38,830 bases of DNA. It comes from a virus. Numbering within the stretch: the stretch's first letter is position 1; every line of letters starts with the position of its first letter. Positions 1-38,830 of this stretch are shown piece after piece. Below the pieces are notes generated by a model that was not told the origin of the DNA, did not search any database, and worked only from the letters and a program-made list of their open reading frames with translations. Made by a program: the position numbers and the translations under genes. Location: the IMG/VR virus record IMGVR_UViG_3300023222_000295, positions 1 through 38,830 of that record, one strand, 5' to 3'.

Positions 1-144
1 ATTGCTATCGTCTTTATTGTTTTTTCATTTATTGTAGGTGATTGAGTAAGTGTTTGAGTTCCTATAAATCCAACGCCGCCAATGGATGCATATTCAGCAA
101 AAGTAGCTATTGTGTCGTTGAATTCTGCATGCTGTTCATACTTT
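1..144. repeat. Terminal direct repeat, left copy (144 bp)
   Basis: These bases are identical to 38687-38830. An exact end repeat of this length means the contig closes into a circle of 38,686 bp, or that the virion DNA is terminally redundant. A gene reads through the join without a break, which supports real continuity. Sequence alone cannot tell a physical terminal repeat from an assembly overlap. Confidence 0.95.
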
Positions 145-197
145 GAAACAGCGCTACCAGATCCTTGAACTGGAAATAATGCTTCGTTAACTACCAA
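1..197 (-). CDS. Junction-spanning structural protein, N-terminal part
   Basis: This is the first 65 codons of a 142-aa protein that continues at 38686 and ends at 38455. It starts at TTG (197-195), directly after the TAA of the upstream gene. A GAGGTG ribosome site lies inside the end of that gene, giving the order GAGGTG, CAATAA, TTG. The protein begins VVNEALFPVQGSGSAVSKYE and is rich in Thr, Ser, Val and Gly, like small virion beta-sandwich proteins. I do not recognise the family. Its place between small structural genes and the tailspike suggests a virion accessory protein. Confidence 0.75.
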   Translation of the reverse strand, partial: MVVNEALFPVQGSGSAVSKYEQHAEFNDTIATFAEYASIGGVGFIGTQTLTQSPTINEKTIKTIA

Positions 198-518
198 TTA
201 TTGCACCTCATAAACTTCAAATTCTCTAATTGTTGCCCCACCCGCAGTAGGAATTCTAAAATTAATTGTGTGGGTATCATACGCTACAATATCAAATATT
301 TTACCTGTGTCGGCAGGTATGGTATCGCCATTTAATGCTAAAATCCATGTAGTTCCACTGTTCTTTGTATATTCCAAAGTAACTGCTGCAGATAATGCCA
401 CCTCAACACGAATTAATGAGCATCTGTTATTATTTCCAAAAGGCGTTATGTCAGTGCCAAAAAATTCGGTATTCTGTGATTTTGCACCTGTCTCAGAACC
501 TCTAAACGAAATTGCCAA
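198..518 (-). CDS. Small structural protein behind late promoter
   Basis: A 106-aa protein starting at TTG (518-516), 22 nt downstream of an exact late-promoter motif. It is Thr/Gly/Val-rich and has no Walker, zinc or membrane motif. The pattern of short beta-strands (VEVALSAAVTLEYTKNSGTTW) fits a small virion beta-sandwich such as a head or tail accessory protein. Its last codons GAG GTG CAA TAA form the ribosome site and stop that lead into the TTG start of the junction gene, so the two are translationally coupled. The same 15-nt ending occurs at the end of the 5867-6430 gene. Specific function unknown. Confidence 0.75.
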   Translation of the reverse strand: MAISFRGSETGAKSQNTEFFGTDITPFGNNNRCSLIRVEVALSAAVTLEYTKNSGTTWILALNGDTIPADTGKIFDIVAYDTHTINFRIPTAGGATIREFEVYEVQ

Positions 519-540
519 TAATAAACCACATGTGAAACTC

Positions 541-555
541 TATACAAGTATTAAG
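541..555 (-). promoter_or_regulatory. Late promoter motif copy 1
   Basis: Exact CTTAATACTTGTATA on the minus strand, 22 nt before the TTG start of the 198-518 gene. The distance fits an archaeal TATA-type element driving a leaderless transcript. It is one of five identical copies. Confidence 0.8.
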
Positions 556-575
556 AAAAAATAAAGAAAAAGGGA

Positions 576-797
576 TTAACCTTTAATTGTTTTCTTCACA
601 GTTGGTTTTGTGGGTTCTAATCTTCGAGTGTATGTAACCACAAAAGCTGGCTTACCGTTCCAAATCAAATCCTTGTCATCACCTGCACATGGTCGAGATA
701 TTATTCTTCCATATGCATGGTCAATTAACGAATCTGCCTCTTCAAAAGTATCAGCTTCTGCTGTTGCCGTACATCTTTGACATTTTAGCTTACCCAT
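576..797 (-). CDS. Small CxxC protein next to capsid gene
   Basis: A 73-aa protein with an N-terminal KCQRC pair, one further Cys and a basic Thr/Lys-rich tail. It starts 9 nt after the stop of the capsid gene and has a GGTGAT ribosome site just upstream of the ATG, so it is co-transcribed with the capsid gene. With only three cysteines, a complete zinc site would need a histidine (one is present) or dimerisation. I do not recognise the family. Its location suggests a head-related or accessory role. Confidence 0.65.
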   Translation of the reverse strand: MGKLKCQRCTATAEADTFEEADSLIDHAYGRIISRPCAGDDKDLIWNGKPAFVVTYTRRLEPTKPTVKKTIKG

Positions 798-806
798 TCA
801 TATCAC

Positions 807-1979
807 CTATGCTGTAAAGTTGGTTATCTTGTAACCGCCGTTTTCATCAGCCAGTTTTGTTTCGAATCTGATTACTAGCTCAGAGTTGTACTTTCCACCT
901 ATTGTTTGATCTAGGTTCTCAATAGTAAGATCCTCTCTCAAACCTGTAACTGAAATCACATCTTTCTTTGTGATGAGTACTGTTCCTGCTGTAATCTGTG
1001 GAGTTTCCCATACGGAACGTAAGCCAAGTGCTGCTGCAAGTCCAGAGTTGTTTACAACGTCTGAATCATTATCTTGTCTTAAGATTCGTTTGTCCAAGAA
1101 TGGCCATGGTCCACCATCTGCGTGTGCAGTTGAGATTATCTCACTTGCATCGCTTGGATTGATAAACATGCTATCTGCTGTGTTTCGTTGATCACCTTTG
1201 AATTTTGATCTAATTACTTTGATCAATGCTTCCAAGTATTTGTGATCAGGGGTTGCAAAGTCCAAGTCGTCCCTGTCGTCGGTATTTGTTGTAATACCTG
1301 TTACCATGACATCGATTAATTTCTTGCCAACAAGATAATACAAGTTATTACCTGCATTTTTGTAGGCTTGCTCGACTGCAAGGAAGTTATTATCCTTTAC
1401 ATCGTTTCTAGCAATCTCAATGGTTCCACGATAAGAGTTCTTGGTACCTGATACATCCAGTTCAATGGTTTCAACCCTGCCTCCGAGTGGTGGTGGGCTA
1501 CCTGTACCGCCTTCAGCAAATATATCAATAACATCTGCGTTTTGACCGCCTACGTTAAAGGTGTATCTGGTTTTTGGTACGTTTTGTCTTGGTGTATCCA
1601 TGTTTTCCAATCTGGTATACATTTTCCAATCTGAATATGGTTCTGCACCTTCAATGATACTGTCTGATACCTTAAGAGTCGTTAAACTGTTTGGTATTGA
1701 GACTGTCTCTTGAATTCTACCTTTAGCATAATCACCAATTCTTACATTGAATTTATCTTTCCAGATTGCTGGAAGATATGGATTCATTCTGTCTTGTGCA
1801 AGTGCATTACTGCTCTTGTCATAGAATGTAGAAAGTGGTGTTGCTCGAATTGGCCACCAGTAATCATAATTACCGATACCTGATTCAAAATATGCATTTG
1901 CGGTTTGATTCAAGGCTTCCTTGATTGGTGCAAACTCTTCTGATTCAATCAATAACTGTCTGTTTAATCCATTGGTCAT
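807..1979 (-). CDS. Major capsid protein, HK97 fold
   Basis: A 390-aa protein that I assign as the HK97-fold major capsid protein. The C-terminal half shows the usual order: a helix-rich segment with a conserved-looking NPSDASEI turn, then GLRSVWETPQITAGTVLI followed by a beta-strand stretch with FETKLADENGGYKI near the end. Such C-terminal P-domain and A-domain patterns are typical of phage capsid proteins. No long N-terminal scaffolding domain is seen, which fits the separate scaffold and protease genes upstream. The ATG overlaps the stop of the decoration gene (ATGA), so both are made from the promoter at 2479-2493. The assignment is by pattern and gene order. Confidence 0.85.
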   Translation of the reverse strand: MTNGLNRQLLIESEEFAPIKEALNQTANAYFESGIGNYDYWWPIRATPLSTFYDKSSNALAQDRMNPYLPAIWKDKFNVRIGDYAKGRIQETVSIPNSLTTLKVSDSIIEGAEPYSDWKMYTRLENMDTPRQNVPKTRYTFNVGGQNADVIDIFAEGGTGSPPPLGGRVETIELDVSGTKNSYRGTIEIARNDVKDNNFLAVEQAYKNAGNNLYYLVGKKLIDVMVTGITTNTDDRDDLDFATPDHKYLEALIKVIRSKFKGDQRNTADSMFINPSDASEIISTAHADGGPWPFLDKRILRQDNDSDVVNNSGLAAALGLRSVWETPQITAGTVLITKKDVISVTGLREDLTIENLDQTIGGKYNSELVIRFETKLADENGGYKITNFTA

Positions 1980-2452
1980 GTCTCTATTTGGCCCTCCAGA
2001 GTTACTTCAACTTCGATAAAGTCTGATGCGCCTGTGCTTGCCTGTTTAGCTCTTGCAATTACATAATCGACGGCTAGTGCTTTTTCAGCAATACCATCAA
2101 CCGTATCAAATGTAAGTGGGTCACCAACTACTATGGCACTTGTTCCATTTACACGTAATTTGCATCTGCCTCCAGTACAAACAACTACTGCTTCACCTGC
2201 AGCTGCTGCTGAATTTTCATCAGAAGCACCTGCAAATCCTCTATTCTGTCCATCTACTACAATACCTGCTGGTACGTTTGTAGCATTTCCACCTTGTACA
2301 GCGGAAGGTTCTACACGAGAAGAAAGTTCTCCTGTACCTGGTGCTACATAGATGACCGGTGAATAGATTGTAATTGCTTCATCAGCTATAGCGTTGTGAG
2401 TATCTGCTCCGGGGAATGCCCCACGGACTATACCTGGATATTTATCAGTCAT
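1976..2452 (-). CDS. Head decoration / capsid cement protein
   Basis: A 158-aa Gly/Ala/Val-rich protein directly upstream of the capsid gene. The pattern of an opening AIADEAITIYSPVIY strand, then GIVVDGQNRG, then EAVVVCTGGRCKLRV and VGDPLTFDTVDG matches the small beta-barrel decoration (DUF2190-like) proteins that trimerise on HK97 capsids. Two cysteines in the VCTGGRCK hairpin could be redox- or metal-linked. It starts at ATG, 26 nt after an exact late promoter, without an evident ribosome site, which fits leaderless translation. Confidence 0.75.
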   Translation of the reverse strand: MTDKYPGIVRGAFPGADTHNAIADEAITIYSPVIYVAPGTGELSSRVEPSAVQGGNATNVPAGIVVDGQNRGFAGASDENSAAAAGEAVVVCTGGRCKLRVNGTSAIVVGDPLTFDTVDGIAEKALAVDYVIARAKQASTGASDFIEVEVTLEGQIET

Positions 2453-2478
2453 TATTGATTAAAATCCACTAAAAATAG

Positions 2479-2493
2479 TATACAAGTATTAAG
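2479..2493 (-). promoter_or_regulatory. Late promoter motif copy 2
   Basis: Exact CTTAATACTTGTATA, 26 nt before the ATG of the decoration protein gene. It would drive the decoration, capsid and 576-797 genes. Confidence 0.85.
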
Positions 2494-2654
2494 AAAACAA
2501 AGACAATCTTTTACTGTAAGGTAGTATTACCATATCTCTACGGTGATATGGATTTACTAAGCCACATTTCACGGATGTAACCAAATCATATCAAACCGTA
2601 AATGAACTAAGGCATACTAACAAATAAATTTTTAGAAAAAAGTTGTAACGCTAC
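2494..2654. other. Intergenic structured stretch between scaffold and decoration genes
   Basis: About 160 bp with no credible gene. It holds a perfect 7-bp hairpin at 2530-2551 (CCATATC, 8-nt loop, GATATGG). It also shares three short blocks with the gene-free stretch near 14870-14978: GACRATCTTTTACT, AAGCCAC and ATATCARACCGTAA. It lies downstream of the scaffold gene, so it may carry that gene's terminator or a conserved non-coding element. Confidence 0.5.
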
Positions 2655-3392
2655 TTATTGAGTTCCAGGAGTGATCTTGTTGTCATTAAGATAGCTGTTA
2701 TATTGTGCAATGTCAGATCTTACTTCTTGTAAACGTTGTACCTTACCTTTTCTGTTAGAAATTACTCCATCAACTGTTTTATCACTAACAGTTTCTTGAA
2801 TCGGCAACATTAATGAGCTAAAGTTTGGTTTGCCTATTTTTGAACCAATTTCTAAGGATTTTGGTACAAGTGCTGCTTTTTCAAGTTCAGTAACCCTATG
2901 TGCCATTTTCTTCATTGATGCGTCTATCTGTCTTGCATATTGCATTTGTTGTTGTTGTGGTGGCATCATTGGAGGTCTTTGCTGTTGTGGTGGTTGTACC
3001 ATTCCAGGTGGTTGCTGTGGTTGTGGTGGATACATTTGACCACCCATCTCTTTCATTTGATCTTCACCAGATGATAATTCTGCACCTTCTGTATCAGACT
3101 CGGGTGTACGTTTTGCAACATCATCTAAACCATCTATTTTGGATGAATCATGTGATACTCCACCGTCAACTTCGGTAACTTCCTCTTCTTTTTTCTTTAA
3201 CTCGTCTTCAATTTCTTGAATTACGGTTTGAAGATTGTTTTCAAAGATATCAGGTTGGTTTGCTTTTACAGCAAAGCCTAGTCTCAATAGTTCAACGGCT
3301 GATTTCTTTACTCCGTTTGACTCTAAGATTCTAGAAGCTTCTGCAAAAGTTCTGCATTGCTTTAATTGTGAAATACAATTAGTGGTCTTCAT
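2655..3392 (-). CDS. Scaffolding protein candidate, Pro/Gln-rich linker
   Basis: A 245-aa protein in the scaffold position, between protease and decoration/capsid genes. It has a helical N-terminus, an acidic coiled-coil-like segment with EELKKKEEEVTE near residues 75-85, and a striking Pro/Gln/Met-rich linker at about 115-150. A second helical part (MAHRVTELEKAAL) and a basic C-terminal helical tail follow. A longer reading from 3422 would run through the promoter, so I choose ATG 3392-3390, 23 nt after the motif. Helical ends joined by a flexible linker suit a phage scaffold, but no sequence family is recognised. Confidence 0.65.
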   Translation of the reverse strand: MKTTNCISQLKQCRTFAEASRILESNGVKKSAVELLRLGFAVKANQPDIFENNLQTVIQEIEDELKKKEEEVTEVDGGVSHDSSKIDGLDDVAKRTPESDTEGAELSSGEDQMKEMGGQMYPPQPQQPPGMVQPPQQQRPPMMPPQQQQMQYARQIDASMKKMAHRVTELEKAALVPKSLEIGSKIGKPNFSSLMLPIQETVSDKTVDGVISNRKGKVQRLQEVRSDIAQYNSYLNDNKITPGTQ

Positions 3393-3415
3393 TTGAATTT
3401 TTGCCTTAAAAATAC

Positions 3416-3430
3416 TATACAAGTATTAAG
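3416..3430 (-). promoter_or_regulatory. Late promoter motif copy 3
   Basis: Exact CTTAATACTTGTATA, starting two bases after the protease stop codon and ending 23 nt before the chosen ATG of the scaffold candidate. This placement decides the scaffold start. Confidence 0.85.
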
Positions 3431-3432
3431 AC

Positions 3433-4623
3433 TCAGGCTAGTATCTCGATTTCCGTACTTTCAATACCTGGTTTTGCTGGTGGTATGTATTTTCCACGCC
3501 ACACCATACCACGAGGATCAGTGACTACATATGTAAAGGCAATATTATCATCCTCACCTAGAATAATACCTGTAGGCTCTGTGAAACACTCACCTGAATT
3601 ATCCACATCACAATTAAGTTTCATATCCCTAGGCTTTCCGCCATTTATTGATACGGCCTGTATGGTTCCAGACTGTATTGCTTGTAAAATCTCAGAATCA
3701 GGTTCAAATACTATTAACTGCATCTCACCTGTGAATGGATCAGCTTCTGAATCTAACGTCTTTGCACCTGTTGCAAAGTCAGGGCCATAATGATTAATAT
3801 CAGCACCTTTTCCTACGCCGGTTCGAGCCATTGCATGGATTTCAGTAGCTGACAACAGCCTACGATATTTCTTTTCCATTTTATTAGTTGAGGTTGCACG
3901 ATGATCAGTAATTGTTTCAACTGCTGCTTTTATCAATAAAATTTTACCTTCCATATGTTGTTCCTTCATTACCTGTTTTACTTGTGTCAGATATTGGGGA
4001 TTTGCATATGTAAACTGTGATTGGATTGCTTCCTGAATTGCTGTATATTGTTCAATGTCGTATTGCCAAGGTGGAATGGCTACTGTCTTCATATGAGAAT
4101 CAACAAACGCATTTAATGCATTGTTCTTGGTTTCAGAAGGTGCACCCAAATCATCTTCTTTTTCTGTGAGCCCCTTCTTCTTTTTTAGTCCTAATACGTC
4201 AATTCCGTTTAGTGACGAGTCAATAGCTAAAGTTTCTAGAACTTGTAAGTTTGGATTAACTATCTGCTCACCACCTATTGAGAGTAATGGAACTTGTACG
4301 GATTCCACCATATTTGGCTCAACTGGTGCTAAAATCTGGTATTCTGCGTTAATTTGGTCATACATTGGTGCGATATCCGTCTCTGGTGGATTTGACACAC
4401 CATTCTCATATAGTTTACATATTCCCCTTGGACCATCAATTATCCCCTGAACTAACTGACATGTGCCGTTTTGTACGAAGAAACGACAGTTTTCACACCG
4501 AATGTATGGAGCAGTGTCTGGCATTGCCTCGTTTATGGAACTATTACATATGGCATATGCCGAACCCTCAGATTTGCCTTGATCTTTTACGTGAGTGACA
4601 CACCTTTCTAATTTTTCTGGCAT
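3433..4623 (-). CDS. Prohead protease with Cys-rich N-terminal domains
   Basis: A 396-aa protein. Residues 8-30 carry the CVTHVKDQGKSEGSAYAIC element often found at the front of phage head proteins. Residues 43-69 hold CxxCxFF, a Cys, a VxG turn and a final Cys, like the small iron-sulfur-type (HiPIP-like) domains in phage capsid proteases. The last ~140 residues look like a herpesvirus/HK97-type (S78/U35) prohead protease, with candidate catalytic His278 in INHYG and Ser325 in AVSINGG. It would cleave scaffold and capsid during maturation. The middle (100-260) is unassigned. The gene overlaps its neighbour at 4623 by one base and precedes the scaffold gene. Confidence 0.75.
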   Translation of the reverse strand: MPEKLERCVTHVKDQGKSEGSAYAICNSSINEAMPDTAPYIRCENCRFFVQNGTCQLVQGIIDGPRGICKLYENGVSNPPETDIAPMYDQINAEYQILAPVEPNMVESVQVPLLSIGGEQIVNPNLQVLETLAIDSSLNGIDVLGLKKKKGLTEKEDDLGAPSETKNNALNAFVDSHMKTVAIPPWQYDIEQYTAIQEAIQSQFTYANPQYLTQVKQVMKEQHMEGKILLIKAAVETITDHRATSTNKMEKKYRRLLSATEIHAMARTGVGKGADINHYGPDFATGAKTLDSEADPFTGEMQLIVFEPDSEILQAIQSGTIQAVSINGGKPRDMKLNCDVDNSGECFTEPTGIILGEDDNIAFTYVVTDPRGMVWRGKYIPPAKPGIESTEIEILA

Positions 4624-5066
4624 TATATTTTATCCCGTTCTATTAGATCAAGAATATACTTTAAGGTTTCACGGATTTGTCTTGTTGCCTTTGTACCTCT
4701 CACATCAAACTTTGTTTTTGTTGTCTTTGTTGATGTTCCCTTTATTGAAATATTGTGTCTAGTAGTCTGTTTTAGTGTCCCAATTACCCCAAGTTTGTTT
4801 TTTATTCTTTGTGACAACGTTCCTTTAACTGGTATTTGCAGGATTTGTTTATTAGATAATGTTCCACTTGTTGGCATCTTAATGTGTATTAGTTGTTTTT
4901 GGATTTGTTTTTCTTTTGGGTAGTTACGTGCGCCATATACTCCTACATCAGATTCAAATCCTGCTGTTGGTGCAGGGGCTGCTACTGCGGTGGTAACTAT
5001 AGCAATTGTTGTGGCAGTCTTAACTAGCGCAGTTGTAGTTCCAGTTTTTACAATTGCTATTGTCAA
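4623..5066 (-). CDS. Basic repeat protein of unknown function
   Basis: A 147-aa Thr/Lys/Ile-rich protein starting at TTG (5066-5064), which overlaps the TGA of the lectin gene (TTGA). Two internal repeats are visible. Residues 1-28 are built from a roughly 9-residue unit of the form TTxAIVKTxT. Residues ~60-130 repeat a roughly 15-residue unit centred on xGTL or xGT (SGTL, KGTL, IGTL, KGTS, RGTK). Repeating beta-strands of this type suit a fibrous or adhesive virion part. No known family. Confidence 0.65.
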   Translation of the reverse strand: MTIAIVKTGTTTALVKTATTIAIVTTAVAAPAPTAGFESDVGVYGARNYPKEKQIQKQLIHIKMPTSGTLSNKQILQIPVKGTLSQRIKNKLGVIGTLKQTTRHNISIKGTSTKTTKTKFDVRGTKATRQIRETLKYILDLIERDKI

Positions 5067-5866
5067 TATGTTACCATCCTTGGAACAAATGCAGATACTA
5101 CTGGAACAAGGGCTGCTACTGGCTGTTTAAGATACATCATCTCTGCACCTGCCTCGTACATCTGCAAAACTTCTGCTGCTGGTAAGGTTCTTTTGTGAAT
5201 CTTGACATCTCTCATATCGCCATCATAATAATCTCGCTCACCTGACCATCCATGTCTTCCTAGATTGGTAGTTACTGTGGTGTTGATATTTTGTGGTGTG
5301 GCAGTGGCAGAATCAGATAACTTTCCATTAACATACAATGAAATAGTAGAATCGCCCGCACCCGAATCAAATGCAATAGTACCAACTACATGATGCCATT
5401 GGTTAGTAGCAAGGGATGTTCCATGATCTGCCACTGTCCACGAGCTCCAGAATCCAAAGTAAAAGTTAGATGAAATAAATCCTGAGCCTTGTCCCATTGA
5501 CCATCGTGCTAAGGCACCACTTGTCTCACCACTTGCGACAACTCCCTCGGTATCTGTAGGGAATATCCACATTGAGATGGTAAATGATGAATTGTGTTGA
5601 TACGCCTTGTTGATTGAAATGTACTGGCTGTTTGCAGCGTTGAAACTCAGTGCAGAACCTTGTGCGGTGTTTACCCACGTAGGATCTGCTGATGTGTCAA
5701 AGAAGGATATTGTATTTTTGTGTCCACTGATATCTTTTGGGACACCGCCTTTCTCCCAGAAGGGAAGCCAAATTTCTAATTTATCCCAAAATTTATGAAA
5801 TTTTCTATCTGTAAATGCCTTGGTGATGTTCCAAGGATTAGGTGATGTTGTATGATTGGCACACAA
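5063..5866 (-). CDS. LamG / concanavalin-like glycan-binding virion protein
   Basis: A 267-aa protein. Residues ~50-245 follow the laminin-G (LamG, concanavalin-like) pattern: SFTISMWIFPTD, then WHHVVGTIAF, then ISLYVNGKL, and GDMRDVKIHKRTLPAAEV near the end. Such domains bind sugars and, in viruses, often sit on fibres or head surfaces to attach to host glycans. It starts at TTG (5866-5864), directly after the TAA of the upstream gene, with GAGGTG as ribosome site. It lies among structural genes. Host-surface binding is inferred from the fold and context. Confidence 0.8.
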   Translation of the reverse strand: MCANHTTSPNPWNITKAFTDRKFHKFWDKLEIWLPFWEKGGVPKDISGHKNTISFFDTSADPTWVNTAQGSALSFNAANSQYISINKAYQHNSSFTISMWIFPTDTEGVVASGETSGALARWSMGQGSGFISSNFYFGFWSSWTVADHGTSLATNQWHHVVGTIAFDSGAGDSTISLYVNGKLSDSATATPQNINTTVTTNLGRHGWSGERDYYDGDMRDVKIHKRTLPAAEVLQMYEAGAEMMYLKQPVAALVPVVSAFVPRMVTY

Positions 5867-6430
5867 TTATTGCACCTCGTCTATGATTGGATTCAATACA
5901 AAATGTGTCTCTACATCATCAGAATGAAATGCAATACCTGAACGATTCACTACAACTAACATGCCATATCTCTCTGCTGGTACTAATACACCAATTCTTG
6001 CAATTTGAACTGTAGTTGTAGCATCAGCTGAACAAACCAATGATCCAATAAATTCCAGTTGTGCCAGTCCCTCATCTAGGGTAGCTACTCCACCATCGTA
6101 TGCAGCATCACTCCCTGTGGTATAACCTGCGTTTGCCGTTGCTGCAGTAGTATTAGGTGATGCTGCCCAGTAGAACTCTATAACTTCGCCTGTAACTGGC
6201 GTAGCTGCCATTTCGACTGCGGCCATTAAAGAATATGCTCTTGCTCTTGTTGCAGTAAGATCTACCTTCGCGGATTGTCTTGCTGCGTCGTCTGCTACAG
6301 ATGTCGTTATAAGTTGAGTTTCTGTATCTGTTCCTACCCTTAGATCATTGGCAGCAGTTGGGCCAAAGTCACCTGCAAAATCAGCAAACGAAATTTGTGT
6401 TCCCTCTGTGTAAAGAATATCATTTGGCAT
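5867..6430 (-). CDS. Structural protein of unknown function
   Basis: A 187-aa Ala/Thr/Asp-rich protein whose strand-rich pattern (EVIEFYWAAS, ARIGVLVPAERYGMLVVVNRSG) is common in phage virion proteins. It overlaps its upstream neighbour by one base. Its final codons GAG GTG CAA TAA are identical to those of the 198-518 gene and lead into the TTG start of the lectin gene. No catalytic motif is seen. Probably a fibre-associated or accessory virion protein. Confidence 0.7.
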   Translation of the reverse strand: MPNDILYTEGTQISFADFAGDFGPTAANDLRVGTDTETQLITTSVADDAARQSAKVDLTATRARAYSLMAAVEMAATPVTGEVIEFYWAASPNTTAATANAGYTTGSDAAYDGGVATLDEGLAQLEFIGSLVCSADATTTVQIARIGVLVPAERYGMLVVVNRSGIAFHSDDVETHFVLNPIIDEVQ

Positions 6431-6954
6431 TATTCTGTGGCCTCCGCTACATTGCCAAGACTTACACGACCTATGCCTAATTCATTCCCTCTACTTTGTT
6501 GGTTGTCTGTTAATGCGAGTATTCGGGTTCTGTCTACAGTGCCCAATACTCCAGCGTCTACCAGATCAGTTAGTATCTCATCAAAGTTAATGTTAATTTC
6601 ATTGCTCTGATTCTGTATGTTGAGTATGTTCAGCATTGTCTTGGCTGAGACTATCATCTTTTGTGTCAGGCTAAACGCATTTGATGCATCAAAGGGGCTG
6701 CTACCAGCACTCCCATCTGCAACAAGTTCCAATCTACCATAAACAAAATCAGATACCAAGTCACCAGGATTTGATCCTGTGTTGGTTCTGTTCTTGTTTG
6801 TTCTCATGTCATCTAGAATAGAATCAATGGTAGCAAGTATAGGTCTAGTCAAGCCATTCATTGAATCTACAATTTGCTGGTCTGTAAAACCGGAATATCC
6901 TACAGATAATGGATCATTTGTAATCTCATCAGCAAGAATTGTTATTTTAGTCAT
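6430..6954 (-). CDS. Structural-region protein of unknown function
   Basis: A 174-aa mostly helical protein in the fibre block, starting at ATG two bases after the stop of the 840-aa fibre gene. It has no recognisable motif; helical stretches around residues 25-55 and 90-125 could oligomerise. Size and place would fit a fibre chaperone, joining protein or minor virion part, but nothing in the sequence decides between these. Confidence 0.65.
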   Translation of the reverse strand: MTKITILADEITNDPLSVGYSGFTDQQIVDSMNGLTRPILATIDSILDDMRTNKNRTNTGSNPGDLVSDFVYGRLELVADGSAGSSPFDASNAFSLTQKMIVSAKTMLNILNIQNQSNEININFDEILTDLVDAGVLGTVDRTRILALTDNQQSRGNELGIGRVSLGNVAEATE

Positions 6955-6956
6955 AT

Positions 6957-9479
6957 CTATGGTGTCTTAAATCCTAACGTTATTAAAAGTCCTTTCGGTG
7001 CGGTAGTGGATATTGCATCCACATCAATTCGAATAACATCATTTTCTGCCACATCATCATTTGCTGTGTCTATAACTGCGGCAGCTGCTGCCGTGTCACT
7101 TCCTGTCTCTGCTGAATCTATGGTGATTACAGTAGATAGCATGTCTGCTCCTTGTGTTACATTGTTAATTTGAATATCAGTGGTACCAGTAGTACCGGCT
7201 GTAATTACTTCGGCGTGTACATCAACCAAATCCATTCCGCCCAAAGTAGAATCAATATGGAAATAAAACTTGCCATCCCCAGTAGCTACATCTGTTGTGA
7301 AATCAACGACAGTTAATTGAATCCCCTTTCTAGTCCTTAATACATTTCCTGTTCCTGCCTCATCATATGATTTGTTTGTGAGAACATCAGTAGTAGCTTT
7401 TCCTATTAGTGTGTCTGTTGATGTGGGTAATGTTAACACTCCTGTGTTTGTGATGGTGTTTCCATGAAAGTTTATTGTTGATACGTCTATAGTTAATTGG
7501 TTAACTGCATTAACATTGAAAACATGAGAATCCCCAGTAGGAACATTGTAAGTCCACGCATTGCTAGCATCAGTGCCTATCATGGTTTGCCCTGTATTCT
7601 CACCTTGTAATCCAAATGTTACAGATTTTATAATTTCAGTAGCAGTATGATTACCAAGATTATCAGCTGCACCGGCTGCAACTAATTCAAACTCATCATT
7701 GGTTGCATTGTATGATATAATATGACCGCCAGTTGGCGTAGTTAACTGTGCTATTGGTAGTGAAACAACGGCTAATTCCTCACCGTCAAAATATTTTATC
7801 AATCCATGTGAAAAGTCAGTGATTGTGGTATCTACTGCAAAGTCACCATCTACTGCCATTGTTGGAGTTGCAGATAATGGGATACGCATAGTTCCGGCCG
7901 TGATTTGAATTGCTCCAGTTACAACATTGGTGGCACCATCAAACATGAAATTGTCATCTGAGAGTGCAGTATCGAACTGGGCTGCTGTTCCCACAACTGC
8001 GGTTCCAACTGTTAACGGACTTCCGCCTGCTGCATTTGTGTGGTCGTGAGTTGCGTTAGTAAATGACGCTATAGTAGGTGTAACAATAGTAGGAGATGTT
8101 CCAAAGACTAACAGTCCTGAACCTGTTTCATTTGAAATAACACCAGCTAGTTGGGCTGAGGTTGTAGCTGCAAATACTGATAGGTTATCAGATACATATG
8201 CAAAATTATCATCAGTTACCGCAGTATCAAATTGTGCTGCCGTTCCAGATACTGTATTGGAACCTAGTGCTATAGTCTTGTTAGTTAATGTAGCTGCAAA
8301 GTCATTAAATACAAACGTATCATTGCCTGCCAGTAGTGGAAGCGTAACAGTCCTGTCTGCAGCAAGTTCTGACACACCAAAGATATACTGATGATCAGCA
8401 GAAGTATCATTAATTTGTGGTAATGTTAAAGTCTTGTTGGTTAGTATCTGAGCACCTGTAAGGGTTGCTACTGTTGAATCGATAGCAATTGTAAGGTCTT
8501 GAGTAGTGTCTGTAACATCAATACCTGTACCTCCTATCAATGAATTAAATTCCAAGTCTACACCAGATTTTTGGTCAAACACACCAACACCAGCACCAAC
8601 GTTACTAGCTGTGTTTGTCTCACCACCTCCAGCACCTGCTCCTAAATCAACGTCTGCTCCGTTAATTCTGGCAAACAATTGATTTGATGTATCATTAAGC
8701 CAGACATCACCATTAGCCTGTGCTGAAGGTGTTCCAGCTATTGGAGCAACATTTATGCCGGCAGTGGTAGCACTATGGGAAACTGTCTGTTTGTTTCCAG
8801 CGATGAATATATTTGCCGTGTTAAGATAAGCAATGTCAGCAGTATCAGATAGTGCTGTGGTGGATAAAATTGTTCCACCACCCGCGGCATTAGTATGATC
8901 ATGCTGTGCGTTAGTTAGTGATGTTATGGTTGGTGTTACAATAGTTGGAGAACCAGACAACACCACATTTGTAGTACCAGTAGAGGTTGTTACACCAGTA
9001 CCACCTTGGTTGACGGCAACTGTTGTTCCTTGCCACGTTCCTGTGGCAATGGTGCCAAGTGTTGTAATTGTTGCCTGTCCTACATAATCAGACGCAATAT
9101 CGATATCGTTTGCATTAGCTGTGATTCTAGATGCTGTTCCTATTACATTGACTGTACTACCCGAACTTGTTAATCCTGTTCCTGCCGTGTCAAAGTAAGT
9201 TCCCAAGTCAGATATGGCAGCCTCTGTAATAGTTCCTCCGCCTGCCGCATTCAAATGACTGTGGGCTGCATTGGTAAATGATCCTATAGTAGGTGTAGTT
9301 AATGTCTTGTTAGTCATTGTGACAGCAAGTGCATCGTAAAGTTGGATGATTGTTTGAAGTGTTATCTTAAATGAATTGTTAGAATCTGTTATGTCATTGA
9401 TATGTAATAAATCCCCTAATGCAGGAGATAGAAGTAGGTCTAGTGCATTAATTTCTACACTGTCAGTAGGTGCTACCAT
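6957..9479 (-). CDS. Large fibre-like structural protein with repeated HxH modules
   Basis: An 840-aa low-complexity Thr/Ala/Asn/Val-rich protein. The phage-fibre element LTNKT recurs at least four times, and the phrase PTI.S(F/L)TNAxHxHxNAAGG occurs three times (HSH, HDH, HDH). A C-terminal ~120-residue domain (KFYFHIDSTLGG through KGLLITLGF) resembles terminal domains of other phage fibre or head-fibre proteins. In phage T4 gp37, HxH motifs hold iron ions along the fibre axis, and these could do the same. It is probably a trimeric fibre. It sits directly after portal and a small gene, so a head fibre or neck whisker is as likely as a tail fibre. Confidence 0.75.
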   Translation of the reverse strand: MVAPTDSVEINALDLLLSPALGDLLHINDITDSNNSFKITLQTIIQLYDALAVTMTNKTLTTPTIGSFTNAAHSHLNAAGGGTITEAAISDLGTYFDTAGTGLTSSGSTVNVIGTASRITANANDIDIASDYVGQATITTLGTIATGTWQGTTVAVNQGGTGVTTSTGTTNVVLSGSPTIVTPTITSLTNAQHDHTNAAGGGTILSTTALSDTADIAYLNTANIFIAGNKQTVSHSATTAGINVAPIAGTPSAQANGDVWLNDTSNQLFARINGADVDLGAGAGGGETNTASNVGAGVGVFDQKSGVDLEFNSLIGGTGIDVTDTTQDLTIAIDSTVATLTGAQILTNKTLTLPQINDTSADHQYIFGVSELAADRTVTLPLLAGNDTFVFNDFAATLTNKTIALGSNTVSGTAAQFDTAVTDDNFAYVSDNLSVFAATTSAQLAGVISNETGSGLLVFGTSPTIVTPTIASFTNATHDHTNAAGGSPLTVGTAVVGTAAQFDTALSDDNFMFDGATNVVTGAIQITAGTMRIPLSATPTMAVDGDFAVDTTITDFSHGLIKYFDGEELAVVSLPIAQLTTPTGGHIISYNATNDEFELVAAGAADNLGNHTATEIIKSVTFGLQGENTGQTMIGTDASNAWTYNVPTGDSHVFNVNAVNQLTIDVSTINFHGNTITNTGVLTLPTSTDTLIGKATTDVLTNKSYDEAGTGNVLRTRKGIQLTVVDFTTDVATGDGKFYFHIDSTLGGMDLVDVHAEVITAGTTGTTDIQINNVTQGADMLSTVITIDSAETGSDTAAAAAVIDTANDDVAENDVIRIDVDAISTTAPKGLLITLGFKTP

Positions 9480-9480
9480 T

Positions 9481-9792
9481 TTATCCTATCCATTTGGTGA
9501 CATCAAGTTGTAAAGTAGTCTTTAACGGATCGTCTACGTTAAGGGTTGGACTCCATTTGAACTGCACCTCTATTGCTTCCTCTTTCATCATTGTTTTAGG
9601 CAAATTAATCAACTCTGTCTCATCAGGCAGGTTAATAGGAGTAATTTTCTTTAAGGGCCATTTCTTTGAAGTGTTAAACATATAGAATAATATTGTACTA
9701 TCCTCACCCACCTCAGTCCTTGGAAATACAAACTGGGTCAGTTCGTTTTTTCTAGCACGATCTGAATAAAACAAAACGTTCGATTTAACCAT
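9481..9792 (-). CDS. Small structural-region protein, unknown
   Basis: A 103-aa protein whose ATG directly follows the TAA of the portal gene. It is strand-rich (TILFYMFNTSKKWP, EAIEVQFKWSPTLNV) with no known motif. Its place between portal and fibre suggests a virion or neck-associated protein; function unknown. Confidence 0.7.
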   Translation of the reverse strand: MVKSNVLFYSDRARKNELTQFVFPRTEVGEDSTILFYMFNTSKKWPLKKITPINLPDETELINLPKTMMKEEAIEVQFKWSPTLNVDDPLKTTLQLDVTKWIG

Positions 9793-11400
9793 TTATTTTT
9801 CTCCATTCAATTTTTTTAACGTAGTGTGTATAGAATGACGCAATTCATTTTTTAGTTGTGTTTCCCTAATTTTTAACTCTTGTTCTTCTAGTTCCAATTC
9901 TTTTTCTTTTTCCTGAATTACATTTGTAAATTGCATGCCGTCAGTATTCACCATTAATTCATCTGACATGTCTAGTTGATTTGGCAGTTGAAAGTCTTGT
10001 GGCATCACTGATGTATCATGGTATTGCTGTGTCATCATATCTGTATACTCTTTCTTTAATGGTAGTATGTCACCTAATATTTCCCTAATCTCAATTGGAT
10101 CATTTACTGCACCTGATGAGATTCCAATCTCTAAAGCCTTCATGGTGTCTTCCAGTTCAATACTTTTCTTTTCTTGTCTTCCAAAGTTTAGATCAAATTC
10201 TGCTTCATCCCAAGGCAATGATAAATAAGCATCATACTCTGGTGTGTACAATGGATTTGCCTCATACCATGGCTTAAACAACTGATCATTGAACTGTCTT
10301 GCTAAAGATAACGGAAATGATGCCATGCCGATTTCATCCAATATAGCTGATGTTTTTGCATTGGCAAAGGAATGCTGTGATTCACCAGCTTCCTTACCCC
10401 TAAAGTTATTTAATGCCTTGAAAATTGGACCTTGTACCAAGTCACTGAATAATGTAGGATCAAAGTTTCTTTGTGCTGATCCCAATTCCTGAACTTCTAT
10501 CTTGTTTCCAGACACTACATCCTCCATAGGCTCCAGTGTACCCAAATCAGCCCTAAGGAATGCCACATCTTCCTCCTCACCGTCTACTACCGTGTAGACA
10601 TTTCTTGTAAGATATCTTTTTTGTGACTGTAACATATTATTTCTTGTCTCAAGTTTTGAGTCCATTAACGATGGTGATCTTCGTTCATCAATTCCAGTTG
10701 GTGTTTGAACATTGTAAACTCTTTGCACAACTATTGGTACGGCAAAACCATTTCCTATTAATGAACCATTAATTGGGTTCCATGACAAATGTATGATATC
10801 ATTTGGATTATGATACCCCTGGTATTCTGCACCGATAAACTCATACTTGTATGGGATTCTGTCCTTATCCCACCAAATTTTCGTAAATGAAGTAATTGGA
10901 ATGTGAAACAAGTCATCCTTGTTTCTGATCTCTGAGATGCCCATCCTTGGCTTCCATAGGGAATTTCCAAACCAGATACATTCCTTGATAGCAATTACAT
11001 CCAGCCAATCAAAGTCAATCTGCTTTGTAAATTTTGACATGTATTCTGATGCTGAATCAAACGTTGACTGCCAGTAATGTTCTGCTCCTGCTATCTGTGA
11101 ACTAATTTGATTCATTGCCAACTGGACGTCTTCATCCTCTTCCAGTGCAGTCTTTTGAACTTTGAATCGTACTACAGGAACATCATATGGTAATGAGGTA
11201 TATCCCTCTCTTGAGGTACCTCCATGCAGAGATTGGTTTGAGCCAAAAAAGTTAGTTGACGCAGTCATGGCATCAGTAATCATATATTTCATATCGTTTA
11301 GTTTGATGGAATTTGTGGGTGAAGTCTGAGGCATATAGGGCTGTCTAGGTGGACCTACCAGTTCTCTTAAGGAATTACCTATGCGGCTAATAATACTCAC
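9793..11400 (-). CDS. Portal protein
   Basis: A 535-aa protein that would form the dodecameric channel through which terminase packs DNA. The order fits portal families: a wing with DWLDVIAIKECIWFGNSLWKP, then IIHLSWNPINGSLIGNGFAVP, a long stem/crown with SFANAKTSAILDEIG, the late element GISSGAVNDPIEIREILGD, and a Gln/Glu-rich coiled-coil tail with EKEKELELEEQELKIRETQL. An open frame runs upstream to 11457, but the late promoter lies inside that extension. The start is therefore placed at GTG (11400-11398), 21 nt after the motif. Confidence 0.85.
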   Translation of the reverse strand: MSIISRIGNSLRELVGPPRQPYMPQTSPTNSIKLNDMKYMITDAMTASTNFFGSNQSLHGGTSREGYTSLPYDVPVVRFKVQKTALEEDEDVQLAMNQISSQIAGAEHYWQSTFDSASEYMSKFTKQIDFDWLDVIAIKECIWFGNSLWKPRMGISEIRNKDDLFHIPITSFTKIWWDKDRIPYKYEFIGAEYQGYHNPNDIIHLSWNPINGSLIGNGFAVPIVVQRVYNVQTPTGIDERRSPSLMDSKLETRNNMLQSQKRYLTRNVYTVVDGEEEDVAFLRADLGTLEPMEDVVSGNKIEVQELGSAQRNFDPTLFSDLVQGPIFKALNNFRGKEAGESQHSFANAKTSAILDEIGMASFPLSLARQFNDQLFKPWYEANPLYTPEYDAYLSLPWDEAEFDLNFGRQEKKSIELEDTMKALEIGISSGAVNDPIEIREILGDILPLKKEYTDMMTQQYHDTSVMPQDFQLPNQLDMSDELMVNTDGMQFTNVIQEKEKELELEEQELKIRETQLKNELRHSIHTTLKKLNGEK

Positions 11401-11421
11401 ATATTTTTGTTTTGGAAATAT

Positions 11422-11436
11422 TATACAAGTATTAAG
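11422..11436 (-). promoter_or_regulatory. Late promoter motif copy 4
   Basis: Exact CTTAATACTTGTATA, 21 nt before the GTG start of portal and inside the longer open frame, which argues against the longer start. Confidence 0.85.
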
Positions 11437-11641
11437 GTTTGGATACCCGAGTGCCAAACTTATTTACCGTCACTCTTTCAGCCTGTAAACCAGCTCCTAC
11501 TTTGAGTTTGGTGTTGGCTAGTGATGATCATACAGTTCTAGAAACTCATGACAAGACTAGATTCCAACTCGGGATTGGATTAATATTATTATAACATACA
11601 TATTATATTACAATTACTATACAATAGCACTTAATCAGTAG
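11437..11641. other. Intergenic stretch upstream of portal promoter
   Basis: About 205 bp without a credible gene. It contains a short hairpin TCCAA, CTCGGGA, TTGGA (near 11552-11568), followed by an AT-rich run. As with the other late promoters, a small hairpin-bearing gap separates the promoter from the gene before it, so terminator or processing function is possible. No tRNA fold is evident. Confidence 0.4.
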
Positions 11642-11651
11642 TCATATCTTT
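11632..11651. repeat. 20-bp direct repeat, copy 1
   Basis: Identical to 12129-12148. Both copies straddle the stop codons of small genes, but in different reading frames, so the match is not explained by shared protein sequence. Confidence 0.8.
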
Positions 11652-12082
11652 GGAATATCAGTCAGTTTGCAATAATCACGCCACCATGAATAAAATTCAG
11701 GATCGGTATTAATCATCATGTTAACACCACATTTTTCTTCACATCTTACACAATTCCAAGAATTTCCTATTGAAGAAACAAATGTCAAGCGATGAGGAAG
11801 ATATGGATACAATCCTGTGTTTTCTTTTGGAAGTGATTTTACATATTCAGCATAATCTTTTTTGTCGCGTTCATGTTCTGCCATAATAGACGTTTCTGAT
11901 CTTCTGTGTCTGTGAACTAATTTGCAGATAAAAGCATGTTTTGTGTCTTTATCAAGTTTTAAATATAATTTAATTCTAATTTTTCTAATAAAGTCTGACA
12001 GATAATCCCAAGGCATCATAACAGGAACATATTCACCATATTCTTCTTCATCATAACCTTCACGATATCTGCAAAGTTTCAT
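11642..12082 (-). CDS. Unknown 146-aa protein with CxxC near C-terminus
   Basis: A basic, Tyr-rich protein. The first part is acidic (YDEEEYGEYVPVMMPWDYL), the middle is Lys/Arg-rich and helical, and residues ~110-120 read NCVRCEEKCG, a possible metal site with three Cys. It lies between terminase-associated small genes and portal. It is not recognised. The 3' end carries a 20-bp repeat shared with the next small gene upstream. Confidence 0.65.
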   Translation of the reverse strand: MKLCRYREGYDEEEYGEYVPVMMPWDYLSDFIRKIRIKLYLKLDKDTKHAFICKLVHRHRRSETSIMAEHERDKKDYAEYVKSLPKENTGLYPYLPHRLTFVSSIGNSWNCVRCEEKCGVNMMINTDPEFYSWWRDYCKLTDIPKI

Positions 12083-12127
12083 TGTATTTTTATGTAGGAA
12101 ACCATGTTACATAATATTTACTCAGTA

Positions 12128-12319
12128 CTAATCAGTAGTCATATCTTTTACTATCTGTTCTTTTCTTGGCGAGTAGCCATCCTGCTTTCGTCTATTTATG
12201 TAGTACTCTGGCCGGTGCTTTCGGGCACATTGGTAACACATCTGAAATCGTTGAAAGTTGTCAGATTGATAACCAGTTTTAACTGTCTTTTTACACTCAG
12301 GATTAATGCACCGAACCAC
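12128..12319 (-). CDS. Zinc-binding miniprotein
   Basis: A 63-aa basic protein with CINPEC at the N-terminus and CYQC at residues ~28-31, a four-Cys zinc-ribbon arrangement, followed by a Lys/Arg-rich tail. It starts at GTG with a TATA-like TTTATATTA about 24 nt upstream. Four-Cys miniproteins of this type in archaeal viruses are usually DNA-binding or regulatory. Specific function unknown. Confidence 0.7.
   Translation of the reverse strand: MVRCINPECKKTVKTGYQSDNFQRFQMCYQCARKHRPEYYINRRKQDGYSPRKEQIVKDMTTD
12129..12148. repeat. 20-bp direct repeat, copy 2
   Basis: Identical to 11632-11651. Here it encodes the C-terminal KDMTTD of the zinc miniprotein at 12128-12319 and its stop. Confidence 0.8.
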
Positions 12320-12342
12320 AACTTTACTTACTTTATATATCT

Positions 12343-12351
12343 AATATAAAT
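12343..12351 (-). promoter_or_regulatory. TATA-like promoter for zinc miniprotein
   Basis: An AT-rich TATA-like block about 24 nt before the GTG start of the 12128-12319 gene, in the same position as the late promoter motif before other genes but with a different sequence. Confidence 0.35.
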
Positions 12352-12360
12352 AACTATTTC

Positions 12361-12477
12361 TTAGAGTAATTCTCCAATTGTTATATTACCACTACATTTC
12401 ATAGGAGGTAACTCACATATTTTACAGATGAATTGTCCGTTACACCATTTAGATTTCCAGTAATGTTTATCTGTCAT
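12361..12477 (-). CDS. Cys-rich miniprotein downstream of terminase
   Basis: A 38-aa frame starting at ATG directly after the TAG of the 43-aa gene. It reads WCNGQFICKICELPPMKC, four Cys in a compact cluster, which suggests a zinc site. It is the last gene of the terminase operon before a promoter-like gap. Function unknown; length makes the call tentative. Confidence 0.6.
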   Translation of the reverse strand: MTDKHYWKSKWCNGQFICKICELPPMKCSGNITIGELL

Positions 12478-12609
12478 CTAAGATTGCATCTTCCTTACTA
12501 ATTCATCAAATTCTTCTTGAGTCATCAAGTTTTTGTTAGCAAGATGCTCACAAATTGCGATTATACCTTTAATTGAATCATCATTATTCATTCGAAATCT
12601 TTCTTTCAT
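12478..12609 (-). CDS. Small helical protein coupled to terminase
   Basis: A 43-aa frame whose ATG overlaps the TGA of the large terminase by 4 nt (ATGA). The peptide is helical, with IKGIIAICEHLANKNLMTQE then EFDELVRKM, resembling the short SHOCT-like C-terminal helices that follow a linker. It is probably a packaging accessory or simply a co-translated small protein. The tight coupling is the best evidence that it is real. Confidence 0.6.
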   Translation of the reverse strand: MKERFRMNNDDSIKGIIAICEHLANKNLMTQEEFDELVRKMQS

Positions 12610-14414
12610 ATTCCAACACCAAACAGTCTGCCAGCATTTGCTTTATAGTTTTCATCAGCCACAAAGCAATAGATTATTGACATCACGCTATCAGGTGGAT
12701 GGTTAAATTCTTTGCGTGCCCTTTGTCTCGGATCTTCCTCTGTTGTAATGTCAGGATCCTTGGACAAGTCTTTTCGGGTTATTGAGCAAAAGTCCTTTAC
12801 AAGCCAGTCTGTCTCATATTCTTTTGCAAAAGGTATCATTAGGATTGGTCTGGAGTATTCAGGGTTTGGATGTTGTGGATGTGGAATGAGTGTACCTATT
12901 CTGTCGATGAATGATTGGATGCTAGTAGTTTTATCGATTTGATATCTTCCGAGTTGGGTTCCGTGTTCGTCAGTGTCTGAGACGTATTTTGATTGGGGTC
13001 TTGTTTCATCGCCAATCGTACGGCATCCTTGAAAGCGTTTTCTTCCAATTCCTCCGAATATAATTCCTTTCGAATCCGAGCCTCCATCTTGGATAATTTT
13101 GGCCTGGATTTGTCCGTAACCCAAATCTCCCACACCATGATCAATTCCATAGCTTTGCCCAAGTTCTGCGATATATCGCGATTGGTCCAGTTGGTGCTCT
13201 TGAGGTCTTGCTTCAATATGTGCAAGTTGATAACGTCCGGATTTACGCCATGATATAAGTATCGAAATAACAGTAGAGCTAGCTGCTGGGCCTGATCCGA
13301 AGTCAACACCCATTAGTATTCTTATCTCATTTTTATAGATATCCTTGAGTTCCCTGACTTCATCTGCTTTTAGCATTGAAAGGTATCGGTATGGATGCAT
13401 ACAAGCATATACCATCTCTGGAGTGATTGGTCTTCGTTCCGCTCTGTAGAAATCACCCATCGTGTGTGAAAGGTATATGGATTTTGGAAAATTCTTTTTC
13501 TGGTATTCTACACTGTTTTGCGGTCTTGTATTATATTTGGTTACGGCATCCTGAATGGTCAAGGGAATGGTAGCAAAGATTGTTTGTGGCATATGATATC
13601 CCCTGTATTCATAATTACCAGACTCTTGGGCAACCCATCTGCCAGACAAGATTGATTTAAGTTTATCAGGATCATTGTCAATATTACCTGTGCTATCAAA
13701 TGTTAACTTATCACGCCAATACTTGTCATCGTATATCCATTCTCTTTGATCTGACTTTTTCCAATAGTCATGCCACATAGATCCTGCCTCACCACCAATG
13801 CCAAGCATTTCCAGTTTACCTTTGGTTGCAGTTAAGGTGTATGTAGCCTTTGTCAAGAATTGAAGATCTTGATACTGACATTCATCCATCAACAATAAAT
13901 AATTAGAAAGTCCTTCAACCCGATTAAATTCATTCTCATCTGTCCTAATATACACAACAGTACCATTAGTCAAAGTAATCTCATCAACATTTGCTCTGCC
14001 ATGTGGCAAGAACTGTCGTAACATGGAATTTTGTAATAGTGTATCACGTCTGAATCTTTGCTTGCTCCATGCCCTTGCCCTATCCTGTCTGTCTACGCAG
14101 TATGTAACTTCTATATTATTATGAGATGTTGCTACGCATCCAATGACATCAGTACCGTATGTTGATTTGTATGTCTGTCTACCATTTACAATAATTTTGT
14201 TTGGGTGATTATCCTCATACACATCAATCCAGAATGGTATCTCATCCCAGTTTCTAGTTAGACCACCAACCTGCGGTCTTGCTTTTTCAATCCATGCCAA
14301 TGTATTGGTTGGCAGATCAGGAAGAGATAATACTTCTGCCTTATCCAAAGACAGTAGCTGCTCAGTTACATTATCATACGCCGAATCAATATGGTACTTG
14401 AACGGTATTTTCAA
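12606..14414 (-). CDS. terL: Terminase large subunit
   Basis: A 602-aa packaging motor. The N-terminal ATPase has a Walker A-like NGRQTYKST at 77-85 (Lys83) and Walker B LLLMDE at 173-178. The C-terminal RNase H-like nuclease has candidate metal ligands Asp371 (GVDFGSG), Asp430 (GVGDLGYGQ) and Asp575 (PPDSVMSI). Such proteins dock on the portal, pump DNA into the prohead and cut it. The gene overlaps a small upstream gene by 29 nt. It appears intact and full length for the family. Confidence 0.92.
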   Translation of the reverse strand: MKIPFKYHIDSAYDNVTEQLLSLDKAEVLSLPDLPTNTLAWIEKARPQVGGLTRNWDEIPFWIDVYEDNHPNKIIVNGRQTYKSTYGTDVIGCVATSHNNIEVTYCVDRQDRARAWSKQRFRRDTLLQNSMLRQFLPHGRANVDEITLTNGTVVYIRTDENEFNRVEGLSNYLLLMDECQYQDLQFLTKATYTLTATKGKLEMLGIGGEAGSMWHDYWKKSDQREWIYDDKYWRDKLTFDSTGNIDNDPDKLKSILSGRWVAQESGNYEYRGYHMPQTIFATIPLTIQDAVTKYNTRPQNSVEYQKKNFPKSIYLSHTMGDFYRAERRPITPEMVYACMHPYRYLSMLKADEVRELKDIYKNEIRILMGVDFGSGPAASSTVISILISWRKSGRYQLAHIEARPQEHQLDQSRYIAELGQSYGIDHGVGDLGYGQIQAKIIQDGGSDSKGIIFGGIGRKRFQGCRTIGDETRPQSKYVSDTDEHGTQLGRYQIDKTTSIQSFIDRIGTLIPHPQHPNPEYSRPILMIPFAKEYETDWLVKDFCSITRKDLSKDPDITTEEDPRQRARKEFNHPPDSVMSIIYCFVADENYKANAGRLFGVGI

Positions 14415-14637
14415 GTTTCCTCTTTTTGCTCATAAATTTAGTTACACCGTTGTATGTTTCAACGTATGGTCTTATGGCATGTTCTGATTTGATTAGTCTA
14501 TCCAAAAATGCTAATGCCAAATCATATTCCTTGGTTTCCATTAAATTATAAAATTGAGTATTACATCTTTTAATTACAGCAGCAAGTTTCCTACCTCTAA
14601 CATTTATGTCATGCCAAGCAGCTTCCCCATCAGTCAA
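14386..14637 (-). CDS. Small terminase subunit candidate
   Basis: An 83-aa helical, basic protein overlapping the start of the large terminase by 29 nt. It starts at TTG (14637-14635). Helices with AAVIKRCNTQFYNLMETKEY and LALAFLDRLIKSEHAIR, then a Lys/Arg-rich tail, would suit oligomerisation and DNA binding. The position directly before terL is where small terminases lie, but it is shorter than most and no helix-turn-helix is clear. Call rests mainly on context. Confidence 0.5.
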   Translation of the reverse strand: MTDGEAAWHDINVRGRKLAAVIKRCNTQFYNLMETKEYDLALAFLDRLIKSEHAIRPYVETYNGVTKFMSKKRKLENTVQVPY

Positions 14638-14985
14638 ATTGTATTCATTTTTTTAAATGTTATCATGACTAAAAAGTATTATGATGATCCCTATTTTTCA
14701 CTTATGAAACATTCTCATACTATGACTAGTATTGTATATGTCTCCTGTTTCACTCGCTATGGTTTTCTTCTGCAGAATACTAACCAAATAGGGTAATAAT
14801 AATACAAGAATAACATTAATAACTTTTACCAATCTATACAATCCCTCACTCCCCATGAGAGATTATGACGATCTTTTACTCTGGTTCGCTTAAAGGAAAT
14901 GACTCCACCTAGAGTGATTGGCGTACCACTATTTCAGAGGCACTATATGACCTATAAGCCACCATATCAGACCGTAATTATTCAT

Positions 14986-15007
14986 AATGATACTTTGTAT
15001 TATCATT
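14986..15007. repeat. Inverted repeat AATGATA-N8-TATCATT
   Basis: Perfect 7-bp arms with an 8-nt spacer. The half-site ATGATA/TATCAT is the same as in the putative operator at 18147-18165, though the spacing differs. It could be a second binding site for the same regulator or a hairpin. Confidence 0.5.
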
Positions 15008-15050
15008 TACTCATTCAAATCGGACACTCTCACCTATTTAACCATTAAGA

Positions 15051-15076
15051 TAGGCGAGACCCCATTTTATCGCCTA
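15051..15076. repeat. Inverted repeat TAGGCGA-N12-TCGCCTA
   Basis: Perfect 7-bp arms. The left arm overlaps ATAGG (15050-15054), which can instead pair with CCTAT at 15033-15037, so two alternative hairpins are possible. Confidence 0.5.
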
Positions 15077-15137
15077 ATCTCCCTTTCGCTCACTTAAATA
15101 GTAAGACAGTAATATAGGCATAGTACATTATATAATA

Positions 15138-15223
15138 ATAGACGTGTATAATGTATAAACTATATGTCTTCTTTTTAGTGTCTTTTTTAATGTGTATATG
15201 GTTCTCGGGTTTTGCACGTCTAT
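15138..15223. repeat. Spaced inverted repeat ATAGACGTG ... CACGTCTAT
   Basis: Perfect 9-bp arms at 15138-15146 and 15215-15223 flank 68 bp that includes AT-rich stretches. This resembles paired initiator sites around an unwinding region. Confidence 0.5.
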
Positions 15224-15297
15224 ATTAACTTCATACTTCACGCCTGAGTGTATTTAACTCTTTAGGTACGCCGTAATAGGAGATTTTACAAAACGAC

Positions 15298-16893
15298 CTA
15301 ACTAGCAAAAAGTCCGATTTGAAAGGTCTTTTTGTCAATCGGCTCAAAACTAGTCCCATTATACAACTTCATTAACTTCCCAGGTGACCGTCTCATTATT
15401 CTTACGAACAACTCCCAGGTATACATACAATCTCCTTTTAACAACTTTTGAGTAATCTCGTGCAGTTTACTAATCGTCAAATTACTACTCACATAAAACA
15501 AATGCTTCCTGTAGTCATCAGTATCTTTCTTCCACTCTATCACTCCCATATCCACTAAATGATTCAGGTAACTCTCTCTAATCCGCTTTGGGCTAATTGG
15601 CTTGTGGTACACCTTTGTGTACTTTTCTGCCAACTGGTCAGACTCTACTGTAACATCAGCACCCACCAATTTAACATTTTCATCTTCATTGAATGTAATC
15701 TGTACACCCGATTTATCCTGGATACACTGTAAGAATATATCCTTGAAAAACTGGATTTTCTCAGGTGGTATTCTAGACATCACCCCCACCACATCAATAG
15801 CTGACCTGATCATTCCTAGTCCGGTGAACACAAACTGCTTGTCCTCACCTGTATTAGTACGAAACAACATCTTGAGTGACTCTCTACCATTTACCATCGT
15901 CTCAATATTAATAAACGACAACAACCTCTTGTAGTACCTCATTGTTATTCCCTCATTTGATGGGAACAACTCAGTTAATCGTTCATGAAACAGATTAATC
16001 ACCGGGTTACCATCCTGACACAAGTGTACCAAACTTTTTTTAATTCGTTCTACCAAAAACTTTGTCACCTGTTTTTGTGCTGTGCGGTCTATCAATAACT
16101 TGGGTATTCCAAACTTTTGCCCTGTCAGCTTGTTTGCCGCCTTGTACTTTGAAATAGACACATTAGGCGATAAGATCATCTCTCTACTCACTATCTCTTC
16201 CCACACCTCATTACTAGCCTCGTTCTTTGCCGAGCAAATTATCACTGCCGGCCATCCCTTGATCACTGTTTCTTTTACAGATAGGGAACCATCCCCCTTT
16301 GTGGTCCGATACACTATCTCATCTTTATCATGTGACATGATAGGCTTTAACACCTCGTAGGTCTCCGGCTTTGGATTATCCAAGAACAACAGAATCTTGT
16401 GTCGCAAGTCAACTTGTGTATGAGATGTCTCTTTTAGTGTAGCCATACTCTCTATGATTGACTTGATCTCTTCCTTGTTGTTCTCTGACTTTGCCACCCC
16501 CAACGAATACGCTAACCCATCTAGCCTCTCCTTGATGGGCTGACCGTCTTCATCCACCTGTTCACCCGTACTGTGAATCAGCGCAGTAGGTGACATCCTG
16601 CCTATACTAATAATATCTTTCTTGGGGAATACATTTGCCACCTCAACTGTAGCGTACGTCTTCCCCTCTGATGAGGGAGCCAACAACCCCGCATTAATTG
16701 GCTCATTAGTGTACGTACTCAAGTAAATCCTGAGCAGTTGTTTCACAAGCACCGGATCCCCCTTGATTACACTCTCCAGGTATTCTTCGATTATCTGTAC
16801 TGCCGACTTGCCTGCCTCAATCTGCTCTCTAGCCATGTTGGGCACCACTTCAAGTGCCTCAACTAATGGATCCAAGTTAAAGGACTCACTCAT
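15298..16893 (-). CDS. P-loop ATPase with winged-helix-like C-terminus; replication candidate
   Basis: A 531-aa protein from ATG 16893-16891, which overlaps the stop of the upstream zinc gene; the open frame continues further up but only through that gene. It has Walker A APSSEGKT at 72-79, Walker B ILLFLDN at 167-173 and a sensor-1-like VIICSAKN at 217-224. The SPTALIH segment after Walker A resembles helicase-like ATPases of archaeal and phage primase-helicase systems. Residues ~440-500 look like a winged helix (ISPKRIRESYLNHLVDMGVI). It is the largest non-structural protein and adjoins the origin-like gap, so a replicative helicase or initiator is the best guess. Confidence 0.7.
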   Translation of the reverse strand: MSESFNLDPLVEALEVVPNMAREQIEAGKSAVQIIEEYLESVIKGDPVLVKQLLRIYLSTYTNEPINAGLLAPSSEGKTYATVEVANVFPKKDIISIGRMSPTALIHSTGEQVDEDGQPIKERLDGLAYSLGVAKSENNKEEIKSIIESMATLKETSHTQVDLRHKILLFLDNPKPETYEVLKPIMSHDKDEIVYRTTKGDGSLSVKETVIKGWPAVIICSAKNEASNEVWEEIVSREMILSPNVSISKYKAANKLTGQKFGIPKLLIDRTAQKQVTKFLVERIKKSLVHLCQDGNPVINLFHERLTELFPSNEGITMRYYKRLLSFINIETMVNGRESLKMLFRTNTGEDKQFVFTGLGMIRSAIDVVGVMSRIPPEKIQFFKDIFLQCIQDKSGVQITFNEDENVKLVGADVTVESDQLAEKYTKVYHKPISPKRIRESYLNHLVDMGVIEWKKDTDDYRKHLFYVSSNLTISKLHEITQKLLKGDCMYTWELFVRIMRRSPGKLMKLYNGTSFEPIDKKTFQIGLFAS

Positions 16894-17074
16894 TGAATAA
16901 CCCCATGCAAGTACAGGCAATTCCATAACAAGTACGAATGTAAATATTACCTTTATGGAATAGTGTAGAATAACAAGTATTGTCATGGTCAGGATAAATT
17001 ACACTTTGTTTTTGGTGTCCATAGTGTAGGGATTTTTCACAGTTACATACCTTACATTTTGTTGTTTCACTCAT
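16886..17074 (-). CDS. Cys/His-rich zinc miniprotein
   Basis: A 62-aa protein starting with MSETTKCKVCNCEKSLHYGH and ending near CYGIACTCMGLFNE. The scheme CxxCxC, His pair, then Cx4CxCxxF is shared with the next gene upstream (17071-17238), so the two look like paralogues. A GAGGTAG ribosome site precedes the ATG. Its stop overlaps the ATPase start. Probably a zinc-binding regulator; target unknown. Confidence 0.75.
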   Translation of the reverse strand: MSETTKCKVCNCEKSLHYGHQKQSVIYPDHDNTCYSTLFHKGNIYIRTCYGIACTCMGLFNE

Positions 17075-17238
17075 TTCACTACCTCAAATACCAAGCAGTT
17101 ACAATTAGACATCTGACATATTCCCATGATAATATCATCATAATCTCCCGTAATTCCAAATGTCATCAAAGTACCATTAGCCCAGTGTATATGTTTCTGA
17201 TGATTACATTTACATCTCACAAAAGGATTCTCACTCAT
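17071..17238 (-). CDS. Cys/His-rich zinc miniprotein, paralogue
   Basis: A 55-aa frame with RCKCNHQKHIHW near the start and GICQMSNCNCLVFEV near the end. The CxCxH...H...Cx4CxCxxF scheme matches the neighbouring 62-aa protein. The start overlaps the upstream stop (TAATG) and the stop overlaps the downstream start (ATGA). This double coupling and the metal pattern support a real gene. Confidence 0.75.
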   Translation of the reverse strand: MSENPFVRCKCNHQKHIHWANGTLMTFGITGDYDDIIMGICQMSNCNCLVFEVVK

Positions 17239-17477
17239 TACATGACCTCCATCATTCTATGCATTACATAGCCTTGTGAATCTGTTACCTTTATTGAATA
17301 CACTTTGTTTTCTGAATGTTTGTTTCTTAGTCTAAGGCGCAAATGTTTTCCACTAATCCATATTTGTGCTTTTGTTTGTTTGTGTGTCTCTGTAATCTCA
17401 AATTTCTCGACATCATCAGTAACATCATCTAATGAATCAGTATCAATCACTGTAAATTTAAATGAATTATCACTCAT
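17238..17477 (-). CDS. Small beta-rich protein, unknown
   Basis: A 79-aa protein with an acidic N-terminal half (DTDSLDDVTDDVEKFEIT) and a basic strand-rich second half (AQIWISGKHLRLRLRNK). No Cys and no known motif. It is coupled by overlaps to zinc miniprotein genes on both sides. A small nucleic-acid-binding or regulatory protein is possible but not shown. Confidence 0.65.
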   Translation of the reverse strand: MSDNSFKFTVIDTDSLDDVTDDVEKFEITETHKQTKAQIWISGKHLRLRLRNKHSENKVYSIKVTDSQGYVMHRMMEVM

Positions 17478-17613
17478 TCTTCTCTCTCCATATCTTTAGC
17501 CCCCCTTCAATACACTTGTAACACCAAACACATTGCTTTACCTTTCTACCATCAAAGAGAGTGCGAGCCTGTGGTATCACCTTTTCTGTGTGCCCACAAA
17601 AGTAACATCTCAT
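17470..17613 (-). CDS. Zinc-ribbon miniprotein
   Basis: A 47-aa frame with CYFCGH at the start and CVWCYKC at residues ~30-36, a four- to five-Cys ribbon. Start ATG overlaps the upstream stop (ATGA) and its stop overlaps the next start (ATGAGTGA). The basic tail KIWREKNE suits nucleic acid contact. Function unknown. Confidence 0.75.
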   Translation of the reverse strand: MRCYFCGHTEKVIPQARTLFDGRKVKQCVWCYKCIEGGLKIWREKNE

Positions 17614-17810
17614 TCCCATTCTCCACTAGGATAATATGTTTCAGGATATGATGAAAAAATTACCATCTTTCTTTTTTTATCACAGTTAACACAGGTTTCA
17701 GTTTGTAATTGAGTTCCCGTTATGACCAATACCTCTACCTCAGTTTCGTCAATTATATGTCCATGAACTTCACAGTAATCTAATGCGTCTAGAAATGTTA
17801 CCTCATTCAT
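17610..17810 (-). CDS. Cys/His small protein, unknown
   Basis: A 66-aa acidic protein with CEVHGH at ~13-18 and CVNC at ~40-43, which together could bind one metal ion. Coupled to neighbours on both sides by ATGA overlaps. Not recognised. Confidence 0.7.
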   Translation of the reverse strand: MNEVTFLDALDYCEVHGHIIDETEVEVLVITGTQLQTETCVNCDKKRKMVIFSSYPETYYPSGEWE

Positions 17811-18040
17811 TTTTCACACTTCCAAGTGTGGAATTCTTTTGCAATGTTTGGAAAGCCGGTTGGTGTATTAATATGATCTATCACGTATTTCTGTAGTTCC
17901 ATACAACCCATCTGTTCTATCTGTTTTCTTTGCTCAGAGGCATCAATTACGCCCCAAGTTATCAAAACCACAAAAAATATTGTGAAACAAATACTCACAA
18001 ATGTAGGAAGGCTAAAAGGTACAAAGTCATTTAAAATCAT
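17807..18040 (-). CDS. Single-pass membrane protein
   Basis: A 77-aa protein with one membrane segment at about residues 12-32 (FVSICFTIFFVVLITWGVID) followed by a charged, helical, soluble part with two Cys. It is the gene directly after the ribbon-helix-helix-like regulator and shares its operon (ATGA overlap). A role at the host membrane, such as modulation or superinfection exclusion, is possible but unproven. Confidence 0.7.
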   Translation of the reverse strand: MILNDFVPFSLPTFVSICFTIFFVVLITWGVIDASEQRKQIEQMGCMELQKYVIDHINTPTGFPNIAKEFHTWKCEK

Positions 18041-18147
18041 TCCTCTATCAATTCCCTAAAGTACTGATCAAAAGATAACTCTCTTTTGATTTTCTTCATT
18101 TTGTCTCTTAGTTCTTCAGAGATTGGTATGTATTTGTATTTCTTCAA
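18037..18147 (-). CDS. Ribbon-helix-helix-like repressor candidate
   Basis: A 36-aa frame starting at TTG. The pattern YKYIPIS (strand), EELRDKMKKIKREL (helix), SFDQYFRELIEE (helix) is that of an archaeal ribbon-helix-helix or VapB-like DNA-binding protein. It is the first gene of a unit with its own TATA-like box and an exact 19-bp inverted repeat touching the start codon, which suggests autoregulation. Its stop overlaps the membrane-protein start. Confidence 0.7.
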   Translation of the reverse strand: MKKYKYIPISEELRDKMKKIKRELSFDQYFRELIEE

Positions 18148-18165
18148 TATGATATAGTATCATAT
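18147..18165. promoter_or_regulatory. Operator candidate: 8-3-8 inverted repeat at RHH start
   Basis: ATATGATA-CTA-TATCATAT on the minus strand, perfect arms, lying between a TATA-like ATATAAAA (about 20-28 nt upstream) and the TTG start. A protein bound here would block transcription start. The adjacent gene encodes a ribbon-helix-helix-like protein, a class that commonly binds such sites as dimers. Confidence 0.6.
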
Positions 18166-18195
18166 ACTTTTATATTAATTAGTTTTACTACTAAT

Positions 18196-18220
18196 AAAAA
18201 AGAAAGTGGATTACTCCACT
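18196..18220 (-). terminator. Hairpin plus T-run terminator
   Basis: On the minus strand AGTGGA, loop GTAA, TCCACT (18205-18220), followed by TTTCTTTTTTATT. The stop codon of the 18211-18606 gene lies in the loop. It separates that gene from the RHH unit. Confidence 0.6.
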
Positions 18221-18606
18221 TCCTGTTCTGAGTGTTCTGGAACAAGCAAATAATACCACGGTCCCTTTGCCGGTGTCACTTTGACGATCTTCATCTTTGG
18301 AATTTTTACTCCCTCTGATATATCGGCTCGTAGTACGGGATCTTTTAACTGATCCATGATAGCCTTCCAGCCTGTTGCATAAAAACAACTAAACGCCCCA
18401 AGTTCTTTACCTTCCTTGTTTACGCATTCAAATTCCTCCTCAGTAGTAAGTGTAATTACTGGATCATTTGGTTTATCATTGAATCGTTTTGCATCCTTTA
18501 TGCTAGTGAGAGTAAATGGCTTGTCAAGAATAAACGTCAGTTTGGTTCTTGGTGGCAAATCGCCCATTGTACCTATTCCATATTTCGCTAATGTATTTTC
18601 TCCTAT
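18211..18606 (-). CDS. Unknown protein, possible ATA start
   Basis: A 131-aa protein if it starts at ATA (18606-18604), or 118 aa from ATG 18567. The upstream extension IGENTLAKYGIGT is in frame and reads like natural protein. A perfect GGAGGT lies exactly 8 nt before the ATA, while nothing like a ribosome site precedes the internal ATG. The body has strands such as TKLTFILDKPFTLTSI and MKIVKVTPAKGPWYYLLVPE, which would suit an OB-like or beta-barrel fold. A single-strand DNA-binding role is conceivable but only a guess. A hairpin terminator follows. Confidence 0.7.
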   Translation of the reverse strand: MGENTLAKYGIGTMGDLPPRTKLTFILDKPFTLTSIKDAKRFNDKPNDPVITLTTEEEFECVNKEGKELGAFSCFYATGWKAIMDQLKDPVLRADISEGVKIPKMKIVKVTPAKGPWYYLLVPEHSEQEVE

Positions 18607-18667
18607 TTTGTTTCACCTCCTATAATTCTCATTACTGTAATCAGACATCAATCTTTATCTCCAAGTG

Positions 18668-18769
18668 TCATTTAGAAAAACTACTCCTATGATTATTCCA
18701 TAAATGAAGGGTCATACGTGCCCATAACAACATATTTTCAGAACAGAAAGGACAATAAAATCTATTCAT
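18668..18769 (-). CDS. Single C2H2 zinc-finger miniprotein
   Basis: A 33-aa frame, essentially one zinc finger: FYCPFC, 12 residues, His, 4 residues, His (Cx2C-x12-Hx4H) with a short basic tail. Stand-alone C2H2 fingers are known in archaeal viruses as DNA-binding regulators. Its ATG follows a repeated ribosome-site module (GACACTTCGAGGTAA). Length is minimal, but the motif is exact. Confidence 0.7.
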   Translation of the reverse strand: MNRFYCPFCSENMLLWARMTLHLWNNHRSSFSK

Positions 18770-18778
18770 CTAATTACC

Positions 18779-18797
18779 CTTACCTCGAAGTGTCATT
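18779..18797 (-). repeat. Repeated ribosome-site module, copy 1
   Basis: This 19-bp stretch, AATGACACTTCGAGGTAAG on the minus strand, is identical to 22528-22546. It contains a GAGGT ribosome site and precedes the start of a zinc miniprotein in both places. Diverged copies lie at about 18655-18670 and 22416-22430. Confidence 0.7.
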
Positions 18798-18940
18798 TAG
18801 AAACAAAACTCCCTTTGACTATTCATCAATTCTTTATGATGGGGAACCATCATACACGACTCTCTAATACAATTATGAGTGTCACATACTTGACATCCGC
18901 AAGGACTACGTCTTAACTTACACTTTAGATTATCCGTCAC
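18797..18940 (-). CDS. Cys/His-rich miniprotein
   Basis: A 47-aa protein from GTG (18940-18938), which overlaps the TGA of the membrane gene upstream (GTGA). It has seven Cys and several His, including CGCQVCDTHNC then ESC and PHH, enough for one or two zinc sites. A longer frame from 19012 exists but would run through the neighbouring gene in another frame, so the GTG is preferred. Function unknown. Confidence 0.65.
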   Translation of the reverse strand: MTDNLKCKLRRSPCGCQVCDTHNCIRESCMMVPHHKELMNSQREFCF

Positions 18941-19068
18941 TTGACAAACACCGCCATAATACCCACTATTCCTATAACAACAACAACAAACAAAATCATT
19001 TGTAAACCACAAGTTTGTTCATCTGAACCCCATTCTCTAGGGCCAAAAAATTCTTTAAAAAAACCCAA
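18937..19068 (-). CDS. Single-TM miniprotein
   Basis: A 43-aa frame starting at TTG with GGAGG 9 nt upstream. The N-terminal 24 residues are soluble (FFKEFFGPREWGSDEQTCG), and residues ~25-42 are a pure membrane helix rich in Val and Ile (ILFVVVVIGIVGIM). Its stop overlaps the next GTG start. Small membrane protein, perhaps acting on the host membrane; function unknown. Confidence 0.65.
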   Translation of the reverse strand: MGFFKEFFGPREWGSDEQTCGLQMILFVVVVIGIVGIMAVFVK

Positions 19069-19069
19069 A

Positions 19070-19177
19070 TTACATTTCCTCCAAACTACTGTATGCATCA
19101 AAATAAATATTACAGTCTAGACAGATGTGAGGTCTGCCTCTAACCCTACCCCATCTATGACCTTTACTACACTTCAT
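19070..19177 (-). CDS. Zinc miniprotein
   Basis: A 35-aa frame with KCSKGH near the start and CLDC in the middle, a possible CxxxH/CxxC zinc site, in a basic context. ATG overlaps the upstream stop (ATGA). It ends just before the TTG of the membrane miniprotein. Function unknown. Confidence 0.65.
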   Translation of the reverse strand: MKCSKGHRWGRVRGRPHICLDCNIYFDAYSSLEEM

Positions 19178-19365
19178 TTTGTGTTCACCAAAGTGGTACC
19201 AGTGTTGCTAACAATGTCTACTTTCTCATATTTGTAAGGCATTGATTGTTTTAGATAAAGTTCCGCTGCACAAACAGTTAATCTTGAACCGTCGTGTTGT
19301 TCCAATACCTTATCACAATTATTACATAATCGTCGTAGTGACTTAGAGTTGTTAGTATCAGTCAT
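19174..19365 (-). CDS. Small CxxC protein
   Basis: A 63-aa protein with LCNNCDKVLEQHDGSR then CAAE, i.e. CxxC, a His and a further Cys that could complete a zinc site. The remainder is polar. Coupled on both sides by ATGA overlaps. Not recognised. Confidence 0.7.
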   Translation of the reverse strand: MTDTNNSKSLRRLCNNCDKVLEQHDGSRLTVCAAELYLKQSMPYKYEKVDIVSNTGTTLVNTK

Positions 19366-19532
19366 CCCAACAACACCCTCATCTCTTCGTTTAACTTATC
19401 CATCTTAATTCCAAACTCAATCCACAATTCCTTACACAACTGTCTTTGTAACGGATCAGGGCGTCTTAGAATTATTTGGGTCTCAGTCAATATCCTCTGC
19501 ATTATAACCTGACATTCTTGAGAATTATTCAT
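19362..19532 (-). CDS. Small helical protein, unknown
   Basis: A 56-aa frame, helical throughout (QVIMQRILTETQIILRR, then KLNEEMRVLLG), with two Cys. Start and stop both overlap neighbours by 4 nt, which is the main support. Function unknown. Confidence 0.65.
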   Translation of the reverse strand: MNNSQECQVIMQRILTETQIILRRPDPLQRQLCKELWIEFGIKMDKLNEEMRVLLG

Positions 19533-19897
19533 CCCAACTCCTCCTTTGTCTCTAGAATTTCTTTGAGTGTATAATAACCAAATTTGTCCTGAATCATTCC
19601 ATCCTTAACTCGAAACTGATTAACACGATACCTTATCCTCTCTAGTTGCTGATGTTGTTTACTAATTAACATTTGAAATTTAATTCCATCTGTTAGTAAT
19701 TTCTCTCGTTCTTCTTTGAGTTGTTGTTTTTCATCCATTAGTTTGACAAAAGTTTGACCAAGAGTAATTTTCTTCTCATTACCTGTTAATTCATGCAAAG
19801 ACTGTTGCAATAAATCCCATTTACCTGCCTTTTCTACAATTATCTCAAGTTCTGCTAAGAGAGGCCTGTCTATTGTTTCCCCGAATGTCAGTTTCAT
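19529..19897 (-). CDS. Coiled-coil protein, unknown
   Basis: A 122-aa charged protein with a likely coiled coil at about residues 50-95 (LMDEKQQLKEEREKLLTDG and KQHQQLERIRYRV). No Cys or catalytic motif. It is coupled to a small RHH-like gene upstream and a helical gene downstream. It may be an oligomeric adaptor; function unknown. Confidence 0.7.
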   Translation of the reverse strand: MKLTFGETIDRPLLAELEIIVEKAGKWDLLQQSLHELTGNEKKITLGQTFVKLMDEKQQLKEEREKLLTDGIKFQMLISKQHQQLERIRYRVNQFRVKDGMIQDKFGYYTLKEILETKEELG

Positions 19898-20004
19898 CCC
19901 AACTCCTCCACAAAAAACTCATCCCACTTCCTGTTGCCCTTTCTGATGACCAACATTTCAAAGGTCTTTCTGCTTACGCTTATCTGTACACCGCGTTCAG
20001 TCAT
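19894..20004 (-). CDS. RHH-like DNA-binding miniprotein
   Basis: A 36-aa frame reading VQISVSRKTFEMLVIRKG then RKWDEFFVEEL. A strand followed by a Ser-capped helix and a second helix fits a minimal ribbon-helix-helix. ATG and stop overlap neighbours (ATGA). Possible transcription regulator; the assignment is by pattern only. Confidence 0.6.
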   Translation of the reverse strand: MTERGVQISVSRKTFEMLVIRKGNRKWDEFFVEELG

Positions 20005-20267
20005 TTCTTCAACTCCTTTCCACAATGATCACAATAATCTCTTCTTGCCCACTTGAACCCCTTTGTTCCACCCCTCATCATTAATAATATACCGAATCCG
20101 ATGGCCATCCACCAAACTTGATCTTTTACTGGAATTAAATCGTACCCTAACTGTTCAGATACAACAATCAAGTTGTCTAATATTATAAAATACCAAACCG
20201 CCATAAATATAACAAATACTATAACAGCTAAAATACCACCTAATCCTATTGCTTCACCTCTATTCAT
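20001..20267 (-). CDS. Two-TM protein with C-terminal CxxC
   Basis: An 88-aa membrane protein with helices at ~9-30 (GGILAVIVFVIFMAVWYFII) and ~50-65 (WWMAIGFGILLMMRG), then a basic tail ending YCDHCGKELKK. It is preceded by the TACAAGTACTTGTA palindrome, so it is probably under separate control from the gene upstream. Holin-like, or a membrane-tethered zinc protein; the sequence does not decide. Confidence 0.7.
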   Translation of the reverse strand: MNRGEAIGLGGILAVIVFVIFMAVWYFIILDNLIVVSEQLGYDLIPVKDQVWWMAIGFGILLMMRGGTKGFKWARRDYCDHCGKELKK

Positions 20268-20270
20268 ATC

Positions 20271-20295
20271 TACAAGTAAAGTACAAGTACTTGTA
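20271..20295. promoter_or_regulatory. Operator candidate with three TACTTGTA half-sites
   Basis: The perfect 14-bp palindrome TACAAGTACTTGTA (20282-20295) is followed on the minus strand by a third TACTTGTA (20271-20278), just before the ATG at 20267. The octamer TACTTGTA is also the core of all five late promoters. Confidence 0.55.
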
Positions 20296-20296
20296 T

Positions 20297-20491
20297 TTAA
20301 TTATTGCTACGCATTAACTCTTTCAAAGTCTGTTGGTGCCAATAAATATCAACAGGATTAACCTGGCTGCCTCCTTGTAATGGAGGTACTTTTATCACTG
20401 GTGCGTCAGCCAACATAAGGCACTTTGGGCAATATCCATTAACCCATGTACGTGGATTTTTTGCCGTAAAGTCACAGTTTCGGCATTTCAT
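20297..20491 (-). CDS. Zinc-ribbon miniprotein
   Basis: A 64-aa protein with CRNC at 3-6 and CPKC at ~21-24, a compact four-Cys ribbon, followed by a Pro-rich linker and a helical tail. Similar ribbons in archaea bind nucleic acid or act as protein adaptors. It ends just before the TACTTGTA operator region. Confidence 0.75.
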   Translation of the reverse strand: MKCRNCDFTAKNPRTWVNGYCPKCLMLADAPVIKVPPLQGGSQVNPVDIYWHQQTLKELMRSNN

Positions 20492-20540
20492 CGTTTTTTA
20501 TCCTACACCAGCATTTAAGCGAGCATTTAGGTTTTTTCAT
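20472..20540 (-). CDS. Tiny Cys-rich frame, tentative
   Basis: A 22-aa frame KCSLKCWCRIK with GAGG 9 nt before the ATG. It overlaps the start of the next zinc gene by about 20 nt. It could be a true miniprotein or a leader that couples translation. Low certainty because of length. Confidence 0.35.
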   Translation of the reverse strand: MKKPKCSLKCWCRIKNDEMPKL

Positions 20541-20552
20541 CTGATCTTCCTC

Positions 20553-20642
20553 TTACCACATTGGTATATGTCTTTTCTGGTTGCAATCAGAATGCCTAGA
20601 ATTCACATACTCGCCGGCTAATAGCAGATCGTTCCTAGACAT
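20553..20642 (-). CDS. Tiny frame coupled to HEARH gene, tentative
   Basis: A 29-aa frame whose ATG overlaps the TAA of the metallopeptidase-like gene (TAATG). It contains one Cys and several His but no clear motif. Support comes from coupling only. Confidence 0.4.
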   Translation of the reverse strand: MSRNDLLLAGEYVNSRHSDCNQKRHIPMW

Positions 20643-20974
20643 TACTCATTGTTTTGGTTATTCTTAAAATTTATCATTATATTGTCCCTGTCCAAGTCTA
20701 CATGACATCTCTGGTCAAGTGGTTCCTCTAGGTAACAGATCACATGCCTTGCTTCATGGGCGATTGTTCTCGCTGTATGAAAATCACTTAACACGAAAAC
20801 TTTTTTTTCAGAAGACACCGTGAAGCCGTTAGTGAGCGGTAGGGGTGTCCTCACATCATACAGACTGTGTAGGTATTCCCATTCTTCAGAGTTATTGATT
20901 ACTGTCCACTCGTAGTCGCAGTTCTCACCACCGGCACTAAATGACACACATAACATGAAAAACAATAGACTCAT
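20642..20974 (-). CDS. Secreted HExxH metallopeptidase-like protein
   Basis: A 110-aa protein with an N-terminal signal peptide (LLFFMLCVSFSAGG) and the zinc-protease signature HEARH at residues 73-77 in the helix TIAHEARHVICYL. His91 or nearby Asp residues could be the third ligand. It is much smaller than most secreted metalloproteases, so it may be a minimal or non-catalytic form. It is coupled to a single-TM gene and a secreted Cys-rich protein upstream. Nitrososphaerota have protein S-layers and no peptidoglycan, so a secreted protease could help virus exit or entry; that role is inference. Confidence 0.65.
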   Translation of the reverse strand: MSLLFFMLCVSFSAGGENCDYEWTVINNSEEWEYLHSLYDVRTPLPLTNGFTVSSEKKVFVLSDFHTARTIAHEARHVICYLEEPLDQRCHVDLDRDNIMINFKNNQNNE

Positions 20975-21102
20975 TATCTGAATATTCTCGATTCATATAT
21001 TGTTACGACAAATACTATTGTAAACCAAAAGCCCAAAGTCAAGCCATTTAAGAACAGGTATTTTTCTTTAACTGTATCAAATAATTTAAGTTTTGGAATC
21101 AT
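20974..21102 (-). CDS. Single-TM miniprotein in envelope module
   Basis: A 42-aa frame with a basic N-terminus (MIPKLKLFDTVKEKY) and one membrane helix (GLTLGFWFTIVFVVTIY). ATG overlaps the stop of the secreted protein gene (ATGA), and its TAA overlaps the start of the HEARH gene (TAATG). Its size and position between two exported proteins would suit a holin or spanin-like partner. Confidence 0.65.
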   Translation of the reverse strand: MIPKLKLFDTVKEKYLFLNGLTLGFWFTIVFVVTIYESRIFR

Positions 21103-22127
21103 TGTGTACGTTGGTTCAATATTCTTTGTCTGGCTTCTTGGAGTTTTTGCTGAGTTGTCTTGTCTAGCTGTTGTTTCATGTCACCATCTTTCCAGTTTTG
21201 TACATCAGCTAGAAGTGCTGTAATTTCCTCCGAATCTTGTGCGGAATTATTTACATACTCAAAATCCAAGCCTTGATCACATCCATAATCGAGTTTGTGA
21301 AGGTTCGAAGTGTTTCCGTCACACACCAAGTCATGTATTGATTTTGGTTGTTTCACTCCCCAATTGGCTTCGGCTAACATTCTTTCCTGTGACCATACTG
21401 GAACATCTTTTGCCATGTCTCTATGGGATATTGTTTCACTTTGTGCAGCCCAAATGTTACCATATTGTACTTTCTTTGGTATCTTCTCCTGACCTAGGCA
21501 TTCTTGAATAGCAGCATCTATCGTCAGCTGTGCTGAATCGAAACTGTATTTGAAGTTACTAATCGAGTTATCAATTATTAGCTCACCGTCAAGTCCTCTA
21601 AGTACTTGAAATACTCTGTATGTCTGCATTACTAGGATATCATTCGCACATTCGTCTAGCCGCTTTAGATCTTGTAGCCTTTGAAATTGTTCATCAGTCA
21701 GTTCAGGCATTGCCTCCAGTATGAATATCTGTTGCTCCTTTGGGCTCATTGGATAGTCAGGGAAGAACTGAACACGGTTGGCTTTCTCTATTGCTGATTT
21801 CTCAAAATTCTCGGGAGTCATACACTTGTCAGTGTCGGGATCGTATACCAACCCGATATCGGTACAAGTTATCACGTCGGTGTCTATGTCTTCAGGGAGT
21901 GGTTCCTCTATCATGTATGGAAATCCCTCAAGATAGCACTGTATCAGTGGGGCTATGCCATCCTCGAATTTCTCACAGCCTACGTCATGAATTTCAAAGT
22001 CGGTCATCTGTGCCAGCCTGTCCATAAAATCAGATAACTTTATCGCATCAACTTGATCTTGGTCAGCATAAGCTGCACTTGTCCCTATTGACATGAACAG
22101 TATACTAATCATCAAGATTTTATTCAA
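21099..22127 (-). CDS. Secreted Cys-rich protein, unknown
   Basis: A 342-aa protein from TTG (22127-22125) with GGAGAGG as ribosome site. It opens with a signal peptide (NKILMISILFMSIGTSAAYA, cleavage likely before DQDQ). A longer frame to 22217 overlaps the zinc miniprotein upstream and is rejected. The mature part is acidic, with eight Cys spread along it (possible disulfides), and the C-terminus is a Gln/Lys-rich helix. It shows no enzyme motif. Together with the next two genes it forms an exported module, perhaps for S-layer interaction or lysis. Confidence 0.7.
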   Translation of the reverse strand: MNKILMISILFMSIGTSAAYADQDQVDAIKLSDFMDRLAQMTDFEIHDVGCEKFEDGIAPLIQCYLEGFPYMIEEPLPEDIDTDVITCTDIGLVYDPDTDKCMTPENFEKSAIEKANRVQFFPDYPMSPKEQQIFILEAMPELTDEQFQRLQDLKRLDECANDILVMQTYRVFQVLRGLDGELIIDNSISNFKYSFDSAQLTIDAAIQECLGQEKIPKKVQYGNIWAAQSETISHRDMAKDVPVWSQERMLAEANWGVKQPKSIHDLVCDGNTSNLHKLDYGCDQGLDFEYVNNSAQDSEEITALLADVQNWKDGDMKQQLDKTTQQKLQEARQRILNQRTQ

Positions 22128-22227
22128 TTTTAGTTCCTCTCCTGCAGTCAGGACATGTAGCCTGGACCTTCTTTTGTCCATTGTATTCCCAGGAATAGTC
22201 ACAATGAGAACACACAATTTTTACCAT
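22120..22227 (-). CDS. Zinc-ribbon miniprotein
   Basis: A 35-aa frame with CSHCDYSW near the start and CPDCRRG near the end, a rubredoxin-like four-Cys ribbon. It overlaps the TTG start of the secreted protein by 8 nt and contains that gene's ribosome site. A TATA-like AATACTAATAT lies about 22-32 nt upstream of its ATG. Confidence 0.7.
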   Translation of the reverse strand: MVKIVCSHCDYSWEYNGQKKVQATCPDCRRGTKIE

Positions 22228-22299
22228 CAACCCAACTGAATGGTATTCATATTAGTATTGATATTGTTAGTATTATTGTAGGTGTTAGGCTATTCTTTT

Positions 22300-22407
22300 T
22301 TATTGTTTCTTACCTTGAAGTATAATTTGACATTTACATTCTCTACATTTACCGTCCCAATGAACTACTTCATAATGATTACATTTTTTACAAATTTCAT
22401 ATTCCAT
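22300..22407 (-). CDS. Zinc miniprotein
   Basis: A 35-aa frame with CKKCNHY and CRECKC, giving five Cys and two His for one zinc site. The ATG follows a diverged copy of the GACACTT(T/C)GAGGTAA ribosome-site module. Function unknown. Confidence 0.7.
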   Translation of the reverse strand: MEYEICKKCNHYEVVHWDGKCRECKCQIILQGKKQ

Positions 22408-22416
22408 AACTAATAG

Positions 22417-22521
22417 TTACCTCAAAGTGTCCCTAAAACACTTGTTCCCATTATCCCTACAGCGTTTACAAACCTGTACTCCGTATTCCCTATTACAATA
22501 AAAACAACGTGTGACAGTCAT
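22417..22521 (-). CDS. Zinc miniprotein
   Basis: A 34-aa basic frame with CFYC and CKRC, then CFRDTLR. Its last codons are themselves part of the repeated ribosome-site module that serves the next gene, so coding and signal overlap. Four-Cys ribbon; function unknown. Confidence 0.7.
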   Translation of the reverse strand: MTVTRCFYCNREYGVQVCKRCRDNGNKCFRDTLR

Positions 22522-22527
22522 CTACTC

Positions 22528-22546
22528 CTTACCTCGAAGTGTCATT
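22528..22546 (-). repeat. Repeated ribosome-site module, copy 2
   Basis: Exact match of 18779-18797, located between two Cys-rich miniprotein genes (22545-22685 and 22417-22521). It supplies GAGGT for the second. Confidence 0.7.
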
Positions 22547-22685
22547 AGACTTTTACCTCATGTTCTAATGTTACATATTTGAATAATTGATTATCATTAT
22601 GTTCTTTAAGTAGGTGCTTTCTCATCCATTTCTTAGAATAGGTTGAATATCCACACGTACACAATTCAATACTGTTATGCCTCAT
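22545..22685 (-). CDS. C2H2-like zinc-finger miniprotein
   Basis: A 46-aa frame with LCTCGYSTY ... KHLLKEH, i.e. Cx1C-x12-Hx4H, a C2H2-type finger with a one-residue Cys loop. The remainder is a short helical tail. Its TAA overlaps the repeated module upstream of the next gene. Probable DNA-binding regulator. Confidence 0.7.
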   Translation of the reverse strand: MRHNSIELCTCGYSTYSKKWMRKHLLKEHNDNQLFKYVTLEHEVKV

Positions 22686-22797
22686 TACCGTTTCTCCTTT
22701 TTGTTACGAGGGTAAAATTGAAAGTTTGGTTATTCTCACCGCTAGGTGTTAACCACAGAAAAGGGCTGTAAGTAACCGTATGATTAATCGGTTTCAT
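22675..22797 (-). CDS. Small protein, unknown
   Basis: A 40-aa frame without Cys (TVTYSPFLWLTPSGENNQTF), overlapping the finger gene downstream by 11 nt and its upstream neighbour by 4 nt. No motif. Support comes from gene packing. Confidence 0.5.
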   Translation of the reverse strand: MKPINHTVTYSPFLWLTPSGENNQTFNFTLVTKRRNGNEA

Positions 22798-22937
22798 GAT
22801 GCACTAGTCCTAAAGTAACCCCAATATCCAGAACATACCACACATTCAGAACAATAAAAAAATCTATGCGACCAAGTCTCAATAAATTTAGGTTCAGTTG
22901 TATCATACCTCTCCTTCCCCTTTGGCTGAACTGTCAT
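22794..22937 (-). CDS. Zinc miniprotein
   Basis: A 47-aa frame with FYCSECVVCSGYWGYF near the C-terminus (three Cys, with an upstream His as possible fourth ligand). ATG overlaps the upstream stop (ATGA). Function unknown. Confidence 0.65.
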   Translation of the reverse strand: MTVQPKGKERYDTTEPKFIETWSHRFFYCSECVVCSGYWGYFRTSAS

Positions 22938-23035
22938 CTAAGTATACCTCCACAAATATTACAATTCTTTGACCCAATACTGAATTTTTCCCAAGGGTGC
23001 TTCTGACAAACGGGATAACGAATTTCATCGGTCAT
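22934..23035 (-). CDS. Zinc miniprotein
   Basis: A 33-aa frame reading CQKHPW then CNICGGIL, a Cys/His plus CxxC site. Its stop overlaps the next ATG. Function unknown. Confidence 0.65.
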   Translation of the reverse strand: MTDEIRYPVCQKHPWEKFSIGSKNCNICGGILR

Positions 23036-23039
23036 CTTT

Positions 23040-23210
23040 TCAGTTCCCCTTCTTCTTTGAATCCCATCGAGGATCATAAATCATAGTTTTACAAGATGAA
23101 GAATCCTCACTCCATAACTTGATAGTTCGTACACCGTCCTTTTGATACTTTATAGTGATTGCACTATACCAATTTTCTTGCATGTAATCCAAAACATCTA
23201 AGATATTCAT
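23040..23210 (-). CDS. Small protein, unknown
   Basis: A 56-aa frame (SAITIKYQKDGVRTIKLW, then MIYDPRWDSKKKGN) with a strand-rich middle and basic tail. Start overlaps the upstream stop (ATGA). No recognised motif. Confidence 0.6.
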   Translation of the reverse strand: MNILDVLDYMQENWYSAITIKYQKDGVRTIKLWSEDSSSCKTMIYDPRWDSKKKGN

Positions 23211-23737
23211 GATGCCTCCTTTGTCCCTGCTAGGAGTTCTTTGAGTTTCTTTTCACCGTATCCACATTCAGTACAGAAGAATTCTTCATTACGGGTTAAT
23301 TCTTTCTTTAATCTCTCTACTATCTCTTTGAGATTTTTACAATATTCTAATGCATTAAATACACTTTGAACGTATAGAGGTTTTTTTAACTGTCGGAAAT
23401 CCATTAGTAGGTTATCAGCATATTCTAAATTTTCTTTGAGTTTAGAATATACATGTAGTCTTTTGGCAATTTCCTTATAATCATAATCTCCTTTACCATT
23501 CCAAGGCAGATCTGACATGCTGCATTCTACTACCAATGCATCTTGAAATCTCTCCCAGAGTGGTGCCCATTGTTGGTCAGATAGGATTTGTTGTGAATTC
23601 ATTAAAATTTTATACAATGGATGAGATTCATCATCAATTCCCATCGTCATTCTAAATTCTTCTAACTCTTGAAAGAATTCTTCTGTCAGTTTCAAGAGTG
23701 ACGTGCCTCCTCCTTGGAAGTCATATTGTATGTCCAC
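23207..23737 (-). CDS. Helical protein with C-terminal CxxC
   Basis: A 176-aa helical protein with probable coiled coils (for example SKLKENLEYADNLLMDFRQ and CKNLKEIVERLKKELTRN) and a short zinc-knuckle-like FFCTECGYGEKK near the end. It overlaps the next gene upstream by 17 nt. It may be a multimeric adaptor or nucleic-acid-binding protein. Not recognised. Confidence 0.7.
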   Translation of the reverse strand: MDIQYDFQGGGTSLLKLTEEFFQELEEFRMTMGIDDESHPLYKILMNSQQILSDQQWAPLWERFQDALVVECSMSDLPWNGKGDYDYKEIAKRLHVYSKLKENLEYADNLLMDFRQLKKPLYVQSVFNALEYCKNLKEIVERLKKELTRNEEFFCTECGYGEKKLKELLAGTKEAS

Positions 23738-24053
23738 ATCCTTGCCATTGTTGTTTTTCTTCAGAGAATTCAGATTCTATTCCACAATATTTGCATTTTG
23801 ATAATGAAACTTCTACTTTATCATCATTCATAGACAATAACGAATTTTTAACATTGAACAACCTGTTTTGAAATTCTTCAATCTGCCCTTGTCTCACTTC
23901 ATCTTCTTGTTTGGTTTTTGACATTAAATTAGAACATAATTGACCAACATCATCTGCCAAATGTTTTAGACTATGAATCTTAAAATGTAAATCAGTGGCA
24001 CTTCTGACTCCACATTCACACATATATTTTCCAAAATAAGGTAATTCAGGCAT
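23721..24053 (-). CDS. C2H2-like finger plus coiled coil
   Basis: A 110-aa protein. Residues 12-30 read CECGVRSATDLHFKIHSLKH, i.e. Cx1C-x12-Hx3H, a C2H2-type finger. A helical stretch follows, and a second metal site CKYCG ... CGH lies near the C-terminus. The layout of two metal sites joined by a coil suits a dimeric DNA-binding regulator. Overlaps the next gene by 17 nt. Confidence 0.7.
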   Translation of the reverse strand: MPELPYFGKYMCECGVRSATDLHFKIHSLKHLADDVGQLCSNLMSKTKQEDEVRQGQIEEFQNRLFNVKNSLLSMNDDKVEVSLSKCKYCGIESEFSEEKQQWQGCGHTI

Positions 24054-24054
24054 C

Positions 24055-24192
24055 TCACTTTACCTCCTCAATAATGATTTTTTCAGGTTGAAGATGTTCT
24101 ACCCAATGTGCATATTCTTCTGGGTTATTCTCTTTCATATTGTGAAGCCAGTTCATAGTTCTTCCTTCATAAACAAATGTGAACTTAGTCAT
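24055..24192 (-). CDS. Small protein, unknown
   Basis: A 45-aa frame (FVYEGRTMNWLHNMKE, then HWVEHLQPEKIIIEEVK) with no Cys. Start overlaps the upstream stop (ATGA). Ends with a GAGGTAAAGTGAG stretch that provides a ribosome site for the next gene. Function unknown. Confidence 0.6.
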   Translation of the reverse strand: MTKFTFVYEGRTMNWLHNMKENNPEEYAHWVEHLQPEKIIIEEVK

Positions 24193-24269
24193 CTGGCTTC
24201 CTCCCTACAAGCTGGACAGTTATCCTCATATCTGTCAGTTGTGTGATTATGTTCTAAAGGTTCAGTCAA
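24189..24269 (-). CDS. Tiny zinc-site protein, tentative
   Basis: A 26-aa frame from TTG overlapping the upstream stop (TTGA). It has EHNHTTD then CPACREE, enough for a His/Cys metal site. GGGAGG near its end may serve the next gene. Tentative because of length. Confidence 0.5.
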   Translation of the reverse strand: MTEPLEHNHTTDRYEDNCPACREEAR

Positions 24270-24460
24270 TTACTATCATCTCCATTCCAAACTCCATCTG
24301 TTGAATACCTGAAAATGTCTTGAAATTTCTTATAACAGTCCAAGTGATATGCCTGAAGGTGTGTTTTGTTTCCATAGACATCATGTAGTTTGTGGGGTTT
24401 GTTTTTGAAAACTGTCTGCCAGCAACAGTCGCAATCCCAGTTAATTTCAGGCGTCGTCAT
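24266..24460 (-). CDS. Cys/His-rich small protein
   Basis: A 64-aa protein with CDCCW near the start and HLQAYHLDCYKKF in the middle. The CxCC...H...HxxC order resembles treble-clef or LIM-like metal sites. Overlaps the upstream gene by 14 nt. Function unknown. Confidence 0.7.
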   Translation of the reverse strand: MTTPEINWDCDCCWQTVFKNKPHKLHDVYGNKTHLQAYHLDCYKKFQDIFRYSTDGVWNGDDSN

Positions 24461-24695
24461 GTCGCACTATCCCTTGTTTTTTATCCCAACGCAATTCTAG
24501 TTTTGATTCATGTAGTTTATAATCCCAAGTAACTAAATGTTCACCACCTTCCCATAGTTCTATACGAGGTGAATCGTAAGGCCACTTTCTTTGTGAGATA
24601 TACTGAATAGTTTTTTCTTGTGTTTCAAACACACCATCTATCATATAATCAGAATAACTGCCAGTTGTAACGATAAACACTCTCATTTCTCCCAT
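24447..24695 (-). CDS. Small protein, unknown
   Basis: An 82-aa protein. I choose ATG 24695-24693 because GGAGG lies 9 nt upstream and the stop of the previous gene lies just before; the longer frame to 24722 overlaps that gene. Strand/helix pattern (MRVFIVTTGSYSDYMIDGVF, then IELWEGGEHLVTW) looks like a compact alpha/beta domain. No known motif. Confidence 0.65.
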   Translation of the reverse strand: MGEMRVFIVTTGSYSDYMIDGVFETQEKTIQYISQRKWPYDSPRIELWEGGEHLVTWDYKLHESKLELRWDKKQGIVRHDDA

Positions 24696-24696
24696 C

Positions 24697-24846
24697 TCAC
24701 TTTTCCTCCTTTCGTTCTTCAACTTTGATTAAACCAAGAACCCTAATAGACATATCAAGCAACCAAGCTTTATTCCCATCATTCTTCCAATCTGATACCT
24801 CTCTTTGTAAAAATTCCATTTCTTCTCGAATATCTCCTAATGTCAT
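24697..24846 (-). CDS. Small helical protein, unknown
   Basis: A 49-aa frame, helical and charged (DIREEMEFLQREVSDWK, then IRVLGLIKVEERKEEK), possibly a short coiled coil. The AGGAGG in its last codons is the ribosome site for the next gene. Function unknown. Confidence 0.6.
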   Translation of the reverse strand: MTLGDIREEMEFLQREVSDWKNDGNKAWLLDMSIRVLGLIKVEERKEEK

Positions 24847-24847
24847 C

Positions 24848-24934
24848 TCATCTCCATCCCATGTGTTCTTCTTGGTAATGAAATCTTAATTCATCAATAG
24901 GAAAGGATTTTCCACATTTAGAACATTTATGCAA
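24848..24934 (-). CDS. Single C2H2-like zinc-finger miniprotein
   Basis: A 28-aa frame from TTG that is almost entirely a finger: HKCSKCGKSFPIDELRFH then EEH (Cx2C-x11-Hx4H). The CGKSF...L..H core is the classical eukaryote-like C2H2 pattern with one residue missing between Phe and Leu. It is the shortest and clearest of the single fingers. Probable DNA- or RNA-binding role. Confidence 0.65.
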   Translation of the reverse strand: MHKCSKCGKSFPIDELRFHYQEEHMGWR

Positions 24935-24935
24935 A

Positions 24936-25211
24936 TCACTCAATGTCTTCCACCACATATATCAGAATTTCTTCTAGTTCATTGTTATCGTCTTTGAATG
25001 GTGAATCCTTGTGAAGTGTCTTGATCAAGTTCCATTCTTTGAATGGTTTTTCATTAGGATTATTTCTAATTCCAATTTTTATCTCTCCGTCTTTATCACG
25101 AAACTTTGAGATAAGACAACAATCATTCCCTTCAAATTCATGAATCATTTTGATGGGTATTCGCCCCCCTTCAGTAACACAATATTCTTCTTTTACTATT
25201 CTGAGTTTCAT
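24936..25211 (-). CDS. Small protein, unknown
   Basis: A 91-aa protein with strands (MKLRIVKEEYCVTEGGRIPI) and an acidic C-terminus. Three Cys but no paired CxxC. It follows the RHH-like gene (ATGA overlap), so it shares its operon. An antitoxin-toxin type pairing with that gene is conceivable but unsupported by motif. Confidence 0.65.
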   Translation of the reverse strand: MKLRIVKEEYCVTEGGRIPIKMIHEFEGNDCCLISKFRDKDGEIKIGIRNNPNEKPFKEWNLIKTLHKDSPFKDDNNELEEILIYVVEDIE

Positions 25212-25351
25212 GCCAATTTCTCCCTAATCACATCATTGATCACTCTTGAAAAGGATACATTACCCTGTGTCTCTACAATTTGTTTTGTCTGGCGTTTTCT
25301 TAGCAGTTTAACAACATCGCCGTCTAACACTACTGAGGTGCGCATTTTCAT
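25208..25351 (-). CDS. CopG-like ribbon-helix-helix regulator
   Basis: A 47-aa protein from ATG 25351-25349 (overlapping the upstream stop, ATGA). It reads MRTSVVLDGDVVKLLRKRQ ... VSFSRVINDVIREKL, the standard RHH order of strand, helix A and helix B with a VSFS turn. Such proteins bind DNA as dimers at short inverted repeats. It is a candidate for binding one of the 8-3-8 sites seen in this genome. Confidence 0.75.
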   Translation of the reverse strand: MKMRTSVVLDGDVVKLLRKRQTKQIVETQGNVSFSRVINDVIREKLA

Positions 25352-25530
25352 GCCTGATCCTTCAATTCTTTGTCTAAAATTATATCTCCACACCAATTTA
25401 CTCTCATTCCTTTTAATTCTAATCTCTTTAGTCTATTAGCTTCAGCTAATTCGTTGGCGATTCTTAATTTCATTGTAGTATCTATACTCCATTGGAAGTC
25501 TTCGTGTTCTGGTGGAGCATATTTTCCCAT
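25348..25530 (-). CDS. Small protein upstream of RHH gene
   Basis: A 60-aa protein from ATG 25530-25528, coupled to the upstream stop (TGATG). Helical middle (TTMKLRIANELAEANRLKRL), then WCGDI. No recognised motif. Operonic with the RHH regulator. Confidence 0.65.
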   Translation of the reverse strand: MGKYAPPEHEDFQWSIDTTMKLRIANELAEANRLKRLELKGMRVNWCGDIILDKELKDQA

Positions 25531-25625
25531 CAATCAATCGCCTCTTCTGTTGCATAATGACCTGTGTCACAACACTCGCAACCATCACAGTCTAAATGAT
25601 TTCCTAATTGGCATTCAACAGTCAT
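25530..25625 (-). CDS. Cys-rich miniprotein
   Basis: A 31-aa frame with CQLGNH then CDGCECCDTGH: five Cys and two His in ~20 residues, so a zinc knuckle is likely. Starts by ATGA overlap with the upstream gene and contains a GAGG site for the next. Function unknown. Confidence 0.65.
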   Translation of the reverse strand: MTVECQLGNHLDCDGCECCDTGHYATEEAID

Positions 25626-25858
25626 TCACATGCCTCTTTGTCTTTCTGTTTTATGATTACTTGAAAAATGTTTTCTAATCTTACTAGCCTTTTTTCGTGG
25701 CTCCTTAAGGCTCTGAGAAGCTTCGCATTAACATTACGGTCTTTATGTTCATATTGATCTTTCATAGCATAAGCTAAACTCTTGAATGCCTCAGCCTCAT
25801 CATTTAAATTATTTTTAGGTAAATCAATAACCTTTTTTATGTCAAGTTCTTCTTCCAT
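25622..25858 (-). CDS. Helical charged protein under 8-3-8 operator
   Basis: A 78-aa charged helical protein (RALRSHEKRLVRLENIFQ, coiled-coil-like). It is the first gene of a long unit of small genes. Its ATG directly abuts a perfect 19-bp inverted repeat, so the unit is probably repressed or induced by a specific factor. Function unknown. Confidence 0.7.
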   Translation of the reverse strand: MEEELDIKKVIDLPKNNLNDEAEAFKSLAYAMKDQYEHKDRNVNAKLLRALRSHEKRLVRLENIFQVIIKQKDKEACE

Positions 25859-25877
25859 GTGTATTATAATAATACAC
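25859..25877. promoter_or_regulatory. Operator candidate: second 8-3-8 inverted repeat
   Basis: GTGTATTA-TAA-TAATACAC, perfect arms, ending one base before the ATG at 25858. A TATA-like TATTTAATA lies about 24-32 nt before the ATG on the minus strand. Geometry is the same as at 18147-18165. Confidence 0.6.
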
Positions 25878-25909
25878 TAGTTATTAAATACATTGTTTTT
25901 TAAATATAA

Positions 25910-25970
25910 AGGAGAGTGAGGTCGGAAGAACGTTTTGGTATCTGGGACAACAAAGTTCGCTCACTCTCCT
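25910..25970 (-). terminator. Long stem-loop, terminator or structured RNA
   Basis: Perfect 11-bp arms (AGGAGAGTGAG / CTCACTCTCCT) enclose 39 nt that can form a further small stem (GAAC/GTTC). On the minus strand the stem is followed by TTTATATTTAAAAAAC. It lies just after the HNH gene and before the promoter of the next unit. Most likely it ends the upstream operon, but arms this long could also mark a stable small RNA. Confidence 0.5.
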
Positions 25971-25999
25971 AACATAATTCACACATTAAATTAAAATAC

Positions 26000-26362
26000 T
26001 TAGTCTAACTGCATAATTAAGTCACAGTATCTTTGCCTGTTCCCATTTATTTTAGACCATCTGGCGCCTTTCGTTACTGATTGATGGCACCAATGATGCA
26101 TCGCAGCAAAGTCTTCAGGTCTTAATCGAACTATCGGTTCTAAATATTCCAGATATTCATTCTTGTGGTAGATCTTTTTAGTTGTTTTTTTTCCTTTGTT
26201 TTTGCCACGGGTTATCACATGCGGGATCTTTTCAACGAAATCCTTGTAGGTCTTCTCATCCTTATGATACCTTCGATGGTGAATTGTCCATACTCTACCA
26301 TCTGGGTATGATTTGTTACAAAGGGCACACTTGCCGCCTAACAATAAAATTAGATCATTCAA
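26000..26362 (-). CDS. HNH endonuclease
   Basis: A 120-aa protein with CxxC at 12-15 (CALCNKSYPDG), the catalytic-type WTIHHRRYH around residues 25-33, and a C-terminal AAMHHWCHQSV (89-95). This is the order of HNH nucleases with a zinc-binding scaffold. The middle insert (45-75) is Lys-rich. It lies in a nuclease/methylase cluster and not next to terminase, so a free-standing or host-DNA-directed nuclease is as likely as a packaging role. ATG overlaps the methylase stop region by 8 nt. Confidence 0.8.
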   Translation of the reverse strand: MNDLILLLGGKCALCNKSYPDGRVWTIHHRRYHKDEKTYKDFVEKIPHVITRGKNKGKKTTKKIYHKNEYLEYLEPIVRLRPEDFAAMHHWCHQSVTKGARWSKINGNRQRYCDLIMQLD

Positions 26363-26747
26363 TCTTTACAAGAAAATGAGGCTGTGTAGCTGACCACTTG
26401 GCACCCTTGAACTTCAGACGTTTACGTATCCATTTAATTTCAGACCTTCTCTCCAGGATATTATGAAACCATTCCTGATCAGTTTTGGCAGGGAGTAACA
26501 TGATTGATACATTATGGTATAAATCCCTCTCATTAAATGCCTTAATTACAAATTCTTTTAGTAATGAATATGGAGGATTTACAAAATTTAGTCCTGTCCA
26601 ATATGTATCTAATCCATCAAAAGTGGGATCAACAGGACAAGGATCAAACATCTCTTCTTTAGAGTAACCCCAGTGTTCTTTGATAAATTGAAATACTATA
26701 TCAGGTGTTTCATGAACATCTGACTTTGATTTCGGCATGTAACTCAT
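26355..26747 (-). CDS. DNA N6-adenine methyltransferase, phage Dam type
   Basis: A 130-aa protein from ATG 26747-26745 (ATGA overlap with the zinc gene). The pattern ETPDIVFQFI, MFDPCPVDP, then FVNPPYS at ~55-61 (DPPY-type catalytic motif) and SIMLLPAKTDQEWFH fits the phage DNA N-6-adenine methyltransferase family (PF05869 type). It could protect viral DNA from restriction, possibly against the HNH or host enzymes. The length is normal for the compact phage form. Target sequence unknown. Confidence 0.85.
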   Translation of the reverse strand: MSYMPKSKSDVHETPDIVFQFIKEHWGYSKEEMFDPCPVDPTFDGLDTYWTGLNFVNPPYSLLKEFVIKAFNERDLYHNVSIMLLPAKTDQEWFHNILERRSEIKWIRKRLKFKGAKWSATQPHFLVKIE

Positions 26748-26944
26748 ATCCTCTTTACCATCCTTATCCTTTTTGTGTTGCGTGCACATGTCCTTAATTT
26801 GGTACTACAGCAAGGGCAGAAACTACCATCCCATTTAATAAAAATATCACACCCTGCACACCTCTTGTTTTTTAAGTACTTGGACTGGTTATTGTGAACC
26901 TTTTCAGGCGGGTACCTTTTACAAAATTCAAGACATGTAACCAA
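26744..26944 (-). CDS. Thaumarchaeal-type zinc-ribbon protein
   Basis: A 66-aa protein starting at TTG. The core KRCAGCDIFIKWDGSFCPCC followed by TKLRT is a zinc ribbon that I associate with many small proteins of Nitrososphaerota (KRC.xC.iFi.W.G..CPCC..RLRT). It is the best single host indicator in the window. Its role in the host family is not known; in a virus it may bind nucleic acid or host proteins. Confidence 0.8.
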   Translation of the reverse strand: MVTCLEFCKRYPPEKVHNNQSKYLKNKRCAGCDIFIKWDGSFCPCCSTKLRTCARNTKRIRMVKRI

Positions 26945-26958
26945 TGCAGTTCTTCCGT

Positions 26959-27675
26959 CTAGGATTTCTCATGAAATAATTTAACTCTTTCTTCTAATTG
27001 AACAGTAAAGTCTTCAAGATTTCTCACAAACACTTGTGAGATATTTGGTTCAGATGATACAAATAATATAATCTGGTCTATCTTTATACCAGTTGATTCA
27101 GTCCACATCTGGGCATAGCATGCCATCTGCAGATAATAATCATTGATGTAGGATTCTCGTTGTGTTGAGAGTTTTGTCTTAAAATCAAACACAGTATTTT
27201 TTCCATCTATCACTCCAACACCATCACAGGTACCTCCCAACTTCATTTTATCAGAACACATTGTAATCTCTGTGGTATACATTGCCTCAATATCTTGCAC
27301 CAAATCAGCTAATCTTGTAAAATGTGCACCGACAATAAGTGGCATATGTGGTAGAGGTCTATTATTCAAATACTCTTCCATAATACGATGAACGTCTGTA
27401 CCTATATTACGAGACCTGGCACTAATATGATCAGCTACCTTTTCACCCTTTTCAGCACGCCAATTCTCTAGATTTTGTTTGTCTCTTAATGGCTTTGTAG
27501 TTGAGAGCATCTTGGATACAGAAGGGTATTTCTTTCCACTAGGGGAACGGTAAAAATGTTCTAATTTGGTATGTTCAGGAACGGCATGAGTAAAGGCAGG
27601 ATATAGTTTCCACTCAAATTTCCTAATCGGTGCATATAACGGTACTTTGATTTGTGCACCGTGAGGGTATCTCAT
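26959..27675 (-). CDS. PD-(D/E)XK exonuclease, RecB/Cas4-like
   Basis: A 238-aa nuclease. Visible motif set: GTDVH with His96, GTCDG with Asp151, DFKTK with Asp164 and Lys166, and the later QMACYAQ with Gln183 and Tyr187. This is the order of RecB/Cas4/MGME1-like nucleases. In viruses such enzymes process ends during recombination-dependent replication or degrade host DNA. Neighbours (methylase, HNH) support a DNA-metabolism cluster. No Cys cluster of the Cas4 type is seen. Confidence 0.8.
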   Translation of the reverse strand: MRYPHGAQIKVPLYAPIRKFEWKLYPAFTHAVPEHTKLEHFYRSPSGKKYPSVSKMLSTTKPLRDKQNLENWRAEKGEKVADHISARSRNIGTDVHRIMEEYLNNRPLPHMPLIVGAHFTRLADLVQDIEAMYTTEITMCSDKMKLGGTCDGVGVIDGKNTVFDFKTKLSTQRESYINDYYLQMACYAQMWTESTGIKIDQIILFVSSEPNISQVFVRNLEDFTVQLEERVKLFHEKS

Positions 27676-28194
27676 TTAAGGTATCTCGACTACCCAACCT
27701 TGAACATCTGTAATAGAGCCAGCAGTTATAGATTCTAGCTCTACATTGACAAATCTATCTGCAGCAAACCCAGTCATTATCCGTGTGGTCTGGCTGTCAC
27801 TAGAATCAAGTGGGCCTGAATTACTAAAATCGTATTCTGGGGTTCCAGTCGGGGTTGTGTCTGCAACTGTGTGTTCCCACACCTTGAATGTTATGTTAGA
27901 TCCAGCAGCACTTGTGGTTATGATTAATATTATCTTTGTAGTGCCAGATACAGGTGTTTTATAATCTGTATCTGTTGCCTGATCATGTACCGATAAAGAA
28001 GTACCAGCCACAGACAAATTACCAGTTTGTTTTAATTTTTTAATTACTGCATTATTTTTTTCAGTGCCTACTAGGATATTTCCTATAGATAGAGTCGTTG
28101 CAAAAAAATTGGGAACTTGAACGGCATCAACCAAAAATAGTTCTAACCCTCCTATAGGCTCTAAAATTGAAGCCCCCATTACCGGTATAATCAT
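27676..28194 (-). CDS. Beta-rich protein, probably structural
   Basis: A 172-aa Thr/Ser/Val-rich protein with phrases such as GTTKIILIITTSAAGSNITF and FVNVELESITAGSI, like virion beta-sandwich proteins. It stands between a coiled-coil gene and the nuclease, at the edge of the structural block. The TAA directly precedes the nuclease ATG. No motif. Likely a fibre-tip or accessory virion protein. Confidence 0.65.
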   Translation of the reverse strand: MIIPVMGASILEPIGGLELFLVDAVQVPNFFATTLSIGNILVGTEKNNAVIKKLKQTGNLSVAGTSLSVHDQATDTDYKTPVSGTTKIILIITTSAAGSNITFKVWEHTVADTTPTGTPEYDFSNSGPLDSSDSQTTRIMTGFAADRFVNVELESITAGSITDVQGWVVEIP

Positions 28195-28340
28195 GCATCT
28201 TTCTGATTTTTTAACGACGCTAGTTCTATTTTAGCATTTTTGAGTTCTTCGATTAACATGGCTTTGGATTGTTCTAACTGTTTTATCTTTTCAATGTATG
28301 GTGGCAAGATAAGATCAGCATATTCTTGGAATATATTCAA
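28191..28340 (-). CDS. Small coiled-coil protein
   Basis: A 49-aa frame from TTG with a strong heptad-like run (EKIKQLEQSKAMLIEELKNA). Its stop overlaps the start of the 27676-28194 gene (ATGA). It may form a short oligomer associated with the next protein. Function unknown. Confidence 0.6.
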   Translation of the reverse strand: MNIFQEYADLILPPYIEKIKQLEQSKAMLIEELKNAKIELASLKNQKDA

Positions 28341-28391
28341 TGTTGTTCATTTGATAGTGTCCCTTAATAAGTTTAAAATCGTCTAACAAAT

Positions 28392-28589
28392 ATGTATAAA
28401 ACCAAAATCTTAATTGTTTTATTGACAGTCTCAATTACTCTAATCGGATTCAATTACTATTCACTATACACTGAAAACATCCAGTTACAACAAGAGTACG
28501 AATGGGCTTTGGAGATGTCTAAACTAGGCCTGGAAGAACGCGACAAAGTAATTAGTAATATTTTTACAAATACAGATAAATCTATCTAA
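28392..28589 (+). CDS. Plus-strand membrane-anchored small protein
   Basis: A 65-aa protein and the only convincing plus-strand gene. It has a basic start (MYKTK), a membrane or signal helix (ILIVLLTVSITLIGF), then a charged helical tail with ENIQLQQEYEWALEMSK. A TTTAAAA box lies about 16-22 nt upstream. It ends 4 nt inside the convergent fibre gene. A membrane-anchored coiled coil of this size resembles spanin- or exclusion-type phage proteins; this is only an analogy. Confidence 0.6.
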   Translation: MYKTKILIVLLTVSITLIGFNYYSLYTENIQLQQEYEWALEMSKLGLEERDKVISNIFTNTDKSI

Positions 28590-30304
28590 GTTTCATCAAG
28601 TAAACCATGAGCTACTGCCATGTCCCATAGATCTTGAATCATATCTCGTTCATTTGACGAATATGTTAAATCTGCTGTTGGTGTGGAATTTGTACTTGTT
28701 TGCTGTATTACTGGAGTGGTATTAAAGAACCCAAGTCTGTCACTAGAAGCATTCCCGTCTACAATAGTTACTCCTACTCCACCAGCATAACTAATAAAAT
28801 CCTCACGGGTTCCGTTATTATATCCATTAATTGATACCGTAGACGTCTCATTCCCAGCAGTGATATCATCTACCTGAACAGTAATATCTCCGTATTCTGC
28901 CAAATTATTTCCATCATCCTGTGTTTCCCAAATCATAGTACCAATGATTCCAGTTGCAGGAGTGGATTCATTTCTAATTATACGCAGTTCTGAATTATTG
29001 GATTCCCTTTGAACAGTAAGCCCAAGACGACCCAAAAACATTATCGAATCTCTTGTTCCGGCATCCATGACCTCAAACCTTAGTTCGCCATCTTCAGTAG
29101 TCGAAGTGACATCTCGTTGGTATCCTACAATTCTTGCATAGATATCCGCACCTCCGATACTATTATTTCCTTGAAAATCAAGTACAGATATTATATCATC
29201 ATCATTCGGCGATGCATCATCACGTACAAATGTAAATCCATATCCTGTGGGAGCTTGAAATTGAGCTGCTGCTGCTGCAAACTCAGCTATTTCTGTTCCT
29301 GCTATATCCATACGAACCTTCCCGCTTGTAGGTGCATTTAACACAAGTTCATCGTTTGTGAGATCTTCTGTGTACAACATTGCACTTGTGGTAACACCTG
29401 GTTTTGTGATAGGTGAAAGTCTTATTTGATCATCAACAGTGAGTCTGTACCCTGATGATAACAGTAAACCAGTAGCGTTAAACTCAGCTCTTTGAGTACT
29501 TGCAACAAACACACGAATATCAGATGAGGCACCCTGATCCATGAATTCACCTACTCCAGTTCCAAATACCAAATCATTGCCATTTAGATCTAGGTTAACT
29601 CCGCCTTGCATCTGCATCTCAGAGTTGTCAATTCTTACTCTCTCAGTTCCTCCTGTAAAGAATTCAATGCGGTCATCTGTGTCGGCAATTAGGTAGGTAT
29701 CAGCATCTGCATCAAGGATATATTTCCTGACACCGTTTGCGTCAAAGTCTGTATCAATAGTAAGATCTGATAGGTTTCCAGAGAAACTAGTAGTAATTGC
29801 ATTAAGTAACAATATTGGTCTTAACTTTCCATCCCCGTCTGAGTGAACAGAGATTAAGGAGGTTGTATCAGCAGCTGTACCAAATGATGGAACGGGATCC
29901 CATTCTGAGTCATTAAAGGTAATGGCGTGATCCCCAGTGGGGTCTTGTTTAACCTCAATGTAAAAATCAATTGCGTTTGCCCCACCACTGCCAATACCTG
30001 TAAGGGTAATATCACAATCACCCGTTGCAGTAAATTGTAATTTATGAGCAGTAGTTGCTGTAAGTGAATGTGTCACTGTCCCAGTTTTGTTACCCTGATC
30101 ATCAACTGAATAATCTAATGGGAATGAAGCTGAAACAGCAGCAGCAGTAGCATCTGTAGCTGTAAAAACAGGAGGAGATAAAGGAAGAGATCTGAATGAT
30201 GAACCTATAGATAGTTTTTGCCTTGCCTCACCATATGATTGAACTATCTTACGTTGTTCTGCTACTGCAGAATCATATGGGTTAAATCGTTTTGCTTTAC
30301 CCAT
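28586..30304 (-). CDS. Tail fibre-like protein
   Basis: A 572-aa Asp/Thr/Gly-rich repetitive protein at the end of the tail operon, the usual place for a distal fibre. After an N-terminal helical attachment (residues 1-45) it shows beta-repeat phrases such as ADTYLIADTDDRIEFFTGGTERVRI and STQRAEFNATGLLLSSG, typical of trimeric fibre shafts. The final ~25 residues are helical (NERDMIQDLWDMAVAHGL), like fibre tails or chaperone-type ends. Its start overlaps the hub gene stop by one base. Confidence 0.75.
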   Translation of the reverse strand: MGKAKRFNPYDSAVAEQRKIVQSYGEARQKLSIGSSFRSLPLSPPVFTATDATAAAVSASFPLDYSVDDQGNKTGTVTHSLTATTAHKLQFTATGDCDITLTGIGSGGANAIDFYIEVKQDPTGDHAITFNDSEWDPVPSFGTAADTTSLISVHSDGDGKLRPILLLNAITTSFSGNLSDLTIDTDFDANGVRKYILDADADTYLIADTDDRIEFFTGGTERVRIDNSEMQMQGGVNLDLNGNDLVFGTGVGEFMDQGASSDIRVFVASTQRAEFNATGLLLSSGYRLTVDDQIRLSPITKPGVTTSAMLYTEDLTNDELVLNAPTSGKVRMDIAGTEIAEFAAAAAQFQAPTGYGFTFVRDDASPNDDDIISVLDFQGNNSIGGADIYARIVGYQRDVTSTTEDGELRFEVMDAGTRDSIMFLGRLGLTVQRESNNSELRIIRNESTPATGIIGTMIWETQDDGNNLAEYGDITVQVDDITAGNETSTVSINGYNNGTREDFISYAGGVGVTIVDGNASSDRLGFFNTTPVIQQTSTNSTPTADLTYSSNERDMIQDLWDMAVAHGLLDET

Positions 30305-33078
30305 TATACAAATATCTTACTCCCGTTCATCTTTCTTCTTAGGCCACCTTTGCCGCCCACTGGTTTCGTAATAGAGTATTCTGCTCGCTTGTTAACTAAT
30401 TTGATGTTGTTATCCTCACCCACTTTATCATCATCACTTACAATATCTGTATTAAACAAAAAGAACCCATCACCAAATGGAATATCAAATATTTCATCAC
30501 CAGAAGATTCAATGTTAAATTCCTTGTGTTTGAACTTTTCGATTTCTAGATGAGACTTTGCGGTATTAACAAGTTGATCATAGACTGTAATGTTTGGCAA
30601 TTGTAAAAAGTCAGGCTCCAAGTTTCTGGCGGTGTTTTGTCCAGACGTAGCCAATAATGGTTTTATGAATCGGAATCCATCCATTTGAAGGGTCCTTGTT
30701 GCACCAAGCAGATTGGTCCAGGTCACGGAATTACCTGCTTCATCAACTACAGCTGCTGCAGGATTGAATCTTCCAAATTTATCATATTGAGATTGTAGTT
30801 GAATTCCAAACATCTTGATATTACGCCATTCAAAGATGTTGATAATTTCCAATTCTTTAGGAGGAAAGAATGCGGCGATTGCAGCAGAAAAACCATACAC
30901 TGGCTTACGGCCTTTATATATCCTAAATCCACCAATAGGCAATCGTATATCTTCCCAATTGTTTGAAAATCTTATCACAAAATCCTGATAGACTACGTTA
31001 TCAGCCGTATCAATAAACCATGCACGGAATCTATGCTCATCATTTGCCTCAACACTTGAAACTGTCTGGGAATAATGCAACCAAAGGGCAACCGCACTTA
31101 CCTGGCCATAATCTTCAGATGGCGCACCATGATTAAAACCCTGTAATCCTCCAGAGGTAAAATTCATATTTTGAATATCAAATGTTGCAGGCTCTCTTTT
31201 GCTGTTAATCCCGCCACCATAAAGATCACCTACATCTTCTGAAATACCATTGTAATTATTGTTAGGATATGGAAATCGAATGTTTAGTCCTATGGCATTT
31301 GTGTAATAGGCAGATAACGGATCTGCATTGCCCTCAAAGGCGGTTCTTAATATATCAGCAGATGTAGCAATAACCTCTACTGCTGACTCTTGGTTTTGTG
31401 TAAATTCACTTCCTGCCTTTGTAATATCCGGCCTGTTGGTGCTGTCAGTCACTTCTGAACGGGTTACACCATTGATTAGATCAATACCATCAACATTTGT
31501 AGGTAGTGTTGTATATGCATGAAAACAATCATTGCCATAGTCTGCTGTTGACAAGGATGTCCAAGAATGAGTAGGTCCTGCTGTGATTGTGTCAGTGTAT
31601 ACTTTTCCTTCATCAATCACTGCAACCTGAACTTTGGTGTTAGCAGTCGTAAAATCATATAATTTATGATAAAACAAACCCATGTCAGAATTTAATATCT
31701 TTACCTCAACTACCATGTTTGCAAAATTAGCAAGTACCCCTGTTGGAGAATCACTATTTACAAGTATCCTAAAGCCTCTGGGCAATGTGGCCTGGGATCC
31801 CGACCCGCTTGCATCATAAGCATATCCTTCACTTGCAGTTGATGCCTTTGCATTAAGTTCGGCTGTTGTGGTCGCAATTACATCTACCCATGTTCTAAAG
31901 AATTGTTCCTCATTGACTACTAGATTAATGTCAAACCATCCGCCAGCTGTGAATGTAACCCTATTAGGATCACAACCATTGTTTGACCATAGCGTAGCCT
32001 TACCATCAGTCCAAGGAGAATATTGTATGGAGTTACCAAACTCCTCTGCCATATCTACCTGAACCCATCTACCCGCACTAAGATCCGTTGCAAAGGTACC
32101 AGATGTATGCTCTATCAAACACTTGTAATGTTTAGCAGCCACTACCGTAGTTGGCGTAACCTTCACCCTTGCATCAACCTGAAATAGTTCGCCTGTTACC
32201 CATTCCGGCCTGAATGTAAACTGTAATAATTTTGAATCATACTTACTATTATCCACCGGAAGTGTTCCATGTTCAGGAGAACCCCATGCTAATAGATTGG
32301 TACCAGTAGGATTGCTAATCATTCCTTCCTGTTCACCAACCTTAACACCTGTAGCAACTGCATTTTTTACTTGAACTATAGTTGTATTATCCCCAGATTT
32401 TCGCAGTTTGAAGTCTAGAGCATTAACGCCAGTAGTCAAAAAGTTCAATTCATAGAATGTTAGAGCACCGCCAGCAGATACAGCAGCCCCTGCACCCTCT
32501 AAAAGATCCATCCATCGATTATAACACGAATCCTCATTAAGACCAAATTCATGATTATTTGCATTAAATTGAGGCAATGCTGAGCCAAACCCGTTACCTT
32601 CAGTAAATACTGTATCAAATTTTGTTAGGACAGGCTGCCTTGTTCCCGCGTTTTCCACAAAAATATCTCCAATTACCTTGCCAGTCTCAAAAGAATCTTC
32701 AAACCAGAATGGCTTTACCATGTTTATCTGTTGAGTGTGATATTCTATTCCCAAGCACTCAAGAGTTAACAAGGTACCCTCACCTTTTGCTTGTGATGGC
32801 AGGATATTGAGTATCTCAAAATATCTGTCATATGTATTACCGCCAAGATCAGTAACCTGTATTCTTATCCTGTCAAATTCTGCAAAAATTACACTACCAG
32901 TTGTGTTGTATAGTCCTTTTAGCGATCTTATAACTATGGTTGCCTGATTTACCTCACCAGTACCAGTGTCAGTGAACAATGGAACTGACTTCATGTCACT
33001 TGTTATATTACTGGTCGTAACATACCCATCTGTCTCATCATACCATGTTATGGTCAATGAGGTATAGTTAGATGGCAT
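30304..33078 (-). CDS. Baseplate hub / tail tip protein
   Basis: A 924-aa protein, the largest in the genome. The N-terminal ~130 residues (ATIVIRSLKGLY, FDRIRIQVTDLGGNTYDRYF, LLTLECLGIEYH) look like the hub beta-domains of tailed-phage baseplates (gp27/Dit-Tal type). The central part contains Trp/Asn-rich beta-sandwich modules that may bind glycan. It lies after the tube genes and before the fibre. It is expected to close the tail tube and carry fibres; family membership is by context and pattern. Confidence 0.7.
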   Translation of the reverse strand: MPSNYTSLTITWYDETDGYVTTSNITSDMKSVPLFTDTGTGEVNQATIVIRSLKGLYNTTGSVIFAEFDRIRIQVTDLGGNTYDRYFEILNILPSQAKGEGTLLTLECLGIEYHTQQINMVKPFWFEDSFETGKVIGDIFVENAGTRQPVLTKFDTVFTEGNGFGSALPQFNANNHEFGLNEDSCYNRWMDLLEGAGAAVSAGGALTFYELNFLTTGVNALDFKLRKSGDNTTIVQVKNAVATGVKVGEQEGMISNPTGTNLLAWGSPEHGTLPVDNSKYDSKLLQFTFRPEWVTGELFQVDARVKVTPTTVVAAKHYKCLIEHTSGTFATDLSAGRWVQVDMAEEFGNSIQYSPWTDGKATLWSNNGCDPNRVTFTAGGWFDINLVVNEEQFFRTWVDVIATTTAELNAKASTASEGYAYDASGSGSQATLPRGFRILVNSDSPTGVLANFANMVVEVKILNSDMGLFYHKLYDFTTANTKVQVAVIDEGKVYTDTITAGPTHSWTSLSTADYGNDCFHAYTTLPTNVDGIDLINGVTRSEVTDSTNRPDITKAGSEFTQNQESAVEVIATSADILRTAFEGNADPLSAYYTNAIGLNIRFPYPNNNYNGISEDVGDLYGGGINSKREPATFDIQNMNFTSGGLQGFNHGAPSEDYGQVSAVALWLHYSQTVSSVEANDEHRFRAWFIDTADNVVYQDFVIRFSNNWEDIRLPIGGFRIYKGRKPVYGFSAAIAAFFPPKELEIINIFEWRNIKMFGIQLQSQYDKFGRFNPAAAVVDEAGNSVTWTNLLGATRTLQMDGFRFIKPLLATSGQNTARNLEPDFLQLPNITVYDQLVNTAKSHLEIEKFKHKEFNIESSGDEIFDIPFGDGFFLFNTDIVSDDDKVGEDNNIKLVNKRAEYSITKPVGGKGGLRRKMNGSKIFV

Positions 33079-33577
33079 TTGCTAAATCACCCCCAAGTGC
33101 CAATGAAATTATAACATCGGCTTTGTCCTTATGTTCTGCATTTCTGATAAATCGAATGGAACGAACATGATAACCGTATGTTGATGTGGGAACAACACCA
33201 AACTGAGGAAGATCATCTAACCTTAAACCATACCTACCTTTTGTAAACCCGGTAGTAGTATTACCATCTTTTAGAAATGTAATTAATTTATTTACAGCGG
33301 CAGTAGATACATCATTATCAACATTACTAACCCTGCCTGTAACCTGAATATCTAACCCTTCGATTCCCATATCCTGAATTTCGTTGTTGTCAGTATCTAC
33401 AGCCTCGTTTTCTGGAACAGATCGTCTAAAATCTATCTCTGTCGTAAATATAGAAGAATCTCCAGCTGTGACTGGATCAGCATTAAACAACACAGTATTT
33501 GTCGCACCAGCTGTTGCCTCTGTACCATTTCCAGCACCCGATTGCACCTGCCACAAGGCAGCATTTTCATTGGCTAT
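33068..33577 (-). CDS. Tail tube-like protein, apparent ATA start
   Basis: A 169-aa protein if read from ATA (33577-33575), giving an N-terminus ANENAALWQVQSGAG typical of tail proteins; the first conventional start (TTG 33556) would remove seven residues. GGAGGT lies exactly 8 nt before the ATA, and the ATA overlaps the upstream stop as ATAG, mimicking the ATGA overlaps elsewhere. Body strands (EGLDIQVTGRVSN, GYHVRSIRFI, ADVIISLALGG) suit a tube or distal-tail beta-barrel. Lies between tape-measure candidate and hub. Confidence 0.7.
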   Translation of the reverse strand: MANENAALWQVQSGAGNGTEATAGATNTVLFNADPVTAGDSSIFTTEIDFRRSVPENEAVDTDNNEIQDMGIEGLDIQVTGRVSNVDNDVSTAAVNKLITFLKDGNTTTGFTKGRYGLRLDDLPQFGVVPTSTYGYHVRSIRFIRNAEHKDKADVIISLALGGDLANAI

Positions 33578-34275
33578 GCTCCAGGACCTCCAAAAGATCG
33601 TTTACCTCTTGATTTAGACAATGAAACACCTGACGCCTGCAACAGTATTGAAGATGCACCGATGTTATCTGGAAATTGAACACGTCCTGCGGCGGCATTT
33701 AATGTGTTAAACACCTGCGCACCAGTCCCACCTCTTAATCTAGGCTGGGTAGTTATGATAATATTTGAGAATCCCTGTTTGAGTCTCTGTTGATCCTCTC
33801 TCCTTCTAAATGCTATAATCTCTTTGTTTATGTCTCGTTTGAATCTGAGGTCTAGTAATCTGCCTGGTTTTAGCAGTTCAGTAATGATAAATTTTACTGC
33901 TTCAAATATAATAGCTGCAAAAGCAAGTATTCCAACACCTTTTGCAAACTTTTTAAACACTCCCTGAATAATAAAAGTAGCAGGATCATCAACAAACCCT
34001 TTTAGGTTTCCCATCTGCTGAGTTGAAAATCTGCTAACTTCCCCAACAGATCCTTTATCCCAACCCTCAACCGTCTTTTCTAGTTTCTTTTGTTTTTTCT
34101 TTTGTTTTGTATCCTCTGTGGATGTATCTCCTTCTGATATTATTCTATCAAAATCAGGAACTGGAACTGGGTTAATTTGTTTGACTTTATTGGTATGTAA
34201 TGGTGATGCACTAGTAAAATCAGTTGCATTAAGTAATTCCTCAAAGTACTTTTTAATTTCTTCACCGAATCCCAT
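33574..34275 (-). CDS. Short tape-measure candidate
   Basis: A 233-aa protein from ATG 34275-34273 (right after the upstream stop). It has a helical N-terminus, a Lys-rich stretch, a single hydrophobic segment at ~118-138 (GVGILAFAAIIFEAVKFII) and a Gly/Arg-rich C-terminus. Position between tube and hub genes plus one membrane helix match tape-measure proteins, but it is short. By the usual 1.5 angstrom per residue, the tail would be only about 35 nm. A tail chaperone or injected protein is the alternative. Confidence 0.55.
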   Translation of the reverse strand: MGFGEEIKKYFEELLNATDFTSASPLHTNKVKQINPVPVPDFDRIISEGDTSTEDTKQKKKQKKLEKTVEGWDKGSVGEVSRFSTQQMGNLKGFVDDPATFIIQGVFKKFAKGVGILAFAAIIFEAVKFIITELLKPGRLLDLRFKRDINKEIIAFRRREDQQRLKQGFSNIIITTQPRLRGGTGAQVFNTLNAAAGRVQFPDNIGASSILLQASGVSLSKSRGKRSFGGPGA

Positions 34276-34276
34276 C

Positions 34277-34699
34277 TTATGACTCCGTAATTGTATCTCC
34301 CGTAACTCGCACAAACAAGTCTATCTTTGTTGCACCCTTGTCACCTGCTGAAATATCCATCTCTTCTACCACACCTGTGGCATTGTACGTAATCGTGGAT
34401 GAATCTCTGCTTGTTCCTACAATCTTCCAGGCTGTACTGGTAAAATCACCATTGGAATCAGTTTCAGTTAGTGTGTTAAGACTTGTACCTTCAGTTACGG
34501 TAAACAATAAAGTGCATGTAAACCAGTGATCACCTCTATTTGCTGTGTATAATATATTTCCGTCAGTTGTAGGATCACGTGTTGTTGAACGTCCTATATG
34601 TAGAAATAAACTTTGTACTTTTACATATTCATCAGCTCCTACCTCTAATCGTAAATTTCTGGCATTCACCAATTCTGCTGTACTTCCTATATCTGCCAT
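34277..34699 (-). CDS. Tail tube protein candidate
   Basis: A 140-aa strand-rich protein (LRLEVGADEYVKVQSLFLHI, HWFTCTLLFTVTEG, KIDLFVRVTGDTI) of normal size for a phage tail tube subunit. It lies directly after the tail-completion gene (one-base overlap) and before the tape-measure candidate, the expected tube position. Assignment by context; no family signature is certain. Confidence 0.6.
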   Translation of the reverse strand: MADIGSTAELVNARNLRLEVGADEYVKVQSLFLHIGRSTTRDPTTDGNILYTANRGDHWFTCTLLFTVTEGTSLNTLTETDSNGDFTSTAWKIVGTSRDSSTITYNATGVVEEMDISAGDKGATKIDLFVRVTGDTITES

Positions 34700-35664
34700 T
34701 ATGCCACCGTGTAAGTAGTAGGTTCCTGTATTGTTGCTTCAAGTGTAAAGACAACTAATTCTTTGTCTTCAGCGGTTTTGGATATTTTGGTTATTAGTAA
34801 CGGTATGGATTCTGTAAATGTAACAGGAGTGCCTTCAGTATTATCTACTGCATGTAAAAATGTAATTTCTGCCAGTTCACCATCAGTTTGTAATTTGTAT
34901 ATGTTGTCTACTGACTCGATAGTGCTGCTGTTAGTATCATCTTTGGTTGCGTACATCTCACATGTAAATTCACCAGAAAATCCACCAGAAAAGTAATCTG
35001 GAACGCCAGATGTGGCCGTTCCACCCCGTACCAATTCTGGTATCACCTCATATCCTTGAGATGTAATAACATTATACGCTTCAGTATAGATATGATCCGC
35101 ACCCGGTTTGGAATCTGCCGTAGTTGCTGATATATCTAATGATAACACCCCACCAAAACCACCTGTAAATACTTCGGTAGAATCACTTTGTATTCTTGAT
35201 AATGTAAGTAACAATACTCGTTTTAATATTGGATCTCCTGCCCTGCGCAAATCATCCAGATTTCGCCATTCCCTGTTAGTAGTAAAAAACTCACCAGTCC
35301 CTGCACTTGGATCATAAACAGTCTTAACAATTCGTACAACTTCTTCACATATATCCTCAATGTCAGCTTCTGCATTGTCCCATATTGTCTCATCGGAATC
35401 TGGCAATTCATAATAACATGCTATCTCAAAAACATCATTTATCACCTGAAATCTTGGATGTGTAATAATATTCTCTAATGGAGTTAATTTTCTTACTTCT
35501 ACTGCTTTTCTGGTTGCTATTTCCTCAATTTTAGTTTGGGTATGAGCCAAAATATACACAGGATAAACACCACTAGCTGCAGAACCAGCTTTTGCCATAG
35601 TTCCAGTTAATGCCCAACCAGCAACTATGGAGTCCCTTAAGGTATCGGCTTGGAAATTTCCCAT
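34699..35664 (-). CDS. Tail completion protein with extra C-terminal domain
   Basis: A 321-aa protein. The first ~165 residues (TLRDSIVAGWALTG, then DVFEIACYYEL, then ILKRVLLLTLSRIQS) resemble a tail terminator or head-tail joining domain of alpha/beta type. The remaining ~150 residues are strand-rich (FSGEFTCEMYATK, LAEITFLHAVDN, ELVVFTLEATIQ) like a tube domain, so it may be a fusion. One-base overlaps on both sides place it between connector and tube. Function by context. Confidence 0.6.
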   Translation of the reverse strand: MGNFQADTLRDSIVAGWALTGTMAKAGSAASGVYPVYILAHTQTKIEEIATRKAVEVRKLTPLENIITHPRFQVINDVFEIACYYELPDSDETIWDNAEADIEDICEEVVRIVKTVYDPSAGTGEFFTTNREWRNLDDLRRAGDPILKRVLLLTLSRIQSDSTEVFTGGFGGVLSLDISATTADSKPGADHIYTEAYNVITSQGYEVIPELVRGGTATSGVPDYFSGGFSGEFTCEMYATKDDTNSSTIESVDNIYKLQTDGELAEITFLHAVDNTEGTPVTFTESIPLLITKISKTAEDKELVVFTLEATIQEPTTYTVA

Positions 35665-36038
35665 TACTCGAAACCAGTTATTTTGCTGACAGTCTTTGCA
35701 ATTACCCTGTTGCTTGTGCCTTCAGTTCTTTTTGAGAATCTAGCTTTAAGATGATCTATAATTTCTTTCTGGATGGTTGTAACTGCCTTAATAGTAGCAT
35801 CATTTGGGGTCTTCCAATAATTCCACCAGCCAGCCGCCAGTCTTGCTATAAAGTGTGGTGCATCATCATCATATCCAGTAGTGGCAACAGGCAAAGTAGC
35901 ATGTACTTCCAGTTTATTGTCATAGTAAGTTTTTGCATCATCCCAATAACTTGTGAGTGTAGTATCCTGACTTGTGATGGTAGTATCCATGTGAATAATT
36001 CCCTTTAATCTAGTTAGATCTACTGCAACATCACCCAT
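35664..36038 (-). CDS. Head-tail connector protein
   Basis: A 124-aa mostly helical protein, first in the tail operon. The opening DLTRLKGIIHMDTTITSQDT followed by SYWDDAKTYYDNKL and the later FIARLAAGWWNYWKTPN match the helical gp6-type (HK97) or gp15-type head-tail connectors that sit under the portal. ATG lies 24 nt after an exact late promoter. Assignment by pattern and position. Confidence 0.65.
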   Translation of the reverse strand: MGDVAVDLTRLKGIIHMDTTITSQDTTLTSYWDDAKTYYDNKLEVHATLPVATTGYDDDAPHFIARLAAGWWNYWKTPNDATIKAVTTIQKEIIDHLKARFSKRTEGTSNRVIAKTVSKITGFE

Positions 36039-36062
36039 AATAGAATAATTTGTAAAATTATC

Positions 36063-36077
36063 TATACAAGTATTAAG
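36063..36077 (-). promoter_or_regulatory. Late promoter motif copy 5
   Basis: Exact CTTAATACTTGTATA, 24 nt before the ATG of the connector gene. It would drive the whole tail operon down to 28586. Confidence 0.85.
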
Positions 36078-36186
36078 AAATTAAAATTATGTGGGCCAGT
36101 CACTTAAGAAAGTGCGTTACCTGTCGAGTTTCGAATTAAAGCGGCTGGTACACTTAATCTAATACATAACTAATAAATAAATATAA
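36078..36186. other. Intergenic hairpin stretch upstream of tail promoter
   Basis: About 110 bp with a small hairpin CACTT-AAGA-AAGTG (36101-36114), inside a wider possible pairing of CCAG with CTGG. It separates the 36187-36396 gene from the tail promoter. I looked for a tRNA and did not find a proper cloverleaf. Confidence 0.4.
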
Positions 36187-36396
36187 CTAAGGTTTTTCTA
36201 CTTTTCCACCAGCAATCTCACAGATCACGGAACCATCTTCTTGAATTCCTGAAATGAACGTATCATCATCATGTGGGCACTGTATCATTTCGTCGTGTTT
36301 TAATAGTTTGACATTTATCTCATATTTTTGTGTAGATTCATCAGATACTATTTTTGAGTACTCAGATTGAGGAATTGTATTTTTGTATATTTTCAT
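36187..36396 (-). CDS. Small protein, unknown
   Basis: A 69-aa protein with strands (KYEINVKLLKHDEMI) and CPHDDD plus a later Cys, insufficient for a clear zinc site. Its ATG overlaps the upstream stop (ATGA). It lies between the two-TM gene and the tail promoter. Function unknown. Confidence 0.65.
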   Translation of the reverse strand: MKIYKNTIPQSEYSKIVSDESTQKYEINVKLLKHDEMIQCPHDDDTFISGIQEDGSVICEIAGGKVEKP

Positions 36397-36581
36397 AATA
36401 CCTGCACACTAACCTTTCCGTTTTTGAGAGTGTATGCTTTTCGAACATATTTGCGATGCCAAAATGTTCCAACATTTTTTGATATTATTATGGCCTCCCC
36501 TACCACTAGTTTTATCTGAGTGTTTCTTTTTATTCCAAAATTGAATAGTATAGTTCCGAAATGAATTTCTGAAATATCCAT
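36393..36581 (-). CDS. Small basic protein, unknown
   Basis: A 62-aa basic, strand-rich protein (TQIKLVVGEAIIISKNVGTF, then RKYVRKAYTLKNGKVSVQVL), possibly a small beta-barrel. An AT-rich TATA-like stretch lies about 27 nt upstream. First of a two-gene unit. Function unknown. Confidence 0.6.
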   Translation of the reverse strand: MDISEIHFGTILFNFGIKRNTQIKLVVGEAIIISKNVGTFWHRKYVRKAYTLKNGKVSVQVL

Positions 36582-36650
36582 ATAGGGTAATTAATTTCAA
36601 TATACATATAATTTTCTAGTTGTAAAAAAACGTTTATTGTGTATATACAT

Positions 36651-36667
36651 AAAAAAAAGAAAGAAAA
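36651..36667 (-). terminator. T-rich terminator after two-TM gene
   Basis: On the minus strand the sequence TCTTTTCTTTCTTTTTTTTATG follows the stop codon of the 36688-36963 gene by about 20-40 nt. T-tracts without strong hairpins are the usual archaeal termination signal. Confidence 0.5.
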
Positions 36668-36687
36668 GACTAGGTTAAAACATTTAC

Positions 36688-36963
36688 CTATCTTTTTGCG
36701 GTTATGACTGCTGCTGCATTGTTCTTAGAAGTCAATTGTTGGCTTACCAATACAACTGCAACCATTGCTATTCCAGTTATGATCGTAGTGAACTGACTCA
36801 GATCAATTTCTCCTGTGAGGGTTATTGCTCCACCTTGGGCTATGGCTATAGCCATACCAATACCAAAAACCCCAAACACAAAAGCGAGTCCTGCCAAAAG
36901 AATGATCAAGGACCATTCTTTCAGATTGTATCCAGCTAGATCTAGTGGTGGTTGAGTACTCAT
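36688..36963 (-). CDS. Two-TM protein, holin or virion membrane protein
   Basis: A 91-aa hydrophobic protein. Helix 1 spans ~17-43 (WSLIILLAGLAFVFGVFGIG), a short turn follows with ITLTGEIDLSQF, and helix 2 spans ~58-77 (IITGIAMVAVVLVSQQL), ending in a basic tail. This fits a phage holin. It also resembles, in size and layout, the two-helix capsid proteins of archaeal spindle-shaped viruses, although this genome encodes an HK97 capsid. It has its own AT-rich promoter region upstream and a T-rich terminator downstream. Confidence 0.65.
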   Translation of the reverse strand: MSTQPPLDLAGYNLKEWSLIILLAGLAFVFGVFGIGMAIAIAQGGAITLTGEIDLSQFTTIITGIAMVAVVLVSQQLTSKNNAAAVITAKR

Positions 36964-37002
36964 TAATTGAGTTTAAAAATATTGTTTAATAAAGTTATGA
37001 TT

Positions 37003-38111
37003 CTAAGTCAACCCATCCCAGGCATAGTTTTTAAGGTTGTCCACTAACGTGACTTGTGGATGGTCTTCAGCATCTCGATTGTCTGGCTTCCATTCCCTAA
37101 CCCAAGGATTATCATTCGTTTGTCTGCACCCCTTAATTATAACATTTTTTACATTGTCACCATTTCTCCACATTAGGATAGGTGAATAATCAGTACCAGT
37201 ATTATAAAAATCACAGTCTTCAATGAGTATCCTATCTATTGGTCCATCACTTTCATTGTTTAGATTTATTTTGGGAGTTTGTGGTCTATGATATTCTTTG
37301 AACCCAAATTTGCATCGTCTTATCACAATGTCATTTTTGATTCCATTACTAGCTACGGAAATATCATTACCTGATAGTGTCTCTATGAATTCACAGTCCT
37401 CAATTACCATTCCCTGTGCCTTTGCGTAGATGGGGTGATCATGCCATGTAAAGTCTGACCCTTCTGGGATTCTTCCATTATGAAATGATTTTAATCCTTT
37501 GATGAGGATGTTTCTGGCTGGAGTGGTATTACTGTCTGTGTATCCTATAAATATTGCCTTTCCAAATGCCGATGGGTCATCAGACACGATGTTGCCTGTA
37601 TGGTGTACATACATGTTGAGATATTGAAAGTTCTGCATGGCTCTCCCAAACCAGCCACCCTCCCTAGTACCTGTGATTTGAAGTCCATCAATAATGATAT
37701 TTGAGAGATTGTTGCTTCCTACTATTCCATATCTCGTATTGTTATTGCCATCTAGGACAGCCATATGCTTGTGTTCAGCCCGTATGATTACCCCGCCTTT
37801 TTTTACTTTAAATAATTCATTAGATGATTCAGGTCCCCATAGACCATCTCGTAGTATGAGTTCTTCCTCGGGATTTAAATTATTAATAGCATCTGTAATG
37901 GATTCACCAGAATTAAGGAATATCTTATTTGATGCTACTAAGTTTTTTTTTCAAACCCAAATCCAATTATTATGGAATCGATTTCAGTTATTTCCTCAGG
38001 AGTATATGTTGTTTCATCAAATGTGGCAAGGTAATGATCTGCACTCTTCCTAGATACATTTAGTGCAAAATCCAATGTGGCTGGTGGTTCACCTTTTTCA
38101 TATTCTGCCAA
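37003..38111 (-). CDS. Beta-helix tailspike, frameshifted at an A9 run
   Basis: Two adjoining frames make one protein of about 369 aa. The first runs from TTG 38111 to TAG at 37938 (57 aa, ending FGFEKK). The second, one base back (-1), continues as ASNKIFLNSGESITDAINNL through a right-handed beta-helix (pectate-lyase-like rungs such as NIIIDGLQITGT, RILIEDCDFYNTG, NVIIKGC) to 37003. The frames meet at nine A residues (37943-37951 on the plus strand), an A AAA AAA slip site. Such spikes bind or cut host surface polysaccharide. Either programmed -1 slippage or a homopolymer sequence error explains the join. Confidence 0.75.
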
Positions 38112-38206
38112 CTATGTTCATTTGATTATAAAGTATTAAAGGATTTGTCTATGATTCTAGTTAAAATACAAACTAATAAAGTTATTTTTACTAAATCTCT
38201 TTGATG
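38112..38206 (-). promoter_or_regulatory. Gap with late-promoter-like sequence before tailspike
   Basis: 95 bp without a gene. The minus strand reads CCTTTAATACTTTATAATC, a near match to the late promoter with T for C at the front and one base missing. It lies about 16 nt before the TTG start, closer than in the exact copies, so function is uncertain. Confidence 0.4.
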
Positions 38207-38458
38207 TTATCCTACCTGGCCCTTGATAATTAAACTATCTAGTTTGTATTTGTTCTTATAGGCAGTAGCAAGACCTTTCAATGCTGCAGCAGGTAATGTT
38301 TGTCCACCTGCATTTACCCATTCTCTTTGAGGGTCTTCAATGTTTTCCTTCATTAGTTCTTTGGCTGTTTTGTTTCCTCCAGTTACAACCCAGTTATCTA
38401 TATCCTGGTTATTATCATCAACTAAAATAATGTGTCCATTTAAAACAAACTTAGTCAT
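38207..38458 (-). CDS. Small virion-region protein
   Basis: An 83-aa protein. The N-terminal half has strands (FVLNGHIILVDDNNQDIDNW) and the C-terminal half is helical with LPAAALKGLATAYKNKYKL. Starts by ATGA overlap with the junction gene and ends before the tailspike gap. No family recognised; virion accessory role inferred from context. Confidence 0.65.
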   Translation of the reverse strand: MTKFVLNGHIILVDDNNQDIDNWVVTGGNKTAKELMKENIEDPQREWVNAGGQTLPAAALKGLATAYKNKYKLDSLIIKGQVG

Positions 38459-38830
38459 GATTGTTCACTCGCTACATTTAATCCAGTTATTAGTAATGTT
38501 CCACTGGAAGTCAAACCAAGGTTTCTATAATTAACTAATGAACCTGCTGCAATTACTGCGTCTCCATCAGTTGATTCAAAGGTTGTATTAGCAACACCTG
38601 CAACTATTGTTAGAACTTTTACGTCAACGGTATCATCTACATACGCCCATGTTTCATTGACATCAATTGAGTTAGTTGTCACTCTAATTGCTATCGTCTT
38701 TATTGTTTTTTCATTTATTGTAGGTGATTGAGTAAGTGTTTGAGTTCCTATAAATCCAACGCCGCCAATGGATGCATATTCAGCAAAAGTAGCTATTGTG
38801 TCGTTGAATTCTGCATGCTGTTCATACTTT
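38455..38830 (-). CDS. Junction-spanning structural protein, C-terminal part
   Basis: This is the remainder of the 142-aa protein that starts at base 197. Reading on the minus strand, 38830-38687 repeats codons already seen at 144-1, and the unique part is 38686-38455. The C-terminus is Thr/Val/Gly-rich (for example TSSGTLLITGLNVASEQS) and looks like beta-sheet. Its stop overlaps the ATG of the next gene by 4 nt (ATGA). No internal Met is needed as a start once the circle is closed. The function is unknown and probably virion-related. Confidence 0.75.
   Translation of the reverse strand, partial: KYEQHAEFNDTIATFAEYASIGGVGFIGTQTLTQSPTINEKTIKTIAIRVTTNSIDVNETWAYVDDTVDVKVLTIVAGVANTTFESTDGDAVIAAGSLVNYRNLGLTSSGTLLITGLNVASEQS
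38687..38830. repeat. Terminal direct repeat, right copy (144 bp)
   Basis: Exact copy of bases 1-144. Treat these bases as the same locus as the left end when counting genes. The unit genome then runs from 1 to 38686. Confidence 0.95.

Follow-up and report, generated by a model that had tools for sequence, protein, structure and literature searches.

A split beta-helix gene with a candidate slippage site at nine adenines in a virus most likely infecting ammonia-oxidising archaea

The window analysed here is the whole of the IMG/VR virus record IMGVR_UViG_3300023222_000295 (38,830 bases), in which a run of nine adenines on the minus strand (A9) is the only homopolymer of at least nine nucleotides. 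At this run an upstream ORF (the N-part) meets a longer downstream reading frame (the C-part; Table 1). The run is directly followed by CTTAG, reaching down to position 37938, and the upstream frame crosses it as GAA AAA AAA ACT TAG, whereas the C-part ends with the stop codon at 37003-37005. A preliminary description of this DNA had given the coordinates of A9 and CTTAG correctly, and it was also right that the two frames differ by -1; the 57-aa ORF stops one codon past the run. The TTG start of the N-part aligns with the ATG of its homologue in a related virus record, IMGVR_UViG_3300038492_000644 (hereafter G017). A TATA-like stretch precedes the N-part, and another lies at about -30 to -21 in G017; both are weak, were recognised by eye and were judged against what we take to be archaeal promoter spacing.

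Table 1. Features of the split gene and its surroundings in the window
Feature	Position	Strand	Remarks
TATA-like AT-rich stretch	38133..38140	-	~22-29 nt upstream of TTG; by eye, weak
Upstream ORF (N-part), 57 aa, TTG start	37938..38111	-	37% identical to G017 58-aa ORF
A9 run, proposed slip site	37943..37951	-	T9 on plus strand; A9 also at homologous place in G017
TAG stop of upstream frame	37938..37940	-	one codon past run; G017 equivalent is TAA
Downstream C-part, -1 frame, 315 codons + stop	37003..37950	-	48% identical to G017; predicted right-handed beta-helix (model)
62 codons of -1 frame without ATG/GTG/TTG	37765..37950	-	protein homology with G017, 21/59 identical
Possible RNA stem	37883..37941	-	starts 1 nt after run; window only, absent in G017

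The terminase of the window (12606-14414, phrog_675) has relatives at five loci of genome assemblies, 43-52% identical, which belong to Nitrosopumilus, Nitrosarchaeum and other Thaumarchaeota MAGs; it also weakly matches 36 phage records, mostly of Bacillus and two of Haloarcula. Given the relatives in Thaumarchaeota MAGs, the virus most likely infects Nitrososphaeria, i.e., ammonia-oxidising archaea. Elsewhere in the window (26959-27675), an ORF matches the PD-(D/E)XK nuclease PF12705 (E 1.8e-5).

G017, a record of 42,299 bases whose terminase is 69% identical to that of the window, was reached through the terminase among 18 terminase-related IMG/VR records, 13 of them fragments under 11 kb. 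Each part has its sole homologue among the 18 in G017 (C-part, E 1.4e-76; N-part, E 1.8e-7), where the two halves match the window in order, strand and -1 frame relation. The G017 junction reads TCA AAA AAA AAC TAA, with exactly nine A residues (L022, 1638-1646) and a stop after one further codon. G017 has no other run of at least nine nucleotides; by crude arithmetic, the chance that a single random run hits a specified 20-nt site on a specified strand is about 2e-4, a figure that leaves uncounted the common frame relation and the nearby stop. When the junction pattern was scanned for across all viral contigs, G017 was the sole match, and the known copies of the split gene are these two, both in assembled metagenome virus records. 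The preliminary description had read the junction as a frame slip and had pointed to related genomes as the place to look for the same split; A9, stop and -1 relation are indeed conserved in this relative, which is about half identical in protein. Hence, the N-part and the C-part very probably constitute one gene that is expressed via a frame change at A9.

The C-frame can be followed upstream of any usual start codon. Its first ATG, GTG or TTG is codon 63 (at 37764) in the window, while in G017 the run is followed by 74 codons lacking all three, and CTG too is absent before codon 63 in the window and codon 75 in G017. Yet the homology of the two C-frames begins almost at the run, and the pre-start stretch is significantly similar between the two viruses (E 5e-14, pairwise blastp). 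Identity at codon positions 1, 2 and 3 is 49, 63 and 41% in this stretch; the corresponding values are 50, 70 and 33% for the N-part and 64, 67 and 42% for the remainder of the C-part. Protein-level constraint acts on the C-half even before the first usual start. In both the window and G017, a stop in the third frame lies no more than 6-8 codons past the run. Thus, the sequences suggest that in two distantly related viruses of ammonia-oxidising archaea the full protein probably needs a slip at A9.

An AlphaFold2 model of the C-part, made with two sequences, reached a pLDDT of 77 and a pTM of 0.82, with strands from residue 9 onward, and predicts a right-handed beta-helix; the name of the fold comes from Foldseek matches, of which the best was the alginate lyase 6kfn (E 2.5e-6), followed by pectate-lyase-like enzymes and, lower, by the Sf6 and CAB1 tailspikes. 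In BFVD, Foldseek retrieved beta-helix and tail spike proteins, while comparison of the beta-helix sequence with solved structures, Pfam and PHROG gave no match. On the basis of the model, "tailspike" is a plausible identity, and the protein could possibly be a spike, a head fibre or a glycan-degrading virion protein. The N-part model (two sequences, pLDDT 72), which is of low confidence, consists of a small hairpin and a helix. The end of the C-part (window 37006-37173) includes an unbroken run of 21 residues shared with G017, PWVREWKPDNRDAEDHPQVTL, whereas identity averages only 48%; no further copy of it was found in the viral contigs.

Further copies of the gene were sought widely. Protein and profile scans of the viral contigs, one of them with the neighbouring 83-aa ORF, yielded no copy beyond G017, and the contig L024 was rejected as a weak beta-helix match (29% over 91 residues; E 0.5 by profile). 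The scan of the genome contigs gave no further copy, and none was found in the five terminase-bearing MAGs, in 250 genomes of the family or in phages. Among 400 genomes of the class, the C-part profile produced three weak matches (E 3e-4 to 0.008), all in ORFs without internal stops that we take to be other beta-helix proteins. The N-part, for which no relative beyond G017 is known, weakly matched two of the 400 (L046 and L047) by profile, and L046 was set aside as its neighbours, judged by eye, resemble ordinary archaeal information-processing genes. As the scan patterns were few and exact, distant copies can be missed. Separately, an in-frame A9 occurs in an unsplit ORF, called portal-like as a guess from its position, of three related viruses (L006:5345-5353, L010:7654-7662 and L004:7431-7439), which we regard as a control; both other frames stop a few codons on, as in the Thermus dnaX layout, where slippage leads to the shorter product. 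A fourth homologous place, in L009, aligns poorly and is without A9.

The plain alternative named by the preliminary description, that a sequencing or assembly error in the homopolymer has broken an ordinary unsplit gene, has in its favour that homopolymers are error-prone and that the window and G017 records are both metagenome assemblies. Since A9, stop and -1 relation are kept in two diverged viruses, a random assembly error is unlikely: it would have to occur identically in two records, and two independent errors at a homologous place are improbable. Moreover, in a census of 24 sequences (the window, five records and 18 loci) we counted 13 runs of at least nine, seven of which lie inside uninterrupted ORFs; the others are the two split genes, one ORF junction in L012 and three runs elsewhere. 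Three of the 13 were called as ten A's, which together with the seven in uninterrupted ORFs argues against systematic miscounting of such runs. We therefore hold this explanation to be highly improbable. The preliminary description had also expected that eight or ten A residues would restore a single frame; the two lengths would not both do so. Scarcely more probable is the explanation by two separate genes, with the C-part initiating at an unusual codon through coupling to the N-part stop, or by a decaying gene. ATT, ATA and ATC codons do occur in the C-frame from codon 10 in the window and codon 16 in G017, but none of the four usual or near-usual starts precedes the codons given above although homology extends almost to the run, and the same break is present in two diverged copies that are under constraint; a start inside the C-part at ATT or ATA leaves the common run and the common stop unexplained. 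The contrast is provided by L012 (656-936), which we considered as a third case and rejected: two ORFs meet there at an A10 run in frames that differ by -1, but a TTG belonging to the second overlaps the stop codon of the first, which makes ordinary coupling likely. Somewhat less remote, though still improbable, is phase variation, in which A9 would be a DNA contingency tract whose length changes during replication switch the beta-helix on or off, with both records caught in the off state. Phase-variable genes often encode surface proteins, according to the available text of PMC3711429, which treats frame transitions and phase variation, and runs of at least nine A or T are strongly depleted in host-group DNA, coding and noncoding alike (see below), which suggests instability at the DNA level. 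On the other side, the run has exactly nine residues and the same register in both viruses, and an on state would be expected in some copies of a contingency tract, for which two copies are too few to tell.

A frame change at A9 in a slip-dependent conserved gene, whatever the mechanism, is thus what we consider likely, and two mechanisms have to be compared. In the one that we tentatively put forward, with confidence just short of even, the locus is one split gene of a tailed virus of Nitrososphaeria with a functional slip site worked by transcriptional slippage. RNA polymerase would stutter on A9 and produce mRNAs with varying numbers of A residues. The faithful transcript and the third frame would end a few codons past the run and give a protein of ~57-61 aa, while a minority of transcripts with coinciding frames would encode the full protein, in which the small N-domain is fused to the beta-helix (~369 aa, or ~399 aa for G017). 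The short and full products that the preliminary description had envisaged are therefore possible, whereas its further ideas, that the short product is an anchor and that slippage tunes spike number, are conjectures. The likely effect would be to keep a virion protein that binds or cleaves glycans at a low, fixed dose. In our search of the literature we found no report of transcriptional slippage in archaea, hence the behaviour of the archaeal enzyme on A9 is assumed. The other mechanism, which we regard as rather unlikely but as the most serious competitor, is classical -1 programmed ribosomal frameshifting, in which tRNA-Lys slips on A_AAA_AAA (or on A_AAA_AAC in G017) and the same products result. 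The A_AAA_AAA heptamer that the preliminary description had singled out is in frame in both viruses, but one is inevitable in any A9, and A9 is longer than the heptamer needs. Ribosomal slippage has archaeal precedents in fucA1 (PMC8211752) and in tail genes of haloarchaeal viruses, one with A_AAA_AAC (PMC5009743). In the window, moreover, the possible RNA stem begins just past the run and is stable at a length of 65 nt (-14.8 kcal/mol, z -3.45, none of 200 shuffles as stable), whereas the z value is -2.38 at 95 nt and -0.08 at 43 nt, and 8% of the 970 pieces of 65 nt in the window are as stable. In G017 no downstream offset or length tried reached a z of -1.5; hence, no stimulatory RNA structure common to both viruses was found.

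Two further observations bear on the choice between polymerase and ribosome. The run has equal length in the two viruses but begins at a different codon position (2 for the window, 3 for G017), which is expected if the run itself matters. In addition, we compared runs in two MAGs of the host group, 380 kb of G020 and 316 kb of G021, with shuffles of their synonymous codons (the loci behind these counts are L049-L067 and L069-L084). Sense runs of at least nine A residues in ORFs were scarce (4 observed against 27.6 expected in G020; 15 against 52.0 in G021), in all three codon phases, whereas in-frame A_AAA_AAA showed no such scarcity (116 observed against 66.7 expected in G020; 131 against 120.4 in G021). 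That A9 is avoided while host-group genes tolerate the bare in-frame heptamer counts against a strong slip of the ribosome on the heptamer and in favour of slippage by the polymerase at nine, and, with no RNA stimulator shared by both viruses, polymerase slippage may replace classical frameshifting here. However, noncoding DNA is poor in A or T runs of at least nine as well (0 observed against 14.4 expected in G020, and 3 against 19.7 in G021), so that instability at the DNA level may be the cause and RNA polymerase is not singled out; the avoidance of A9 by the hosts cannot serve as proof of slippage by this enzyme. The depletion in the viral group itself is milder (4 against 10.0 expected). 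Taken together, the differing codon phase, the lack of a common RNA structure and the avoidance of A9, but not of the in-frame heptamer, in host genes make us lean to slippage by RNA polymerase, and transcriptional slippage is only moderately favoured over ribosomal frameshifting.

The place of the gene differs between the two viruses. Provided that the window record is circularly permuted, the gene is close to the head-tail junction there, and in G017 it is found upstream of the terminase. It resembles an accessory cassette that travels as one unit, and halves that move together suit a single gene. An 840-aa ORF of the window (6957-9479) is 45% identical over 111 aa to a G017 ORF in the head-tail gap, the same gap that holds the beta-helix gene in the window (36039-38830); accessory genes seem to change places between the two viruses. 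We consider it possible, with somewhat less confidence than we place in transcriptional slippage at a split gene, that an archaeal virus rations a spike-like beta-helix protein by the stuttering of host RNA polymerase, through a set-ratio switch carried by a cassette that moves between virus genomes. If real, this would be a small, portable and directly testable slip cassette, in hosts whose decoding is little known. Standard gene callers would drop at least the first 62 codons of such genes.

In the literature on archaeal and thaumarchaeal viruses we found no slippage-governed spike-like protein and no tailspike with a slip site, and the available parts of PMC6563490 and PMC8651126 contain no frameshifted spike gene of thaumarchaeal or other archaeal tailed viruses. 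Among viral genes elsewhere, a phage methyltransferase has a poly-A frameshift for which slippage has been suggested (PMC2853527). One close likeness is to the bacterial A9/T9 slippage genes described in PMC1088944, where nine A residues are the threshold for slippage and the examples are IS transposases, Shigella mxiE and Thermus dnaX: they share with the window a run of nine (or a U run), a close stop and a conserved extension beyond the run. As with mxiE and the IS elements, the longer product would arise in the shifted frame only, whereas the longer product of Thermus dnaX is the unshifted one (PMC1088944). Unlike in those genes, the setting proposed here is an archaeal virus, an archaeal RNA polymerase and a beta-helix protein, and slippage is a proposal. 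According to a 2021 review (PMC8211752), -1 programmed frameshifting had by then been described in detail for a single archaeal case. Within archaea, fucA1 of Saccharolobus solfataricus similarly combines an A-rich slip site with parts in -1 frames, but it is cellular and experimentally proven, most of its relatives are unsplit and its ORFs overlap by 40 bp (PMC8211752). The archaeal virus -1 sites named in PMC5009743 are those of tail assembly genes, and frameshifting in tail assembly chaperones, including those of haloarchaeal HVTV-1 and HCTV-1/2/5, likewise concerns tailed viruses and a -1 shift, in one case on A_AAA_AAC (PMC5009743). Unlike these chaperones, the gene of the window encodes a beta-helix protein rather than a small protein before the tape measure, and the shift adds a long C-part of another fold. 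Finally, the modelled right-handed beta-helix resembles phage tailspikes and beta-helix polysaccharide lyases (the alginate lyase 6kfn and the Sf6 tailspike 2vbe), from which it differs in having no sequence match and in that the best Foldseek match is the alginate lyase, with tailspikes lower. What we propose is a mechanism of known type that would act in an unusual gene and in an unusual group of hosts.
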